A stretch of 64,000 bases of DNA from Acidaminococcaceae bacterium (lineage in GTDB: Bacteria; Bacillota; Negativicutes; Acidaminococcales; Acidaminococcaceae). A program made the translations under genes and the position numbers. Positions 1 through 64,000 of this stretch are shown one piece after another. Location: NCBI GenBank assembly GCA_022484685.1, contig JAKVKY010000003.1, positions 1 through 64,000 on the forward strand, read 5' to 3'. The notes under the pieces are model-generated. The model worked only from the letters and a program-made list of their open reading frames with translations. It ran no database searches and was not told where the DNA came from. Position 1 is the stretch's first letter; the number at the start of each line of letters is the position of its first letter.

Positions 1-27
1 TTCTACTGGCCACTAGGACCAGTAGAA
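1..27 (-). other. Hairpin after the biotin carrier gene
   Basis: A perfect 9-bp inverted repeat (1-9 with 19-27, 9-nt loop) lies about 20 nt past the stop of the biotin carrier gene. It could be a processing or stabilising stem before the expected beta-subunit gene, or a terminator; the sequence that would hold a T-tract is outside the window. Confidence 0.4.
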
Positions 28-45
28 CAATTTTGTTATGAGTTA

Positions 46-444
46 TTAGCCCAGAACTACCAGGACATCGCCAGTGTTAACAGCAGCGCCTTCGTTAACG
101 CGAACGTCAGCAACTTTGCCATCAACAGGAGCCATGATTTCGTTTTGCATCTTCATAGCTTCCAGCATAATCAGAACATCGCCGGACTTTACAGTGTCGC
201 CAGCATGTTTCAGAATCTTGCTGATCTTGCCAGGCATAGGAGCGGAAACGGTGGTAGCACCAGCAGCAACCGGTTTAGCAGCAGCCTTAGGAGCAGCCTT
301 AGGAGCAGCAGCCTTCGGAGCAGCAGCCTTAGGAGCAGCAGCAGCTACAGGAGCAGCAGCCTTCGGAGCAGATGCAACTGCGCCGTTGTCTTCAACTTCT
401 ACATCATAAGCGGTACCGTTAACGGTAATGGTATACTTTTTCAT
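46..444 (-). CDS. mmdC: Methylmalonyl-CoA decarboxylase, gamma subunit (biotin carrier)
   Basis: This 132-residue protein carries the biotin that moves carboxyl groups from the alpha subunit to the membrane beta subunit of the Na+-translocating methylmalonyl-CoA decarboxylase. Residues 1-20 form a short N-terminal strand region, residues 25-60 an Ala/Pro/Lys linker made of AAPKA-like repeats, and residues 65-132 a biotinyl domain. The biotinylation motif EAMKM is at 95-99, so Lys98 is the expected biotin site, 34 residues from the C-terminus as is usual. An AGGAGG site precedes the ATG. It is the last visible gene of the operon, and the missing beta subunit is expected just beyond the left edge. 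An oxaloacetate or glutaconyl-CoA decarboxylase carrier would look similar, but the neighbouring genes favour methylmalonyl-CoA. Confidence 0.9.
   Translation of the reverse strand: MKKYTITVNGTAYDVEVEDNGAVASAPKAAAPVAAAAPKAAAPKAAAPKAAPKAAAKPVAAGATTVSAPMPGKISKILKHAGDTVKSGDVLIMLEAMKMQNEIMAPVDGKVADVRVNEGAAVNTGDVLVVLG
270..390. repeat. Tandem GCA/GGA-rich repeat coding the Ala-Pro-Lys linker
   Basis: Near-identical units of about 15 bp built on GGAGCAGCAGCCTT repeat here. They encode the AAPKA units of the flexible linker in the biotin carrier. The array stays in frame and is part of the gene. Slippage could change linker length between strains. Confidence 0.7.
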
Positions 445-493
445 GGATATGAATCCTCCTCTTATTTTTTATTTCTTCCCAGCTTTTACAAGC

Positions 494-841
494 TTAGAAG
501 CATTCCTTACGTACACTAATTGCTTCTGCGGCAGCATTCAGAGTCCAGGCATTGGATCTCTTAATACGTACGCAGGGTACGCCTTCAGAACCAGAAGCAG
601 CAGCTACAGCAGCGGCGATAACGGCGATAATCTCGCTGTCATCAGCAGCAGGTGCAGCAACAGCAGCGGCAGCAGCAGCAGGTGCTGCAGCCGGAGCTTC
701 AACTTCATTTACTTTTTTTTTAGTCGGATCGACCATATACAGAACATGCATGATGCCCCAGAGCACAATCAGGACGATAAATACAATCGTCATGTTGATT
801 ATAGACACCAGCCAGGGATTAGTGGTTGTAGCTTCTCCCAT
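494..841 (-). CDS. mmdD: Methylmalonyl-CoA decarboxylase, delta subunit
   Basis: This is a small membrane-anchor subunit of 115 residues, of the OadG/MmdD type, which holds the carboxyltransferase to the membrane complex. One hydrophobic helix spans about residues 10-36, followed by a charged stretch (DPTKKK), an Ala/Pro-rich linker (about 48-66) and a conserved C-terminal segment rich in Ala/Ile with RIKRSNAW (about 92-99). That C-terminal segment corresponds to what is a separate small epsilon subunit in Veillonella. No separate mmdE is seen here. A GGAGGTG site lies just upstream of the ATG. The gene sits between the alpha and biotin subunit genes, which supports the assignment because the sequence itself is low in complexity. 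Confidence 0.85.
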   Translation of the reverse strand: MGEATTTNPWLVSIINMTIVFIVLIVLWGIMHVLYMVDPTKKKVNEVEAPAAAPAAAAAAVAAPAADDSEIIAVIAAAVAAASGSEGVPCVRIKRSNAWTLNAAAEAISVRKECF

Positions 842-891
842 TATTTACACCTCCATTATTTTTGAATTCTTACGCAACCCGCTGTAACAAA

Positions 892-2424
892 TTATAGCGG
901 AATGTTGCCATGACGCTTAGCAGGACGAGTCTCACGTTTGGTCTGCAGCATTTGCAGAGCATTGATGACAACGGCACGGCTGTTCTTCGGCTCAATGACC
1001 ATATCAACCATACCACGTTCTGCGGCGATATAAGGCGTTGCGAAGCGCTCAACATAATCGTCGGTGTGTTGTTTCTTAGCTGCGGGTTCATCCTTCTTGA
1101 AGATGATGTTAGCTGCGCCAGCAGGTCCCATAACTGCAATTTCTGCAGTCGGCCATGCAATGACTTGATCTGCACCCAGATCGCCAGAGCACATTGCCAG
1201 GTAAGAACCGCCGTAAGCTTTACGAGTAACCAGGGTAATCTTGGGTACCGTAGCTTCAGAGTAAGCATACAACATCTTAGCACCATGACGAATGATGCCG
1301 CCGTATTCCTGAACGGTGCCGGGCAGGAAGCCAGGAACGTCGACCAGGTTCAGCAGAGGAATGCCAAAGGCATCGCAGAAACGAATGAAACGAGCGGATT
1401 TATCGGAAGCGTTGATATCCAGGCAGCCGGCCATAACTTTCGGCTGGTTAGCAATGATACCTACGGTCTGACCATCCATACGTGCGAAGCAGGTGATAAT
1501 ATTGGTAGCCCAATATTTCATGTTTTCGTAGTACTCGCCGTTATCAACGATAGACTTGATAACTTCGTACATATCATAAGGAGCATTGCTGTTATCAGGA
1601 ATCAGCGTGGTCAGTTCATCGCAAACACGAGTCGGATCATCGCCGGTCTCAACAACAGGAGCACCTTCCATGTTGTTGGAAGGCAGGAAGCTTAACAGAT
1701 AACGAATCTGTTTAATGCAGTCCTCATCGTTCTCAGCTGCGAAGTGAGCAACACCGGATTTAGTGTTGTGAGTCATTGCGCCGCCCAGAGCTTCCTTAGT
1801 AACTTCTTCGCCCGTTACGGACTTAACTACTAGCGGTCCGGTAATGAACATTTCAGAAGTATTCTTTACCATGTAAATGAAGTCGGTCAGAGCCGGGCTG
1901 TAAACAGCGCCGCCAGCGGACGGGCCCATGATAGCGGAAATCTGAGGAATAACGCCGGAACCAATGGTGTTCTCAAAGAAGATCTTGCCGTAGCCAGACA
2001 GAGCATCAATGGCTTCCTGAATACGAGCACCGCCGGAATCGTTCAGGCCAACAATCGGAGCACCCATCTTCAGGGCCAGACGTTGAACCTTAACAATCTT
2101 GTTAGCGTGCATTTCGCCCAGGGAACCACCTTCAACGGTGAAATCCTGTGCGAATACATACACCAGACGGCCATCAACTGTGCCGTAACCGGTGGTTACA
2201 CCTTCGCCGGGCAGGTCTTTCTTTTCCTGGCCAAAGTTGGTGCAACGATGATGAACGAAGCGGTCCAGTTCTACAAAGGAACCTTCATCCAACAGTGCCG
2301 CAATTCTTTCACGTGCAGTCAATTTTCCGGAAGCATGTTGTTTTGCAACACGTTTCTCACCGCCTGCAGCGAGAATCACTTCGGTCTTTTTGAGCATTTT
2401 CTCAATCTTTTCTTGAGTAGACAA
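892..2424 (-). CDS. mmdA: Methylmalonyl-CoA decarboxylase, alpha subunit (carboxyltransferase)
   Basis: This cytoplasmic carboxyltransferase (510 residues) transfers the carboxyl group of (S)-methylmalonyl-CoA to biotin and releases propionyl-CoA. It has the two crotonase-fold halves of the acyl-CoA carboxylase beta family: N-terminal GGAR (131-134) and GPSAGGAVYSPALTD (167-181), then PGFLPGTVQEYGG (364-376) and RKAYGGSYLAM (401-411). The best start is a TTG at 2422-2424, because GGAGGTG lies 8 nt upstream and the N-terminus then matches the family. Propionyl-CoA carboxylase beta subunits are close relatives. The adjacent membrane and biotin subunits, and the absence of a biotin carboxylase gene, favour the decarboxylase. 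Confidence 0.93.
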   Translation of the reverse strand: MSTQEKIEKMLKKTEVILAAGGEKRVAKQHASGKLTARERIAALLDEGSFVELDRFVHHRCTNFGQEKKDLPGEGVTTGYGTVDGRLVYVFAQDFTVEGGSLGEMHANKIVKVQRLALKMGAPIVGLNDSGGARIQEAIDALSGYGKIFFENTIGSGVIPQISAIMGPSAGGAVYSPALTDFIYMVKNTSEMFITGPLVVKSVTGEEVTKEALGGAMTHNTKSGVAHFAAENDEDCIKQIRYLLSFLPSNNMEGAPVVETGDDPTRVCDELTTLIPDNSNAPYDMYEVIKSIVDNGEYYENMKYWATNIITCFARMDGQTVGIIANQPKVMAGCLDINASDKSARFIRFCDAFGIPLLNLVDVPGFLPGTVQEYGGIIRHGAKMLYAYSEATVPKITLVTRKAYGGSYLAMCSGDLGADQVIAWPTAEIAVMGPAGAANIIFKKDEPAAKKQHTDDYVERFATPYIAAERGMVDMVIEPKNSRAVVINALQMLQTKRETRPAKRHGNIPL

Positions 2425-2470
2425 AGTTTTACACCTCCATCATTTTTGGGAGAATAATTTTATATTACAA

Positions 2471-2496
2471 CCTGCCCGGGCTAATAGCCGGGCAGG
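2471..2496 (-). other. GC-rich intergenic hairpin before mmdA
   Basis: A perfect 9-bp stem (2471-2479 with 2488-2496, 8-nt loop) lies between the epimerase stop and the mmdA ribosome-binding site. No T-run follows, so it is more likely an mRNA stability or processing element than a terminator. Similar CCGG-centred stems occur in other gaps of this operon. Confidence 0.5.
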
Positions 2497-2542
2497 AAGT
2501 AACCGAAACGAAAACTCTTCCGCAGCTTACGCTGCAGTCTGC

Positions 2543-2959
2543 TTACGCTTTATGAGGAGCGCAGAGTTCCAGCAGGATGCCAACAGACTTCGGATGAACG
2601 AAAGCGATATCCATTCCGCCAGCGCCACCACGAGGAGCCTTATCAATCATGATGCCACCCTTTGCCTGAACGTCAGCAATAGCAGCCTTGATGTCGTCTA
2701 CGCGCAGAGCCATATGTTGAATGCCCTGGCCGTTCTTTGCGATGTACTTGCCAATTGCGCCGCTGCCATCAGCAGTGGTATCAACCAGCAGTTCCAGCAG
2801 GGTTTCACCAGCAGGAATGAAAACTGTCTTTACATGCTGAGAAGCAACTTCTTCTTCACCAGTGCAAGCCAGGCCCAGAACTTCGGTGTAGAACTTCTTG
2901 GACTTATCCAGATCTTTGCAAGCGATACCAACATGGTCAACACAAATTACTTTAAACAT
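2543..2959 (-). CDS. mce: Methylmalonyl-CoA epimerase
   Basis: This 138-residue vicinal-oxygen-chelate enzyme interconverts (R)- and (S)-methylmalonyl-CoA, linking the mutase product to the decarboxylase. The start chosen is ATG at 2957-2959 (MFKVICVDHVGIA) because AGGAGG stands just upstream; an in-frame start 16 codons earlier would add an unlikely basic leader. Likely metal and catalytic positions are His9, Glu56, His82 and Glu131 (LLELC), spaced as in the family. It lies between meaB and mmdA in the propionate operon. Confidence 0.92.
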   Translation of the reverse strand: MFKVICVDHVGIACKDLDKSKKFYTEVLGLACTGEEEVASQHVKTVFIPAGETLLELLVDTTADGSGAIGKYIAKNGQGIQHMALRVDDIKAAIADVQAKGGIMIDKAPRGGAGGMDIAFVHPKSVGILLELCAPHKA

Positions 2960-3013
2960 TGTAAATCTCCTCCTAAATTTTATATTTGGCGTGGTAATAA
3001 CCATCACTTGTGG

Positions 3014-3952
3014 TTATTTCAGCACCTTACCAACTATACCATCAACTACAGAATACGGATCAAGCTCACGACTTTGCAGTTTAGTAACTGTTTTCTCAAA
3101 GTCAGGGGTACGAACCACATTCTTATCAATATAACGGTTAACCCGGACATTGATCATATCCGTAATTTCTGACTTAATGCGTTTCTTACGGATTTCTGCC
3201 AGTTTGCCGGAATCAACCAGATATTTATGATGTTCTTCGATAGAATTTACAACCTCTTCTATACCTTCACCCCTGCTGGCAATGGTTCTATTGATTGGAG
3301 GTCTCCATTGTACATGCTCGGGATTTAATTCCAGCATCATTTCCATCTCAATATTCAGTTTATCTGTACCTTCGCGATCGGCTTTGTTGATTGTGATCAA
3401 ATCGCCAATCTCAAGGATACCTGCCTTAATCGCCTGGATATCGTCGCCCATACCGGGAATCACGACAACCATGGTTGTATCAGCAGTCTTTACGATATCA
3501 ACTTCGGATTGACCAACACCAACGGTCTCGACGATGATGACGTCCATACCGAAAGCATCCATGAGTTTTACAGCATCGCCGGCCTTCTGGGACAAACCGC
3601 CCAAACTGCCACGCGTAGCCATAGAGCGAATAAAGATGCCGTCATCGCCCATAAGATCCATCATTCTGATACGGTCACCGAGGATCGCGCCACCAGAATA
3701 AGGACTGGTAGGGTCAATGGCAACAATGCCAACAGTCTTACCGCGTTTGCGGTATTCTTTAGCAATGCCATCTGTCATGGTGCTCTTGCCGGCACCCGGA
3801 GGTCCGGTGATACCAATAACATAAGCGTTGCCGGTGTGCGGATAAATCTTGGTCATTATTTCAACGGCATTATCATACTCATTCTCGACTGCAGTAATGC
3901 CCTTGGCTAATGCCAGTCGTGAATGATTAAGTAAGTCTTCGACAATGTTCAT
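3014..3952 (-). CDS. meaB: MeaB/ArgK-type GTPase, methylmalonyl-CoA mutase chaperone
   Basis: This G3E-type GTPase (312 residues) protects and reloads adenosylcobalamin on methylmalonyl-CoA mutase. The P-loop GPPGAGKST is at 50-58, the ETVGVGQSE switch segment at 142-150 and the guanine-specificity NKAD at 189-192. The C-terminal third is helical and charged, as expected for the dimerisation arm. The start is uncertain: ATG at 3950-3952 has better spacing from an AAGGCGG site than the GTG four codons upstream (3962-3964). It directly follows the mutase genes in the transcript, which fits the chaperone role. Confidence 0.9.
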   Translation of the reverse strand: MNIVEDLLNHSRLALAKGITAVENEYDNAVEIMTKIYPHTGNAYVIGITGPPGAGKSTMTDGIAKEYRKRGKTVGIVAIDPTSPYSGGAILGDRIRMMDLMGDDGIFIRSMATRGSLGGLSQKAGDAVKLMDAFGMDVIIVETVGVGQSEVDIVKTADTTMVVVIPGMGDDIQAIKAGILEIGDLITINKADREGTDKLNIEMEMMLELNPEHVQWRPPINRTIASRGEGIEEVVNSIEEHHKYLVDSGKLAEIRKKRIKSEITDMINVRVNRYIDKNVVRTPDFEKTVTKLQSRELDPYSVVDGIVGKVLK

Positions 3953-4011
3953 TCTTCTTATCACACCGCCTTATGGTTCATAATAAAAAGCAAAAATAAA
4001 AATTGAAAGGT

Positions 4012-4035
4012 GCAAGCCGGGACATGCCCGGCCTG
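4012..4035 (-). other. Intergenic hairpin between mutase small subunit and meaB
   Basis: An inverted repeat with a GCCGGG/CCCGGC core and one outer mismatch lies in this gap. On the minus strand it is followed by a T-rich but interrupted stretch (about 3975-4008). It may be a leaky terminator or a 3'-end stabiliser that adjusts meaB level below that of the mutase. Confidence 0.45.
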
Positions 4036-4057
4036 CAGATTTTAGTACTAACTTAAA

Positions 4058-4447
4058 TTACTTTACGTTAGCCTTGATGAACTCAACAACCTTAGTGGTC
4101 GGGGTACCAGGAGTGAATACTTCCTTGATACCAGCAGCCTTCAGGCCGGGGATATCAGCTTCGGGAATAACGCCGCCGCCGATAACCAGAACGTTCTTCA
4201 TGCCCTTTGCCTTCAGCAGTTCAACTACCTTCGGGAACAGGGTGTTGTGAGCGCCGGACAGTAAGCTCAGTGCTACAACGTTAACGTCGTCCTGCAGAGC
4301 TGCTTCAGCGATCTGCTCAGGAGTCAGACGAATACCAGTGTAAATTACTTCAAAGCCGGCATCGCGCAGTGCACGAGCAACGACCTTTGCGCCACGGTCA
4401 TGACCATCCAGACCCGGTTTTGCTACCAATACCTTAACATTTGCCAT
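4058..4447 (-). CDS. Methylmalonyl-CoA mutase, B12-binding small subunit
   Basis: This 129-residue Rossmann-like cobalamin-binding domain occurs as a stand-alone subunit. DGHDRG at 14-19 is the B12 signature, with His16 as the expected lower axial ligand of cobalt. SLLSG (about 61-65) and a GGG loop near residue 90 are the other conserved nucleotide-tail contacts. AGGAGG lies upstream of the ATG. In many bacteria this domain is fused to the C-terminus of the large mutase chain. Here it is encoded separately, immediately downstream of the catalytic gene, as in archaeal McmA1/McmA2 pairs. Isobutyryl-CoA mutase small subunits look alike, and the operon decides in favour of methylmalonyl-CoA. Confidence 0.92.
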
Positions 4448-4506
4448 TTATCTAATACCTCCTAAAAATTTTAAATTAACTCACGAGAAGTTCCTGACGG
4501 TGCAGA

Positions 4507-6156
4507 TTATAATGCAGTATGAGCTTTGAATTCGCCGAATACTTTACGCATTACGCCGCAGATTTCGCCTTCGGTTGCATATGCGCGAACAGCTTCCAGG
4601 ATGAACGGAATCAGGTTGGTCTTCTCATCTTTATGGCAAGCATCTTCCAATGCGGCCAGAGTAGCCTTAACCTTAGCATTGTCGCGTTTTGCCTTAACAT
4701 CAGCAATCTTCTTAGCCTGCAGTTTGCCTACAGAACCATCTACGCGGAGCAGATTCTTCGGGGGTTCTTCTTCTTGAGTGAACTTGTTAACGCCAACGAT
4801 GATGCGTTTGCCTTGTTCAACATCCATCTGCCATTTATAAGCAGAATCCTGAATTTCTTTCTGGATGTAGCCCTTAGCAATTGCTTCAGGAGCGCCGCCC
4901 AGGTCATCAATCTTCTTAATGTAGTCCATAGCTTCTTTCTCGATCTTGTTGGTCAGAGCTTCTACATAGTAGGAACCGCCCAGAGGATCGATGGTGTCAG
5001 CCAGGCCGGACTCGTAAGCTACGATCTGTTGAGTACGCAGAGCGATGGTTACGGATTCAGTGGTCGGCAGAGCCAGAGCTTCATCCTTGGAGTTGGTGTG
5101 CAGGGACTGAGTGCCACCCATTACAGCTGCTGCAACCTGCAGAGCAACACGAACGATGTTGTTGTTAGGTTGTTGAGCGGTCAGCATAGAACCAGCGGTC
5201 TGAGTGTGGAAACGCAGCATCATGGATTTAGCTTTCTTTGCATGGAAACGATCCTTCATGATGCGAGCCCAGATACGACGGCTAGCACGATACTTGGCAA
5301 CTTCTTCCAATACGTTGTTATGAGCATTCCAGAAGAAGGACAGACGGCCTGCAAAGGCATCAATGTCCATACCAGCCTTCAGAGCTGCTTCTACGTAAGC
5401 AATACCATCAGCGATGGTGAATGCAATTTCCTGAGCAGCGGTGGAGCCGGCTTCACGAATGTGGTAACCGGAAATGGAAATGGTGTTCCACAGCGGTACG
5501 TTCTTGGAGCAATATTCGAAAATGTTGGTGATTAATCTCATAGAAGGTTTCGGCGGGAAAATGTACGTGCCACGAGCGCTGTATTCCTTCAGAATATCGT
5601 TCTGAATGGTACCACGGAGCTTAGCAGCAGGAACGCCTTGCTTCTCAGCAACTGCGATGTACATGCAGAGCAGTACAGATGCAGGAGCGTTAATCGTCAT
5701 GGAGGTGGAAACCTTGCTCAGGTCGATTTGGTTGAACAGAATTTCCATATCAGCCAGGGAGTCAATTGCTACGCCTACTTTACCAACTTCGCCTTCAGCC
5801 ATCGGATCGGTGGAATCATAACCAATCTGAGTGGGCAGGTCGAATGCGCAGGACAAGCCGCTGCCGCCGTTAGCTAACAGGTAACGATAACGTTTGTTGG
5901 ACTCTTCGGCAGTAGAGAAACCAGCGTACATACGCATGGTCCAGAAACGGCCACGATACATAGTGGGTTGAACGCCACGGGTGAAGGGGAATTCACCAGG
6001 GAATCCCAGATCCTTCTCGTAGTCAAAGCCTTCGATGTCCAGCGGGGTGTACAGTCTGTTAGGCTCGAGGTTAGGACGTTCAGGGAACTTAGCGCATTTT
6101 GCGTCAGCTTCATCCATGTACCTCTTAAATTCGGTCTTTAAAGTGTCATTTGCCAT
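4507..6156 (-). CDS. Methylmalonyl-CoA mutase, catalytic large subunit
   Basis: This TIM-barrel subunit (549 residues) carries out the adenosylcobalamin-dependent rearrangement of succinyl-CoA and (R)-methylmalonyl-CoA. The substrate-channel signature QPTMYRG...[14 protein letters not shown] is near residues 64-86. The Tyr in MYAGFS fits methylmalonyl-CoA rather than isobutyryl-CoA mutases, although I cannot prove specificity by eye. It lacks the C-terminal B12 domain, which is the next gene downstream. ATG at 6154-6156 is preferred to a TTG two codons earlier because AGGAGG is 8 nt from this ATG. Confidence 0.93.
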
Positions 6157-6410
6157 TCTCAAATCCTCCTTAAAAATATAATTTTTTCACAAACCGGTTT
6201 GGACAAACAAGTTTGTGGTGAGAGTACCGTCAGAGACGGATATATGGCTAAGCCACAATGGCTTCGTCAACTAATTTATCAGCTGCAGACAAGGCGCTGC
6301 AAACTGTTTAAACATGAGACGTGGCAGACCGGATTACCCGGTCTGCTACATCTATAGTTTAGTACTTTTTCACAAATTTTTCAAGCTATTTGTGAAGAGA
6401 GTGTGAAAAC
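6157..6410 (-). other. Structured 254-bp spacer between CoA-transferase and mutase genes
   Basis: No gene is seen here. The spacer holds several inverted repeats: CACAAAC/GTTTGTG (6188-6194 with 6211-6217), a 9-bp stem GCAGACCGG/CCGGTCTGC (6324-6332 with 6338-6346) and TTCACAAAT/ATTTGTGAA (6369-6377 with 6388-6396). None has a T-run typical of an intrinsic terminator on the minus strand, so they are more likely mRNA stability or processing elements within a continuous transcript. Confidence 0.5.
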
Positions 6411-7940
6411 TTATTTCTTTACCATGGTGCCGGTCTTAGCCAGGCGATCATACATATCGAATGCTTCGGTGAGGATGTGCGGGGTCTGGCTGTTGCCACA
6501 AGCCTTGCAAGCTCTCTCGAAGTAATCTTTCAGTTCGGGCTGGTATACCGGGTTAGCAATCTTATCAATAATCAACGGTGCTCTTTCCTTCGGGCTCAAG
6601 CCACGCAGGTCAGCTACGCCGCGCTCAGAAACGATGACATCAACGTCGTGTTCGCTGTGGTCGATATGGCTGCAGAACTTAACAACGGAGCTGATAGCAC
6701 CCTTCTTTGCCAGGCTGTTGGTGAAGAATACGCTCAGGAAGCTGCTACGAGCAAAGTCGCAGGAACCACCGATGCCGTTCATCAACTTGGTGCCGCAAAT
6801 ATGAGAGCTGTTAACGTTACCATAAATATCGCACTCAATAGCGGTATTCATAGCGATAACGCCGATACGACGTGCAACTTCAGGGTTGTTGGCAATTTCC
6901 TGAGGACGCAGGATCAGATGCTCTTTATATTTACCCAGGTTTGCATAGAATTTCTTTAAGCAATCAGGAGAAGGAGACAGAGCGGTGCCGGATGCTACGC
7001 GGAGCTTACCAGCATCAATCAGGTCAAACATACCATCCTGAATAACTTCAGTATATACGGTTAAATCTTCGAAGTCGGAATTTACCAGGCCGTTGATAAC
7101 AGCGTTGGCAACAGAGCCTACACCAGACTGCAGAGGCAGCAGGTTCTTAGGCATACGGCCGGCTTTAACTTCTGCTTTGAAGAAGTCAACCAGGTTCTCG
7201 CCCATGTGCTTAGCATCCTCATCAATGGCTGCCAGGCTACGGGTCTTATCGGTAACATCGCAAGGAACAACGGCTACAACCTTGTCCAGAGGGCAGGGGA
7301 TATAAGTCGTGCCAATACGATCTTCCGGTTTCTCAATCATAATAGGTTTACGATTGGGAGGATCCAGAGGTACGTAGCAATCATGCATACCTTCCAGTTC
7401 AACCGGTTGAGTGGTATTAACTTCGATGATAACTTGTTTTGCAGTTTGTACATAGGAAGGAGTATTGCCCAGAGAAGTAGTCGGAACGATACCGATCTGG
7501 CCATTGCCCAAATCCTTAATGACGCAGGCTTCAACGATAGCCAGGTCAATGCCGCGGCGGTTCTTTAAGAAGCCGTAACGGATATTTTGAGCTGCTGCGC
7601 TCAGATGGATATCAGTATAAGCGATTTCGCCAGCATTGATAGCATTACGCATATCTTTGTTGGTCTGGTAAGGCATACGGCTAGCTAATGCGCCAGCTTT
7701 GGCCAGTTCGCCATCCAGTTCAGGACCAACGGATGCACCGGTGCACAGATTAATCTTAATCTTAGCGCCTGCTCTAACTTTAGCAGCTAAAGCCAGGGGC
7801 ACTGCCTTAGGATAGCCGGACGGAGTAAATCCGGATACACCGACGTTCATGCCGTCTTTAATGTACTCTACTGCTTTTTCAGCAGTGGTGATTTTTGCAG
7901 CCGCAGCTGCGCTTTTCACGCGATCTTTAATGTCGATCAT
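6411..7940 (-). CDS. Succinyl-CoA:acetate/propionate CoA-transferase (acetyl-CoA hydrolase/transferase family)
   Basis: This 509-residue class I CoA-transferase of the Cat1/AarC type most likely moves CoA from propionyl-CoA or acetyl-CoA to succinate, feeding the mutase. Glu298 in YTEVIQD sits where the family keeps the glutamate that forms the CoA thioester. NGIGGSCDF in the C-terminal half is the glycine-rich signature. The start at 7938-7940 (MIDIKDRVK) follows an AGGAGG site and removes a 26-residue upstream extension unlike the family. It is the first gene of the propionate operon, behind a long structured leader. Whether acetate or propionate is the preferred partner cannot be told from sequence; the operon suggests propionate. 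Confidence 0.88.
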   Translation of the reverse strand: MIDIKDRVKSAAAAAKITTAEKAVEYIKDGMNVGVSGFTPSGYPKAVPLALAAKVRAGAKIKINLCTGASVGPELDGELAKAGALASRMPYQTNKDMRNAINAGEIAYTDIHLSAAAQNIRYGFLKNRRGIDLAIVEACVIKDLGNGQIGIVPTTSLGNTPSYVQTAKQVIIEVNTTQPVELEGMHDCYVPLDPPNRKPIMIEKPEDRIGTTYIPCPLDKVVAVVPCDVTDKTRSLAAIDEDAKHMGENLVDFFKAEVKAGRMPKNLLPLQSGVGSVANAVINGLVNSDFEDLTVYTEVIQDGMFDLIDAGKLRVASGTALSPSPDCLKKFYANLGKYKEHLILRPQEIANNPEVARRIGVIAMNTAIECDIYGNVNSSHICGTKLMNGIGGSCDFARSSFLSVFFTNSLAKKGAISSVVKFCSHIDHSEHDVDVIVSERGVADLRGLSPKERAPLIIDKIANPVYQPELKDYFERACKACGNSQTPHILTEAFDMYDRLAKTGTMVKK

Positions 7941-8133
7941 GTTTCTACATTCCTCCTTAAATATAAAATATGATAAACCAACACGGGACAAGGCCCGTGG
8001 CAAAACTAGCTCCTTCAAACAAACACCGCGTGGGAGGGTCTGTCAAAAGAGATTTTACCCAATAAAAAACCACGAAGTTACTATTACTTCGCATGTCAGG
8101 AGTTAAATGTGAACCGTTTTCAGGCTCACTACT
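7941..8133 (-). promoter_or_regulatory. Long structured 5' leader of the propionate operon
   Basis: The leader is about 185 nt from the predicted transcription start to the first ATG and has three stems in order of transcription. A 7-bp stem (8109-8115 with 8123-8129, one G-U pair) lies at or next to the 5' end. CGAAGT/ACTTCG (8073-8078 with 8086-8091) is followed by six U residues (8064-8069), like a weak terminator. CACGGG/CCCGTG (7982-7987 with 7994-7999) lies close to the ribosome-binding site. I do not recognise a known riboswitch and see no convincing leader peptide. It may be an attenuator or mRNA-stabilising leader. Confidence 0.5.
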
Positions 8134-8162
8134 ATAATAACAGCAAAACGGCAATAAATCAA
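8134..8162 (-). promoter_or_regulatory. Promoter of the propionate operon
   Basis: The minus strand reads TTGATT (8157-8162), a 17-nt spacer and TATTAT (8134-8139), close to the sigma-A consensus. It lies directly after the terminator of the upstream hydrogenase operon, so it should be the main start for the eight visible propionate genes. Confidence 0.75.
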
Positions 8163-8186
8163 GTTTAAATTTACATTTTAAAATTT

Positions 8187-8221
8187 AACGGCTTTCCTGA
8201 TGTTCATTCAGAAAAGCCGTT
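8187..8221 (-). terminator. Terminator of the hydrogenase operon
   Basis: AACGGCTTT (8187-8195) pairs with AAAGCCGTT (8213-8221). On the minus strand an A/T-rich tail follows. It lies just past the hydA stop and before the next promoter. Confidence 0.65.
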
Positions 8222-8241
8222 TGTCCATCGTACAGCGTACT

Positions 8242-9966
8242 TTATCTGTTTTGAGGAGAATAGTGCGTATGGAGTAGACGATGGGCCTTTTCCCCGAGAG
8301 GTTTTCCCATCCATGTATCATAAAGAATTTTTATCTCAGGATTTTCATGCGATTTGCGTATCTTACTGTTACTATCAATGCTATAAATGGCTTCCATACG
8401 TTTCTTTTTGATAGCCTTGCTGGTAGGAATCGGCTGGCCGCCGCCGCCAATACAACCACCCGGGCAAGCCATGACTTCGATAAAGTGATAGTTGGCCGTA
8501 CCGGCACGTACCCGGTCCATCATCTTCATGGCCGAACCCAAAGTGTTGCAGACGGCAATCCTTATTTCTTTGCCCGCAATATTCAGGGTTGCTTCCTTGG
8601 TTTCCTCGAATCCACGTACAGCTTTATAATCTACCTGTTGAATATCCTGACCGGTCACAACATCCGCCACGGTCCGGAGGGCTGCCTCCATCACGCCGCC
8701 GGTAGTACCAAAGATGGCACCGGCACCGCTGCCGTAGCCCAGAGGTGAATCAAACTCCGCATCCGGCAGTCTGGTAAAATCAATGCCGTCTTCGCGCAAC
8801 ATCTTGCCCAGTTCCCTGGTAGTGATAACGATATCCACATCCTGGAACCCGCTATCACGCAGCTGCGGCCGTACACATTCCGCCTTTTTGGCAATACAGG
8901 GCATCACAGAGACGCTGACAATCTTGGCCGGATTAACATTGGCTTTCTCCGCCCAATAAGTTTTAATGACGGCGCCAAACATGCCTTGCGGCGACTTGGC
9001 AGTAGACAAATGCGGCAACAAATCCGGATATTTAAGTTCACACATATTGACCCAGCCCGGACTGCAGCTGGTAACCATCGGCAGCACGCCGCCGTGTTGC
9101 AGACGGTCCACAAACTCATGACCTTCTTCCATGATGGTCAGGTCGGCACTAAAATTAGTATCAAAAACTTTATCAAAGCCCATGGCTTTTAAGCCTGCCA
9201 CCATCTTACCGGTAACAATGCTTCCGGGAGCCAGGCCCACTTCTTCGCCTAATGCTACCCGGACGGAAGGTGCCACCTGGCAGACTACAATCTTATCCGG
9301 GTCATGAATAGCATCCCAGACCCGCTCGGTGTCATCTTTTTCCATGATGGCCGCCGTCGGACAAACTGCAGAACACTGACCGCAGAAAGAGCAAGCCACT
9401 TTAGACAAATCCTGTTCAAAAGCTGCCGCTACCATGGCGTGGAAACCACGTCTGGCAAAACTGTACACGTTCATGCCCTGTACATCACGGCACATCCTGA
9501 TGCAGCGTCCGCACAGGATGCATTTTTCCTGGTCGCGTACCAGGCAGGGATTACTATCGTCCAGGGTATATGTCTTACGTTCGCCCCAATCGAAACGATG
9601 GTTCCGTACATCCAGATCCGCTGCGATCCTTTGCAGTTCGCAGTCGCCGCTTTTACGGCAGGACAGGCATCCTTTCGGATGGCTGGCCAGGAGCAGTTCT
9701 ACTACCAGACGGCGGGCTTTGCGCACCTGCGCCGTGTTGGTCTGCACCACCATGCCTTCTGCCACAGGGTAGCAGCAGGAAGCAACCAGGCCTCTGGCGC
9801 CGGTAGCTTCTACCACGCACAGACGGCAGGCGCCCTCCGGTTTTAAATCCGGATGATAACATAATGTGGGAATATGAATACCGGCAGATTTGGCCGCTTC
9901 CAAAATCGTAGCGTTCTTGGGGGCCTGAACCTTCACACCGTTAATCGTCAAATTAACCATTTCCAT
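8242..9966 (-). CDS. hydA: [FeFe]-hydrogenase catalytic subunit, NAD-linked bifurcating type (HydA/HndD)
   Basis: This 574-residue subunit carries the H-cluster that makes or splits H2. It has an N-terminal [2Fe-2S] domain (Cys36, 47, 50, 64), a His/Cys-ligated cluster region (about 96-109), two [4Fe-4S] motifs (Cys149-159 and Cys192-202) and the H-cluster domain: L1 TSCSPGW (299-305), L2 MPCIAKKAE (355-363) and L3 MACPGGCIGGGGQP (499-512). A serine follows the first L1 Cys where many enzymes have TSCCPxW. The start at 9964-9966 is 11 nt from AGGGGG; a GTG four codons earlier is too close to it. NuoE- and NuoF-like subunits are encoded upstream, so this is the catalytic subunit of a multimeric NAD- and ferredoxin-linked enzyme. 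Confidence 0.92.
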   Translation of the reverse strand: MEMVNLTINGVKVQAPKNATILEAAKSAGIHIPTLCYHPDLKPEGACRLCVVEATGARGLVASCCYPVAEGMVVQTNTAQVRKARRLVVELLLASHPKGCLSCRKSGDCELQRIAADLDVRNHRFDWGERKTYTLDDSNPCLVRDQEKCILCGRCIRMCRDVQGMNVYSFARRGFHAMVAAAFEQDLSKVACSFCGQCSAVCPTAAIMEKDDTERVWDAIHDPDKIVVCQVAPSVRVALGEEVGLAPGSIVTGKMVAGLKAMGFDKVFDTNFSADLTIMEEGHEFVDRLQHGGVLPMVTSCSPGWVNMCELKYPDLLPHLSTAKSPQGMFGAVIKTYWAEKANVNPAKIVSVSVMPCIAKKAECVRPQLRDSGFQDVDIVITTRELGKMLREDGIDFTRLPDAEFDSPLGYGSGAGAIFGTTGGVMEAALRTVADVVTGQDIQQVDYKAVRGFEETKEATLNIAGKEIRIAVCNTLGSAMKMMDRVRAGTANYHFIEVMACPGGCIGGGGQPIPTSKAIKKKRMEAIYSIDSNSKIRKSHENPEIKILYDTWMGKPLGEKAHRLLHTHYSPQNR

Positions 9967-9981
9967 AGTTTTGCGCACCCC

Positions 9982-11781
9982 CTATTTCTTCGTAATCGCT
10001 TTAAACGGACAATTCTGCATGCAGGTACCACACTTGATACACATGGTCTGGTCGATGACGTGGCGTTTCTTGGGTTCGCCAGTAATAGCATGGACCGGGC
10101 AGTTCCTTGCACATAAACCGCAGCCTTTGCAGTCTTCCGTGATAAAATACTGAGCCAGCTTTTCGCAGGCGCCGGCCGGACACCGTTTTTCTTTAATGTG
10201 AGCCTCATACTCATCCCGGAAATACTTCAGGGTACTTAGTACCGGGTTAGGAGCAGTCTGACCCAAGCCGCACAAAGCGCTGACCTTAATGGTCTTCGCC
10301 AAATCTTCCAGTACGACCAAGTCTGTTTCGGTCCCCTGCCCGGAAGTAATCCGGTTCAGGATTTCCAGCATCCGTTTCGTACCTTCACGGCAGGGCGTAC
10401 ATTTACCGCAGGATTCAGACTGGGTAAAGTTCAGGAAGAACTTAGCTACATCCACCATACAGGTGGTCTCATCCATAACTACCAGACCGCCGCTGCCCAT
10501 CATGGCGCCTACCTTGGTCAGAGAATCATAATCTACAGGCGTATCCAGCATGGATTCCGGCAGACAACCACCGGAAGGACCGCCAATTTGTACGGCCTTA
10601 AATTTTTTGCCGTTAGGAATACCGCCGCCAATATCAAAAATAATTTCCCGCATGGTAATACCCATAGGAACTTCAGCCAGGCCGGTGTGATTAATCTTGC
10701 CGGTGAGGGCAAACACCTTGGTACCGGTGGATTTCTCGGTACCCATGCTGCGGAACCAATCTGCACCTTTCAAAATAATCTGCGGCACATTAGCCCAGGT
10801 TTCTACGTTGTTAATATTCGTCGGCTTGCCCCACAACCCGCTGTTAGCAGGGAAAGGAGGACGGGGACGCGGCATACCGCGGCGGCCTTCAATGGAAGCC
10901 ATCAGGGCTGTTTCTTCGCCGCACACGAAAGCGCCGGCGCCTTTCTTGATATGGATTTTTAAATTAAAACCGGAGCCAAAAATATTATTGCCTAAAAGGC
11001 CCATCTTCTCCGCCTGGTCGATGGCGATTTCCAAACGCTTGATAGCTAACGGATATTCCGCCCGCACATACATGTAGGCTTCATCAGCGCCGATAGCATA
11101 AGCACCAATGGCCATGCCTTCCAGGACGGCATGCGGGTCACCTTCCAGGACGCTGCGATCCATGAATGCACCCGGATCGCCTTCATCAGCATTACAAATA
11201 ATATATTTCTTGTCTCCCTTGGCGCCGTGGGCAAATTGCCATTTCATACCTGTAGGGAATCCGGCGCCGCCGCGGCCGCGCAAACCGGATTTTTTAACTT
11301 CCTCAATGACTTGTTCCGGCGTCATCGTAGTTAAAACTTTGCCTAAGGCTTCATAGCCGCCCAGAGCAATGTATTCCTCAATCTTTTCCGGATTGATGGC
11401 ACCGCACTTAGAGAGCACAACCCGTTTTTGTTTCTTATAAAAATCAATTTCTTTGTACGTAGGTATAGATTTTCCCGTAGTAGGTTCATGGTATAGCAAT
11501 CTTTCCACGACCCTGCCCTTATACAGATGTTCTTCTACAATTTCCGGAACATCTTCCGGTTTCACCCGTACATAGAAAGTTCCTTCCGGATATACAATAA
11601 CCAGCGGCCCGTTCTCACAAAAACCGTGGCAACCCGTCTTCACGACGTTAATTTCTTCACTCAGTCCTTTTTTGGCGATTTCTTCCCGCAAACGCTTCAT
11701 GACCTCTTGGGAGCCGGAAGCTGAACATGCGGTACCGCCGCAAACTAAGACATCTGCTCTGATACGCGTGTCTTGCATCAT
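9982..11781 (-). CDS. hydB: NADH-binding hydrogenase subunit, NuoF-like (HydB/HndC)
   Basis: This 599-residue flavoprotein subunit exchanges electrons with NAD(H) in the bifurcating hydrogenase. Domain order is an N-terminal thioredoxin-like [2Fe-2S] domain (CGGTAC...CHGFC, about 14-55), a NuoF core with GRGGAGFPTG (FMN/NADH site) and CNADEGDPGAF, an SLBB-type segment, the ESCGKCTPCREG [4Fe-4S] motif, and two C-terminal ferredoxin motifs (CKGCGLCARNCP and CIKCGTCMQNCP). Two adjacent ATGs follow AGGAGG; the first (11779-11781) is taken. It ends 15 nt before hydA. Confidence 0.92.
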   Translation of the reverse strand: MMQDTRIRADVLVCGGTACSASGSQEVMKRLREEIAKKGLSEEINVVKTGCHGFCENGPLVIVYPEGTFYVRVKPEDVPEIVEEHLYKGRVVERLLYHEPTTGKSIPTYKEIDFYKKQKRVVLSKCGAINPEKIEEYIALGGYEALGKVLTTMTPEQVIEEVKKSGLRGRGGAGFPTGMKWQFAHGAKGDKKYIICNADEGDPGAFMDRSVLEGDPHAVLEGMAIGAYAIGADEAYMYVRAEYPLAIKRLEIAIDQAEKMGLLGNNIFGSGFNLKIHIKKGAGAFVCGEETALMASIEGRRGMPRPRPPFPANSGLWGKPTNINNVETWANVPQIILKGADWFRSMGTEKSTGTKVFALTGKINHTGLAEVPMGITMREIIFDIGGGIPNGKKFKAVQIGGPSGGCLPESMLDTPVDYDSLTKVGAMMGSGGLVVMDETTCMVDVAKFFLNFTQSESCGKCTPCREGTKRMLEILNRITSGQGTETDLVVLEDLAKTIKVSALCGLGQTAPNPVLSTLKYFRDEYEAHIKEKRCPAGACEKLAQYFITEDCKGCGLCARNCPVHAITGEPKKRHVIDQTMCIKCGTCMQNCPFKAITKK

Positions 11782-11815
11782 TTTTTCCTCCTGACACCTG
11801 CCGCAGACCGGCATG

Positions 11816-12190
11816 TTATTTCTTCTGGCGCTCAATCCTGCCTACAACCAGTTCCTGCACAATCTTACCGTTCACCACATGATCGCCAATAATCTTAGCG
11901 GCATCCGACGGTTTCACCTTACCGTAGGTAATCCTGTCCTCACCGGGACGAATTACGTCTACCAGTACCTCTTTCTCACACATACCGATACAACCAGTCT
12001 GCTCTACATGCACATCCTGCAACTTACGTTTGGCAATCTCATCCAGCAATGCCGCCATCACCTCGCGGGCTCCGGCTGCAATACCGCAGGTTCCCATACC
12101 TACGACTACTTTCGTGCCGCTGTCGCTACGCACCTGCATCTCAGCCTGCAGTTTTTCCCGCAGGGCCTTTAAATCAGCTACGGTTTTCAT
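11816..12190 (-). CDS. Thioredoxin-like [2Fe-2S] ferredoxin of the hydrogenase (HndB-like)
   Basis: This 124-residue protein has four Cys in the pattern GMGTCGIAAG...EQTGCIGMCEKE that binds a [2Fe-2S] cluster in thioredoxin-fold ferredoxins. The N-terminus (about 1-22) is a charged helix. Such proteins accompany NADP- or NAD-linked [FeFe]-hydrogenases (HndB) and probably pass electrons between subunits, or are a remnant of the NuoF N-terminal domain. Only three Cys are fully typical in spacing; the first motif has a single Cys before the glycine loop, so cluster binding is likely but not certain. Confidence 0.8.
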   Translation of the reverse strand: MKTVADLKALREKLQAEMQVRSDSGTKVVVGMGTCGIAAGAREVMAALLDEIAKRKLQDVHVEQTGCIGMCEKEVLVDVIRPGEDRITYGKVKPSDAAKIIGDHVVNGKIVQELVVGRIERQKK

Positions 12191-12196
12191 TATGTC

Positions 12197-12751
12197 CTAT
12201 CCCTCCCATTTCTCGTGTATTACCTGTATATTCGTACGTACAAAATCTTCTACCCACTCATATAAAGCCGGGCTGGTAAAATCTGCCAGGTTCCCCAGTT
12301 CTTTACGCAATTCCCTGGTATCGAACGTAAATCCGGTGGCACCGTGCTTATAACTCAAGGTAAAATCCAAATCCGGTGCTCCTGCTACCAGAACCTTCAT
12401 GGTTGCCGGCAAGTCTCCCAAAGGCGGCCTGTCAATATTGTCCTTGGCAAAATAGGCTTCCATCAACGTACCCCGACCGGGTACAGATGTAATATCCAGA
12501 TGTCCGCCGCTCTGGGTCGTGAGCATATCCACCAGAGAAACTCCCATTCCCACCTTGCGGGTGGTACGGGTAGTAAAAAATGGATCCCGAATTTTTTGGA
12601 CCATGTCCGGTGTCATCCCACAACCATCGTCACGCACCCGAAAGACAAAATAACCGGCTTCATCTTCATTGACCTCTAACCCTATCAGTTTGGCTCCGGC
12701 TTTTATCCCGTTCTGAGCCAGGTCGAGGATGTTCAAAGATAATTCCTTCAT
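12197..12751 (-). CDS. Histidine-kinase-like ATPase domain protein in the hydrogenase operon
   Basis: This 184-residue protein has a GHKL/HATPase_c domain: N-box-like NILDLAQNGIKAGA (about 7-20), G1 box DDGCGM (41-46), DPFFTTR (about 57-63) and the G2-like GMGVSLVD (about 69-76). It lacks a dimerisation/phospho-acceptor domain and any membrane helix, so it is not a complete sensor kinase. The last 60 residues are specific to this subgroup and I do not recognise them. It sits between the NuoE- and HndB-like genes, so it is co-expressed with the enzyme. It could phosphorylate a partner or act as an ATP-dependent switch. No clear Shine-Dalgarno sequence is visible before the ATG, so translation may be coupled. 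Confidence 0.75.
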   Translation of the reverse strand: MKELSLNILDLAQNGIKAGAKLIGLEVNEDEAGYFVFRVRDDGCGMTPDMVQKIRDPFFTTRTTRKVGMGVSLVDMLTTQSGGHLDITSVPGRGTLMEAYFAKDNIDRPPLGDLPATMKVLVAGAPDLDFTLSYKHGATGFTFDTRELRKELGNLADFTSPALYEWVEDFVRTNIQVIHEKWEG

Positions 12752-12763
12752 TATAGTATGAGC

Positions 12764-13261
12764 TTACTTATACTTGGCCAGGATCTCCGGAATAATTTCC
12801 GGAGTCAGGCGTCCGTGTGTCTCGCCGTTAATCTGCATAACCGGTGCCATGCCGCAAGCTCCCAGGCAGGCAATTGTCTCCAGGGTAAAACGAGCATCAT
12901 CGGTAGTATGTCCTGCTTTAACCCCTAAAGCCTTTTCCATGGTTTCCAGGATAGTCTTGCCGCCACGTACATGGCAGGCCGTGCCCTGGCAGACACGTAC
13001 AATATTACGACCCCGGGGATTCAAATGAAATTGGGAATAAAAAGTCACTACCCCGTAAATAGCAGAAATAGGATTTCCCGTCTGCTCGGCGATATACTCC
13101 AGAGCTTTCCTGGGCAGATAATTATACAGATCCTGGGTATCCTGCAGGATAGGGATCAAGCTACCCTTTTGTCCTTCATATTTTTTGAGGATAATATCAA
13201 TTTTTGCATGATCGGCATCGGTACCGCCAACAACGGCGATATTTGTTGCTTGTGAAGCCAT
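12764..13261 (-). CDS. hydC: NuoE-like [2Fe-2S] hydrogenase subunit (HydC/HndA)
   Basis: This 165-residue subunit has the NuoE fold. A helical N-terminal half (IDIILKKYEGQKGSLIPILQ) is followed by a thioredoxin-like domain with Cys in VCQGTACHVRGG and ACLGACGMAP, which ligate one [2Fe-2S] cluster. It bridges the flavin subunit to the rest of the complex. ATG at 13259-13261 (MASQATNI) is chosen because AAGGAG lies 8 nt upstream. It comes after the PHP gene and before the kinase-like ATPase in the transcript. Confidence 0.92.
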   Translation of the reverse strand: MASQATNIAVVGGTDADHAKIDIILKKYEGQKGSLIPILQDTQDLYNYLPRKALEYIAEQTGNPISAIYGVVTFYSQFHLNPRGRNIVRVCQGTACHVRGGKTILETMEKALGVKAGHTTDDARFTLETIACLGACGMAPVMQINGETHGRLTPEIIPEILAKYK

Positions 13262-13307
13262 GTACATCACTCCTTTTCCTAACTGATATCTTACAAGACC
13301 TGAAACA

Positions 13308-14069
13308 CTAATTATCAATAAAGACTCCGGCCTGCCAACTGCGTCCTTCTTTACCAGCCAGGGCCAGCCTGAGTTCCTTAATTGTCAATTCCCGAACGGT
13401 AATCCTGTTCTTAGGACCATCCAAAAAAGCCTGCATCCAATGTGCATCCGAATTAGTTACATAGGGCAGATTGCCTACCCTGGCTTTAAGTTTCTGTTCC
13501 TGCAACTCTGCCAGACTGTTCCTGCTAATTTCAGCCGCTGCCAAACCCAGCTCCGGCGGCAGAAATCCCAGGCTCATAAGCAAACTATACGCCGGCCGGT
13601 CCACATGTGCCGCAAAACACAAACCACCCAACTTATTAACTGCCGCCACTACTTCGGCAGCTGTTAAAGTCAAAGGTCCTAAAAGCATACGCGGCTCTTC
13701 CCGGACCAGATTGTCTTTCTCATCCACCACAAACTGTGCGCCCAATTTCTCCGGCTGATTTAGGCGGCCGCTCAACGCTTTATCCACCTGCTGCTGCCAG
13801 GCAGCCATCTGGTGCATCTTGTCAAACAACACCACCAGGTGCGCCTCTTCTTTACACTCTACTTCCATACCGGGAAAAACTTTGACCGGATACTTTTCCT
13901 GCAGCCTGATCAGCGCCGGCAGATTAGCAGAAGCATTGTGATCAGTAAGTGCCAGTGCGCCTATACCTGCTGCTGCTGCCCGCAGCATAAGATGATGCGG
14001 TGTCATTTCCACCTCGGCGCAGGGAGATAAAAGGCTGTGGATATGAAAATCCGCCAGCAGGGTCTTCAT
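13308..14069 (-). CDS. PHP-domain metal-dependent phosphoesterase
   Basis: This 253-residue soluble PHP protein has the metal-binding motifs DFHIHSLLSPC (7-17), a TDHN motif (about 42-45), GMEVECKEE (about 67-75) and a late NSDAHW. These would bind two or three metal ions for hydrolysis of a phosphoester. The substrate is unknown. The ATG overlaps the stop of the preceding DRTGG gene as ATGA, so the two are probably translationally coupled. PHP proteins recur beside [FeFe]-hydrogenase genes; a role in turning over a nucleotide or phospho-signal made by this cassette is only a guess. Confidence 0.85.
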   Translation of the reverse strand: MKTLLADFHIHSLLSPCAEVEMTPHHLMLRAAAAGIGALALTDHNASANLPALIRLQEKYPVKVFPGMEVECKEEAHLVVLFDKMHQMAAWQQQVDKALSGRLNQPEKLGAQFVVDEKDNLVREEPRMLLGPLTLTAAEVVAAVNKLGGLCFAAHVDRPAYSLLMSLGFLPPELGLAAAEISRNSLAELQEQKLKARVGNLPYVTNSDAHWMQAFLDGPKNRITVRELTIKELRLALAGKEGRSWQAGVFIDN

Positions 14070-14407
14070 GGCTTACCAACACCCAGCGCATATAAACGGC
14101 CACAAACTTCATAAGCCGGCAGCCTCGTGGTGAAAAGTGCCACCCCGTTAGCCTGAGCCTTCTGTGCTGTCTCCGGTGCCACGCTGGCACCACCGGCAAT
14201 GATAACACCAGCCAGATTTAATAGCGAAGCTACCGCCGCCACATTGGGATGTCCTTGCATGGTAACCCAGATTTGTCCCGGTGCAGCCTGACCCATCGCA
14301 TTACTCAATAAATCAGAAGCATAGCCGCCGCTTACTTCCACACTGGGAACTGTTGCCGGTACAAGCGCTGTCAATTGTAAAGCCTGTACTATCTCATCAA
14401 GTTTCAT
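14066..14407 (-). CDS. DRTGG-domain protein, copy 2
   Basis: This 113-residue single-domain DRTGG-type protein has the family's alternating strand/helix layout: a hydrophobic strand with GQIWVTMQGHPNVAAVA, then GVIIAGG and a C-terminal LPAYEVCGRLYALG. In larger proteins the domain lies next to CBS pairs or phosphotransacetylase and is thought to bind ligand. Here it is alone. The start at 14405-14407 has GGAGG 9 nt upstream; the frame overlaps the end of the sensory hydrogenase gene by 11 nt. It is a paralogue of the gene at 16268-16621; both end in a similar (F/Y)E(T/V)CG-(I/R)-LYA motif. Confidence 0.75.
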   Translation of the reverse strand: MKLDEIVQALQLTALVPATVPSVEVSGGYASDLLSNAMGQAAPGQIWVTMQGHPNVAAVASLLNLAGVIIAGGASVAPETAQKAQANGVALFTTRLPAYEVCGRLYALGVGKP

Positions 14408-15791
14408 GATTTTTATCCTCCGCCGGAGCAACCAGGCCATCATCCATGGTATTACCACCCGTTAAAGGCAGCTGGCGCGATAATTCCGCCATCCCGTATG
14501 CCAGTTTCTTAACCTGGGCCCGTAGTTTAAAAATACAATCCATCTCATGGGCACGTCCCTGCACTATATCTTCCGCCAGGCACATACAGCTGGGAGCGCC
14601 GCAGACGCCGCAATCCAAACCCGGCAAACCCTGCAGGATTTCTTCCATCCGTTCCACCTTCTGCATCGCCACATTGATATCCGCATCCAGACTCATCATC
14701 GGCCGTGGCTGCAAAGGTTTCACATACTCAGCCGAGTGGGGAAATCCTTCACATGTCAGGACTGCTTTTAAGGTTGCCGCCCGGGTGGACGGCTCCCGCA
14801 GCCGCATATTATGGATACGCCGCTTTAAATTAGTCTCGGCCACAAAACGATTCTCCGACACCAGCGGTCCGCCTACGCAACCGCTCTGACAAGCACTGCA
14901 TTCCACATAATCCAGACCCGGCATCTTATTCAGGGATAATTGCTCCAGCACATCCCGTACTTCAGCTAAACCATGGACGGCTATGGCATTGGTTAGCCCT
15001 GCAGATTTCAGCTCGCCACCGTACACACCCCAGCCCATCCCGTAACTGGAACCCTTACTAACCGGACGGGTAAATTTTTCCGCCGGTAAATTTTTTTTGT
15101 TTTTCATGATCAGGCTATAAATAGCGCTCACGGTAAAGGCGCCGGTAATTTCCGGATGCACCACATCCACCGGCTGATGGATATTAGCTCCCTTGGAAGG
15201 ACAGGGAGCGATGAACCAGACACCAATCTGCTCCTTGGGTAAGTGTTTTTCCCGGGCAATCTTGTTCTTAATATAAATGGCTGCTGCTTCTGCCGGAGGT
15301 AAAACCGGGATAATCAGAGGGATCAACTCCGGGAACTTGACCTGAATCAAACGCAAAACAGCCGGGCAGGCACAGGAAATATAGGTCTTGTGCTCTCCCG
15401 CGTGTTCATGAATAAATTTTTCTATTTCTACGGCAATATAATCTGAGGCCAGGGCCACATCAAAAATTTCATCAAACCCCAGCTGCATCAAGCCCTGCCA
15501 AATCGATTCCCGATGGATATTCTCGTTAAACTGGGAATACAGGGAAGGCGGCGGCAGGACAATGTTATAGCGAAAATCTTTTAAACGGCTGAGTTGATCT
15601 GTTTTTGCCTGCGGTGCCCTAAACGGGCAATTTCTGATGCAGGTACCGCAATCTATGCACCGGTTGGGCAGGATTAAAGCCTTACCATTCCGTACCCGGA
15701 TGGCTTCCGTCGGACAATGTTTTACACAAAAGGTACATCCGCGACAAGCTGCTTGTGTAATTTGCACAGAGTGGAAATAGGTTTCCTTCAT
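14397..15791 (-). CDS. Putative sensory [FeFe]-hydrogenase-like protein with C-terminal Fe-S domain
   Basis: This 464-residue protein has two N-terminal ferredoxin motifs (CRGCTFCVKHCP and CIDCGTCIRNCP, about 16-56), an H-cluster-type domain, then a 4Fe-4S (Fes) motif DCGVCGAPSCMCLAED (393-408). H-cluster loops are divergent: L1 SCACPAV, L2 APCPSKG and L3 ECSACQSGCVGG. The cluster-ligand Cys appear kept, while the proton-shuttle position of L1 is Ala. That pattern is known for non-catalytic or slow, putatively H2-sensing enzymes outside group A. Its neighbours are ATPases, DRTGG and PHP proteins rather than electron-transfer partners, which supports sensing. It could still be a slow catalytic (group B-like) hydrogenase. 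Confidence 0.8.
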   Translation of the reverse strand: MKETYFHSVQITQAACRGCTFCVKHCPTEAIRVRNGKALILPNRCIDCGTCIRNCPFRAPQAKTDQLSRLKDFRYNIVLPPPSLYSQFNENIHRESIWQGLMQLGFDEIFDVALASDYIAVEIEKFIHEHAGEHKTYISCACPAVLRLIQVKFPELIPLIIPVLPPAEAAAIYIKNKIAREKHLPKEQIGVWFIAPCPSKGANIHQPVDVVHPEITGAFTVSAIYSLIMKNKKNLPAEKFTRPVSKGSSYGMGWGVYGGELKSAGLTNAIAVHGLAEVRDVLEQLSLNKMPGLDYVECSACQSGCVGGPLVSENRFVAETNLKRRIHNMRLREPSTRAATLKAVLTCEGFPHSAEYVKPLQPRPMMSLDADINVAMQKVERMEEILQGLPGLDCGVCGAPSCMCLAEDIVQGRAHEMDCIFKLRAQVKKLAYGMAELSRQLPLTGGNTMDDGLVAPAEDKNHET

Positions 15792-15827
15792 CGCTGCTCC
15801 TTGATGCCTGCACCTTTGCAGGTTAAT

Positions 15828-16265
15828 TTATCGGTCCTGATGTTTAAAATCCATAGTGATAATAGTGCCCCAGCCTACTTTACTTTGAATCTCAAAGGCA
15901 TCCGCACAATTATACATGTTGGGCAACCCCATCCCGGCGCCGAAACCCATGGCCCGCGCTTCCTCGGATGCCGTTGAATACCCTTCCTGCATAGCTTCCT
16001 TTACATCCGGTATTCCCGGTCCCTGATCGCTGACAATGACCCGGGTATGGTCAGGATAAATTTCAGCCTGAAGCTGGCCGCCGCCAGCATGGATGATCAG
16101 ATTAATCTCTCCCTCATACGAACCGATAGCTACCCGGCGTATGACTTCTGCCGGTACGCCCACCTGCTGCAAGGTCCGCTTTAGTTTAGCAGATGCCTCA
16201 CCCGCCCGGTCAAAATTAGCCCCCGGAACATCAAAAGCCAGTTTTAACGCTTTTATTTCCGCCAT
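15828..16265 (-). CDS. Anti-sigma-factor-like ATPase (HATPase_c_2)
   Basis: This 145-residue stand-alone GHKL ATPase resembles RsbW/SpoIIAB serine kinases: an N-box-like SYEGEINLIIHA (about 49-60), G1 box DQGPGIPD (about 80-87) and a glycine lid RAMGFGAGMGLPNM (about 103-116). RsbW-like proteins bind a sigma factor or phosphorylate an STAS partner, and neither is encoded in this operon. It lies 2 nt from the first DRTGG gene and just before the sensory hydrogenase gene, so an input from redox or H2 state to a phosphorylation output is plausible but unproven. Confidence 0.8.
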   Translation of the reverse strand: MAEIKALKLAFDVPGANFDRAGEASAKLKRTLQQVGVPAEVIRRVAIGSYEGEINLIIHAGGGQLQAEIYPDHTRVIVSDQGPGIPDVKEAMQEGYSTASEEARAMGFGAGMGLPNMYNCADAFEIQSKVGWGTIITMDFKHQDR

Positions 16266-16267
16266 GA

Positions 16268-16621
16268 CTACTCCTTGACCGAGCAGCCTTTAAGGCCACA
16301 GGCATACAGGATGCCACAGGTTTCAAACATGGTATGTTTGGTAGCCAGCACCGGCAGTTTTTCTGCTTCCGCTTCTTCCAGGAAACTGGCTGGCGGTCTT
16401 TTCCCCCGTACGATAACCAGACCACCCAGATCCGTCATGTCCGCCGTACGTACCACCTGAATATTCGTCATCCCCGTACACAACAAGGTATTACGCTTGG
16501 TAAAAGCCAGTACGTCGCTCATCAAATCCGAACCGCAACAAGTTTCCAATTCCCGGTCCAGTAAGGTTTGTCCGTATAAAATTTCTGCGTCCAACGCCTG
16601 CACCACTTCCAATAAGGTCAT
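16268..16621 (-). CDS. DRTGG-domain protein, copy 1
   Basis: This 117-residue single DRTGG-type domain is the first gene of the hydrogenase operon. It shares layout with the copy at 14066-14407: an N-terminal helix (LLEVVQALDAEIL), a central NTLLCTGMTNIQVVR, GGLVIVRGKRPP and a C-terminal MFETCGILYACGLKGC. It has several Cys (CC near 28-29, one in FETCG, two near the C-terminus) that could sense redox or bind metal, though no known cluster motif is present. The ligand is unknown. Confidence 0.75.
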   Translation of the reverse strand: MTLLEVVQALDAEILYGQTLLDRELETCCGSDLMSDVLAFTKRNTLLCTGMTNIQVVRTADMTDLGGLVIVRGKRPPASFLEEAEAEKLPVLATKHTMFETCGILYACGLKGCSVKE

Positions 16622-16698
16622 GAAAGAGCTGCTCCTTTCAAAATTTTCTGACGACGTCTCATAGACCTAACTGCCTATACCGGCTTTTAGCTACTATA

Positions 16699-16727
16699 AT
16701 TATAACTTTACCACTAACTTTTGTAAA
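16699..16727 (-). promoter_or_regulatory. Promoter of the hydrogenase operon
   Basis: The minus strand reads TTTACA (16722-16727), a 17-nt spacer and a perfect TATAAT (16699-16704). The first start codon is about 80 nt downstream. It implies one transcript of ten genes from the DRTGG gene to hydA. Confidence 0.8.
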
Positions 16728-16743
16728 CACACAGCCCGGGAAA

Positions 16744-18159
16744 TCATCTTTCCAGTCTGGCATATTTCCTGACGACTACTACCAGCACGGTCAAGAGCCA
16801 AAATAAAATTCCCAGCCGCACGTTAAAAAGCACATGATCCGCTAAGCCGCCTACAAAAAGCCCGATACTCATCAGAATATAGCCCCGGCCTACCGCACGT
16901 TCCCAACCGCGGGCGGCCTGTTTCTGCAATAGCCAGGCCTGATGCAGCACGACAAACCAGCAACCTAAAAATACCAACAACCCTTGAAAACCGGTTTCAG
17001 CAGTAATATTTAAAAGAAAGTTATGACAGTGGTACATAGGTACCGTTGGATCTTTAAAAATATAATCATAGTCCGGGAATACGAACTGATAATTGTACCA
17101 GCCAATACCCCAGGGATAATCCCTGATAATCCGGCGCACGATTTCCAGATAGGCCAGATGCAGCTCGGCCGAAGTATCATGTACGCTGGTTAAGGTTTGT
17201 AAACGCTGCTGTACCGCCGGGCCTGCCGTTACTACCGCTCCCGCTAATAAAGCAGCCAGGTAGCCCCAGCCCCGACGGTAAAACAGCAGAGTAAAACATA
17301 CTAATTCCACACCTAAAGCTGCCCAAAAACCGCGGGAATACGTATAGACCAAGCATAAACCTGTACACAGCAAATAAACCGCCAGACCCCAGCGCCAGCG
17401 TTTATCCTTCTGCACACTGATAAAAGCCATCAGGTAAGCTCCCAGCATACAGAGATACCCGGCAAAAATATTAGGATTCTCCCAGGTAGAAAAGACCCTG
17501 GTCTTTAAAAGCGGGTTCGCAAATGTATCAATCCAGTCTCCCGTAGGTGCCACCTGGAAAAAATGCTGCCCCAGTCCGTACAAAACTACCCCCGCACCCG
17601 TTAATCCCAGGACAATTAAAATCTGCAGGGGCCAGGGGCCGTACAACCACCGTTTCCACCAGGGTAATTCCGCCAGAGCCCGCGCTTTTTCTTCCGCCAG
17701 GTTGAGATGCATCGCATCGGCATTAGGCAGATTTAAGACTACCTTAGCCATGCGGCGAATTGTCAAATCTTCCTGCCGCACGTCCCAGGTCACCATCTGC
17801 CAGCCGGGTAGATGAATGCCGGGAAACCTTTGCAACAGCCAAACAATAATCACATACTGCCCGGTCACATAAAAAAAGTTAAAGGTACAATCCCATAAAT
17901 GCCCCAAGTCTCGCACCTGGTGCAGGGAAAAATAAGCCAGCAGCCATAACAGGAGCAGGCCATAGCTTAATTTACGCGGCAAGACCTGATAGTGCAAATC
18001 CCGCCGGGTCTTATAAGCCAGCAATACACCATAGACTCCTGCTATTACCAGCAGGAAGGCTGTAAGGTTCTGATTCAAAGCCACCACTACCGCAACTAGC
18101 AGCAGTAAGCTTCTCAATCTGGCATATGCGATTTCCTTATTCTTCCCTAATAGAAACAT
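16744..18159 (-). CDS. O-antigen ligase/polymerase-like membrane protein (Wzy_C family)
   Basis: This 471-residue polytopic inner-membrane protein has about ten to twelve hydrophobic helices and a large loop with TYSRGFWAALG (the conserved Arg region of Wzy_C proteins) and WYNYQFVFPDYDY...HCHNFLLNITAETGFQGLL, whose His matches the HN(F/L) motif of WaaL-type ligases. It probably joins or polymerises a lipid-linked glycan at the outer face of the membrane. No other glycan gene is nearby; it follows folC by 5 nt, so it rides on the folC transcript. Specificity cannot be told. Confidence 0.8.
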   Translation of the reverse strand: MFLLGKNKEIAYARLRSLLLLVAVVVALNQNLTAFLLVIAGVYGVLLAYKTRRDLHYQVLPRKLSYGLLLLWLLAYFSLHQVRDLGHLWDCTFNFFYVTGQYVIIVWLLQRFPGIHLPGWQMVTWDVRQEDLTIRRMAKVVLNLPNADAMHLNLAEEKARALAELPWWKRWLYGPWPLQILIVLGLTGAGVVLYGLGQHFFQVAPTGDWIDTFANPLLKTRVFSTWENPNIFAGYLCMLGAYLMAFISVQKDKRWRWGLAVYLLCTGLCLVYTYSRGFWAALGVELVCFTLLFYRRGWGYLAALLAGAVVTAGPAVQQRLQTLTSVHDTSAELHLAYLEIVRRIIRDYPWGIGWYNYQFVFPDYDYIFKDPTVPMYHCHNFLLNITAETGFQGLLVFLGCWFVVLHQAWLLQKQAARGWERAVGRGYILMSIGLFVGGLADHVLFNVRLGILFWLLTVLVVVVRKYARLER

Positions 18160-18164
18160 GCCTC

Positions 18165-19454
18165 TTAATTCTGCCTTTGCTGCAGGGACTTAAACGTTCC
18201 TACCAAATATAATGAACCACAAACGCAAACCACACCATCTTTTCCGGCAGCCTGCACTGCCTCGGCATACGCGCTGCCCACATCACTTTTAGCTACGGCA
18301 TTTTTCCCCACCAGAGCTGCCAGCCTGTCTGCCTCAGCTGCACGGGGACCATCATCCGCCCGCACCGTATATACCATATCCAGTGGTCTGATAAGTGTCT
18401 TAATAACTTTTTTCATATCTTTATCAGCCATCATGCCAAAGACAAAATATACCTGTTCATCAGGATAATATTTATTCAAAGCCTGGCGCAACACTAATGC
18501 TCCATCCGGATTATGCGCACCGTCCAGGATCACATCCGGACCGGTACCAATTCTCTCTAACCGTCCCGGCCACCTGGTATGAGCCGCCCCGATATGCAGG
18601 GCAATTTCTGTAATGCGTGGGTCCTGTTTGCTTACCAGCTTGGCAGCCACAATCGCCACCGCCGCATTCACAATCTGGTGCTCACCCGGCAAAAGAATAT
18701 CATAATCTGAGTGGTAGTTATCGCCCGCACTAAGGGTAAATCTTTGACCGCTCATGGAACTGGTGACCTCACGGCCGCTAAAAGCGCGTCCATAAATATA
18801 AATAGGTGCCTGTCTGAACAAGGCAAAAGCCCGGATGGGTCCCAGCGCTTCTTCATTAGCTGCCGTAACCACCGGTACTTTATCTTTAATAATGCCGGCT
18901 TTCTGCATGGCGATTTTTTCCAGGGTATTTCCCAAACGGTTCATATGTTCCAGGGTCACGTTGGTAATCACCGAAACTACGGGAACAATGACATTGGTAC
19001 TGTCCCATAACCCGCCCATACCTACTTCGATAACCGCATAATCCACCTTCTGCTCCGCAAACCAGACAAAAGCAGCGGCAGTCAAAATTTCAAACTGCGT
19101 GGGCTGGTCGCACACGCCTTTGCGTACCACCGTCTCCGCCGCCTTCCTGATCAAGGTCAGGACCCGTGCGAATTCCGTATCGCTAATATCCTGGTCGTTA
19201 AGCGTTATTCTTTCGTTATATTTTACCAGATGCGGTGAAGTAAACTTGCCTACCTTTAAGCCGGCAGCTAATAAAATATCCGTGATCATGGAAACTACGC
19301 TGCCTTTTCCATTAGTTCCGGTCACATGCACGGTTTTCAGCGTTTTTTCCGGATTGCCCAGTTCCCGGAGCAATCCTTCTATACGCTCCATGCCCAGACG
19401 GATACCAAACTTGCCCAGACTATCTAAATAAGCAATGCTTTCCCTGTAATCCAT
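18165..19454 (-). CDS. folC: Folylpolyglutamate synthase / dihydrofolate synthase
   Basis: This 429-residue cytoplasmic Mur-ligase-family enzyme adds glutamate to dihydropteroate and to folates using ATP. The P-loop GTNGKGS is at 46-52, followed by the Mur-type central domain with TSPHL and GMGGLWDSTN, and a C-terminal ligase domain with DGAHNPDG. ATG at 19452-19454 (MDYRESIAYL) is chosen: AGGGGG is close upstream, and longer readings add an unrelated leader. It lies downstream of valS, as in many Firmicutes, but behind its own likely promoter. Confidence 0.93.
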   Translation of the reverse strand: MDYRESIAYLDSLGKFGIRLGMERIEGLLRELGNPEKTLKTVHVTGTNGKGSVVSMITDILLAAGLKVGKFTSPHLVKYNERITLNDQDISDTEFARVLTLIRKAAETVVRKGVCDQPTQFEILTAAAFVWFAEQKVDYAVIEVGMGGLWDSTNVIVPVVSVITNVTLEHMNRLGNTLEKIAMQKAGIIKDKVPVVTAANEEALGPIRAFALFRQAPIYIYGRAFSGREVTSSMSGQRFTLSAGDNYHSDYDILLPGEHQIVNAAVAIVAAKLVSKQDPRITEIALHIGAAHTRWPGRLERIGTGPDVILDGAHNPDGALVLRQALNKYYPDEQVYFVFGMMADKDMKKVIKTLIRPLDMVYTVRADDGPRAAEADRLAALVGKNAVAKSDVGSAYAEAVQAAGKDGVVCVCGSLYLVGTFKSLQQRQN

Positions 19455-19547
19455 AGTCTGCCCCCTCATACTTTTAAGAACCTGAACGCACCACAAACTA
19501 CAACTGAAATCAAATTTCTCAGCCTGCAGCACAAAATTCGCTTCTTT

Positions 19548-19576
19548 ATTATAACATAGGTCCCGCAAAACATAAA
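19548..19576 (-). promoter_or_regulatory. Likely promoter of folC
   Basis: TATAAT (19548-19553) carries an upstream TGT (extended -10); a weak TTTATG -35 is 17 nt further upstream. It overlaps the tail of the valS terminator, so folC may be expressed from here or by read-through. Confidence 0.5.
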
Positions 19577-19602
19577 CGGACCGGGAAGAATTCCCGATCC
19601 GT
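19576..19602 (-). terminator. Terminator after valS
   Basis: An 11-bp stem with one mismatch (ACGGACCGGGA with TCCCGATCCGT) is followed on the minus strand by TTTATGTTTT. It lies about 80 nt past the valS stop. Confidence 0.65.
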
Positions 19603-19681
19603 CATGTTCCCTTATTTTATGGCTTTCATATTTACCGCTATCTGCGGATGCCGGTCTGCTGACAACCGGTTCCTTAAAATT

Positions 19682-22354
19682 TTATTTTAAAGTTTGCAGA
19701 TAAGTCAGGCGCTCCTTAATAGCCTGTATCTTGGTAGTAAACTCGGTCAGTTTTTCCTGCTCTTTAGTCACTACCTCGGCCGGAGCCTTCGCTAAGAATC
19801 CCTGGTTATGCAACTTACCGCTGGTACGTTTAAAATCTTTATCCAGCGTTGCCAATTCCTTGTTCAACCTGGCTGTTTCGGCAGCCACATCAATCAGCCC
19901 TTTCAAGGGCAGATAAACTTCCACGCCCGTATTCACGGAGGCCATGGCATTTTCCGGTTTGGCGCTGCCGGCAGGCAGAATCGTCAATTCGCTGACATTG
20001 CCTAACAGTTCTACGTAGGCCGCATTGTTTTTAACTACTTCCAGCAGTTCCGGCACTACAATCAGGGTTGCCGGTACCTTCCTGGAAGGTACGGCATTCA
20101 CCTCGGCCCGCATATTCCTGATGCCTTTGATAGCTTCCATGATGGCATTCATGGCATTTTCCGACTGTTTATTGACCAGCTTAGCATCTGCCTTCGGCCA
20201 GGGACTGATCATGATACTGTCGCAGTCATGAGGCAGGGCATGATAAATCTCTTCTGTGATAAACGGCATGTATGGATGTAAGAGTTTCATGGCACCGGTT
20301 AAAACCGTGAGCAATACATGCTGGGCTGTAGCCTTAGCCGCCGGAGTTTCCTTGCCGTATAGTCTGGGCTTGGCAATTTCGATGTACCAATCGCACAGCT
20401 CATTCCAGATAAAATCATAAATCACACGGCCGGCCTCGCCTAACTCAAAACGTTCCAGCAAACTGGTCACATCCGTAATAGCTGTTTGCAACCTGGACAG
20501 GATCCACTCATCCGCCAGCGTGTACGGCGCACATTCCGCCTTAGGGTCATAGCCATCCATGTTCATCAAGGCAAACCTGGTGGCGTTCCAGATCTTATTG
20601 GCAAAGTTACGTACGGATTCAATCCGGTTCCAGTAGAACCGCATATCATTACCGGGGGTGTTACCGGTAATCAGCATAAAGCGCAGCGTATCCGCGCCGT
20701 ATTTCTTCACTACTTCCAGGGGGTCGATACCGTTACCCAAGGACTTGCTCATCTTACGTCCCTGTTCATCCCGGACCAGACCGTGGATGAAAACCTTATC
20801 GAAAGGCACTTCCTTCATGAACTCTTCACCCATGATAATCATACGGGCTACCCAGAAGAAAATGATATCGTAACCTGTAACCAGGACGCTGGTGGGATAG
20901 AAATGTTTCAGCAATGGAGTCTTGTCAGGCCAGCCCATGGTCGAGAAAGGCCACAGGGCACTACTGAACCAGGTGTCCAGGGCATCTTCGTCCTGATGGA
21001 CATGTCCGCCGCATTTAGGACATTTCGTAATATCGGTACGGCTGGCAATCACTTCGCCGCAATCATCACAATACCAGACCGGGATCCTATGTCCCCACCA
21101 GATTTGGCGGCTGATACACCAGTCGTGCATCTGCTCCATCCAACCCAGATAGTTCTTGGTGAAACGTTCGGGTACAAACTTCGTCTTGCCTTCATTGACA
21201 CAATCCACAGCGGCCTTTACCAGCGGCTGCATCTTCACAAACCATTGGGTAGAAATCAAAGGTTCCACGATGTTGCCACAACGCTGGCAATGACCAACGG
21301 CATGCGGGCACTCTTCAACCTTGACTAACAGACCCAGTTCATCTAAATCTTTGACAATATTCTTACGGCATTCGTAACGGTCCTGGCCTACATACTTACC
21401 GGATTCCTTGGTCATCTTGCCATCCATACCGATAACCACGATGGTTTCCAGATGCTGGCGGATACCCATCTCGTAGTCGTTGGGGTCATGGGCCGGCGTA
21501 ATCTTTACGGCGCCGGTACCAAATTCCAGGTCAACATAATCATCGGCGATAATCGGAATCTCCCGGTTCATAATCGGCAGGATAATCTTTTGGCCTACCA
21601 GCTTGCCATAACGCTTATCCTTGGGGTTCACTGCTACAGCTGTATCGCCGGGGATAGTCTCCGGACGAGTAGTGGCAATGGTCAGGAACTCTCCGGGCTT
21701 ACCGGCGAGAGGATACTTGATATACCACAGATGACCGGCGTCATCTTTATGTTCCACCTCAATATCGCTGAGAGCGGTATTACAATGAACACACCAGTTG
21801 GTAATACGGGTGCCGCGATAAATTAAGCCTTTCTCATACAGGGATACAAACACTTCCCGGACTGCCTTGCTGCAGCCTTCGTCCATGGTAAAACGCAAAC
21901 GGTCCCAGTCGCAGGAAACACCCAGACATTTCAACTGGTCGATAATGCGATGACCATACTGTTCTTTCCAGGCCCACACCCGCTCCAGAAATTTTTCACG
22001 GCCCAAATCGTAACGGCTCAGGCCTTCCTTTTTCTTTAATTCTTCTTCCACCTTAATCTGGGTAGCCAGACCGGCATGATCGTAACCAGGCATCCACAGG
22101 GTATTATCACCCATCATCCGATGCCAGCGAATTAAAATATCCTGCAGGGTGTTATCCAGGGCGTGACCCATATGCAGCTGCCCGGTAATATTCGGAGGCG
22201 GGATCACAATCGTAAACGGTTTCTTATCCGTTTCCACTTCGGCGTGAAAATATTTTTTCTCTTCCCAGTACTTATACCACTTGGTCTCAAAAGACGCAGG
22301 ATCGTACTTGGTCGCTAATTCTACTTTGCTTTGTTTGTTTTCCTGTTCTGCCAT
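19682..22354 (-). CDS. valS: Valine-tRNA ligase
   Basis: This 890-residue class I aminoacyl-tRNA synthetase charges tRNA-Val. The HIGH motif appears as HMGH (61-64) in PNITGQLHMGHAL, KMSKS near residue 530 (KMSKSLGNGID), and the large CP1 editing domain lies between them. Cys pairs (CDDCGEVI...CPKCGGH) form a zinc site. The C-terminal 70 residues are a charged coiled coil typical of bacterial ValRS. GGGAGG precedes the ATG. Expression is predicted to depend on uncharged tRNA-Val through the T-box leader. Confidence 0.97.
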   Translation of the reverse strand: MAEQENKQSKVELATKYDPASFETKWYKYWEEKKYFHAEVETDKKPFTIVIPPPNITGQLHMGHALDNTLQDILIRWHRMMGDNTLWMPGYDHAGLATQIKVEEELKKKEGLSRYDLGREKFLERVWAWKEQYGHRIIDQLKCLGVSCDWDRLRFTMDEGCSKAVREVFVSLYEKGLIYRGTRITNWCVHCNTALSDIEVEHKDDAGHLWYIKYPLAGKPGEFLTIATTRPETIPGDTAVAVNPKDKRYGKLVGQKIILPIMNREIPIIADDYVDLEFGTGAVKITPAHDPNDYEMGIRQHLETIVVIGMDGKMTKESGKYVGQDRYECRKNIVKDLDELGLLVKVEECPHAVGHCQRCGNIVEPLISTQWFVKMQPLVKAAVDCVNEGKTKFVPERFTKNYLGWMEQMHDWCISRQIWWGHRIPVWYCDDCGEVIASRTDITKCPKCGGHVHQDEDALDTWFSSALWPFSTMGWPDKTPLLKHFYPTSVLVTGYDIIFFWVARMIIMGEEFMKEVPFDKVFIHGLVRDEQGRKMSKSLGNGIDPLEVVKKYGADTLRFMLITGNTPGNDMRFYWNRIESVRNFANKIWNATRFALMNMDGYDPKAECAPYTLADEWILSRLQTAITDVTSLLERFELGEAGRVIYDFIWNELCDWYIEIAKPRLYGKETPAAKATAQHVLLTVLTGAMKLLHPYMPFITEEIYHALPHDCDSIMISPWPKADAKLVNKQSENAMNAIMEAIKGIRNMRAEVNAVPSRKVPATLIVVPELLEVVKNNAAYVELLGNVSELTILPAGSAKPENAMASVNTGVEVYLPLKGLIDVAAETARLNKELATLDKDFKRTSGKLHNQGFLAKAPAEVVTKEQEKLTEFTTKIQAIKERLTYLQTLK

Positions 22355-22373
22355 GCTTGTCTGCCTCCCGACT

Positions 22374-22625
22374 AAAATAAAAAATCCTGTTACAGTTTAC
22401 TGTAACAGGACGCTGTGCACGCGGTACCACCTATTTTCCCGGATTAAAACCCGGACTCTCAATACGCATAACGGACGCTGCCGGAGAAACTTACTACTAC
22501 ACCTTCAGTCTCCCAACTCCCGGACTACCTTCCCAAACGCTTACCCGGATGGCTTACACCTAACCCATCCTCTCTCAGAGCAGCTTTTTGGTACTCCTCC
22601 CGTTCACAGTCATTAGCTAAAAAAA
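22374..22625 (-). promoter_or_regulatory. T-box riboswitch of valS (valine)
   Basis: The leader holds the T-box core GGTGGTACCGCG (complement at 22420-22432), which pairs with the tRNA acceptor end, and an 11-bp terminator stem (22385-22395 with 22400-22410) followed by a U-rich run. Upstream, Stem I shows GGAGGAGTACC and the GATGG...TGTAAGCC segment. After a GAA turn (22530-22532) the likely specifier is GUA (complement at 22526-22528), a valine codon; an overlapping GUC is also a valine codon. Uncharged tRNA-Val should stabilise the antiterminator and switch valS on. Confidence 0.9.
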
Positions 22626-22637
22626 TTGTATAAAATT

Positions 22638-22666
22638 AGTTTAACAACTTGGCCTGCTCTTGTCAA
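22638..22666 (-). promoter_or_regulatory. Promoter of the valS T-box leader
   Basis: TTGACA (22661-22666), a 17-nt spacer and TAAACT (22638-22643) on the minus strand lie just upstream of the T-box leader. Confidence 0.75.
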
Positions 22667-22703
22667 GAATTTTTCACAATAATTTGATTCTGGCCCACAA
22701 ATT

Positions 22704-24710
22704 TTAGAACCTGCTGCCAATCTGGTAGACCACAAAGGCAATCACATAAGCTATACCGGTCTGGTACCCCAAAGCTGCCAAGGTCCAGCGCCAGCTACCC
22801 ATCTCGCGCCGGATTGTCGCAATCGCCGCAATACAGGGCGAAGCTAACAGGATAAAGACCATGAAGGCATAGCCGCTGGCAGGCGTAAACATGCTCTGCA
22901 CTACAGCCTGCATCGCCGTGCCGCCATTTTCAGGATCAGTGACCCCGGCCAGGATACCAAAGGTAGATACGATAACCTCTTTAGCAATAAAACCACCAAT
23001 GGCCGCAAAGGCTGTCTGCCAGGTACCAAAACCTAACGGTGCAAAAAGCGGGGCAATAAACCTGCCGATATCCGCCATCATACTTTGATCCGGTTTCACC
23101 ATCTCCAGCTGCAAGTTAAAGTTTTGCAAGAGCCAGAGCACGGCGCTGGCTACAAAAATAATCGTACCGGCCTTAATGATAAAACCTTTGACCCTGTCCC
23201 AGGTATGCTGCCACATGGATTTAAGCTTGGGCCAGTGGTAAGCTGGCATCTCCATGACAAAGTTTGCTGCTTCCGTATTAAAGAACCTGGTCTTTTTAAG
23301 GACAAAGCCGCTGACGATAACCATGATGATACCGAACAAATACATGGAAGGTCCAATCCAGGAATTAGCTGGGAACAAAGCCGCCGCAAATAAAGCGAAC
23401 AACGGCAGTTTAGCATTACAGGGAATAAATGGTGTTAACATGATCGTCAACTTACGGTCCTTATCATTTTCAATCGTACGCGCGCTCATGATAGCGGGCA
23501 CGCTACAGCCTGTACCTATGAGCATCGGGATAAAGCTGCGCCCGGATAAACCGAAACTACGGAAGATCCTGTCCATCAAAAAAGCTACCCGGGACATGTA
23601 GCCACAATCTTCCAGGAAAGAGAGGAACAGAAACAGCATAAAAATCTGCGGCACAAAGCTTAAAACTGCGCCGACGCCGCCGATGATGCCATCCACCGCG
23701 AGCCCTGTCAGTATTGGAGAAACCGCTGCGCCTTCCAAAAAGGCCCGTAAAGTTTCGCCCAGGTTCTTGAAGAAAGCATCCATCCCGTCAGTAGTGTATT
23801 GACCCACCGTACTGACACTGACAAAATACATCAGCCACATGATGCCGAAAAAGATGGGTAATCCCAGGACACGATTTGTCACCACTTTATCAATGGCATC
23901 AGAAATTTTAGAGGTCTGGTCCTTATTACCGCGTTTATAATACTGCCGTAATAAATTTTCGATGGCGGCATAACGACCGGCAGCAATCAGACTTTCCGCA
24001 TCGTCCCCCTCTTTTTGCTCCGCCCAGCAGATCAAGGCTTCCAGTTTTTCTTTGAGCTGAGGCACCAGGTTTGCCTTTTCCAGTTCATGCGGGTCCCGTT
24101 CAAAAATTTTCACCAGATGCCAGCGTTTATCGTGTTCCGGCGGCAGGTTGCAAATTTCATCGATGCGAACTAAAGTATCTTCAATAACATTACTGTACCG
24201 AATAGGTTTTAAATGTACATGTCCGTCGGAAGCATGAATGGCCACATCCAAAAGTTCCTTGATCCCCTGACCTTTGGAAGCCGTGATCTCAATAGCATGG
24301 CAGCCTAAAGCATCTGCCAGCCCCTGAGTGTCCAGATCGTCTCCATTCTTATGCACCAGATCCATCATGTTAAGGGCCAGCACCATGGGATAACCCTGTT
24401 CCAGTATCTGGGTCGTCAGATATAAGTTGCGTTCCAAATTAGATGCATCCAGGATATTAATAACCGCACCCGGATGATTTTCCAGCAAGTAATCCCTGGT
24501 CACGACCTCTTCCGGTGTATAAGGTGACAAAGAATATACGCCGGGCAAGTCCATGACATCATAGCCTTCATAATTCATCAGCTTGCCAATTTTGCGTTCT
24601 ACCGTGACCCCGGGCCAGTTCCCTACATACTGGTTACTGCCGGTCAAAGTATTAAAGAGGGTGGTCTTACCACAGTTTGGATTACCAACTAAAGCTAATA
24701 TCTTATTCAT
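22704..24710 (-). CDS. feoB: Ferrous iron transporter B
   Basis: This 668-residue inner-membrane Fe2+ transporter has an N-terminal G-protein domain: P-loop GNPNCGKTT (9-17), DLPGVYSLSPYT (G3), NMMD (G4). A helical GDI-like region follows, and from about residue 285 the gate-type membrane domain with two Gate repeats (VPQIFMLFLFLSFLEDCGYM..., then IIKAGTIIFVASAVLW...). Its length is slightly below the usual 700-770 because the C-terminal tail is short. It follows feoA by 59 nt. Ferrous iron uptake suits an anaerobe rich in Fe-S enzymes. No Fur box was confirmed. Confidence 0.96.
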   Translation of the reverse strand: MNKILALVGNPNCGKTTLFNTLTGSNQYVGNWPGVTVERKIGKLMNYEGYDVMDLPGVYSLSPYTPEEVVTRDYLLENHPGAVINILDASNLERNLYLTTQILEQGYPMVLALNMMDLVHKNGDDLDTQGLADALGCHAIEITASKGQGIKELLDVAIHASDGHVHLKPIRYSNVIEDTLVRIDEICNLPPEHDKRWHLVKIFERDPHELEKANLVPQLKEKLEALICWAEQKEGDDAESLIAAGRYAAIENLLRQYYKRGNKDQTSKISDAIDKVVTNRVLGLPIFFGIMWLMYFVSVSTVGQYTTDGMDAFFKNLGETLRAFLEGAAVSPILTGLAVDGIIGGVGAVLSFVPQIFMLFLFLSFLEDCGYMSRVAFLMDRIFRSFGLSGRSFIPMLIGTGCSVPAIMSARTIENDKDRKLTIMLTPFIPCNAKLPLFALFAAALFPANSWIGPSMYLFGIIMVIVSGFVLKKTRFFNTEAANFVMEMPAYHWPKLKSMWQHTWDRVKGFIIKAGTIIFVASAVLWLLQNFNLQLEMVKPDQSMMADIGRFIAPLFAPLGFGTWQTAFAAIGGFIAKEVIVSTFGILAGVTDPENGGTAMQAVVQSMFTPASGYAFMVFILLASPCIAAIATIRREMGSWRWTLAALGYQTGIAYVIAFVVYQIGSRF

Positions 24711-24769
24711 AGGTTCATCCTTTAAAATATTTTTTAACTTACATAAAAAAACTGCCCGTTTCCTCAGGC

Positions 24770-24994
24770 TCAGCCGTCAACTAAAATATTCTTGGCGTCC
24801 GCCTTGCGGATGGACAGATTATAGTTACGTAAAGAAATTTCTACCGGGTCCCCTAAAGGTGCTACCCTGATTACCGTCACCCGGGTTCCCTTCGTTAACC
24901 CCATGTCAACGATGCGGCGTTTTAAGGCTCCTGTTGCCAGTACTTTGGCCACAACCACCGGTTCCCCGATTTTGGCATCATGCAAAGTTTTCAT
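24770..24994 (-). CDS. feoA: Ferrous iron transport protein A (SH3-like)
   Basis: This 74-residue cytoplasmic SH3-like protein pairs with FeoB. The sequence runs GEPVVVAKV...RRIVDMGLTKGTRVTVIRVAPLGDPVEI, with the conserved MG(L/I)..G..(V/I)...APLGDPVE pattern near the C-terminus. It is first in the feoAB operon and lies behind a good promoter that is back-to-back with that of a cation efflux gene. Confidence 0.93.
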   Translation of the reverse strand: MKTLHDAKIGEPVVVAKVLATGALKRRIVDMGLTKGTRVTVIRVAPLGDPVEISLRNYNLSIRKADAKNILVDG

Positions 24995-25056
24995 TCTCGT
25001 TCCTTCCCGGCAAAAACTCCGCCCGTTTCTTAGTAAGCCTACGCTAACTTAGTTAT

Positions 25057-25085
25057 AGTTTAAGCTATTTACCAGGCTTTGTCAA
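25057..25085 (-). promoter_or_regulatory. Promoter of feoAB
   Basis: TTGACA (25080-25085), a 17-nt spacer and TAAACT (25057-25062) on the minus strand. Its -35 box is only 11 nt from the divergent -35 box at 25097. Confidence 0.75.
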
Positions 25086-25096
25086 TGCCTAAAAAC

Positions 25097-25125
25097 TTGA
25101 CAAGAAGTGTGCCAAGCCTTATTAT
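25097..25125 (+). promoter_or_regulatory. Promoter of the cation efflux gene
   Basis: TTGACA (25097-25102), a 17-nt spacer and TATTAT (25120-25125) on the plus strand. It faces away from the feoAB promoter, leaving a short shared spacer where one regulator could act on both. Confidence 0.75.
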
Positions 25126-25175
25126 CAAGGGTAATTACTTGACCTGCTGCCAGCAGGGCGAGCGGAAAGGAAGTA

Positions 25176-26081
25176 ATGGATATGGATATCGCCGACAAAA
25201 GAGAGCACGAAGCTGTCCGAGTCTCGCTCTATGGCGTCATTAGCAATATCATCCTGGCCGCTCTCAAGTGCGGTGCCGGTGTCTTAGGCCAGTCCTCCGC
25301 CTTAATTTCGGACGGCATCCATTCCGCATCGGATGTCTTCGCCAATTTTATCGTCATTGCCGGTATCAAAGTTTCCAGCCGGGCTGAAGATGCGGGTCAT
25401 CCTTATGGACATGAGCGCCTGGAATGTGTAGCTTCTATTGTTTTAGCCGTTGTCCTCATTCTGACCGGTCTCGCCATCGGTTACGAAGGCCTGCATAAAA
25501 TCCTGCACGAACCGGAAACCATCGCCGTGCCTTCCCTGTTACCGTTAATCGTGGCCGCCATCTCCGTCCTGGTCAAGGAAATAATGTTCTGGTACTGCCG
25601 GTCGGTAGCCCTGCGTATTAATTCTGACGCGGTCATGGCCGATGCCTGGCATCACCGCAGTGATAGTCTTTCTTCCATCGGTGGTTTCATCGGTGTCCTT
25701 GGAGCCAGGATGGGGTATCCGGTCCTTGATCCCCTGGCCAGTATCGTAATCTGCCTGTTAATTATTTATTCGGCTTACGAAATCTTCAAAAGCGCTGTTG
25801 ATAAAATGGTAGATCACGGTTGTGATGAAGCTACGACCACCAAGATGAAAACTATCATCACCAGTATCGCCGGCGTCGAACATTTAGACCGGCTGCAGAC
25901 CCGTATCTTTGGTAATCGTATCTTTGTAGACGTAGAAGTCAGCGTGGCTGATGATTTAACCGTAGTAGAAGCACACCGTATCGCCGAAAATATCCATGTA
26001 GCTATGGAAAAAGATTTTGGTCTGGTCAAACATTGCATGGTCCATATTAATCCTTTAAGCGAAGTCAACCACGATTTTTAA
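25176..26081 (+). CDS. Cation diffusion facilitator family metal efflux protein
   Basis: This 301-residue inner-membrane antiporter of the CDF family has about six hydrophobic helices and a cytoplasmic C-terminal domain (about 210-295). The transport-site motifs are SDGIHSASD (TM2) and DAWHHRSDS (TM5), with the Asp/His pairs that bind divalent metal; HPYGHERLE lies between TM2 and TM3. The pattern is closest to the Fe/Zn-CDF and MamB-like subgroup. The ion could be Zn2+, Fe2+, Co2+ or Mn2+; sharing an intergenic region with feoAB hints at iron balance. SD AAAGGAAG precedes the ATG. Confidence 0.9.
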   Translation: MDMDIADKREHEAVRVSLYGVISNIILAALKCGAGVLGQSSALISDGIHSASDVFANFIVIAGIKVSSRAEDAGHPYGHERLECVASIVLAVVLILTGLAIGYEGLHKILHEPETIAVPSLLPLIVAAISVLVKEIMFWYCRSVALRINSDAVMADAWHHRSDSLSSIGGFIGVLGARMGYPVLDPLASIVICLLIIYSAYEIFKSAVDKMVDHGCDEATTTKMKTIITSIAGVEHLDRLQTRIFGNRIFVDVEVSVADDLTVVEAHRIAENIHVAMEKDFGLVKHCMVHINPLSEVNHDF

Positions 26082-26137
26082 TTTTTTTCTGTATATCACT
26101 TTGCTACAAAAACTACATGCTTCTGTAAACTAAAACA

Positions 26138-26176
26138 AATAACCCCGTAACGATGTCCGGTCGCTACGGGGTTATT
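26138..26176 (+). terminator. Terminator of the cation efflux gene
   Basis: A 12-bp perfect stem (26138-26149 with 26165-26176) is followed by CGTTTTC. It lies 57 nt past the stop codon and, having A-rich sequence on its left, may also stop minus-strand transcripts. Confidence 0.8.
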
Positions 26177-26315
26177 CGTTTTCTACTCAAGATCGCGCTG
26201 CCGCTTTTCTAGCAGCCAGACTCGGGAAAAAATAAAAGGAGAAGAATGGAAAAGGAGAATATCAGAAGGGTTTGCGAATGACAAATCATCTTTATATTTC
26301 GACCTGCAAGAACAG

Positions 26316-26348
26316 AAAACCGTTTCTGCACATGACAGAAACGGTTTT
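26316..26348 (-). terminator. Terminator-like hairpin downstream of the cobalamin riboswitch
   Basis: A 13-bp perfect inverted repeat (26316-26328 with 26336-26348, 7-nt loop) has A4 at one end and T4 at the other. On the minus strand it ends TTTTCTGTTCTTG. It could be the expression platform of the riboswitch at 26439-26523, and may work in both directions. Confidence 0.65.
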
Positions 26349-26438
26349 GATATCAGGCAAGTCCACCCTTCCACTCTCACCTGGAAAGATTTCGTTGATA
26401 ACATCATTCCTGTCACTCGCAGGTCAAGCTTGATGCTT

Positions 26439-26523
26439 ATACAGATTCGGCCTGCCGGCTCCAGTTTTTGCTGTTACGGCGACGGGATCGCAACGGACTT
26501 ACACCGTTTTACCCTCTCTGTAT
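26439..26523 (-). promoter_or_regulatory. Cobalamin riboswitch (short, adenosylcobalamin-variant-like)
   Basis: On the minus strand a closing stem AUACAGA/UCUGUAU (26517-26523 with 26439-26445) encloses the conserved cobalamin core. This has GAGGGUAAAA, then CGGUGUAAGUCCG, then GCGAUCCCGUCGCCGUAA, and a B12-box-like AGCCGGCAGGCCGAA. The compact size and missing large peripheral arm fit the short class. It has its own consensus promoter and a terminator-like hairpin about 90 nt downstream. No recognisable gene follows on this strand before the convergent cation efflux gene, so its target is unknown. Confidence 0.8.
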
Positions 26524-26545
26524 GAAATATTGTTTTTACAAGTTA

Positions 26546-26574
26546 ATTATACTTAGTACTAATAAGATTGTCAA
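26546..26574 (-). promoter_or_regulatory. Consensus promoter of the riboswitch transcript
   Basis: Perfect TTGACA (26569-26574), a 17-nt spacer and perfect TATAAT (26546-26551) on the minus strand, starting 16 nt after the end of engB. Expected start is near 26539, about 15 nt before the riboswitch. Confidence 0.85.
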
Positions 26575-26589
26575 GCACTTTAGGTAAAT

Positions 26590-27258
26590 TTATTTTTTGC
26601 CACCATCGGCGCCAATCTCTACGCCCCCGGCCGCTAAAATAGCCATGATCCTGTTAATCAACTCCGCCCTCATCAGGGGCTGCGTGACAGAATAAAGAAT
26701 AATCCTGCTGTCATCAATCCCCAACTGCTTTTTTAAAGCATTCTTCTTTGCTTCCGCAGCGCTGCGGGATAACTTATCGGCTTTAGTTAACACCAATTGC
26801 ACCCTATGTCCACATTGCAGAAGCCATTTATAGCCTTCCAGATCATTGGGCATCAATTCCCGGCGTATATCCAGCAACTGGCAAACCAGTTGTAAATCCG
26901 GCGCCTCCACAAGATAGTTCCTGATAAAAGCGGACCATAATTCCTTATTATCCTTACTGGTACGGGCATAACCATAGCCCGGTAAATCCACCACATAAAA
27001 ACCTGTACGTTCTTCCTGTTCCTCGACCGCCCGTTTAGCTTCCACCTTATAATAATTTAGGGTCTGAGTCTTACCAGGTGTCGCACTAACCCTGGCTAAT
27101 CCCTTTCTCCGGCACAAAGAATTGATTAAAGAAGATTTTCCTACATTTGAGCGTCCTAAAAAAGCCACTTCCGGCAAACTGGGTTTGGGGTACTGCTCCG
27201 CCCGGACCGCTGATGTGACAAATTCGGCCCTGATGAAGTCCCATATTCCGTTGTTCAT
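26590..27258 (-). CDS. engB: Ribosome biogenesis GTPase EngB/YihA/YsxC
   Basis: This 222-residue GTPase is needed for large ribosomal subunit assembly. P-loop GRSNVGKSS is at 35-43, TPGKTQ (G2 region) near 64, DLPGYGYA (G3) near 94 and TKAD (G4) near 160. ATG at 27256-27258 (MNNGIWDF) follows GGAGG; a longer frame reading would add 25 unlikely residues. It lies 157 nt after the last ABC permease gene. In many bacteria it follows lon directly; here FAD-protein and transporter genes lie between. Confidence 0.94.
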   Translation of the reverse strand: MNNGIWDFIRAEFVTSAVRAEQYPKPSLPEVAFLGRSNVGKSSLINSLCRRKGLARVSATPGKTQTLNYYKVEAKRAVEEQEERTGFYVVDLPGYGYARTSKDNKELWSAFIRNYLVEAPDLQLVCQLLDIRRELMPNDLEGYKWLLQCGHRVQLVLTKADKLSRSAAEAKKNALKKQLGIDDSRIILYSVTQPLMRAELINRIMAILAAGGVEIGADGGKK

Positions 27259-27415
27259 GTGAACCTCCTTTTTTATAAATTGGGCGCTGACCTCAGCACC
27301 CGGTGCGCAAAACCTAACGGCTCTGCCTATCATCTCAACGCTACGGGCACGCCGTACGCGTTCTAAACCAAATTTAACTTAGCGTGATTTCCTGACAGCC
27401 ACGCTTACACATGCT

Positions 27416-28345
27416 CTAACGCTCTTCACGATCATAAGGCAGTCCCAAAGCCTGAGGCGAAGCCAGACGGCCTTCCTTTTTAATCAGGACCAGAACCAAA
27501 GCCAGGATCGTAAAGATATAGGGCAACATATTGAGCAGGAAGATAGACGTAGAAACGCCCAGTACCTGCAGGTTAAAACCTAAGGCATCCACACCGCCAA
27601 ACAAATAACTGCCCACCAGTGCGCGCCATGGATCCCACAAGGCAAAAACTACCAGAGCTACTGCAATCCAGCCACGTCCCGCGGTCATATTTTCCAACCA
27701 GCAAGGCGCATATGCCAAAGACAGATACGCTCCCCCCAAACCGGCCAGAGCGCCACCGATAATCGTATATAGATACCGGCGGGTAAAGACATTCACGCCC
27801 ACCGCATCTACCGCCGCCGGGTTTTCACCCAAGGCACGCAGGAACAAACCGGCACGTGTCTTATAAATGTATAAGGCAGCCACAATAATCAAAACATAGC
27901 TGATATACACCAGGGGATCATGATTAAAAAGTACCGGTCCCAAAATAGGAATCTCGCTTAGACCCGGCACCGGCATCTTAACAAAGGGGTTATCCAGCCG
28001 CATGCCTACATAAGCCTTGCCTAAATAACCGGACAAACCTGTGCCAAAAATTGTGAGGGCCAGACCACTGACAACCTGGTTCGCTTTTAAGGTAATACAT
28101 AGTACTGCATGAATCAGAGCCAGGATGGCGCCGGCTACTAATGCCGCCAGGACGCCCAGCCAGGGACTCCCGGTAATAACCGCGGTCATAAAGCCCGTCT
28201 CGGCACCCACCAGCATCATACCGTCTACACCCAGGTTAGTAATACCGGCACGTTCCGTGATTAATTCACCTAAAGAAGCAAACAGCAGCGGTGTACCTGC
28301 TACTACCGAAGCCGCTAAGATAGAAACAATGAGTGATTCATTCAT
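27416..28345 (-). CDS. Nucleoside ABC transporter permease (NupQ/YufQ-like)
   Basis: This 309-residue inner-membrane permease (BPD_transp_2 family) has about eight hydrophobic helices. It has AGITNLGVDGMMLVGA near the N-terminus and GENPAAVDAVGVNV in the cytoplasmic coupling loop, both typical of the guanosine/purine nucleoside transporters. ATG at 28343-28345 follows AAGGAGG and overlaps the end of the partner permease gene by 8 nt, which suggests translational coupling. Confidence 0.88.
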   Translation of the reverse strand: MNESLIVSILAASVVAGTPLLFASLGELITERAGITNLGVDGMMLVGAETGFMTAVITGSPWLGVLAALVAGAILALIHAVLCITLKANQVVSGLALTIFGTGLSGYLGKAYVGMRLDNPFVKMPVPGLSEIPILGPVLFNHDPLVYISYVLIIVAALYIYKTRAGLFLRALGENPAAVDAVGVNVFTRRYLYTIIGGALAGLGGAYLSLAYAPCWLENMTAGRGWIAVALVVFALWDPWRALVGSYLFGGVDALGFNLQVLGVSTSIFLLNMLPYIFTILALVLVLIKKEGRLASPQALGLPYDREER

Positions 28346-29411
28346 GTTTAGTTTCCTCCTTATCGGCAATTTTCAGTTCATAATTTGTCAAGATCTCAGA
28401 CCCTACCACAAAAAACAGGATGGCACCCTGAAGCATCGTAGCCGTTGCTGAAGGAATACCCATGGTCTGAATCATAAAGCCGCCTACCTGAATAATGGCG
28501 AACAAGAAAGCCACCACAATAATGGCTGCGGGATGCAAGCGTCCCAACCAGGCCACAATGATGGCCGTATAACCATACCCGGGACTGATACCCGGCTGTA
28601 GTTTGCCTACGATACCACTGACTTCCACCATGCCGGCAAAACCAGCGATAGCACCGGAAATAAACATAACCAGCAGAATTTGTTTTTTAATATCAATACC
28701 GATATACCTGGCTGCCGTTGCATTACTGCCGATGACCATGGTTTTATAGCCCCATTTGGATTTTTTGAAAATAAAATAAAGAATTACGGCCAGGATGACT
28801 ACAAAGACGATACCAAAATGTACCCGGGTGTCACCAAAAGTCGGTAACAAAGCCGCCTTAGGGAAAGGCGCCGACAAGGGAAAGTTATGTCCGTTAGGAT
28901 CTTTCCAGGCGCCATACACCAGATAATTGGCCCACAAAATAGCGATATAATTCATCATCAGCGTACTGATTAACTCGCTCACCAGCCATTTAGCTTTAAG
29001 CCAGCCTGCTAAAAGTCCCCAGAGGCCACCGCCGATAGCACCCGCTACCATCATCGCCGGTAACATCACAAAAGCCGGCAGATCCGGAAAATGCAAAGGT
29101 ACCCAGGTGGCAGCTACAGCTCCCATATAGAACTGACCTTCAGCACCGATATTCCACAACTGCATCCTGAAGGCGATGGCCACGCCCAGTCCACACAAAG
29201 CCAGCGGTATCGTTTTGACCAGCGTCTCGGAGACACCATAGCCGCTCCCCAGCGCGCCGCCAAACATGGCACTATAAACATCCAGGGGATCACGTCCTGT
29301 AGCCACAAAGAACAGGGCGCAGAAAAACAAGGAAAGAACCGTCGCCAGGATAGGCACGATAATCTGGGAGGAACGTTTGGGAGCCAGGCTCTTCTCAATT
29401 CTGATTTTCAT
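28338..29411 (-). CDS. Nucleoside ABC transporter permease (NupP/YufP-like)
   Basis: This 357-residue inner-membrane permease has about nine to ten hydrophobic helices and the WNIGAEGQFYMGA motif typical of the second permease of BMP-type nucleoside importers. Coupling-loop sequence GSNATAARYIGIDI follows in the second half. GGAGGGG precedes the ATG. It overlaps the ATPase gene by 17 nt and the second permease by 8 nt, forming a compact transporter operon. Confidence 0.88.
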   Translation of the reverse strand: MKIRIEKSLAPKRSSQIIVPILATVLSLFFCALFFVATGRDPLDVYSAMFGGALGSGYGVSETLVKTIPLALCGLGVAIAFRMQLWNIGAEGQFYMGAVAATWVPLHFPDLPAFVMLPAMMVAGAIGGGLWGLLAGWLKAKWLVSELISTLMMNYIAILWANYLVYGAWKDPNGHNFPLSAPFPKAALLPTFGDTRVHFGIVFVVILAVILYFIFKKSKWGYKTMVIGSNATAARYIGIDIKKQILLVMFISGAIAGFAGMVEVSGIVGKLQPGISPGYGYTAIIVAWLGRLHPAAIIVVAFLFAIIQVGGFMIQTMGIPSATATMLQGAILFFVVGSEILTNYELKIADKEETKHE

Positions 29412-30939
29412 GTTGAGCCCCTCCCATATCCGTCACGCCAGCCATCAAAGCACCAATCTTTTCCGTGTCCATCTCACTCACGGGGAACTCACCTAAAATC
29501 TTACCGTCAAAAATGACACCCACCCGGTCAGCCAGTTGCGCCAGCTCGTCCAGGTCTTCAGAGATCAAAATAATACTAGTACCCTTGGAACGCAGTTCCA
29601 GTAAAAGTTTGTGTACCTCTTCAATGGCGCCGATGTCCAGACCCCGCACCGGGTACAACACTACCATCAACCGGGGATTATTATTAATTTCCCGTCCTAA
29701 AAGCAGCTTTTGAATATTACCACCACTCATAAGTTTTACCGGCTGAAAAATAGAACTCATCTTAATGTTAAATTCTTCAACGATAGCTTTAGTAGCAGCA
29801 ATAGCTGCCTTTTTATCTATGAAATGTCCCTTACCATATTTGGGGCTGTCGTAACCCTTCAGGATCACGTTGTCCACCGCATCCAGGTTAGGTACCATCC
29901 CCATGCCCAAACGATCTTCGGGCACCAGACTGATACCCCGGGCGATTAATTCATCCGGATGCATATTAGCAATCTCTTCGCCATGAAACTTGATACTACC
30001 CAGCATTGCGGTTCTGAGGCCAGCGATAACCTCGGCTAATTCTTTCTGGCCGTTGCCGGAGACACCCGCGATACCATAAATCTCACCCTCACGCACATTA
30101 AAAGAAATATCTTTTAACCCTTTCACATGCATGTCATTATAAGCAGAAACATCTTTAATTTCCAGGACCACGTCGCCAATACGGGCATCACTCTTTTCAT
30201 AAGCGTTCAGCACATCCCGGCCAATCATCATCTTAATCAGCTTATGACGTTCCATCTCGGCTTTCCCGATAGAGCCGGTGACCACACCGCCACGCAAAAC
30301 CGTTACCTGGTCTGCCAGCTCCAGCACTTCATTCATCTTATGAGAGATAAAAACTACTGCACAGCCATCATCAGCCATACGCCGCAAATTAATAAATAAC
30401 TCCCGGGTTTCCTGAGGTGTTAGCACAGCCGTCGGTTCATCCAGGATTAAAATCTTCGAGTCATGATAGAGCATTCGCAGTATTTCTACCCGCTGTTTCT
30501 CGCCTACCGACAATTGCCAGATAAAAGCCTTAGGATCTACATACAAGCCATATTTTTCCCCAAACTTACCAATCTCGGCGGCAATTTCATCTTCCTTCAG
30601 TAAGAAAGAACCATGGCTCTGACTCAAGGCAATGTTCTCCGCCACGGTAAAAGTATTGATCAACTTAAAATGCTGATGTACCATACCGATGCCGTGGGCA
30701 ATAGCATCACTCGGAGATTCAATTTTCGTTTCCTGACCGTCAATCTCAATACTGCCTTCCGTAGGCAGGTACAAGCCAGTAAGAATACTCATCAAGGTAC
30801 TCTTGCCGCTGCCGTTTTCTCCTAACAGCGCATGAATCTGTCCCGGATACAGGTCCAGGTTAATCTTATCATTGGCAATGACACCGGGAAATTTTTTGGT
30901 AATATTCTTCATCCTGATGAGAGGTTGTGTGCTGGTCAT
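29395..30939 (-). CDS. Nucleoside ABC transporter ATPase, two ABC domains (NupO/YufO-like)
   Basis: This 514-residue cytoplasmic ATPase has tandem ABC domains. The first has Walker A GENGSGKST (about 40-48), signature LSVGEKQRVEI and Walker B ILILDEPTA. The second is degenerate, with GVSGNGQKEL in place of Walker A, MSGGNIQKLLLG as signature and LMVVLYPVRGLD at Walker B, where the usual DEPT is not kept; the same layout is known for sugar- and nucleoside-type duplicated ATPases. ATG at 30937-30939 (MTSTQPLIRM) follows GGGAGA. Confidence 0.88.
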   Translation of the reverse strand: MTSTQPLIRMKNITKKFPGVIANDKINLDLYPGQIHALLGENGSGKSTLMSILTGLYLPTEGSIEIDGQETKIESPSDAIAHGIGMVHQHFKLINTFTVAENIALSQSHGSFLLKEDEIAAEIGKFGEKYGLYVDPKAFIWQLSVGEKQRVEILRMLYHDSKILILDEPTAVLTPQETRELFINLRRMADDGCAVVFISHKMNEVLELADQVTVLRGGVVTGSIGKAEMERHKLIKMMIGRDVLNAYEKSDARIGDVVLEIKDVSAYNDMHVKGLKDISFNVREGEIYGIAGVSGNGQKELAEVIAGLRTAMLGSIKFHGEEIANMHPDELIARGISLVPEDRLGMGMVPNLDAVDNVILKGYDSPKYGKGHFIDKKAAIAATKAIVEEFNIKMSSIFQPVKLMSGGNIQKLLLGREINNNPRLMVVLYPVRGLDIGAIEEVHKLLLELRSKGTSIILISEDLDELAQLADRVGVIFDGKILGEFPVSEMDTEKIGALMAGVTDMGGAQHENQN

Positions 30940-30968
30940 AATTTCTCCCTGATAAAACCGAAGCGAAC

Positions 30969-30986
30969 CGGCCGGATTTCCGGCCG
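30969..30986 (-). other. Hairpin between binding-protein and ATPase genes
   Basis: A 7-bp GC stem CGGCCGG/CCGGCCG with a 4-nt loop lies just after the stop of the lipoprotein gene. Without a T-run it is probably a 3'-end stabiliser that keeps binding-protein mRNA more abundant than the downstream transporter mRNA. Confidence 0.5.
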
Positions 30987-31006
30987 ATTCACCTGGTTGT
31001 TCTTTA

Positions 31007-32125
31007 TTATTTACTAATCGTACCATCCACGCCTTCAACGAACCAATCCATCTTCAACAAATCGGCATCGCCCAGAGCCTGACCTTTAGCAACGCGTACT
31101 TTACCGGTCTGGTCTTTAATCTCACCTGCAAACGGATTCAGCTTGCCGGAGATGATGTCCTTCTTAGCAGCATCGACCAGTTTCTTGGTTTCTTCGGGAA
31201 CCATCGGGCCATAAGGAGCAATGTCAACTACATTATCCTTCATGCCTTCCCAAATAGCGCCGGATTTCCAGGTACCATCCTGGACTTGCTTAACGACTCT
31301 TTCATAGAAAGGACCCCAGTTCCAAACTGCAGAAGTCAAAACAGCTTTAGGAGCCGCCTTACTCATATCCATATGGTAACCAATGGAATATTTACCGCGT
31401 TCCTGAGCCGCAATCTGCGGACCAACAGTATCCTGATGCTGAGTCAGTACATCGGCACCGGCATCCAGCACAGTCAGACCAGCTTGTTTTTCCTTAGCGG
31501 GATCATACCAGGTATTGGTCCAGATGACTTTTACCTTGGCATTGGGATTAACAGCACGAACGCCCAGTGTAAAGGCGTTGATACCACGTACTACTTCCGG
31601 AATGGGGAACGCTGCCACATAACCAATCAGGTTGGTCTTGGTCTGTTTACCTGCTACCATACCGGTCAGGTAACGAGCCTGGTAAATACGTCCGAAATAA
31701 TTGCCCATGTTCGGCGCGGTCTTATAACCGGAACAATGCATGAACACGGTGTCAGGATACTTTTTAGCCACGTTCAACATGGAATCCATGTAACCGAAGC
31801 TGCAGGCAAAAATAATCTTGTTGCCCTGGCTGGCCAGTTGGTTGATGACACGCTCAGCATCAGCGCCATCACCTACGTTTTCCACATACACGGCTTCAAC
31901 ATTCTTGTTGTCCTTGAGCAGTTGCAGACGGCCATTGCTGTGAGAGTTAGTCCAGCCGCCATCGTTAACACTGCCGTTGTGCACGAAAGCTACCTTAATC
32001 TTGCCCTGCGGTTTAGCCGCATCTTTCTTGGCACCACCGCCACCGCAACCTGCCAAAAGCACACTACCTGCCAGGACGGTACACAGGATTGCCTTACCCC
32101 ATTTTGATAACATTAACCCCATCAT
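31007..32125 (-). CDS. BMP-family nucleoside-binding lipoprotein
   Basis: This 372-residue periplasm-facing substrate-binding lipoprotein has an N-terminal hydrophobic segment ending in the lipobox LLAGC, so Cys near residue 27 would be lipidated. The mature part has the BMP/PnrA fold: KVAFVHNGSVNDGGWTNSHSNG, FGYMDSMLNVAKKYPDTVFMHCSG and GVRAVNPNAKVKVIW. The family binds purine nucleosides. ATG ATG and a third ATG four codons on are all possible starts; the longest is given. It heads the transporter genes and follows the FAD-protein gene. Confidence 0.88.
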   Translation of the reverse strand: MMGLMLSKWGKAILCTVLAGSVLLAGCGGGGAKKDAAKPQGKIKVAFVHNGSVNDGGWTNSHSNGRLQLLKDNKNVEAVYVENVGDGADAERVINQLASQGNKIIFACSFGYMDSMLNVAKKYPDTVFMHCSGYKTAPNMGNYFGRIYQARYLTGMVAGKQTKTNLIGYVAAFPIPEVVRGINAFTLGVRAVNPNAKVKVIWTNTWYDPAKEKQAGLTVLDAGADVLTQHQDTVGPQIAAQERGKYSIGYHMDMSKAAPKAVLTSAVWNWGPFYERVVKQVQDGTWKSGAIWEGMKDNVVDIAPYGPMVPEETKKLVDAAKKDIISGKLNPFAGEIKDQTGKVRVAKGQALGDADLLKMDWFVEGVDGTISK

Positions 32126-32143
32126 CCTTTCTGCCTTTAAATT

Positions 32144-33523
32144 TTATAATTTTGCACGTTCACCGATTTCTCTGGCCACAAACACGCCGCTGGCACTGGC
32201 CTGGGATAACCCACGGGTAATCCCGGCGCCATCGCCGACAGCAAATAAATTGGGAATCTTGGTTTCCAGATGTTTGTCCAGTCTCAAACGGGAACTGTAA
32301 AATTTGACTTCCACACCGTAGAGCAGGGTATCATCATTCGCCATGCCCGGTGCCACCTTATCTAAAGCATAAATCATCTCGATGATGTCATCCAACTGAC
32401 GCTTAGGCAGGACCAGGCTCAAATCTCCCGGTGTCGCCGGCAGTGTCGGTTTGGTAAAGCTCTTAAGTAAACGCCGTTCATTGGTCCGACGGCCGTGAAT
32501 CAAATCGCCAAACCGCTGCAGTAGCACGCCTCCGCCCAGCATATTACTGAAAGACGCAATCCGTTTACCATACTGATGCGGCTCCGTGAAAGGACTGGTA
32601 AATGTATTGCTGACCAAAAGCGCAAAGTTAGTATTTTCACTATGCAGCTTAGGATCCGCATAACTCTGCCCATTCACCGTGACGATACCGTCTGTGTTCT
32701 CAGCTACTACATAACCATACGGATTCATACAGAAAGTCCGCACCAAATCGTTATATTTCTTCGTCCGGTACAAAAGTTTGGCCTCGTATACCTCATCAGT
32801 GATATGTTTGAATACCTGGGCCGGTACTTCTACCCGCACGCCGACATCCACCTGATTGTTAGTAAACTGCAGTCCCAGACGTTTACACTCTTTGGTAAAC
32901 CACTCGGCTCCCGCCCGTCCGGGGGCTGCGATCAGATAAGTACTCCGCACCTGGCCACTGCTGGTTTCCAGTACAAACTGGTCACCTTCCCGGGTAAAAG
33001 TTTCTACCGTGGTCTGGCACCTGATTTCCACTTTCTTAGCCAGATAATCATAAATGGAAGCCATGATCTTAAGATTATTTTCCGTACCCAGATGGCGCAC
33101 CTTAGCATTTAAAAGGTGCAGGTCATAACCCAGGGCAATCTTACCGATAGTAGCATTTTTAGTACTAAAATAAGTACCGGGGGCACCATGCCTCAAGTTA
33201 AGCTGATCCACATAATCAATTAATTCCATCACGGTCTGCTTCGGCAGATAATCTGTCAGCCAACCGCCAAATTCCGTTGTAAAATTATACTTTCCATCTG
33301 AAAAAGCTCCGGCGCCGCCAAACCCACGCATAATAGCACAAGGTACACAGTGCAGACACTGGTTGGTTTTTCCCGCCGCCAGGGGACAATGCCGTTTTTC
33401 CACGGGCAGTCCCTCTTCTATGATCAGCACGGAAAGCTCCGGATATTTTTCGGTAAACTCATAGGCCGCAAAAATTGCCGCCGGGCCACCGCCAATAATG
33501 GCTACATCAAAATTCTGTTTCAT
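32144..33523 (-). CDS. FAD-dependent oxidoreductase (COG2509-like)
   Basis: This 459-residue flavoprotein has an N-terminal dinucleotide-binding motif IIGGGPAAIFAAYE, a Cys cluster CPLAAGKTNQCLHCVPC followed by GFGGAGAFSDGKYN, and the C-terminal FAD motif FAVGDGAGITRGLSQASASG. It belongs to a group of uncharacterised soluble dehydrogenases common in anaerobes; the substrate is unknown. The ATG at 33521-33523 follows GGAGG, which overlaps the last codons of lon; a TTG one codon earlier is possible. Being 5 nt after lon, it is probably co-transcribed with it. Confidence 0.85.
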   Translation of the reverse strand: MKQNFDVAIIGGGPAAIFAAYEFTEKYPELSVLIIEEGLPVEKRHCPLAAGKTNQCLHCVPCAIMRGFGGAGAFSDGKYNFTTEFGGWLTDYLPKQTVMELIDYVDQLNLRHGAPGTYFSTKNATIGKIALGYDLHLLNAKVRHLGTENNLKIMASIYDYLAKKVEIRCQTTVETFTREGDQFVLETSSGQVRSTYLIAAPGRAGAEWFTKECKRLGLQFTNNQVDVGVRVEVPAQVFKHITDEVYEAKLLYRTKKYNDLVRTFCMNPYGYVVAENTDGIVTVNGQSYADPKLHSENTNFALLVSNTFTSPFTEPHQYGKRIASFSNMLGGGVLLQRFGDLIHGRRTNERRLLKSFTKPTLPATPGDLSLVLPKRQLDDIIEMIYALDKVAPGMANDDTLLYGVEVKFYSSRLRLDKHLETKIPNLFAVGDGAGITRGLSQASASGVFVAREIGERAKL

Positions 33524-33528
33524 CAATC

Positions 33529-35856
33529 TTAGTCCTCCAGGGCCAATTTTAAAACCTGATCCATATGGCTGACAGGGATAAACTTAATCTCTTCCCTGAC
33601 CTTCTTCGGCAGTTCTTCCAGATCCTGAAGATTCTTTTCTGGGATCAGGATGGTTTTAATACCGTAACGGTGTGCTGCCAAAGCTTTTTCTTTTAAGCCG
33701 CCGATAGGCAGGACCTTGCCAGACAAGGTAATTTCACCCGTCATGGCTAAATCAGCCTTGACCTTGCGGCCTGTCAGGGCGCTCACCATCGCCGTGACCA
33801 TAGTAATACCGGCCGAAGGTCCATCCTTAGGAATAGCTCCCTCCGGAATATGGATATGGATATCATGTTCTTCATAGAACTTAGGATTTAATTTGAGCTT
33901 GTCAGAACGGGAACGAATGAAAGTGTAACCAGCCGTAGCCGATTCTTTCATCACATCGCCTAACTGGCCGGTCAAAGTCAGGACGCCTTTGCCCCTGGTC
34001 ACCAGTACTTCCACTTTGAGGACTTCGCCGCCGACACTGGTCCAGGCCAGGCCGGTGACAATACCGATCTCGGAACGAGCTTTTAAATCCGTCTCCAGAT
34101 AAATTACCGGCCCCAGATAATCAGTCAGGTTACCGGTGGTTACATGCGCTGCCTTTTCCACCCCGGTCACGATACGATAAGCCGTCTTCCGGCAAATAGT
34201 CGCAATCTTGCGCTCCAGGTTCCGGACACCAGCTTCTCGGGTATAATCCCGGATCACATGGCGCATAGCTCCGGCCGTGATGGTAAGGGTCTTCTCCGTC
34301 AAACCGCTGGCTTCCATCTCCTTAGGCAGCAGATGCAGCTCCGCGATCTTATATTTTTCTTCTTCTGTATAACTGGACAGTTGAATCACTTCTACCCTGT
34401 CCAACAGTGGCGCCGGAATTGTTTCCACGGTATTGGCAGTCACAATCCAGAATACCTGGGATAAATCAAAGGGGAATTCCACAAAATGGTCACTAAAGGT
34501 ATTATTCATTTCCGGATCCAGAACTTCCAGCAAAGCTGCCGCTGGATCGCCCCGGAAATCGCTGGCCATCTTATCGACCTCGTCCAATAAGAAAACAGGG
34601 TTTATGCAACCGACCTTACCCATGCCGTGCATAATCCGTCCCGGCATAGCGCCAATATAAGTACGCCTGTGCCCGCGAATCTCAGCTTCGTCGCGCACGC
34701 CGCCCAGGCTCACCCGGATAAACTTACGGTTCATGGCCGTAGCGATACTGCGCGCCAGGGTCGTTTTGCCCACGCCCGGAGGTCCTACCAGACAAAGGAT
34801 GGGGCCTTTATTAGACTTGGTCATCTGACGTACCGCCAGATATTCCAGGATACGTTCCTTAACCTTGGTCAACCCATAATGATGCTGGTCCAAAATCCTG
34901 GCCGCGTGCTTAATATCAAAATTATCCTTGGCAAACTTGCCCCACGGCAGTTCCAAGACTACATCCAGATAATTGCGTATTACCGCGCTTTCCGCCATCA
35001 TAGGCGGCATCTTACGCAAGCGTTCAATCTCTTTATACAGCCCCTTGCTGACCTCTTCCGGAAGCTGCAGGTTTTTAACCTTATCCTTATATTCTTCGAC
35101 CTCTGCCTGTTCATCATTGCCTTCGCCTAATTCTTTGCTAATGGCCTTAATCTTTTCCCGCAGGTAGTATTCTTTCTGGTTTTTCTCAATCTGTTCATGT
35201 ACCTGGTCTTCAATATTCTTTTCCAGGTTCACGATTTCCAGTTCTTTGGTCAGATAACCATACAACATCTGCATCCGGATTTTTACGTCCTGCGTTCCCA
35301 AAAGATCAATTTTCTCTTTCAGGGATAAATCTAAGAAGCCGGCAATGGTATCCGCCACCAGGCTGGGATCCGGTTTATCCTTAAAGGACAACAGGACATC
35401 ATTATTAATCTTCTTACCCGTCATAACCCACTTTTCAAAAGTTTCAATCAGCAGGCGACGTAAAGCTTCTACCTGGCCCCGGTCTTTTTCCAGGATGATG
35501 GCCGGCATAAGTTCCACCGAACCTTCCAGATATTCTTCCCTGGCTTTCACCAGTTCCAGATTTTTAATTTCGCAACGTTCCAAACCCTCTACCAGGATAC
35601 GCATCGTCCCGCCCGGTAGTTTTAAAAGTTGTTTTACTTCGGCAATAGTGCCGACCGGGAACAAATCTTTCAAGGTGGGATCGCCGGTCATAGCTTCCCG
35701 CTGGGTAGCCAGACAGATTTTCTTGCCGGCATCCGTTGCCGCACCAACCGCGTTCACCGAACGGATACGCCCCACATCCAGATTCACGATCATGCCCGGA
35801 AAGACCATCAGGCCGCGTAAGGGTAATACAGGAACTAACTTATAATTCGTAGTCAA
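33529..35856 (-). CDS. lon: ATP-dependent protease Lon
   Basis: This 775-residue cytoplasmic AAA+ serine protease degrades damaged and regulatory proteins. It has an N-terminal substrate-binding domain (1-205), coiled coil (about 205-260), AAA+ module with GPPGVGKTT (about 355-363) and Walker [10 protein letters not shown], then the protease domain with [10 protein letters not shown] carrying the catalytic Ser near 680 and a catalytic Lys about 43 residues later. The start is a TTG at 35854-35856: GGAGG is 7 nt upstream and the protein then begins with the family's [17 protein letters not shown]. Confidence 0.96.
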
Positions 35857-35874
35857 TCTATTACCTCCACTATT

Positions 35875-35896
35875 TGATACTATAATTTTAACACAA
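35875..35896 (-). promoter_or_regulatory. Shared promoter-like motif upstream of lon
   Basis: The minus strand begins TTGTGTTAAAATTATAGTAT. The same string, apart from a 2-nt length difference and one substitution, is found upstream of tig at 39257-39280. It includes possible -10 boxes (TAAAAT, TATAGT) but no clear -35. It may be a common promoter or regulator site for the protease/chaperone genes. Confidence 0.5.
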
Positions 35897-35927
35897 CTTC
35901 CCCTTAGAAAAAAGAGGAAGAAAAAGA

Positions 35928-35955
35928 AAGGGTGTAGCTAACCTGCTACACCCTT
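35928..35955 (-). terminator. Terminator after clpX
   Basis: An 11-bp perfect stem (35928-35938 with 35945-35955, 6-nt loop) is followed on the minus strand by a pyrimidine-rich, T-rich tail. It separates the tig-clpP-clpX unit from lon. Confidence 0.8.
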
Positions 35956-35968
35956 AAATTGTAAAGTT

Positions 35969-37222
35969 TCACGCCACAATCATATCCGGCTCCGCATGCT
36001 TCCGCACTGTTGCCTCCGTGACCACACATTTTTTCACATCATCCCGGGACGGCACTTCGTACATCACATCCCGCATGATACCTTCGATAATAGCCCTGAG
36101 ACCTCTGGCGCCTGTTTCCCGGCGCAAAGCTTCTTCGGCGATGGCTTCAATAGCTCCCTGTTCAAATGTCAGGTCTACGTCATCCATCTTTAAGAAACTC
36201 TGGTACTGTTTAACCAGCGCGTTCTTAGGTTCCTGCAAAATCCTGACCAACGCCTTCTTATCCAGGGAGTCTAACGTTACAACCACCGGCAGACGGCCGG
36301 CAAATTCCGGAATCAGCCCAAACTTCATCAAATCTTCCGGCATCACCTTTTTCAAAATATCGCCGGTATTTTCTTCGCCTTTCTTACGGATATCAGCACC
36401 AAAACCCAGGTTCTTCTCGCTGACCCGGTCTTTGATGATATGTTCCAGACCGGCAAAGGCACCACCGCAGATGAAGAGGATATCCGTCGTGTCAATCTGG
36501 ATAAATTCCTGATGCGGATGTTTACGTCCGCCCTGTGGCGGTACGTTAGAAACCGTACCTTCCAGGATTTTCAGCAGCGCCTGCTGCACGCCTTCCCCGC
36601 TTACATCACGGGTGATAGACATGTTTTCGCCTTTTCTGGCAATCTTATCAATTTCATCGATATAGACGATACCACGCTGGGCCTTCTCAATATCGTAGTC
36701 GGCATTCTGAATCAGCCTGAGCAGGATATTTTCCACATCCTCGCCTACATAGCCGGCTTCCGTTAATGTTGTGGCATCCGCGATTGCAAAGGGCACCTTC
36801 AAAATTTTCGCCAGGGTCTGAGCCAGCAAAGTCTTGCCGCTACCGGTAGGGCCCAGCATCAGGATATTGGACTTTTGCAGTTCCACATCACTGTCGTTAT
36901 CCTCGTTAGCCACCTCATAATTAATGCGTTTATAGTGGTTATACACGGCCACGGATAAAGTCTTTTTCGCTTCTTCCTGCCCGATGACATATTCGTCCAG
37001 GATAGCTTTAATTTCCTTAGGTTTCGGCAACTCTTCCACCGCCAATGGTTCTTTCTCGCCACCCTGGGTGTCTTCCCGGAGGACCTCGTTACACAAAGCT
37101 ATGCATTCGTCGCAAATATAGCCGTTACGCCCGGCGAGCAAACGCTTAACCTGGTCTTCCCGCTTGCCGCAGAAAGAACAAACGATGCCGTTTTCATTGC
37201 CAGTACCATCAGTAAATTTCAT
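35969..37222 (-). CDS. clpX: ATP-dependent Clp protease ATP-binding subunit ClpX
   Basis: This 417-residue AAA+ unfoldase delivers substrates to ClpP. The N-terminal zinc-binding domain has Cys15, Cys18, Cys37 and Cys40. The AAA+ domain has [12 protein letters not shown] (about 126-137), Walker [12 protein letters not shown] and sensor/arginine segments; the ClpP-contact loop is the LGFG motif, seen in [11 protein letters not shown]. It starts 4 nt after clpP ends, so it is co-translated. Confidence 0.97.
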
Positions 37223-37226
37223 CTTG

Positions 37227-37832
37227 TTACTCCTTATGTTCTTTCACAACCGGCTTACGGGTAATGACTTCATCAATAATACCATAAGCCTTGGCTTCCT
37301 TACTGGTCAGGAAATTATCCCGATTGGTATCCTCCGCGATTTTTTCCTTGGTCTGACCAGTATGTTTAGCCATAACTTCATATAGATCTTCCCGCACCCG
37401 CAAGATTTCCTTGGCGTGGATGGCAATATCCGAAGCCTGACCGCTCACTCCGCCCAGAGGCTGATGAATCAGGACGGTGGAATAAGGCAGGGCAAAACGT
37501 TTGCCCTTGGTACCAGCCATTAACAATACGCTGGCCATACTGGCTGCCATGCCTACACAAATCGTGGATACATCCGGCTTAATATACTGCATGGTATCAT
37601 AAATCGCCATGCCGGCAGAAACGCTGCCGCCGGGACTGTTAATATACAAATGAATATCCTTATCCGGGTTCTCAGATTCCAGGAACAGCAACTGGGCAAT
37701 AACCACATTCGCTGTATTATCATCAATCTCACCGGTCAGGAAAATAATCCTGTCTTTCAGTAAACGGGAATAAATATCGTAGGAACGTTCCCCGTTCCGG
37801 GATTGTTCTACGACGATAGGTACAAAATTCAT
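37227..37832 (-). CDS. clpP: ATP-dependent Clp protease proteolytic subunit ClpP
   Basis: This 201-residue serine protease forms the Clp chamber. The catalytic triad is Ser98 (GMAASMA), His123 (HQPLGG) and Asp172. ATG at 37830-37832 ([10 protein letters not shown]) follows GGAGG and matches the family's N-terminus; an upstream extension is rejected. It lies 61 nt after tig, but an intrinsic terminator occupies that gap. Confidence 0.97.
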
Positions 37833-37854
37833 AGATCCTCCTTCACAAAATGGC

Positions 37855-37887
37855 AAAAAAGGCGGCAGGAGATTATGCTCCGCCGCC
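37855..37887 (-). terminator. Intrinsic terminator between tig and clpP
   Basis: A GC-rich stem with one bulge (37861-37871 with 37878-37887) is followed on the minus strand by six T (37855-37860). It starts right after the tig stop, leaving no room for a promoter before the clpP ribosome-binding site. Confidence 0.8.
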
Positions 37888-37893
37888 TCAAAA

Positions 37894-39177
37894 TTACTTA
37901 GCGCTGTCGATGACCACATGCGCAGCCTTGCGGCGCAGGATGTTAGCTAAAAGCAGGCCCATGGTATTGTTACCCTTGATAATGCTCTTAACGTCCTGAA
38001 CGCTGGCACCGTGCTGATCAGCAATAGCTTTGATTTCAGCATCTACGTCCTTCATATCTACCTGGATGTTTTCTTTCTTTGCGATAGCATCCAGTACCAA
38101 ATCCGTACGTACTGCTTCTTCAGCGCGAGCTTTTTGAGCTTCGCGCAGCTTTGCCATATCCATGCCGGTATACTGCAGATAAGATTCTAAGCTCATCTTG
38201 CGGCTTTCCAGGCTCAGCTTCATCTCTTCAATCATCTGGCTGATCTTATCTTCAATCATCACGCCGGGAATTTCAAACTTGGCATTCTTTACGGCGGTAT
38301 CTACCAGATCTTTTTCGTACATATTCTTGGTATCTTCTGCGGCAGCGGCTTCCATCTGTTTCCTGTATTCAGCCTTCAACTCGGCAACCGTTTTCACATC
38401 CGTGTTAGCTGCTACATATTCATCAGTGAGTTCCGGCAGTTCCTTGTGCTTAACTTCCTGGATATTAACCTTGAAGACAGCTTCCTTACCGGCCAATTCC
38501 TTAACGAAATAGGTTTCCGGGAAAGTTACGTCTACATCGGTAGCGTCACCTTTCTTTAAACCAATCAGTTGATCCTCGAACCCGGGGATGAAAGAGCCGG
38601 AACCAACTTCCAGGGGATAACCTTTGCCTTCGCCGCCGCTAAACGGTTCCCCGTCCACGGTACCAGCAAAGTCAATGACGGCGAAATCGCCCTTTTCGAT
38701 AATGGCATCTGCCGGAGCGGCTACCATCTTAGCATGACGGTTACGCAGTTCGTTTACTGCCTTGTCAACTTCTTCGTCCGTCACCTTAATTTCTTTTTTA
38801 TCTACATGCAGGCCCTTGTATTCACCCAGTTCCGGTTCCGGACGCAGGGTAACCTTCAGGTTCATATCCAGGTCCTTGTTTTCCTCAAAGGTGTACTTAT
38901 CCATCTTGGGATCAGAAACCGGAACCAGTTTTTCTTGCTCGACAGCTTCGGAATAAGCCTTATTGGCTATCAGCTCAAAAGCTTCCTGCTTTACAGAATC
39001 TTTACCATAATGCATCTCTATGATTTGGCGCGGAGCTTTGCCTTTACGGAAACCGGGAATCTTGACCTCATTGGCAATCTTAGCGACCGCCTGTTTAAAT
39101 CCCTTGTTGACATCAGCGGCAGGCGCCGTGATATGTAAGGTTGCTTCATTGCCTTCTCTGGTTACTTGCACGTTCAT
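37894..39177 (-). CDS. tig: Trigger factor
   Basis: This 427-residue ribosome-associated chaperone has an N-terminal ribosome-binding domain with the signature [14 protein letters not shown] (about 40-53), a PPIase (FKBP-like) domain (about 155-245, [17 protein letters not shown]...[15 protein letters not shown]) and a C-terminal helical chaperone domain. The ATG follows GGGAGG. tig-clpP-clpX is the common order in Firmicutes. Confidence 0.96.
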
Positions 39178-39256
39178 TTGAAAATCCTCCCTTAATATAT
39201 AATCACTCTCAAATTAGTATGGGGAAAACGGCTAAGCATGCTTATCCATTTTTTAA

Positions 39257-39297
39257 TGATACTATATTATTTTAGCACAAGCCGTTCAAGTTGACAA
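39257..39297 (-). promoter_or_regulatory. Promoter region of tig
   Basis: Two overlapping promoters with 17-nt spacers can be read on the minus strand: TTGTCA (39292-39297) with TAAAAT (39269-39274), and TTGAAC with TATAGT just downstream. The 39257-39280 part is nearly the same as the sequence upstream of lon. Confidence 0.65.
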
Positions 39298-39302
39298 GAT
39301 AT

Positions 39303-39330
39303 AAAAAGCCCAACGCATAAGCATTGGGCT
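39303..39330 (-). terminator. Terminator of tRNA-Gly
   Basis: AGCCCAA/TTGGGCT stem (39307-39313 with 39324-39330) is followed by a T-run on the minus strand. Confidence 0.8.
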
Positions 39331-39339
39331 GAAAAAATC

Positions 39340-39414
39340 TGGAGCGGAAAACGAGGCTCGAACTCGCGACCCCAACCTTGGCAAGGTTGTGCTCTACCAC
39401 TGAGCTATTTCCGC
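39340..39414 (-). tRNA. tRNA-Gly (anticodon GCC)
   Basis: This 75-nt cloverleaf includes an encoded CCA (complement at 39340-39342). Acceptor GCGGAAA pairs with TTTCCGC, the D-arm reads AGCTCAGTGGTAGAGC, the anticodon loop TTGCCAA has GCC (complement 39380-39382), and the T-arm has GTTCGAGCC. Discriminator is U, as expected for tRNA-Gly. Confidence 0.95.
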
Positions 39415-39431
39415 AATCAATGACGTGATTT

Positions 39432-39460
39432 ATTATAAGCAATAGAAGAAAATTTGTCAA
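39432..39460 (-). promoter_or_regulatory. Promoter of tRNA-Gly
   Basis: Perfect TTGACA (39455-39460), a 17-nt spacer and perfect TATAAT (39432-39437), 18 nt upstream of the tRNA 5' end. Confidence 0.85.
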
Positions 39461-39504
39461 GCCATGCCATGTTTTTCCCGGGAAATATTTTTAGCACCAG
39501 GAAA

Positions 39505-41112
39505 TTAGAAAATTCCCAGCACCAGCTGACTTACATTTTTACTATGATCGCTGATACGCTTCATATTAATGATAAGTTCCATCAGCACGAAACCAGCCTG
39601 CGGTGAACAGGTACCTTCCTGTAAGCGCTGAATATGACTCTTACGCATCTCTTTCTGGAAAGCTTTAACCTCCCGGCATTTATCCCAGGCTTTCTTGGCC
39701 AGCTCCTGGTCATCTTTTTCCAAAGCTTCCAAACTCATAGAGGCTGCCGCCACGGTTAGCATACCCAGTTGATGCAGTTCTGCTCTGGCCGGTTCTGAAA
39801 ACTCCACCCGCTCACCAAAAATACTGCGGGCACGTTTAGCCAGGGTCTCGCCATGGTCGCCGATCCGTTCCAGATCGGAAACCGCATGGAGCAAACCCGT
39901 ATGCCGGCTGCTTAACTCATCAGAAAGGCCCGTTTCCGAAATCTTAGTCAGGTAGACGGTGATATCTTCTTCCAGATCATCCACTACCGGTTCATGTTCC
40001 AGGACATACTTAACTTTTTCCTCATCATAACTATCCAAAGACTCCAGTGCAACCTGTACATCTTTAATGGCAATCTGTCCCATCCGCACTACTTCTTTAG
40101 TAGCCAGACCCAGGGCTACGCCCGGTGTACGCAGCATATTGTCGTCCAAATAGACAGGCCGGCGATTAATAATTTCGCCTTTTTCCGGCAACAGATGTTC
40201 CACCAGTTTAATAAAAGGGCTGGCCAGCGGTAAAAAGATCAAGGTATTCAACACGTTAAAAGCAGAGTGGGCATTGGCAATCTGTCTGGCAATATCTCCT
40301 GCCGGAGAAATATATTTTACCAAATCTACAAAGTAGCCCAGGAAACAGATAAAAATGATACAACCGAAAAAGTTAAACAGAACATGGCTTAAAGCCACCC
40401 GCTTAGCTGTAGCATTGGTATGAAAAGCTGCCAGGACCGCCGTGATACAGGTACCGATATTGTCGCCTAAAAGAACAGGAATAGCTCCTTCCAGAGGAAT
40501 GAGACCCTGTCCCGCCATCGCCATCAGGATACCAATCGTAGCCGCGCTGCTCTGCACACAAATGGTCATCAAAGTACCTACCGCCACGCCTAAAAGCGGC
40601 TGCGCCGCAAAACGGGAGATAAAGGTCACAAACCCATGGTATTCACGAAGCGGCATGGCCGCCTGACTCATCAGGTTCATACCCAGCATCAAAAGGCCAA
40701 AGCCCAACAGGACCTGTCCCACAAAACGGGGACGATCCCTTTTGGCTAACAACTGCATCAAAAAGCCTACAAAAATAAGCACCGTCACGTAATCGGCCAG
40801 GTTAAACGCAATTAACTGAGCCGTGATGGTCGTGCCGATATTTGCGCCCATGACAATTCCAAAAGCCTGCTTTAAAGTTAAAAGCCCTGCGTTGACCAAA
40901 CCTACCGTCATCACGGTAGTCGCACTACTGGACTGCAGCAGAGCCGTCACTACGGCACCTACCACCACGCCCATGGCTAAGACACCGGTCAAGGCGGCCA
41001 GAAACTGTTGCAATTTGGCGCCAGCTGCCTTTTGCAAACCGTCGCCCATTAGTTGCATGCCGTAAAGGAATAAGGCAATGCCACCTAAGAAAGTGCAAAC
41101 AAAAATCAGCAT
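39505..41112 (-). CDS. Na+/phosphate symporter family protein with PhoU-like domain (NptA/YqeW-like)
   Basis: This 535-residue inner-membrane protein has two inverted Na/Pi-cotransporter repeats with QSSSATTVMTVG and QSSAATIGILMA, each next to a GANIGTT- or GDNIGTC-type motif. About eight to nine helices precede a cytoplasmic PhoU-like helical domain (about 340-535). It probably imports or balances phosphate using the Na+ gradient, which this organism builds through methylmalonyl-CoA decarboxylase. ATG at 41110-41112 follows AAGGAG. Phosphate specificity is inferred from the family. Confidence 0.88.
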   Translation of the reverse strand: MLIFVCTFLGGIALFLYGMQLMGDGLQKAAGAKLQQFLAALTGVLAMGVVVGAVVTALLQSSSATTVMTVGLVNAGLLTLKQAFGIVMGANIGTTITAQLIAFNLADYVTVLIFVGFLMQLLAKRDRPRFVGQVLLGFGLLMLGMNLMSQAAMPLREYHGFVTFISRFAAQPLLGVAVGTLMTICVQSSAATIGILMAMAGQGLIPLEGAIPVLLGDNIGTCITAVLAAFHTNATAKRVALSHVLFNFFGCIIFICFLGYFVDLVKYISPAGDIARQIANAHSAFNVLNTLIFLPLASPFIKLVEHLLPEKGEIINRRPVYLDDNMLRTPGVALGLATKEVVRMGQIAIKDVQVALESLDSYDEEKVKYVLEHEPVVDDLEEDITVYLTKISETGLSDELSSRHTGLLHAVSDLERIGDHGETLAKRARSIFGERVEFSEPARAELHQLGMLTVAAASMSLEALEKDDQELAKKAWDKCREVKAFQKEMRKSHIQRLQEGTCSPQAGFVLMELIINMKRISDHSKNVSQLVLGIF

Positions 41113-41231
41113 GTGTGCTCCTTCACTTAAACTAAATCTGCTGCTAAAAAAAGCTTTTGGTGATAGTTTAACATAGATTACCGGCCTTGACAACGGTCAA
41201 GATAATTAGTCGCAATATCCAGAAAACGAAG

Positions 41232-41298
41232 AAGGCGGCTCTACCGAGCCGCCTTCCTTGGAGGTGTATCCAGGCAAGAGCCACATGCTCTTTGCCGG
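41232..41298 (-). terminator. Tandem hairpins after the pyruvate:ferredoxin oxidoreductase gene
   Basis: A first stem near 41273-41298 (GGCAAGAGC-type, one bulge) is followed by a perfect 10-bp stem AAGGCGGCTC/GAGCCGCCTT (41232-41241 with 41246-41255) and then CTTCGTTTTC on the minus strand. The second is the likely terminator. Confidence 0.7.
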
Positions 41299-41305
41299 TT
41301 AATCT

Positions 41306-44812
<3,507 letters not shown>

Positions 44813-44894
44813 GCTTACTTCACCCTTCTTTCATTAAAATAAGTTGTAGCATATAAATACCCACATGCGTATATAGCAGATACCTATTCAATTT

Positions 44895-44923
44895 ATTATA
44901 TCCCATACTTTTCCTGCCTGCAA
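44895..44923 (-). promoter_or_regulatory. Promoter of the PFOR gene
   Basis: TTGCAG (44918-44923), a 17-nt spacer and perfect TATAAT (44895-44900) on the minus strand, about 85 nt upstream of the start codon. Confidence 0.75.
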
Positions 44924-44965
44924 CTATTCTTCTACCTTTTTGCAAAATCTTTACTTTTACATGTA

Positions 44966-44974
44966 TGTTATAAT
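44966..44974 (+). promoter_or_regulatory. Extended -10 promoter of the small gene at 45005
   Basis: TGTTATAAT on the plus strand has the TGn extension and perfect -10 box, but no good -35 at standard spacing. It is about 30 nt before the start codon, so the leader is very short. Confidence 0.55.
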
Positions 44975-45004
44975 GGAAATAACAATTAGAAGGAAAGTTG
45001 AGGA

Positions 45005-45517
45005 ATGAATATGGATACTTTAAGCTGTCAGATAGTTGCATTGCTCTCGGGAATTTTTCAATGTGAACCACAGGTGCAGGAGGAAGGCCGGGCCACCGTC
45101 ATCAGGATTGAAAATCCCAGCGGCGGACTGCCACTTTTAGTAACCGTCAGTTCCTGGAACGACATCCGGGTTCAACCCGGCAAGACACCCCGTTATTATC
45201 CAGCCGACGACCTGACCAGTCTGGAAAAAGATTTGCAAGCCTATGCTGCCGGTCAAAAAGTGGTCGTTGATACCGTAGATGTTGATGGTCATGCCACTAA
45301 AGAAGATCGTTTTATCAAGCTGTGTCAGTTAGATAATCTGGATGCAGCTGGTCTCTGGCAGTTAGCAGTGGACATCGGTCTGATTGGCAGCCAGGAATTG
45401 GACCACCTCTTACTCACCGGCGGTAAATTCCGTGTGCAGTTCTGGGATGCCGCCCATAATTTTATTTTTAAATATAAAGTAGATAAACTAATCAAGGTTC
45501 CCGCAGAAAAATCGTAA
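45005..45517 (+). CDS. Unrecognised soluble protein, 170 residues
   Basis: I do not recognise this protein. It is acidic, has no membrane helix or signal peptide and looks alpha/beta. A hydrophobic strand (GGLPLLVTVSSW) and a basic/proline patch (RVQPGKTPRYYPADD) come first, then a helix (TSLEKDLQAYAAG), and a C-terminal part with QELDHLLLTGGKFRVQFWDAAHNFIFKYKVDK. It is divergently transcribed from the PFOR gene and ends at a bidirectional terminator shared with hcp. A GAGGA site is at the first ATG, with a second ATG two codons on. Codon use looks like that of its neighbours, so it is probably a real gene. Confidence 0.7.
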   Translation: MNMDTLSCQIVALLSGIFQCEPQVQEEGRATVIRIENPSGGLPLLVTVSSWNDIRVQPGKTPRYYPADDLTSLEKDLQAYAAGQKVVVDTVDVDGHATKEDRFIKLCQLDNLDAAGLWQLAVDIGLIGSQELDHLLLTGGKFRVQFWDAAHNFIFKYKVDKLIKVPAEKS

Positions 45518-45556
45518 GTGCTATTGCCATACCAAAAATTTTTACCGAAAAACCAA

Positions 45557-45586
45557 AAGCCGCTGACAATTTTTTGCCAGCGGCTT
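45557..45586. terminator. Bidirectional terminator between the 45005 gene and hcp
   Basis: A 9-bp stem AAGCCGCTG/CAGCGGCTT (45557-45565 with 45578-45586) has a T-run on the plus side (AAGTTTTTTTATTT) and TTGGTTTTTC on the minus side, serving both convergent genes. Confidence 0.85.
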
Positions 45587-45643
45587 AAGTTTTTTTATTT
45601 GCTTACTATAATTTAAACTTTTCAGGACTTACTATACAATTTT

Positions 45644-47203
45644 TTATTTTCCAAGCAGTGTTTTTAAGTCAGCTTCAGGAGTGGTAATCGGCGCAATACC
45701 ATAATTATCTACCAGGAACTTTAAGACATTCGGAGAAATGAACGCCGGTAAAGTGGGACCAAGACGGATATTCTTGATACCCAGATGGAGCAGGGTCAAA
45801 AGGATGCAGACCGCTTTTTGCTCGTACCAGGACAGAACCATAGACAGTGGCAGCTCGTTGACGCCACACTTGAAGGCACCTGCTAACGCTACTGCCACCT
45901 GGATAGCACTATAAGCATCGTTGCACTGGCCCATATCCATCAAGCGGGGCAGACCGCCAATCGTACCTAAGTCCAAATCATTAAAACGATATTTGCCGCA
46001 GGCCAGAGTTAAAACCACACTGTCTTTAGGCGTTTGCTTCACAAATTCCGTGTAATAGTTACGACCAGGTTTAGCGCCATCACAACCTGCCACCAGGAAG
46101 AAATGCTTAATAGCTCCAGCCTTTACTGCCTCGATTACCTTGTCTGCCACACCCAAAACCGTACCGTGGCCAAAACCTGTCATCACAGTCTTGCCGCCGT
46201 TAATGCCGGTACGTTCTTGAGCTGCAGCATACCCGCCCAGCTCCAGAGCCTTGGCAATTACAGGAGCAAAATCTTTTCTTTCATCAATGTGTGTTACACC
46301 GGGGAATGATACTACTTCTGTGGTGTAAACCCGGTCCAGATAGCTGGCGCGTGGCGGCATCAGGCAGTTCGTAGTAAAGAGTATAGGCGCCGGCAGTTTA
46401 TCAAACTCCTTCTGCTGATTCTGCCAGGCCGTGCCAAAATTACCTTTCAGGTGTTTATAGGCTTTCAGCTTCGGATACGCATGAGCCGGCAGCATCTCAC
46501 CATGAGTATAGATGTTGATGCCTTTGCCCTCGGTTTGCTTAAGTAGCAGTTCCAGATCCTTTAAATCATGACCGGTAACCACGATGAAAGGTCCCTTCTC
46601 AATGGTCAAAGGTACCGTGGTGGGAACAGGATTACCGTAACTTTCAGTGTTGGCCTTGTCCAAAAGGGCCATGCATTTGAAGTTTACCTCGCCCACTTTT
46701 AAAACCAGCGGTAACAATTCCTGCATGCTTAAATCAGCACCAACCGCCGCCAAACCCTCGGCAAAAAAGTTATCTACATCCTGATCTTTATAACCCAGTA
46801 CTGCCGCATGGTACGCATACGCGGCCATACCGCGCAGGCCGAATAAAATCAAAGACTTTAGGGAGCGAATATCAACATCCGCGGCCTGCCACAATTGCTT
46901 CATATCATAAGCCGTCAGCTTTTCTCCGGCTACAGCTTGTGTTTTGGCAATCTGCTGCTCCAGGGTAGCATCATTAAAGTTAACATTAGTAATGGTGGTG
47001 AACAAACCCTCAATTAGAACTGCCGCCACCGCCGCCGGTACCTGCCTGCCGTTAAACTTTCCGGACAGGGCGATCAAGGTACCCGTCAACTGGTCCTGCA
47101 GACCTGCCGTTGCAAACTTCTTGCCGCACACGCCGGCCATACCGGTGCAACCAGTTCCACACATGGTCTGCTCGCATTGATAACAAAACATTTTCTGTTC
47201 CAT
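45644..47203 (-). CDS. hcp: Hybrid cluster protein (hydroxylamine reductase)
   Basis: This 519-residue cytoplasmic Fe-S protein has an N-terminal Cys motif CYQCEQT...CGTGCTGMAGVCGK (Cys7, 10, 19, 26) for the cubane. Downstream are hybrid-cluster ligands: ETHGEM-type His/Glu as YTHGEMLPAHAYP, then TTNCLMPP, AGCDGAKPGRNYYT and LACGKYRFN. It reduces hydroxylamine in vitro and is linked to nitric oxide and nitrosative stress in anaerobes. It is monocistronic between two terminators. An inverted repeat upstream (47284-47297) might be a regulator site, but I could not match it to a known consensus. Confidence 0.95.
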   Translation of the reverse strand: MEQKMFCYQCEQTMCGTGCTGMAGVCGKKFATAGLQDQLTGTLIALSGKFNGRQVPAAVAAVLIEGLFTTITNVNFNDATLEQQIAKTQAVAGEKLTAYDMKQLWQAADVDIRSLKSLILFGLRGMAAYAYHAAVLGYKDQDVDNFFAEGLAAVGADLSMQELLPLVLKVGEVNFKCMALLDKANTESYGNPVPTTVPLTIEKGPFIVVTGHDLKDLELLLKQTEGKGINIYTHGEMLPAHAYPKLKAYKHLKGNFGTAWQNQQKEFDKLPAPILFTTNCLMPPRASYLDRVYTTEVVSFPGVTHIDERKDFAPVIAKALELGGYAAAQERTGINGGKTVMTGFGHGTVLGVADKVIEAVKAGAIKHFFLVAGCDGAKPGRNYYTEFVKQTPKDSVVLTLACGKYRFNDLDLGTIGGLPRLMDMGQCNDAYSAIQVAVALAGAFKCGVNELPLSMVLSWYEQKAVCILLTLLHLGIKNIRLGPTLPAFISPNVLKFLVDNYGIAPITTPEADLKTLLGK

Positions 47204-47283
47204 CTAATAACCTCCTCTATCATTTACCTGATAAATTACAAATCCTCACACCCTCATTGTAAGACCGGCAGCTAGAAAAAGCT

Positions 47284-47297
47284 GTTGTAAAAACAAC
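47284..47297. promoter_or_regulatory. Small inverted repeat upstream of hcp
   Basis: GTTGT-AAAA-ACAAC lies about 80 nt upstream of the hcp start. Symmetry suggests a possible CRP/FNR-type or other dimeric regulator site, but the half-sites are short and no family consensus was recognised. Confidence 0.25.
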
Positions 47298-47303
47298 GGG
47301 CGT

Positions 47304-47333
47304 AAAAAAATAGTGCCGGTAAATTTCCGGCAC
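47304..47333 (-). terminator. Terminator of the lyase-ade operon
   Basis: GTGCCGG/CCGGCAC stem (47313-47319 with 47327-47333, 7-nt loop) is followed by TATTTTTTTA on the minus strand. Confidence 0.85.
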
Positions 47334-47410
47334 CATTCTCGCTTATAATTAGCAAAGCATTTTTAAGAACTAAGCAAGTTCTTCCAATAATTTTTTTCTC
47401 TGACAAAATC

Positions 47411-49147
47411 TTATTCAGCCCACAAGGAACTCATGGCAAAAACATCCACATCTACCAGTCCCTTATCCGTCAATTTCAGATGCGGAATTACCGGCAGTGC
47501 AAGGAAGGACAACTGCATGAAGGCATTCATACTCTCCGGCACACCCAGTTCCCGGCTCCAATACTGCAGTTCTTTCAACTGAGAAAGCACTTCATCCGAC
47601 GGGCAGGCGCTCATTAAGCCTGCCACCGGCAGAGGCAACAGCGCCCGTACCTTGCCGCCTTCCGCCACCACCAGACCGCCACCGGCATCCACCAGAGCAT
47701 TTGCCGCTACCAGCATATCCTCATCGTTAGTCCCCACAATAATCAGATTATGACTATCGTGAGCAACCGTAGAAGCCAGCGCTCCCCGGTGGAGCTTAAA
47801 GCCTTGCACGAAACCCAGGCCAATATTACCTGTCGCGTGATGGCGCTCACATACGGCCAGTTTCAAAATATCCCGCCCGGTATCACTAACAGCAACTCCA
47901 TCTTCTACTTTAGGCTCTACGGTCCGCTTTTCAGTTACCAGTTTGTCTTCGTTAACTACCATGACATAAACTTTTTTACCGGTAGCCGTGATCTTAAAGG
48001 ACGCAGCCGTTAACGGCTGCAGATGCATAGAGTCCGTAGGGATATCGGAAACCGGCGCACTCTCCCAGAGGAGCTGCCGATCCTTGACCAGAATTTGTCC
48101 ATCCTTGCAGACTAACTCCGGTTCAAAGGTGGTCAGATCCTTAAAAATATTAATATCGGCCTTATAGCCTGGTGCCAGGGCGCCTAAGTCATACTGACGA
48201 AAATGTTCCGCCGCATTTAGGGTCGCCATGGTCAAAAGCTGCTCCACCGGATAACCATGAATAACACCAGCTTCAATCAGATAATTAATACTACCCTCGC
48301 TAATTAAATCATCCAGATGCCGGTCATCTGTGGCCAGACAGCAGCGCCGGCAGTTTTTATCATGTACTAGCGGCAGCAGGTCCAGCAGGTTATGCGCTGA
48401 AGAACCTTCCCGCAGAAAAACATACATCCCCCGAGCCAATTTCTCTTTAGCTTCCTCCAGGGTTACCGCCTCGTGTTCCGAGCTGATACCTGCAGTGAGG
48501 TAAGCATTAAGCTGCTTGCCGGCAAGTCCCGGAGCATGACCATCCACCAAGGGTTTACCAGGCAAAGATAACTTTTCCAGGACCTCCGGAATGCCGTTAA
48601 CTACTCCGGGATAGTTCATCATTTCACCCAGGCCTACCAAACGCGGATTGTCCAGTAAGGTTTGCAAATCTGCTGCCTTCAGGGTTGCACCGCTGGTTTC
48701 CATCCCGGTAGCCGGTACACAACTAGGCGCTAAGAAATAGACGTCCAGAGGTAAATCCTCCGTTTCATGCAACATGAACCGGAGTCCATCCAGCCCCAGC
48801 ACATTAGCAATCTCATGCGGGTCAGCAAAAATACCGGTGACACCGTTTAAAAGCAGGACCTTGGCTAGTTCCCGGGGTGCCAGCATCGTGCTTTCAATAT
48901 GCATATGCGCATCCAGGAAACCCGGCGTGAGATAACAGCCGCTCACATCGTATTCCTGAATGCCGCGATAATCTTTGCCCACACCTACAATAGTTGTACC
49001 ACTGATAGCCAGGTCCGCCTGTTCCCAGGAACCAGTGAAAACATTAAAAACCTGTCCGCCCTTAAACACCAGATCAGCTATATGTCTGCCGGCACCTACA
49101 GCAATTTTCTCTGCCAGGTCCACATCCGGTAAAACTTTGGTCGTCAT
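47411..49147 (-). CDS. ade: Adenine deaminase
   Basis: This 578-residue amidohydrolase converts adenine to hypoxanthine and ammonia. Metal-binding DAHMHIES is near 78-85, followed by ADPHEIANVLG, a VDGHAPGL motif, SSEHEAVT and TDDRH with the catalytic Asp; the C-terminal domain has VAHDSHNLIIVGTN, typical of Ade rather than other amidohydrolases. AAGGAG precedes the ATG. It lies 17 nt after the exported lyase-like gene, in the same operon. With the nucleoside importer elsewhere in the window it suggests purine salvage or use. Confidence 0.94.
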   Translation of the reverse strand: MTTKVLPDVDLAEKIAVGAGRHIADLVFKGGQVFNVFTGSWEQADLAISGTTIVGVGKDYRGIQEYDVSGCYLTPGFLDAHMHIESTMLAPRELAKVLLLNGVTGIFADPHEIANVLGLDGLRFMLHETEDLPLDVYFLAPSCVPATGMETSGATLKAADLQTLLDNPRLVGLGEMMNYPGVVNGIPEVLEKLSLPGKPLVDGHAPGLAGKQLNAYLTAGISSEHEAVTLEEAKEKLARGMYVFLREGSSAHNLLDLLPLVHDKNCRRCCLATDDRHLDDLISEGSINYLIEAGVIHGYPVEQLLTMATLNAAEHFRQYDLGALAPGYKADINIFKDLTTFEPELVCKDGQILVKDRQLLWESAPVSDIPTDSMHLQPLTAASFKITATGKKVYVMVVNEDKLVTEKRTVEPKVEDGVAVSDTGRDILKLAVCERHHATGNIGLGFVQGFKLHRGALASTVAHDSHNLIIVGTNDEDMLVAANALVDAGGGLVVAEGGKVRALLPLPVAGLMSACPSDEVLSQLKELQYWSRELGVPESMNAFMQLSFLALPVIPHLKLTDKGLVDVDVFAMSSLWAE

Positions 49148-49164
49148 GATAAGCTCCTTGTCCT

Positions 49165-50676
49165 TTACTGTCTCAGTTTCTCGAAATCCTGATTTAATTT
49201 ATTATTGGCCGCAGCCAGTTGCGCCCGTTTATCCTGTACCCATTTCCGGTTCAGCGTAACTTTTTCCCTTCCGGTTGCCAGCATCTTGGTCATCTCCGCC
49301 GGCTGGGGACCGCCCTTGACCGCCCGGTTCTTCACAATGCTTACAGGGTCCAAGGTGGACTTAAACTCAGCTTCGCTCATAGGCAGCACCGCCGGGATTG
49401 CCTTATCTCCAGAAGCCGCCACGGTCTCTCTGTAAATCCGCTGGACCTCGGTATACGGAAAAGTCAGGGGCGTCAAGCCATGCAACCTGGCGTAGCCTAC
49501 AATTTCCGAATTTACGTGGTGACCGATGCGGAAAGGCACCTTATATTTGCGCATGAGAACATCAGCCACTTCCTGGCTGGCGCTCCAATCCAGGTTCAGT
49601 TCTTCTAAGGCCCGCTGCGGATTAATCTGCAGGGCCCGTAAACATTTATCAAAATTCTGGAGGACTTTATCCGTATCCCGGAGCATCTTATTCATTTCAC
49701 TGCTACGGGCATCCGCCATTCCGGGAGGCACGTTGTGGGCCCTGAAAATAGAGCCGACGGCACTGCCAAGAACTGTGCTGGCCTCGGTACGGGTCCGGTT
49801 TAAAATTCCCGGATTACGTTTCTGCGGCATAGCACTACTTACGTACGTATTTTCGCCGCCTTCCTTGAGCAGGATCCAGGGACGGGGCTGCGCATATTGC
49901 TGCATCACGTCTTCCACAAAACCGCCCACATGTAAGGCCAGGCTGGTAACCACAGCGCTGCTTTCGGCCGCATTATCATAAGTGTAAACCTGACCGGCAT
50001 CATAAGTATTATAAGCCAGACCATCAAAGCCCAGATAAGCAGCCATCCGGTCCCGGTTCAGCGGCCAGCTGGTACCGTTTAAAACCGTGGCTCCCATCGG
50101 CGAAAGATTAAGCCGCGCATAATATTGCTGTACCCTCTCCATATCACGGCTAAAACCAGCGGCATAAGCCAGCAGATAATGACCATAGCTGTTAGGTTGT
50201 GCCACCACGCCGTTCGTATAATTAGGCACAATCGTATCTTTATGTTTTTCGGCCAGGTTAACTAAAGTTCCCTGCACCGCATTCAAAGAATCTGCCAGAT
50301 TCAGCAAGTCTTCCCGCAAGAGGATGCGCCCCGTAGTAGCCAGCATATCCTGGCTGCTGCGGCCGGCATGAATCATCGTAATTTCCGGACCGCCGGCTTG
50401 AATAAGCAGCGGTTCAAAAGTAATCACGTTTTGGGGCCGGTAAGCACCGGGACGTTCACCCTCTACCAGGACCTGGTGAATGGCCGCAGCAAAACGACGA
50501 CCCTGGTCCGCAGTTAAAAGTCCCTGGTCTGTGTTAATTACATCTGTAGCTTTATTAATCTGACCCAGCCAGTAAAAATTATCATGCAGGGGTGAACTAG
50601 CGACTGCTGCCGGCGCCATTGTCCCCACACAGCCTAATAAAGCCAGGCTTAACAGCAGTACTGTAGATTTGCGCAT
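49165..50676 (-). CDS. Exported argininosuccinate-lyase-like protein (fumarase/aspartase superfamily)
   Basis: This 503-residue protein has a signal peptide: basic MRK, a hydrophobic core, then LLGC near 13-16 (imperfect lipobox) or AVA-SS near 24-28 as cleavage sites. The mature part follows the argininosuccinate lyase pattern: IHAGRSSQD (102-110, for HTARSRND), AQPNSYGHYLLAY (159-171) and SSAMPQKRNPG (280-290) with the mobile-loop catalytic Ser. However, where argininosuccinate lyase has YTH, this protein has YTN (153-155), so the usual catalytic His is replaced by Asn. Cytoplasmic lyases are not exported. The substrate is unknown. ATG at 50674-50676 follows AAGGAGG; it is cotranscribed with ade. 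Confidence 0.82.
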   Translation of the reverse strand: MRKSTVLLLSLALLGCVGTMAPAAVASSPLHDNFYWLGQINKATDVINTDQGLLTADQGRRFAAAIHQVLVEGERPGAYRPQNVITFEPLLIQAGGPEITMIHAGRSSQDMLATTGRILLREDLLNLADSLNAVQGTLVNLAEKHKDTIVPNYTNGVVAQPNSYGHYLLAYAAGFSRDMERVQQYYARLNLSPMGATVLNGTSWPLNRDRMAAYLGFDGLAYNTYDAGQVYTYDNAAESSAVVTSLALHVGGFVEDVMQQYAQPRPWILLKEGGENTYVSSAMPQKRNPGILNRTRTEASTVLGSAVGSIFRAHNVPPGMADARSSEMNKMLRDTDKVLQNFDKCLRALQINPQRALEELNLDWSASQEVADVLMRKYKVPFRIGHHVNSEIVGYARLHGLTPLTFPYTEVQRIYRETVAASGDKAIPAVLPMSEAEFKSTLDPVSIVKNRAVKGGPQPAEMTKMLATGREKVTLNRKWVQDKRAQLAAANNKLNQDFEKLRQ

Positions 50677-50714
50677 ACTGGTGTCCTCCTTAAGATCTTG
50701 TTTCAATATAGTTT

Positions 50715-50723
50715 ATTATACCA
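50715..50723 (-). promoter_or_regulatory. Extended -10 promoter of the lyase-ade operon
   Basis: TGGTATAAT on the minus strand has an extended -10 and perfect -10 box. ACCAT-AA-ATGGT, a small inverted repeat, overlaps its upstream edge and could be an operator. No good -35 is seen. Confidence 0.5.
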
Positions 50724-50772
50724 TAAATGGTCTAAAAAGTTTTTTGCATAGTAGCAGTCGCAAACTACGCCT

Positions 50773-50811
50773 AAAAAAAGAACGAGCCGCCCCTCAAAGG
50801 TGACTCGTTCT
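50773..50811 (-). terminator. Terminator of sucCD
   Basis: AGAACGAG (50779-50786) pairs with CTCGTTCT (50804-50811), with further pairing inside, and is followed by seven T on the minus strand (50773-50779). Confidence 0.85.
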
Positions 50812-50832
50812 CGCTTCAATTAACTTTATTTT

Positions 50833-51738
50833 TTAGCAGGTATGACACTTTTCAAACAGGCCCGCTTTCTTCAGAACGCTGACCATAGTAGCACCAATGT
50901 CGGCTACAGTGTCGGCAACTTCAATACCGGCAGCATTTAAGGCCTTGATCTTATCAGCAGCCGTACCCTTGCCACCGCTGATAATAGCACCAGCATGACC
51001 CATACGTTTGCCGGGAGGTGCCTGACGGCCGGCGATAAAGGCAACCACCGGTTTCTTGGTGTTAGCCTTAATCCATTTAGCTGCGTCTTCCTCAGCCGTA
51101 CCACCAATCTCGCCAATCATAACCATGGCGTAGGTATCCGGATCTTTATTAAAAGCCTCCAGGACTTCGATAAAGTCCAGGCCCTTAACAGGATCGCCAC
51201 CCAAACCTACGCAGGTGGTCTGGCCTAAACCGGCCAGGGTTAACTGATAAGTTGCTTCATAAGTCAAGGTACCGCTGCGGCTGATAACGCCTACATGACC
51301 TTTCTTATGAATATAAGTAGGTAGCAGGCCTAAACGACATTCATCCACGGTCAGGATACCGGGGCAGTTAGGTCCGATCAACTTGGTCTTCTTGCCTTTC
51401 ATAAAGGCACGTACCTTCACCATGTCCAATACCGGAATATGTTCCGTGATGCAGACTACCAGATCCAGGTTAGCTGCTACGGCCTCGCAGATAGAATCTG
51501 CCGCGAAACGAGCCGGTACATAAATAACAGAGGCATTGGCACCCGTAGCATTTACCGCATCCTGCACCGTATTAAAAACGGGAATCCTGCCTAAAACAAT
51601 CTCGCCGCCATGACCGGGAGTTACACCGGCCACAATATTGGTACCGTAATCTAAGGCAATCTTGGTATGGAAAGAAGCTTGATGTCCCGTGATACCTTGT
51701 ACGACAACTCTCGTATTTTTGTTAATATAGATAGACAT
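50833..51738 (-). CDS. sucD: Succinate-CoA ligase, alpha subunit
   Basis: This 301-residue subunit has an N-terminal CoA-binding Rossmann domain ([28 protein letters not shown], about residues 15-42) and a ligase domain with [14 protein letters not shown], whose His is phosphorylated in the reaction. With SucC it interconverts succinate and succinyl-CoA with nucleotide triphosphate. It begins 2 nt after sucC ends. In this organism it could activate succinate for the mutase or recover ATP from succinyl-CoA. Confidence 0.96.
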
Positions 51739-51740
51739 GA

Positions 51741-52940
51741 TTACGCCCCCTTCCCGGATTTACCGGCCGCTTTATGTTTAGCTGCCAGTTCCACCGCCAG
51801 CTTAGCGCCATCGGTCATATGGGGCGCCATGTATACCTGAGGCACCTTAGCTTCTGCCAGGATGGCCCGGCCCTGTTCTACGTTCGTACCGTCCAGACGG
51901 GCGATAACAGGAACTTTCAGACCTACAACCTTGGCTGCTTCCACGATACCACCGGCAATGACATCGCACTTGTTGATGCCGCCGAAAATATTTACGAAAA
52001 TACTATGCACCTGATCATCAGACTGCATGATACGGAAAGCTTCTGCAATTTTTTCCACGGTGCTGTCGCCGCCGACATCCAGGAAGTTAGCAGGTTCGCC
52101 GCCATAAAATTTAATAATATCCACCGTAGCCATAGCCAGACCGGCGCCGTTAACCATGCAGGCCACATCGCCACCCAGATTAACATAACTCAGGGAAGCT
52201 TTCGCCGCGGCGCTCTCCTTGGGATCTTCTTCGCTTTCATCCCGCAGGGCCACGATATCCGGATGACGGAACAGGGCGCTGTCGTCAAAATTCAACTTAG
52301 CATCCAGGGCGACAACCGTATTTTCTTTCGTTACCACCATCGGGTTAATCTCAGCCAGAGAACAATCCTTTTCCACAAATACCGTATATAATTTTTCCAT
52401 CAGGTCCATGGCTTTATTCAGGACTTCCTTTTTGAAACCCATCCTGTAAGCCAGCTTTTTAGCCTGGAAAGGCATCAAGCCCGTTGCCGGATCGATATAT
52501 TCCGTGAAGATACGGTCAGGCATCTCAGCAGCAACTTTTTCAATTTCCATACCGCCTTCAGCGCTGCCCATCATAACCACCTGTGCTGTCTTACGGTCAA
52601 TGACAAAGCTCAGATAATATTCTTTTTCAATATCGGAGCCTTCTTCGATGAGCAGACGGTTAACTACCTTGCCTTCCGGTCCGGTCTGATGTGTTACCAG
52701 ACGTTTACCTAACAACTGGGAAGCAAAATACTTAACCTCATCAATGTTATGAGCCAGTTTCACTCCGCCAGCCTTACCACGGCCGCCGGCATAAATCTGC
52801 GCTTTGACTACGGCAACAGGAGTTCCTAAATCTTTAGCAATACGGGCAGCCTCTTCGGGGCTGAACGCCGGTTGTCCGTTGGGTACGTTAATCCCGTACC
52901 ATTTAAGGATCTGCTTACTTTGATACTCATGAATGTTCAT
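51741..52940 (-). CDS. sucC: Succinate-CoA ligase [ADP-forming], beta subunit
   Basis: This 399-residue subunit has an N-terminal ATP-grasp domain ([16 protein letters not shown], about 45-60; [12 protein letters not shown] for metal binding) and a C-terminal CoA-ligase domain with [28 protein letters not shown] and [16 protein letters not shown] follows GGAGGA. The transcript starts from a promoter about 185 nt upstream. Confidence 0.96.
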
Positions 52941-53124
52941 ACAGTTCCTCCTCTCAAAAGCCTTGGATGAAAATTTTCACCCACAAAAGATACTGAGAAA
53001 ATATGAAAACGCCTCTAAAAATATTTAAACTGATCTTCTTTGATCAATTCAAGATTGAAATTATGTTTCTCAAACAATAGAACCAGAGAATATACTGAAG
53101 AAAGTACCCACTTCATTAACTTTT

Positions 53125-53153
53125 ATAGTATACAAAAAACTGTTTAATGTCAA
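53125..53153 (-). promoter_or_regulatory. Promoter of sucCD
   Basis: Perfect TTGACA (53148-53153) with TACTAT (53125-53130) at a 17-nt spacer; an alternative TATACT is 2 nt closer. The leader of about 175 nt (52941-53120) is A/T-rich and shows no gene or clear strong structure. The stretch 53154-53240 also holds nothing recognisable. Confidence 0.65.
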
Positions 53154-53240
53154 TACTTTAACTTGTTGTGGCTATCCTCTTTAAATACCGCACGTGGTTA
53201 AAAAATGTTCCAGCAAATAAAACTGACAGCTATACAAAAC

Positions 53241-53277
53241 AAAAAACCGCAAACAGCTTATCCAAGCCATTTGCGGT
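53241..53277 (-). terminator. Terminator of tRNA-Ala
   Basis: ACCGCAAA/TTTGCGGT stem (53246-53253 with 53270-53277), with inner pairing, is followed by TTTTTTGTTTTG on the minus strand. Confidence 0.85.
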
Positions 53278-53289
53278 CTGTATTAGAAG

Positions 53290-53365
53290 TGGTGGAGACG
53301 GTGAGACTTGAACTCATGACCTTCTGAATGCCATTCAGACGCTCTCCCAGCTGAGCTACGCCCCC
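53290..53365 (-). tRNA. tRNA-Ala (anticodon GGC)
   Basis: This 76-nt cloverleaf has an encoded CCA (complement 53290-53292). Acceptor GGGGGCG pairs with CGTCTCC (two G-U pairs), the D-arm reads AGCTCAGCTGGGAGAGC, the anticodon stem-loop TCTGA-ATGGCAT-TCAGA has GGC (complement 53330-53332), and the T-arm has GTTCAAGTC. Discriminator is A, as expected for alanine. Confidence 0.95.
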
Positions 53366-53385
53366 AAAACTTGCGTTATGTGAGT

Positions 53386-53415
53386 ATTATAAAGGAAGAA
53401 TCAGGGGTTTGTCAA
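53386..53415 (-). promoter_or_regulatory. Promoter of tRNA-Ala
   Basis: TTGACA (53410-53415), an 18-nt spacer and TATAAT (53386-53391) on the minus strand, about 20 nt before the tRNA. Confidence 0.8.
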
Positions 53416-53484
53416 TAAGAACTTAATTGTCTTTCCCGCTTACGCAGATCTATCTATGTAAATATAAGCATAAGCTAGCTTCTA

Positions 53485-54585
53485 CTATCTTGTCGAAGCC
53501 GGCATGCCTAAAGCTTGCTTCATTGCCTGTTTATTAATATACATGCGTTTATCTGCCTGGTCCATCAGCTGTTTAATATTAGCTCCGGGAAACTCGCTAC
53601 TCATGGCATGTCCTGCCGCAAAACTTATTTTTACACCTGCAGGTAAGTCCTTTTCTGCCTGAGCAGCATATCTGGCTAAACTTTGTAAAAATTCCCGGCA
53701 CGCCACGGCATCCATGCCGGTACCCACAGCCACAAATTCATCGCCGCCGCAGCGACCTGTAAAAATATGCGCCGGTGCCGCCTGTTTTAACGCCCCGGCA
53801 AACCCGGCAATTAATTTATCTCCGGCTTCGTGACCAAACTTATCGTTCGTAGGTTTTAAGTTATTTAAGTCAAACATAAAACAAGTAAGTAAAATATTGT
53901 CCGCGATCGGGTCAGGATTGAGCAACCGTTCCTTACAGGCACGGTTATTACTAAGACCCGTAGCCTGATCAAGATACGCCAGCGCGCTCAAAGCCGAGTT
54001 CTCCATATGCAGGTCGCGCATCTTCTTCAACTTCGTGGCATAAATAAAGCCCAGCATAATAAAGATTATCAGGTCCAGAACTTCCAGGGTCTTAATTTTC
54101 AGGACGATGGTATCGATATAATCCTCGGCGGCATCCGCCGTAGCATCTGCGAACTTATAATAAGTTTCACTGGCGGCATACAACTGTGGCAACAAATTTT
54201 TATCCTGACGGTAGGCATAAATTATTTTTTTCAGTTCCTGCCACTGTACCTGCTGCGCTGCTAAAAGTTCATTATAAGTATCATCATCTATCTGATGAAT
54301 GCCTAAATTACCTTTGCCGCTCCGTAGTTCTGTCATGATGGCATCCAACTGCCCCATTAACTGGTCGTCCCTGTAACCGGCGATTTCGTTCTTCACCAGC
54401 CTTTGCGAACCACCCCTAAGCCGACCGGCATAGTTAATCAAGCTGCCGTTACCCTGGATTAAGTTAACATTCAAAATCAGGAATAAAGTTAAGATAGCCA
54501 GGACGCAAACTAAAACCATCCTGATCACATCCTGCTTATTATCTTTTCCCTGGTTCAGAATCTCTTGCCGGTCATCATTATTCAT
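53485..54585 (-). CDS. Membrane-bound diguanylate cyclase with PilJ-like sensor region
   Basis: This 366-residue protein has TM1 (about 22-42), an extracytoplasmic helical region (43-167), TM2 (about 168-184) and a cytoplasmic GGDEF domain (about 200-355). The catalytic loop is an intact GGDEF (280-284), so it should make c-di-GMP from two GTP. The inhibitory RxxD site expected just before it is absent. The periplasmic part begins INYAGRLRGGSQRL, resembling the PilJ/nitrate-sensor type helical bundle. It is divergent from a channel-like gene 234 nt away. The signal sensed is unknown. Confidence 0.88.
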   Translation of the reverse strand: MNNDDRQEILNQGKDNKQDVIRMVLVCVLAILTLFLILNVNLIQGNGSLINYAGRLRGGSQRLVKNEIAGYRDDQLMGQLDAIMTELRSGKGNLGIHQIDDDTYNELLAAQQVQWQELKKIIYAYRQDKNLLPQLYAASETYYKFADATADAAEDYIDTIVLKIKTLEVLDLIIFIMLGFIYATKLKKMRDLHMENSALSALAYLDQATGLSNNRACKERLLNPDPIADNILLTCFMFDLNNLKPTNDKFGHEAGDKLIAGFAGALKQAAPAHIFTGRCGGDEFVAVGTGMDAVACREFLQSLARYAAQAEKDLPAGVKISFAAGHAMSSEFPGANIKQLMDQADKRMYINKQAMKQALGMPASTR

Positions 54586-54608
54586 GCCTGCACCACCCCA
54601 TAGTAGAT

Positions 54609-54637
54609 ATTTTACCCTAAATCAGGCTAAGGAACAA
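54609..54637 (-). promoter_or_regulatory. Promoter of the diguanylate cyclase gene
   Basis: TTGTTC (54632-54637), a 17-nt spacer and TAAAAT (54609-54614) on the minus strand, about 25 nt upstream of the start codon. Confidence 0.6.
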
Positions 54638-54713
54638 CTGTTAAAGCCAGAAAATTTAATTCCTTGGATTATTTAATTTTAATTGTTATTATTATAAAAT
54701 TTTTAATTGCTGG

Positions 54714-54742
54714 TTGCACACCTGCGCCAAAAGTTTTAAAAT
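54714..54742 (+). promoter_or_regulatory. Promoter of the channel-like gene
   Basis: TTGCAC (54714-54719), a 17-nt spacer and TAAAAT (54737-54742) on the plus strand, about 80 nt upstream of the ATG. The stretch between the two divergent promoters (54640-54710) is very A/T-rich. Confidence 0.6.
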
Positions 54743-54819
54743 AAATTTAATAAAGCTTAAGGAACTTATTCATACTTCTGCTTTCCAGTCATAGAAAATC
54801 TATTTTGAGGAGCGATACC

Positions 54820-55950
54820 ATGAAAGAATTATTTCTACCTTTCTTTGCTAAATTAACGGAAGCCCAGCGCACTAACATTAAAAATATCGCCTTATTATTT
54901 ACCGTCATCTGCTGCGTTATCCTTGGCTATTTTTCCTACATGCTTGATACCGATATCAGCCATAGCGAAAGTTCCTGGAAAAGAAAGATGAACACCGAGC
55001 CCCAGGTTGCTGCCGATCTGCAGGTAGTCAGTAAAGATGCTACCAAGGTTTTATGCGGTACTTATGTGGAGGGCATTCATGATATCGATATGGCTCACGG
55101 TGGTTACTGGGTCAACTTTATGACCTGGTTCCGCTGGGATGGCGATGAAATTCAGGATATGGCCGACCATTTTCGTATTTACCGCGGCGTTATCAAGCAA
55201 AAAAGCGTCGTTAAAAGTTATAAATCCGGCAATACCCATTACCAGTTAGTCCGCCTGGAAGCCATTGTGGATAAAAGTTTTGCTACCAAACGTTTCCCTC
55301 TGGACGGTCAGCAGTTTGTCTTTTATCTGGAGCCTTTTTACACGGCCAAGCGCGTGGTCCTGGTTGCCGATACTAAGGAAAGCAATGTGAACCGCAATCT
55401 GGATATTGACGGTTACCGTTTTGAAAATAGTATGGTCAGTACCTTTGCTTATGAATATCGGAATACCCGGGGAGACGTGGAACTGGAAAAGTCCACGGAT
55501 AAAAATATCGTGACCGAACTGGCCACGGGGGTCCGGGTAAAACGCGATGGATTTGGTCTATACGCTAAATGTTTTATCGCACTTTATGGTTGCATCATTT
55601 GGGCTCTGCTCACGCTCTTCATTAATATTTACCATCACGTCGACCCCCTGGAAATGATTCCGGAAGCACTGTTCGGCTGCGTAGCCAATATCATGGTCGG
55701 TGCCAGCCTGCTGCCCGAAGCTCTGGATATGGGCCTTTTGGAATATGTAAATATCTGGGGCATCCTCACCATCCTGACCGCCACCGTGGTCATCATTAAT
55801 GTCAATGCTATCCGTCATCGTGAGGCTTTGCCGGATGGTACCTGTTATTATGCCGCTTCTTTTGGTCGCGTGATGTTCTACCTCATCACCTTATTTGCGA
55901 TCGTTGGTAACCTGCTGTTGCCTTTAATAGCCTATAATCGTCAGTTCTAA
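54820..55950 (+). CDS. Putative pentameric ligand-gated ion channel-like membrane protein
   Basis: This 376-residue protein has one N-terminal helix (about 23-41), an extracytoplasmic beta-rich region (about 45-245) and four C-terminal helices (about 248-270, 277-298, 308-330, 349-371). The pattern is that of Cys-loop/pLGIC channels with an added N-terminal anchor. The outer domain carries WVNFMTWFRW (97-106) and, in the Cys-loop position, FPLDGQQFVFYLEPF (159-173), close to the FPFDxQQFV-x-LEPF of the bacterial channel ELIC as I recall it. The first helix of the pore part lacks the usual preceding Pro. ATG at 54820 follows GAGGAG; a TTG five codons earlier is less likely. It could instead be an unrelated membrane protein with a similar layout. 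Confidence 0.55.
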   Translation: MKELFLPFFAKLTEAQRTNIKNIALLFTVICCVILGYFSYMLDTDISHSESSWKRKMNTEPQVAADLQVVSKDATKVLCGTYVEGIHDIDMAHGGYWVNFMTWFRWDGDEIQDMADHFRIYRGVIKQKSVVKSYKSGNTHYQLVRLEAIVDKSFATKRFPLDGQQFVFYLEPFYTAKRVVLVADTKESNVNRNLDIDGYRFENSMVSTFAYEYRNTRGDVELEKSTDKNIVTELATGVRVKRDGFGLYAKCFIALYGCIIWALLTLFINIYHHVDPLEMIPEALFGCVANIMVGASLLPEALDMGLLEYVNIWGILTILTATVVIINVNAIRHREALPDGTCYYAASFGRVMFYLITLFAIVGNLLLPLIAYNRQF

Positions 55951-55997
55951 AATTAATTTTCTTCCTAAAGACAAAACACCCGGTGACTAAACGGACA

Positions 55998-56030
55998 AAG
56001 GTCCTGCTAACAGTCAGTTAGCAGGACCTT
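55998..56030. terminator. Bidirectional terminator between the channel-like gene and hisIE
   Basis: A 14-bp perfect stem (55998-56011 with 56017-56030, 5-nt loop) is followed by TTATTTTAATT on the plus strand and TGTCCGTTT on the minus strand. It ends the channel-like gene and probably the his operon. Confidence 0.85.
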
Positions 56031-56044
56031 TTATTTTAATTCTC

Positions 56045-56719
56045 TTAATACTTGCTGTTATTTTCTTTAGACCGGCGTCCACCCAACTCACTGAGCAATT
56101 CGCCCGGCGTAATATTATGATAAGCCAATAGTACCAGGCAGTGATACCATAAATCGCTCATCTCGTACAAGACTTCCTCTTTGCTGTTGTTCTTGCTGGC
56201 GATAATGGTCTCAGCACTTTCCTCGCCCACCTTTTTCAAGATCTTATCCTGACCGCTGGTGAACAAGTACTTGGTATAACTCTTAGGACCGCCGTTTTCC
56301 CGTTTATAAAGAATGACCTTGTAAAGTTCGGCCAGCACCCCGGGAATGCTATCCTGTTTTACTTCCGGAACCGGTAAATTTTTGCCTTCGCCGGCATTCC
56401 ACAAAGGATTAAAGAAACAACTGTAGGCACCCGTATGGCAGGCCACGCCCTTTTGTTTCACCTTGACCAGGAGTGCATCGCCATCACAATCATAGGTGAT
56501 AGATTGTACTTCCTGAGTGTTGCCGCTGGTCTCGCCTTTATGCCATAATTCCTGACGGCTGCGGCTCCAGAACCAGGTTTGTCCTGTTTCGGCCGTCCGG
56601 GCCAGGGACTCACCGTTCATATAAGCTAACATCAAAACAGCACCGGTCTTAGCGTCCTGCACAATCGCCGGAATTAAACCTTTCTCGTCAAATTTAACGT
56701 TTGCAAAATTAATCTTCAT
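56045..56719 (-). CDS. hisIE: Bifunctional phosphoribosyl-AMP cyclohydrolase / phosphoribosyl-ATP pyrophosphatase
   Basis: This 224-residue fusion has a HisI domain (1-110) with [41 protein letters not shown] and the zinc-binding Cys/Asp positions, and a HisE domain (about 120-215) with [16 protein letters not shown] and [15 protein letters not shown] (metal-binding Glu/Asp). It performs steps 2 and 3 of histidine synthesis. Its ATG overlaps the stop of hisF (ATGA). It is the last gene of the his operon. Confidence 0.96.
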
Positions 56720-57477
56720 GACATCCTCACCTCAACACCTTTAGCTTGTAAATACTCTTTCACCTGTTTAATCGTAAACTTGCGGTAGTGAAAAACACTG
56801 GCCGCTAAAACCGCATCCGCCTTACCCTCAGTCAGCACCTGATAAAAATGTTCCAACGTGCCGGCACCGCCGCTGGCGATAACCGGTACCGGAACCATTT
56901 CACTTACGGCCCGGGTCAGTTCCAAATCATAACCATTCTGGGTGCCATCGGCATCCATACTGGTCAAAAGAATCTCACCCGCACCCAGATCCACAGCCTG
57001 CTTAATCCAGGTCAGGGCGTCCAGTCCCGTAGGGGTACGACCGCCGTTCACATACACTTCCCACTGGTGGGTACCGCACCGTTTGGCATCTACCGCCAGG
57101 ACGATGCACTGACTGCCAAAAAGCTGGGCGCCTTCCCTGAGCAGCTGCGGATTTTTTACAGCTGCCGTATTAAGCGAGGTCTTATCGGCGCCTGCCTTCA
57201 GGCAGTTCCTAATATCCTGCACCGTACTGATACCACCGCCTACCGTCAGTGGCATAAACGCCCGCCCGGCCGTACGATTAATCACGTCCAGCATACTTTT
57301 ACGCTGTTCCACGCTGGCGGTGATATCCAGGAAGACCAGTTCATCCGCCATCTCTTCGTCGTAGCGGGCAGCCAGTTCCACCGGATCGCCGGCGTCACGC
57401 AGGCCCACAAAATTAGTGCCTTTCACCACACGTCCGGCTTTCACATCCAGACAGGGAATAATCCTCTTAGTGTGCAT
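56716..57477 (-). CDS. hisF: Imidazole glycerol phosphate synthase, cyclase subunit
   Basis: This 253-residue TIM barrel has catalytic Asp11 ([13 protein letters not shown]) and a second Asp near 130 (TSMDADGT). Phosphate-binding loops are VGGGIS and ASGGAG. It uses ammonia from HisH to make imidazole glycerol phosphate and AICAR. It overlaps hisA by 11 nt and hisIE by 4 nt. Confidence 0.97.
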
Positions 57478-58207
57478 GAGCAGCTCCCTTCACCAAAGCC
57501 AGCGCTGCCTTCAAATCGATGGCACCGGTGTAGATAGCCTTGCCGATGATGCAGCCTTCAATCCCGTCTGCCTCGCACGCCATAAGTTTTTTCACATCCG
57601 CCAGATCATGGACGCCGCCGCTGGCTACCACTTTCACGCCGCTCTCCCGGGCCAGTTTAGCTGTTGCTTCCACGTTCACGCCGCTAAGCATGCCATCTCT
57701 GCCGATATCGGTAAAAATAATATGCCGCACACCAAACGCAGCCATCTGTTTAGCCAGTTCAATGTAATTTAAGCCGCTGCCGTCACCCCAACCATGCAGG
57801 GCAACCTCCCCGTTCCTGGCATCAATTCCGATTACCATCTGGTGGGGAAAATATTTACAGGTTTCCCGGACCAGTTCCTGGTCATCCACTGCCGCGCTGC
57901 CCAGGATAACCCGGGATACACCCAGATCCAAAAGCTGGGACACAGTTTCCATGCTGCGGATGCCGCCGCCTACCTCGATAGGAATTTTACTGGCTGCCAG
58001 GATCCTTTTAATCGTGGCCAGGTTACGTTCACCACCGGACCTGGCGCCATCCAGATCCACCACATGGATAAATTCGGCGCCGGCTTCAGAAAATCTAACC
58101 GCCATCTCGGCCGGGTCATCCGCAAAAACTGTTTCCTGATCAAACCGTCCTTCCGTCAGGCGCACACATTTACCGCCCCGAATATCAATTGCCGGAAATA
58201 TAATCAT
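57467..58207 (-). CDS. hisA: Phosphoribosylformimino-5-aminoimidazole carboxamide ribotide isomerase
   Basis: This 246-residue TIM barrel is homologous to HisF. Catalytic Asp8 lies in [14 protein letters not shown] and a second Asp near 127 in FTDIGRDGM. Phosphate loops are VGGGIRS and ASGGVHD. It carries out the Amadori rearrangement before HisF. It starts 12 nt after hisH ends. Confidence 0.97.
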
Positions 58208-58219
58208 CTTGCGCCCTCC

Positions 58220-58831
58220 TTACCATGCTACAAATTTCTGTAATAAACTTAAGCCTACCCGGCTGCTTTTTTCCGGATGGAACTGAAATCCTTGTACGCT
58301 GCCTCTGCCCACGCTGGCCGTAATTTCCTGTCCATAGTCGCACACTGCGGTAATTAAACTTTTATCTTCCGGTTCACAATGATAGCTATGCACAAAATAA
58401 ACATATTGCCCGGCGGCTTCCGTCAAAAGCGGCGATGGAGTTTTAAGTTCCAACCGGTTCCAACCCATATGCGGTATTTTTTCCCTGGTGGTCAGCTTGC
58501 GGACCTGTCCGGGGAAATAACCCAGACCCTGTACGCCTGGCGCCTCCTCGCTGCCTTCAAACAAAACCTGCATGCCCAGGCAGATGCCCAGGAAGGGCTT
58601 GCCACTGTGCAGATACTCTTGCAAGAGCGGCACCAGACCGGCTTCTGTCAAATTTGCCATACAGTCACCAAAAGCTCCCACGCCGGGCAGAATTAATTTT
58701 TCCGCCTTGGCAATCAGCGCCGGATCACCCGTCACCACAGGAACTCCCCCTACCGCCAGGATTGCTTTATTCACACTATGCAGATTGCCCATGCCATAGT
58801 CGACAATTATTACCTGTTTGGTCATCTTCAT
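58220..58831 (-). CDS. hisH: Imidazole glycerol phosphate synthase, glutaminase subunit
   Basis: This 203-residue class I glutamine amidotransferase has VDYGMGNLHSV near the N-terminus, the nucleophile Cys in GICLGMQVLFEGSEE (about 80-94) and the His-Glu pair in GFQFHPEKSS (about 180-189). It delivers ammonia to HisF through the subunit interface. ATG codons at 58829-58831 and two codons later are both possible starts. Confidence 0.96.
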   Translation of the reverse strand: MKMTKQVIIVDYGMGNLHSVNKAILAVGGVPVVTGDPALIAKAEKLILPGVGAFGDCMANLTEAGLVPLLQEYLHSGKPFLGICLGMQVLFEGSEEAPGVQGLGYFPGQVRKLTTREKIPHMGWNRLELKTPSPLLTEAAGQYVYFVHSYHCEPEDKSLITAVCDYGQEITASVGRGSVQGFQFHPEKSSRVGLSLLQKFVAW

Positions 58832-58872
58832 TCCACACCGGGAACACCGGTGCGTCCCCGTATCTCCCCTTC

Positions 58873-59535
58873 TTACAAAGTTCCCTTACTGCTCATGACA
58901 CCGTGCACCCGGCTGTCCATAGCCACCGCCTGCGCCAAAGCCCTGGCAAAAGCTTTAAACATACCTTCAATCAGGTGGTGCACATTACTGCCATACAAGA
59001 CATTTATATGCAGGGTCAGACCGCTTTCCATGGCCACAGCCCTAAAAAATTCCTCTGCCATCTCCGTGTCAAAGTTGCCCAACTTAAGCTTAGGAATCTC
59101 GGCATGAAAAACCAGGAACGGCCGGCCTGAAAAATCCAGGGCCACCTGCACCAGGGTTTCATCCATAGGAATCAGTGCTTCCCCATAACGATGGATACCC
59201 GTCTTATCTCCCAGCGCTTGTTTCAGCGCCTGCCCCAAGGCCAGGCCGCAATCCTCCACCGTATGGTGACTGTCTACCTCCAAATCACCCTGCGCCTGCA
59301 TTTCTAAATCCACAAAGCCATGCCGGGCCAGCAAGACCAGCATGTGGTCCAGAAAGCCCACACCGGTAGCAATCTTATGCTTACCACTGCCATCCAGGTT
59401 CAATTTAAGCTGTACGCTGGTCTCCGCCGTAGTCCGCTTAATCTCGGCCACACGGGCAGCAACTGCCGGTTTACGTTTGCGTCCCGGTTTGTGATTAGTC
59501 CCTGCAGATTTCGTTAGTGTTTTTGTCCGTACCAT
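58873..59535 (-). CDS. hisB: Imidazoleglycerol-phosphate dehydratase, with basic N-terminal extension
   Basis: This 220-residue enzyme has the family core from about residue 28 (RVAEIKRTTAETSVQLKLNLDG) with the metal-binding FLDHM, HHTVEDCGLALG and later HHLIEGMFKAFARAL motifs. Monofunctional HisB is usually about 195 residues. Here residues 1-27 form an extra Lys/Arg-rich tail. A GGGGAGG site 8 nt before the ATG supports the long start, and no internal start codon with a good site precedes the core. The role of the tail is unknown. Confidence 0.95.
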   Translation of the reverse strand: MVRTKTLTKSAGTNHKPGRKRKPAVAARVAEIKRTTAETSVQLKLNLDGSGKHKIATGVGFLDHMLVLLARHGFVDLEMQAQGDLEVDSHHTVEDCGLALGQALKQALGDKTGIHRYGEALIPMDETLVQVALDFSGRPFLVFHAEIPKLKLGNFDTEMAEEFFRAVAMESGLTLHINVLYGSNVHHLIEGMFKAFARALAQAVAMDSRVHGVMSSKGTL

Positions 59536-59536
59536 C

Positions 59537-60736
59537 TTATCTGCCTCCCCGGCATAAAGTCTTAATCGCGCCTAAAACTTTGACATTCTCTTCCGGCCTG
59601 CCCATCGTGATCCGCATGCAGCCCTGAAGTGCCGGATGTTCCGTGAAGTCTCTGATTAAAATACGTTCCTGCAGTAAATTTTTGAAAATATATTTGCCAG
59701 CTTTGGTAGCCTGACTGTAATTATTGTCCCGGCCAAACTCTTCATCGTACTTAACGGCCAGTCGCTCCCGCAGTTCTCCTGCCGGTGTACAGCACAAGAA
59801 ATTGGTAGCACTGGGATAAACCTGCATGCCCACGCTGGCTAACTCACCGGCAAAAATATCCCGCTGGCTGATAATCTCATCCTGAATATCCTTATACGCA
59901 TCCCGGTGCTGATAACAGCTGGCCGCTACCATCAAAGAATAGCCATTCACATGGTAAGGCAGCAGCGTCTTGCCTAAAATACGCATCATGAGCGCACTGC
60001 CCACAGCATAACCGCACCGCATACCCGCTAAACCATAAGCCTTGGAAAAAGTACGGAAGACCATAAAATTACTATATTTTCCGGTCAGGGCCAAGGTACT
60101 GCCCGCCACCAGCTTCAGCTTGGCCAGGGGCCGCAAATCTCTGGCATCCACGCCGCTGCCCCGGGCAAATTCCATGTACGCCTCGTCCATGATGACCGGG
60201 CAATCCACATTAGCAATAATTTCTTCCATGGCCGCTAACGGATTGTAATTACCCGTAGGATTATTAGGATTACAAATAATCAAGAGAGCCGGCTGTTGCT
60301 TCTTACAAAAATCTATCACTACCGCCGGGTCCACAAAACCTTCCACGTCCAGGGGAAAAGGAGCAGCTTCGCTGTCCGCCAGGTTGGCATAAACCCCGTA
60401 CATGGAAAAACTGGGATACGGATACGCGATACGTCTGCCCGCGCCGCCAAAAGCATAACAAGCCATCTGTAAAAGTTCACTGCTGCCATTGCCGATACGT
60501 ACATTGGCTTCATCCATCCCTAAGTCGTCGGCAATCAGCCGGGCCAGACTTTCTGCTTTCATGGGCGGATAGCGGTTAAAACTAAAATTCCGTGTCCGGT
60601 CCAGTACTTCTTCTAAAACCGGCGCCGGCATCGGATAGTTATTCTCATTGGCGTTGACGACGATATCGGCATCAACGGTCTCTACCTCATATTCTTCCAG
60701 ACGTTCCAACCCTTTACGGGCATTAATGAATGCCAT
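59537..60736 (-). CDS. hisC: Histidinol-phosphate aminotransferase
   Basis: This 399-residue fold-type I PLP enzyme converts imidazole acetol phosphate to histidinol phosphate. Substrate/PLP motifs are NANENNYPMPAP, GNGSSELLQM, NPNNPTGNYNP and DEAYMEFARG; the Schiff-base Lys is in FRTFSKAYGLAGMRCGYAVG. It is somewhat longer than the common 350-370 residues, mainly through inserts in the second half. ATG at 60734-60736 is used, with AGGGG upstream; a GTG four codons earlier is possible. It ends 1 nt before hisB begins. Confidence 0.94.
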   Translation of the reverse strand: MAFINARKGLERLEEYEVETVDADIVVNANENNYPMPAPVLEEVLDRTRNFSFNRYPPMKAESLARLIADDLGMDEANVRIGNGSSELLQMACYAFGGAGRRIAYPYPSFSMYGVYANLADSEAAPFPLDVEGFVDPAVVIDFCKKQQPALLIICNPNNPTGNYNPLAAMEEIIANVDCPVIMDEAYMEFARGSGVDARDLRPLAKLKLVAGSTLALTGKYSNFMVFRTFSKAYGLAGMRCGYAVGSALMMRILGKTLLPYHVNGYSLMVAASCYQHRDAYKDIQDEIISQRDIFAGELASVGMQVYPSATNFLCCTPAGELRERLAVKYDEEFGRDNNYSQATKAGKYIFKNLLQERILIRDFTEHPALQGCMRITMGRPEENVKVLGAIKTLCRGGR

Positions 60737-60800
60737 CTTACCCCTCACTCCTTGCTTGATTCCTCCACACTGTTAGTACACACCGCTACATACCAATCCT

Positions 60801-62144
60801 TTATTTGCCAATACGTTTCCTGATTGCATTGGCATGAGCGCCCAGGCCTTCCGCCTCCGCCATCATGATAATATCTTCCGCAGCTTCGCTTAAAGCCGCC
60901 TGGGTATAAGCGATGATGCTGGTCTTTTTCATAAAAGTTTCCACGTTCAGGACGCTATAAAACTTGGCAGTGCCGCCCGTAGGTAAAATATGGTTAGGAC
61001 CGGCATAATAATCACCCAAAGGTTCCGGAGAATAAGCTCCCAAGAATAAAGCGCCGGCGTTACGCAGCTTAGGCAGCATCTCAAACGGTGACCTGGTCAT
61101 AATTTCCAGATGCTCGGGCGCGCTGATGTTGGCCATAGCCACTACCTGTTCCAGATCTTTAGCCAGGATAATTTTACCCTGCCCTTCCAGCGAGGTACGG
61201 GCAATTTCTTCCCGGGATAACTGTTTCAACTGTACTTCCAGTTCGGCTGCGGTAGCCGTAGCCACCTCCGGACTATCCGTCAACAGGATGGCGCAAGCCA
61301 AAGGATCATGCTCCGCCTGGCTTAACAAATCGGCCGCCAGATATTCCGGCTTAGCCGTTTCATCCGCTACAATTAAAATTTCACTGGGACCGGCCAGCAT
61401 ATCAATATCCACATGGCCGTACACGGCTTTTTTAGCCAAGGTCACGAAAATATTGCCGGGACCGGTAATCTTATTGACCTTGGGCACGGTCTCCGTACCA
61501 AAGGCCATGGCAGCAATGGCCTGGGCACCGCCCATCTTATAAATCTCGGTAATGCCTAATTTCTCCGCCGTGATCAGCACGTACGGATTCAGCTTACCAT
61601 CCCGTCCTGGAGGCGCTGCCATCACGATATGGGGAACGCCGGCCACGATAGCCGGGCAGGCATTCATAATTACGGAAGAAGGATACGCAGCGGTACCACC
61701 GGGAACATACAAACCTACGGAATCCACCGGCGTCAACTTCTGGCCCAGCATACTGCCATGAGCCCGTTCGGTCAGCCAGCTTTTGGGCATTTGTTCCACG
61801 TGAAACTTTTTCACATTCTTAATCGCCCGGCAGATAGCGTCAATGACCTTAGGATCAACCAGGGTCCTGGCCTCGTCAAATTCTTTTTCCGTAACCCGTA
61901 GCTGGTCAGCTGTCAAATTGGCTTTATCCAGCAGGTTCGTGTAATACAGCAGCTTGGCATCACCGCCGTGCCGCACCTCATTCACAATCTTCTCTACCAC
62001 CTGGGCTGCGGTCAGAGGTGCGCCAAACATGGCGTTCACACCTTCCTGTACCCTGGGGCTGAGCGTTGCTTCATCAAAAGCTTTTTTCTTTAACAAAGCG
62101 GCCATCTGGGCCGGAGTCATCTTTCTGGCATCGGTAACTTGCAT
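60801..62144 (-). CDS. hisD: Histidinol dehydrogenase
   Basis: This 447-residue zinc enzyme makes the last two NAD-dependent oxidations to histidine. It has SVGLYVPGGTAAYPSSVIMNACPA, KITGPGNIFVTLAKKAVYGHVDIDMLAGPSE and AQAEHDP-like SQAEHDPLA (zinc ligands), and the C-terminal GPNHILPTGGTAKFYS with the conserved His. The ATG overlaps the hisG stop by one base. Confidence 0.97.
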   Translation of the reverse strand: MQVTDARKMTPAQMAALLKKKAFDEATLSPRVQEGVNAMFGAPLTAAQVVEKIVNEVRHGGDAKLLYYTNLLDKANLTADQLRVTEKEFDEARTLVDPKVIDAICRAIKNVKKFHVEQMPKSWLTERAHGSMLGQKLTPVDSVGLYVPGGTAAYPSSVIMNACPAIVAGVPHIVMAAPPGRDGKLNPYVLITAEKLGITEIYKMGGAQAIAAMAFGTETVPKVNKITGPGNIFVTLAKKAVYGHVDIDMLAGPSEILIVADETAKPEYLAADLLSQAEHDPLACAILLTDSPEVATATAAELEVQLKQLSREEIARTSLEGQGKIILAKDLEQVVAMANISAPEHLEIMTRSPFEMLPKLRNAGALFLGAYSPEPLGDYYAGPNHILPTGGTAKFYSVLNVETFMKKTSIIAYTQAALSEAAEDIIMMAEAEGLGAHANAIRKRIGK

Positions 62145-62818
62145 TATTTCTCCTCTTCTTCCTTTAAAACTCGTTCCAAATCTGTCACCAGTTTATGTAA
62201 CCGGTCATATTTTAATTTAAAGCTGACCCTGTTCGCAATCAAGCGGGCAGTGGCTGTAAAAACGCTGTCCACTTCCACTAACTTATTTTCTTTTAAGGTC
62301 CGTCCTGTTTCTACTATATCCACAATTAATTCGCTGAGGCCGATCAACGGTCCCAATTCGATGGAACCATTCAGTTTAATAATTTCGGTCTGAATACCCA
62401 GCTTATCAAAATAAGCTTTGGCACAATGCGGATATTTTGTAGCCACTCTCAGATGCGCGTAATCTTCCAGTTGGGGCCGCCGGGCATTTTCCGGTACGGC
62501 CAGCATCAGCCGGCATTTACCAAAACCTAGATCTAAAAGTTCGTAAACATCTTTACGGGCTTCCAGCAGCACATCCTTACCGATGATGCCGATATCCGCA
62601 GCTCCATACTCCACATAAGTAGGCAGATCCACTGTCTTGGTAATGATAAAACGCAGCTTCTTGGCTTCGTTGGTAATAACCAGTTTGCGGCTGCTCTCTG
62701 TGACATTATCAGCGCTGTAACCGACCTTCGCCAGCAAATCTACGCTCCGCTGGAATAGCTTTCCCTTAGGGAGAGCGATCGTAATATAATCTTCCATATA
62801 ATCAGGAAACTCCTTCAT
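62144..62818 (-). CDS. hisG: ATP phosphoribosyltransferase, short form
   Basis: This 224-residue short-form HisG lacks the C-terminal ACT regulatory domain and so needs HisZ, encoded just upstream, for activity and histidine feedback. It has TIALPKGKLFQRSVDLL, the EYGAADIGIIGKD motif and a DIVETGRTLKEN phosphate-binding loop. Two starts are possible: 62816-62818, with AAGGCGG upstream, or ATG seven codons later, closer to the family N-terminus. The longer one is given. Confidence 0.95.
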   Translation of the reverse strand: MKEFPDYMEDYITIALPKGKLFQRSVDLLAKVGYSADNVTESSRKLVITNEAKKLRFIITKTVDLPTYVEYGAADIGIIGKDVLLEARKDVYELLDLGFGKCRLMLAVPENARRPQLEDYAHLRVATKYPHCAKAYFDKLGIQTEIIKLNGSIELGPLIGLSELIVDIVETGRTLKENKLVEVDSVFTATARLIANRVSFKLKYDRLHKLVTDLERVLKEEEEK

Positions 62819-62820
62819 GC

Positions 62821-64000
62821 TTATTCCGCCTTGCCAATCAGGGTATAGGCACAGCAGCGGGCCACCTTCATCTGTGCTTCCGGCGTCTCATCCTTAGAGC
62901 AGGGCCGCGGTGCCAGTTTAACGCTTTGTCCCTGAGCCCGTAAATCCATGCAGGCCTTGATAGCCTCCGGCAACGCTCCCGGCTTATAAGCTACTAATAA
63001 ATCTGTAAGCCGGTTAATTTCCAGCTTACCCGCTCTGGCTAACGCCAGGGCAACCCGGTCTACCCCTAAGGCAAAACCAATGGCCGGACAAGGCGAGCCA
63101 AAAGCCGCCATCATCTTATCATAACGGCCGCCGCCGATGATGGGATAGCCCAGCTCCGGCGTATAACCTTCAAAGATCATCCCCGTGTAATAATCAAAAT
63201 CCCGGAGTAATCCCAGATCAAAAGTCACGTATGCCGCCACACCATAGGCCTCCGTCAGTTTGTACATCTCCTGTAAGCTTGCCAACGCCTGTAAACATTG
63301 AGGCTCAGTTAATTTTTCTGCCAGGTCTGCTAACAATTTGGCATCGCCCTGCAAGAAAAGCAGTTCTTCCATGACTTGAGCCAAAGGACCTGTCAGATGC
63401 TGCTGCCGTACCAGATTTTTCAAGCCCACGGCATTATGCGTAATCAGACAATGCTTAAACTTCTGTAGCTGCTCCGTATTAAAAGCAGCTGCCTTCGCCA
63501 GTCCGTCAATAAAGGCTACCTGACCTACGCTCAGCGTAAAATGCGTCAAGCCTGCTTCCTGCAGTGCTGTGACCGCCAGGGCGATAACTTCTGCATCTGC
63601 CGCCGGGCCAGCCTCACCCATCATCTCAATCCCGGCCTGGGTAAACTCACACTGCCGTCCGGATTGTGCTTCTTCATAACGGAAAAGCTGAGCCCGATAA
63701 CTGAGGCGCTTTACACCTGGTTCTCCCTGCAGGCGGGTGGCAACCAGGCGGGCAATGGGCGCCGTCATATCCGTACGCAGCATCAGGGTATTATTTTGTC
63801 TGTCAAAAAATTTGAAGTTACTATCACTTACGCGGCCCCCGCCGCCAAAAGTAGCCAGATATTCAAAGGTCGGCGTAGCGACTTCTTCAAATCCCCACGC
63901 GGCAAAAGTAGCTGCGATACTGTCTTCCATCTTTCTCCTGGCAGCCGCTTCTCCCGGTAAAATATCTGCCGTGCCGTAGGGTACCTGTAAAATTCTGTTA
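62821..64000 (-). CDS. hisZ: ATP phosphoribosyltransferase regulatory subunit (5' end beyond window)
   Basis: This HisRS-like regulatory subunit forms an octamer with short HisG and binds histidine for feedback. Class II synthetase-like motifs are present: MLRTDMTAPIARLVATR (motif 2 region), SYRAQLFRYE, and GGRYDKMMAAFG near the C-terminus. The frame stays open to the right edge; the residues before the internal Met at 63928-63930 read NRILQVPYGTADILPGEAA, which is the true family N-terminus, so that Met is not the start. The start should lie only a few codons outside the window. At least 392 residues are encoded here. Confidence 0.93.
   Translation of the reverse strand, partial: NRILQVPYGTADILPGEAAARRKMEDSIAATFAAWGFEEVATPTFEYLATFGGGGRVSDSNFKFFDRQNNTLMLRTDMTAPIARLVATRLQGEPGVKRLSYRAQLFRYEEAQSGRQCEFTQAGIEMMGEAGPAADAEVIALAVTALQEAGLTHFTLSVGQVAFIDGLAKAAAFNTEQLQKFKHCLITHNAVGLKNLVRQQHLTGPLAQVMEELLFLQGDAKLLADLAEKLTEPQCLQALASLQEMYKLTEAYGVAAYVTFDLGLLRDFDYYTGMIFEGYTPELGYPIIGGGRYDKMMAAFGSPCPAIGFALGVDRVALALARAGKLEINRLTDLLVAYKPGALPEAIKACMDLRAQGQSVKLAPRPCSKDETPEAQMKVARCCAYTLIGKAE

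Follow-up and report, generated by a model that had tools for sequence, protein, structure and literature searches.

The minus strand of the window (the whole stretch of 64,000 nucleotides of Acidaminococcaceae DNA analysed here) contains a stand-alone RNA unit headed by a cobalamin aptamer. We propose, with a probability of about 0.77, that this unit is a gene for a trans-acting, base-pairing sRNA which is controlled by a cobalamin riboswitch and represses methylmalonyl-CoA mutase when B12 is low. Four computed results carry this reading, namely the aptamer, a conserved long form of the RNA, its complementarity to the mutase mRNA, and the co-occurrence of the sRNA with the target leader.

A cobalamin aptamer in a geneless transcription unit

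The promoter is an exact TTGACA-17-TATAAT at 26574-26546 (minus strand, as for all window features below except the convergent efflux gene). It agrees with the sigma-70 consensus at 12 of 12 positions, as the earlier note on this DNA had read it, and is aligned and kept in all sRNA loci. Transcription would be expected to start at about 26539. The 5' leader AACAATATTTCATACAG at 26518-26534 is complementary to an anti-leader located 3' of terminator 1. Terminator 1 (26316-26348) is the terminator-like hairpin of the earlier note, counted here as 14 pairs and followed by TTTTCTGTT; its position is kept across loci, and it is the predicted 3' end of a short form of about 225 nt. The same note had described a unit of about 220 nt. 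Its hairpin at 26316 stands, but sequence conservation among aligned relatives extends past this point as far as another, stronger terminator, terminator 2 (26176-26132). It bears the 7-nt loop CCGGACA (26154-26160), and the full RNA, judged by this conservation, would end there at about 410 nt. On the sRNA strand, no gene is found from the unit up to position 26081, where the convergent CDF efflux gene ends, in line with the description of an orphan unit. Terminator 2 stops about 50 bp short of the end of that gene. Elsewhere in the window, a T-box leader (22403-22616, 129 bits) precedes a valyl-tRNA synthetase-like gene.

The cobalamin aptamer is real. It spans 26408-26523 according to the Rfam match and covariation, and comprises P3, P4, P5, P6, the B12 box, an AAGC/GCUU hairpin and P13. 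Rfam Cobalamin (RF00174) matches 26510-26408 with 28.9 bits (E 1.5e-5), just below its gathering score of 31.5, whereas several homologues in relatives exceed it with 31.6-38.6 bits. Relatives also reach up to 56.6 bits against the AdoCbl family RF01482 (gathering 50) at full length, two homologues being full-length matches. The B12-box part, GAGCCGGCAGGCC, lies upstream of the end of Rfam's partial match. The P13 hairpin CCUG-CGAGUGA-CAGG at 26423-26409 has a stem that is invariant in 17 of 17 aligned sequences, and its loop L13 (CGAGnGA), judged by sequence, is able to kiss L5 (UCCCG). In this alignment of 17 sequences, 95.9% of the base-pair cells of the aptamer hold standard pairs, and both-sided changes occur at 18 pairs. 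The covariation score is 0.396 compared with 0.204 in shuffles, a value of 0.396 being reached by none of 500 shuffles, and it falls to 0.117 or less when the structure is slid by 1-3 columns. The aptamer of the short cobalamin riboswitch recognized in the earlier note is confirmed; the window's own copy scores below the Rfam threshold, and several homologues score above it. We infer that the aptamer binds cobalamin and controls termination. The only cobalamin RNA found in the draft genome to which the window belongs (81.6% complete) is the one described here.

Behind the aptamer lie the elements that could act on a target. Hairpin HP2 (26367-26387) exposes the loop GGTGAGAGT at 26373-26381, the putative seed A for the mutase leader. 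This loop carries GUGAGA in 34 of 34 loci and has a predicted unpaired probability of 0.84-0.89. The anti-leader GCAGGTCGAAATAT (26294-26307) would pair with the 5' leader. A motif resembling GCAGGnCGAAATATT is present in 18 of 18 sequences of the first alignment, and the complementarity between 5' leader and anti-leader amounts to 7-15 nt, perfect or with G-U pairs, in the sRNA loci scored. Next come the anti-start tract TGTCATTCGCAAACCCTTCTG (26263-26283), which is predicted to pair with the mutase start codon region, and the anti-Shine-Dalgarno tract (26224-26261), which is CU-rich in the listed loci and has an unpaired probability of 0.84. The hairpin GGCTGCTAGAAAAGCGGCAGC at 26197-26217 shows the loop AGGGGU in several relatives. 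The loop of terminator 2 is the putative seed B; its unpaired probability is 1.00, and a C-N-GGAC loop is conserved. The HP2 loop, the GGAC loop and the CU tract are thus all predicted to be open. The anti-leader, both tracts and the GGAC hairpin belong to the long form only.

Conservation of the unit and its relatives in the family

Of 61 related genomes, 18 yielded homologues in a nucleotide search; they all belong to the same family, and the similarity extends beyond the aptamer. The aligned homologues have in common the promoter, the leader CAAATCAATATTTCG, the aptamer, the P13 hairpin CCUG-CGAGnGA-CAGG, HP2 with the loop GUGAGAG, and terminator 1; on its 3' side follow the anti-leader GCAGGnCGAAATATT, further hairpins, the CU-rich tract and terminator 2. 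Intact stand-alone units were counted at 34 loci, with 2 more in genus g17, and no coding gene lies between the aptamer and terminator 2 in the 34 loci. A covariance model of the RNA (R1) gave one match of 132-173 bits per genome in 36 of 59 family genomes, while the next matches in the family reached at most 102 bits. In 300 genomes of the class, scores outside the family stayed at or below 80.6 bits. The R1 matches of 83-102 bits in genus g2 were discarded, as those inspected are ordinary cis riboswitches before genes. The genomes compared are mostly metagenome-assembled; carriers include Phascolarctobacterium faecium DSM 14760, which is a cultured strain, Phascolarctobacterium sp. ET69 and Succiniclasticum ruminis DSM 9236.

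The neighbours of the unit vary, being CDF efflux, RidA, AzlD-like or chromate transporter genes (the last three were named by reading their sequences, not by family search). An intact B12-transport gene within the unit of relatives was not encountered; the units are geneless in the 34 loci. These comparisons show the whole unit to be conserved as a self-contained RNA in the family that includes Phascolarctobacterium and Succiniclasticum, irrespective of its neighbours. In P. faecium, the CDF efflux gene converging on the sRNA is preceded by a NiCo riboswitch (L016, 164-254, 74.5 bits); the window contains no NiCo riboswitch at the gathering threshold.

Two genomes of genus g17 (G016 and G032) have no recognisable aptamer, and their terminator 1 is degraded. 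Their sRNA loci (L158 in G016:C14 and L159 in G032:C40, around 1480-1900) keep the promoter, the leader, the HP2 loop, the anti-leader (15 pairs with the leader), the GGAC hairpin, the CU-rich tract and terminator 2. As the pairing elements persist without the aptamer, the output half is conserved without its sensor, and the g17 sRNA seems to have outlived its riboswitch. B12 riboswitch RNAs of other architecture occur in genera g4 (L120), g5 (L190), g8 (L114, L116) and g10 (L118). They bear GAGAG-like and GGAC hairpin loops behind B12 aptamers in a changed order, and the g5 RNA additionally contains the 19-pair anti-start tract described below. G007 (g8) contains L115 as well as L114, a single genome with perhaps two RNAs of this kind.

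Complementarity to the methylmalonyl-CoA mutase leader

The mutase leader was examined because the mutase is the B12 enzyme present in the window. The large subunit gene, the predicted target, lies at 4507-6156 (TIGR00641, 797.6 bits) and is followed in the operon by an ORF for the B12-binding small subunit at 4058-4447 (PF02310 match at 4097-4435, 86.5 bits). The 5' leader of the mRNA with its ribosome-binding site (6154-6271) is conserved, as described by a second covariance model, R2. Two hairpins come first; they are followed by a CUCUCAC stretch, by a third hairpin whose loop contains GUCC, and by AAGGAGGAUUUGAGAAUG. In 35 of 59 family genomes R2 matches strongly at a single place each, and it gives no convincing match elsewhere in the class. 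The match outside the family (in G059) was set aside, as it is a mutase ribosome site lacking CUCUCAC; conservation of the ribosome-site sequence as such extends to a mutase that does not belong to the family. Among the genome contigs searched, the leader sequence pattern is limited to Phascolarctobacterium, Succiniclasticum, Acidaminococcaceae and related unclassified MAG records with higher-taxon labels.

The presence of the sRNA and that of the leader are associated (30/5/2/12, Fisher p 5e-6), a figure that is indicative only, as the table is hand-made and the genomes share ancestry. Genus g13 is without the mutase leader; in G012, the only g13 genome searched for the B12-binding family, the small subunit of the mutase was not seen. 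Mutase leaders with CUCUCACC are present in G005 (L138, G005:C34) and G031 (L185, G031:C198), two genomes that yielded no sRNA to match, also when their DNA was searched with that of g8. The genome of the window holds a second methylmalonyl-CoA mutase copy (L106, G000:C3, 85.5-88.4 kb) without the conserved leader; this copy would escape the sRNA.

Three contacts between the two RNAs can be drawn. In contact A, the HP2 loop GGUGAGAGU finds its perfect complement in the mutase 5' UTR, ACUCUCACC, so that the conserved loop GUGAGAG(U) faces the CUCUCAC of the leader. The site in the window, ACTCTCACC, lies at 6217-6225. This sequence occurs at 2 places in the 64 kb, compared with 0.22 expected: the mutase leader and, as complement, the sRNA itself. 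Across 13 representatives, 8-10 of 11 positions are paired. When 361 upstream regions of five genomes were scanned for complements of HP2, only mutase leaders reached 9 perfect nucleotides, the next best having 7-8; the P. faecium leader also has 9 but lies outside the automatic gene list. A variant base in the G008 leader cuts the match to 6. Contact B joins the sRNA loop NNGGACN to the loop NGUCCNN of the leader hairpin at 6188-6217 (TGTCCA in the window), with 4-7 of 7 positions paired wherever the hairpin exists; genus g2 lacks the GGAC hairpin.

Contact C concerns the ribosome site, TTAAGGAGGATTTGAGAATG at 6154-6173, where the tract 3' of the anti-leader would pair with the start codon and the Shine-Dalgarno sequence in antiparallel order. 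It is very clear in G004, with 19 contiguous pairs including G-U, and in G007, with 11 Watson-Crick pairs, neither being equalled in 1000 shuffles (0/1000 each); in g2, g10 and g11 it is fair. For 12 genera taken jointly, each represented by one hand-chosen genome, p is about 2e-5. The duplex in the window has an energy of -20.1 kcal/mol, which 12 of 300 shuffles match, and its longest run is weak when taken alone (p 0.25). By duplex energy the mutase ranks no better than among the top 10 of 52 start sites in the window's genome, several others binding at least as well, and this energy was dropped as a specificity test because it does not discriminate. As the mutase leader varies little, clean compensatory changes are few. 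Loop B of g8 was rejected as such a case because the leader loop of g8 does not differ from that of other genera, and the anti-start site of g17 is not a clean one, since g18 has the change in the sRNA but not the one in the leader. With contact C weak by itself in the window and no single energy decisive, the argument for the target is built on all contacts jointly and on conservation. Taken together, the sRNA has conserved complementarity to the translation start region of the mutase, although the ribosome-site contact alone is weak in its own genome. The hunch in the earlier note that the mutase makes B12 central here has gained substance, as the mutase is now the predicted target.

Proposed regulation and alternative explanations

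The arrangement suggests the following course of events. The strong promoter would drive constant synthesis of the sRNA. With B12 bound, transcription would stop at terminator 1 and leave the short RNA, by analogy with other terminator-ended cobalamin switches. When B12 is lacking, the polymerase would read through to terminator 2 and yield the long form, which would fold back by a long-range helix of 7-15 pairs between leader and anti-leader. This form could then make its three contacts on the mutase mRNA, through the HP2 loop, the GGAC loop, and the anti-start and CU-rich tracts. Lying over the ribosome site, it would block ribosome entry, so that the succinate-to-propionate enzyme would not be made without its cofactor; the mutase would thus probably be made only when B12 is present. 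Of the options in the earlier note, a B12-controlled small RNA is therefore the one retained, now sharpened to a long form beyond terminator 1 with a specific mRNA target.

The sRNA might instead regulate the mutase with another sign or in another form, either because the B12-terminated short RNA is the active one, as in SreA, or because pairing opens the leader and activates translation. The HP2 seed is present in the short form as well as the long one, and site A and the start site are about half paired in the predicted leader fold, so that pairing could remodel it. We regard this as unlikely, though the least unlikely of the alternatives, as the anti-start, anti-Shine-Dalgarno, GGAC and anti-leader elements are found in the long form only and would lie over the ribosome site itself, and the aptamer-less species keep these long-form elements. 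A different output is known from EutX of Enterococcus faecalis and Rli55 of Listeria, in which an AdoCbl aptamer precedes a terminator, B12 yields a short form and its absence a non-coding RNA of about 450 nt, with the purpose that a B12 enzyme is made only with its cofactor (PMC5821096, PMC8079631). The sRNA of the window resembles them in having a B12 aptamer, a terminator and a longer non-coding form, and to this extent the comparison with ethanolamine riboswitch sRNAs in the earlier note holds. EutX and Rli55, however, sequester a protein by an ANTAR dual hairpin and serve eut genes, whereas the long form here complements the mutase mRNA. The dual hairpin with A1/G4 hexaloops as defined in PMC3369931 was searched for in the sRNA long forms and not found, and EutB was not found in 14 genomes, so the sRNA is not a member of this group. 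An ANTAR response regulator does exist in 11 of the 14 family genomes tested (none of the 14 with EutB). All ten genomes tested that have a typical sRNA contain it, and three of the four lacking such an sRNA do not, although this co-occurrence follows phylogeny. In the genome of the window, the regulator and a HisKA_2-type kinase form an EutVW-like two-component pair adjoining groESL (L097, G000:C5, about 76.9-80.0 kb). A single hairpin with the hexaloop AGGGGU, with A1 and G4, is seen in several genera, but no such hexaloop occurs in g1, g7 and most of g14. Sequestration of the regulator by the long form was accordingly rejected as quite improbable.

Antisense action or transcriptional interference against the CDF efflux gene, another option of the earlier note, draws on the convergent arrangement in the window and several relatives. 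It is very improbable, as the long form ends before the gene does and has no antisense overlap of the AspocR type with it, and in other genera the unit is kept beside RidA, AzlD-like or chromate-transporter genes. Under the last option, the unit would be the remnant of a cis riboswitch that has lost its B12 gene, which would explain why no gene follows on the strand. Such a relic is extremely improbable, given a geneless unit intact in 36 genomes, strong covariation, and conservation beyond terminator 1.

The repressing sRNA that we favour has partial counterparts among known systems. In Listeria, the B12 riboswitch Rli39 ends a repressing non-coding RNA, AspocR, which probably acts by pairing (PMC8079631). 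AspocR is a 1.4 kb antisense RNA of its own neighbour pocR, whereas the predicted target of the present sRNA lies 20 kb away in the window and would be met by short, separate pairing sites. Coupling the synthesis of an enzyme to the presence of its cofactor is an established principle in EutX/Rli55 and AspocR, which achieve it by other means (PMC5821096, PMC8079631). The nearest known system for pairing in trans is SreA; the Listeria SAM riboswitch RNAs SreA and SreB pair in trans with the prfA 5' UTR (PMC8079631). There it is the terminated fragment of an operon's cis riboswitch that acts, whereas the unit described here has no operon and its read-through form holds most contacts. In Veillonella parvula, of another Negativicutes genus, a cobalamin riboswitch is located on the mutA mutase mRNA itself (PMC9600662), whereas here the aptamer sits on a separate RNA. 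In the literature searched, we found no cobalamin riboswitch with a base-pairing trans sRNA as its output. It is fairly likely, in our view, that this family has a B12 riboswitch acting wholly in trans, which gates a dedicated three-contact sRNA fitting a single conserved mRNA leader, the one belonging to the main energy-yielding B12 enzyme, with the order of contacts rearranged in some genera and the sensor discarded in two species.

Phascolarctobacterium and Succiniclasticum live by converting succinate to propionate, and this step needs the B12-dependent methylmalonyl-CoA mutase. If the proposed regulation is true, the sRNA would explain how the succinate-to-propionate pathway is coupled to cofactor supply in the gut and the rumen.

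Follow-up and report, generated by a model that had tools for sequence, protein, structure and literature searches.

The window analyzed here is a stretch of 64,000 nucleotides from an Acidaminococcaceae bacterium (contig JAKVKY010000003.1). At 54820..55950 on its forward strand it carries a gene for an anchored subunit of a pentameric ligand-gated ion channel (pLGIC), as assigned from the open reading frame, its homologues, an AlphaFold2 model, and profile and fold matches. The frame runs from an ATG at 54820 to a stop codon at 55948-55950 and encodes 376 amino acids. A Shine-Dalgarno sequence, GAGGAG, can be read directly at 54807..54812 (+), and because it sits 7 nt 5' of this ATG, the ATG is likely the true start rather than the TTG at 54805 that a mechanical reading gives. 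On the 3' side, a consensus match at 55997..56031 (+) marks a terminator-like hairpin with 15 pairs and a T-rich tail, a type with three occurrences in the stretch where 1.8 would be expected. With its Shine-Dalgarno sequence, its terminator and intact homologues elsewhere, the frame is a real gene, and it looks monocistronic. The genome holds a single copy of it in a search at E values up to 10, at a genome completeness of 82%. Upstream and divergent to the gene lies a diguanylate cyclase with a weak match to PilJ-type sensors (53485-54585, reverse strand), and the opposite-strand genes downstream can be read from their sequences as histidine biosynthesis genes. This neighborhood was rejected as a guide to function: neither the diguanylate cyclase, nor a tRNA-Ala, nor the histidine biosynthesis genes were found beside the closest homologue (L002/L004).

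Searched as a single sequence, the 376-residue protein matched nothing in Pfam or NCBIfam, and its sole match in the PDB, ELIC, was not significant (E 0.42). Among 100 related genomes, intact homologues were present in the same bacterial family (L002, 54% identity) and the same class (L003, 29% identity), and further intact homologues with 22-54% identity were found in other genomes; additional genomes of Atopobiaceae and Enterococcaceae also have them. Since intact homologues occur in related as well as in other genomes, the frame did not arise by chance. Three profiles were made from such sequences: A1 with three rows, A2 with 14 rows, and A3 with the window protein's own clade, free of any member with a signal peptide. 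A copy split over two frames (L021) and a decayed copy with stop codons (genome G936) were left out of the alignments and not mended. Against the PDB, the 60 matches listed for A1 were pLGICs only (best E value 2e-6). With A2, a GLIC-glycine receptor chimera was matched at 1.4e-19 and GLIC itself at ~2e-17, and the match covered profile positions 66-365, that is the outer domain and M1-M4. Here, too, the matches listed were all pLGICs. A3 served as a control against signal borrowed from the cyanobacterial L022, a plain-pLGIC-like sequence with a signal peptide; among the matches listed it gave GLIC-type entries only, with a best E value of 2e-5.

A scan of genome contigs with one sequence found no relative, and with A1 it returned 20 loci spanning Bacillota, Actinomycetota, Pseudomonadota, Myxococcota, Campylobacterota and one cyanobacterium. 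Among relatives, E values of 7e-5 were reached with Pfam Neur_chan_LBD and of 6e-7 with NCBIfam LIC. Some homologues match NCBIfam NF033918 (LGIC_1), TIGR00860 (LIC) or Pfam PF02931/PF02932, most strongly the signal-peptide member L022 (5e-18), but the curated cut-off was reached by no scanned sequence, and the window protein itself matches none of these models.

From the sequence, the earlier note on this DNA had proposed one N-terminal helix, a beta-rich outer domain and four C-terminal helices, and the AlphaFold2 model of the monomer (pLDDT 86.5, pTM 0.78) reproduces this layout, with a helix at residues 14-56, strands at 75-242 and helices at 245-271, 276-295, 306-335 and 343-373. All parts are encoded on the forward strand. 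The outer, ligand-binding-type beta sandwich (residues 75-242, 55042..55545) is seen in the model, the profile and the fold match; M1 (residues 245-271, 55552..55632) and M2 with the pre-M2 Asp (residues 275-295, 55642..55704) are placed by model and alignment, and M3 (residues 306-335, 55735..55824) and M4 (residues 343-373, 55846..55938) by the model. With this model, Foldseek returned GLIC as top match (E 3.7e-17) and VIA-align gave a Z score of 22.7 and an rmsd of 2.4 over 278 residues (model 72-372); in both searches only pLGICs were among the matches listed. Neither outcome that the note had named as a refutation was seen: the model contains a beta sandwich with an M1-M4 bundle, and among those matches there is no unrelated membrane family. 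The Paramagnetospirillum member L012 was also modeled and shows this layout too, its anchor helix spanning residues 11-53.

GLIC, the proton-gated pLGIC of Gloeobacter (PDB 3eam and others), has the same order of outer beta sandwich and M1-M4, the best profile score among natural proteins and the top fold match, and has the Pro-loop, the pre-M1 Arg and the M2-M3 Pro in common with the window protein. However, identity is ~16%, GLIC has no N-terminal membrane anchor, its segment around WiPeIrf, which lies between beta2 and the Pro-loop, is unmatched in the family profile, and the window protein has Ala and Phe where GLIC has its M1 Pro and 9' Ile. The amine-gated ELIC of Erwinia (PDB 2vl0), also without a membrane anchor, has a Pro-loop (FPxDxQQFVxxLEPF) nearly identical to that of the window protein. 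A likeness to ELIC in particular, as had been claimed, did not hold: the single-sequence E value was 0.42 only, and GLIC outscores ELIC in the profiles. The likeness is to pLGICs in general, and a special kinship to ELIC was rejected. An addition before the ligand-binding domain is also known from DeCLIC and further bacterial pLGICs (PMC9897478, PMC549065); theirs consists of soluble periplasmic domains, whereas the window protein is predicted to carry a membrane helix preceded by a cytoplasmic tail.

The residues by which pLGICs are recognized are largely in place. The stretch FPLDGQQFVFYLEPF (residues 159-173), which had been noticed at the Cys-loop position, indeed falls there: in sequence and profile alignment, and by comparison with the table in PMC4795631, its motif FPLD (F159, P160, L161 and D162; 55294..55305, +) occupies the Pro-loop position between beta6 and beta7. 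Other members vary at this motif (VPIE, FPMG, LSLE). The Pro-loop proline was described as “absolutely conserved” by Jaiteh et al. (PMC4795631); LSLE, without the proline, is found in the Sulfuricurvum member (L016 5818-6900). WFRW, earlier placed in the strand region, lies on beta2 in the model and alignment (residues 103-106, 55126..55137, +), with W103, F104 and W106 invariant in A2. The pre-M1 Arg242 (55543..55545, +), invariant across the 14 rows of A2, and Pro299 of the M2-M3 loop (55714..55716, +) were identified from the alignment and the same published table, and Y199 on beta9 is paired with GLIC W160 by the profile alignment. The Pro-loop Pro and Asp, the beta9 aromatic, the pre-M1 Arg and the M2-M3 Pro all agree with Table 1 of PMC4795631. 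Sequence, fold and conserved coupling residues together place the protein in the pLGIC superfamily.

The pre-M1 region had been called unusual, and this stands in part. The conserved Arg is kept; the unusual features are an M1 without its proline, whose position (Arg242+12) is taken by Ala254, an invariant Lys250 in M1, and Pro276 instead of a basic residue at M2 0', where proteobacterial members have Arg. Both missing residues are frequent rather than defining, being present in 77% (M1 proline) and 79% (0' Arg/Lys) of known pLGICs (PMC4795631). Counting prime numbers back from Pro299 as 23', the M2 rings are D275 (-1'), E278 (2'), E282 (6') and F285 (9'). Positions -2' to 0' read VDP in most members of the window protein's clade and GPR or DR in proteobacterial members. 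Among the aligned sequences, acidic residues at 2' and 6' together are restricted to the window protein and the upstream Atopobiaceae tandem copies (Asp in the latter), and because of this restriction a homomeric pore so charged is unusual. Judged from the pore rings by analogy with known pLGICs, the channel is probably cation-selective.

The N-terminal helix (residues 14-56, 54859..54987, +), seen in model and sequence, has a hydrophobic core at residues 23-41 (54886-54942) that is predicted to anchor the protein in the membrane. Bacterial pLGICs are composed of a signal peptide, a ligand-binding domain and a four-helix domain, some with soluble domains in between (Tasneem et al., PMC549065). 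In the window protein, a charged tail of 22 residues precedes the core, no good signal-peptidase site is found nearby, and the helix runs on to residue 56; with the same helix in L012, the idea that a membrane anchor replaces the signal peptide is supported. Across the anchored members, tails of 9 to ~100 residues precede the hydrophobic core (~80-100 in Atopobiaceae); some proteobacterial ones have signal-peptidase-like sites, where cleavage may occur, and L022 and L028, related but outside the clade, have ordinary signal peptides. In a tree of the shared core, a branch with support values of 82/91 separates the anchored members from the rest, which is moderate, not decisive, support for a single group. 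The clade seems to have exchanged a removable signal peptide for an additional transmembrane helix, and we infer that the anchor stays uncleaved. In known pLGICs the first strand begins close to the top of the outer domain, and the linker of ~30 residues (42-74), mostly helical in the model, would need to span the distance from the membrane to this strand.

Tandem pairs occur in several relatives. The neighbors lie on the same strand, 1 to ~105 bp apart. One Atopobiaceae MAG has two anchored copies on each of two contigs (L006 100-978 and 1083-2366; L019 4367-5638 and 5740-7032), which may be strain variants and were counted once. Sterolibacterium (L018) also has two, the upstream one truncated by the contig end. 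In the upstream Atopobiaceae copies Ser replaces the pre-M1 Arg, and Asp is present at 2' and 6'. In L015 (523-2664, then 2728-3831), and likewise in L013, the gene immediately 5' of an anchored pLGIC, read in the same direction, encodes a dCache protein whose C-terminus is pLGIC-like (E 2e-7). Since a single-sequence PDB search with this dCache protein matched essentially the Cache part, its pLGIC half rests on the profile match, a YPLE loop and a pre-M1 Arg. Such pairs with specialized subunits hint at heteromeric bacterial pLGICs.

According to our preferred reading, which we hold with good confidence, the gene encodes a divergent bacterial pLGIC subunit that would form an externally gated, probably cation-selective homopentamer and retain its anchor. 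Five copies of the product of the one gene would assemble as a ring within the cytoplasmic membrane, with the N-terminal helices kept in the membrane and the beta-sandwich domains standing outside. A ligand or ion would bind at the subunit interfaces of these domains, and the movement would be relayed through the contact between Pro-loop Asp162 and pre-M1 Arg242 and through the M2-M3 loop (Pro299). The five M2 helices would then open a pore closed by the ring of Phe285 (9') and lined by Asp275, Glu278 and Glu282, acids that point to cation selectivity. Conduction of ions upon an outside signal is likely on this evidence. More tentatively, and with considerable doubt, we propose a wider scheme: a bacterial clade of signal-anchored five-helix pLGICs, of which several lineages would be heteromeric, pairing either a subunit with the coupling Arg and an Arg-less subunit with acidic 2'/6', or an anchored subunit and a dCache protein, while the window protein would be a single-gene form with an acid-lined, possibly divalent-selective pore.

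Two other readings keep the homology and differ in what the subunit does or how it matures. The protein could be a pLGIC homologue that works only with another subunit, or a non-conducting sensor, having kept the fold and outer domain and forming no pore alone. The specialized tandem subunits within the clade, the loss of both the M1 proline and the 0' basic residue, and the sharing of the acidic 2'/6' pair only with upstream copies devoid of the pre-M1 Arg are what such a protein might display. However, it is found as a single copy (E up to 10, genome 82% complete), and its coupling pathway retains Pro-loop Asp, pre-M1 Arg and M2-M3 Pro, and we regard this reading as unlikely. An ordinary signal-peptide pLGIC, whose N-terminal helix is cleaved to leave four helices, appears just as unlikely. 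A hydrophobic segment at the N-terminus is normal for bacterial pLGICs (PMC549065), and AXA-like sites are present close to it in a few members, but the 22-residue tail, the helix predicted to residue 56 and the want of a good cleavage site in the window protein argue for retention, as do the ~80-100 residues before the segment in Atopobiaceae members; moreover, the outgroups L022 and L028 display what a true signal peptide looks like in this set.

That an unrelated membrane protein merely resembles a pLGIC is far less probable still. The single sequence has no significant match, which speaks for this reading, but independent profiles, the fold match and residues conserved across the family contradict it.

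The occurrence of a pLGIC in a presumed gut-type anaerobe, earlier regarded as novel, is not new in itself: Jaiteh et al. (2016, PMC4795631) included an Erysipelotrichaceae gut isolate. They reported pLGICs in 61 further bacterial genera, and an earlier list could include some of the present sequences as pLGICs. What is new is the N-terminal membrane helix in place of a signal peptide, that is an anchored variant within the superfamily. In the openly readable papers searched, no five-helix or signal-anchored pLGIC was found. Jaiteh and co-workers, who omitted N-terminal regions, cautioned that profile searches may miss divergent pLGICs, and the anchored clade is an example, being below the curated Pfam and NCBIfam cut-offs, equipped with a fifth membrane helix and scattered over at least five phyla. 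The window protein is distantly related to the ion channels of nerve receptors (nicotinic, GABA-A and glycine receptors), and standard domain libraries fail to recognize it. Five-helix subunits would alter how the outer domain is held over the membrane, and the tandem pairs make heteromeric bacterial pLGICs a testable question in simple systems.

The anchored branch is rare and patchy. The gene is present in 4 of 380 genomes of the class, in one of 398 from a sample of the phylum (that of the window itself), in 7 of 140 from the family of the Atopobiaceae MAG and in 6 of 105 from that of Enterococcus devriesei, one of them decayed. This last copy (L046 and L047, genome G936) is a remnant with stop codons. 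The patchy presence suggests horizontal transfer and loss. A phage origin is unsupported, as none was found in viral contigs or phages. More distant relatives, outside the anchored clade, are carried by Azospirillum and Streptomyces plasmids.

A similar small membrane protein of the WLDTTGTAFAA type, with no Pfam family above cut-off, lies 3' of the pLGIC gene in three Clostridia MAGs (L007 7971-8594, L008 8572-9171, L021 8437-9060). In L021 the pLGIC gene itself is in two frames (6040-6974 and 7731-8471), and an Ion_trans-type channel gene (Pfam 2.9e-24) is close downstream on the same strand. On plasmid pAB510b of Azospirillum sp. B510 (L028 4779-10702), a pLGIC-like gene is closely followed on the same strand by genes for CheW, a four-helix-bundle MCP and an MscS family channel.
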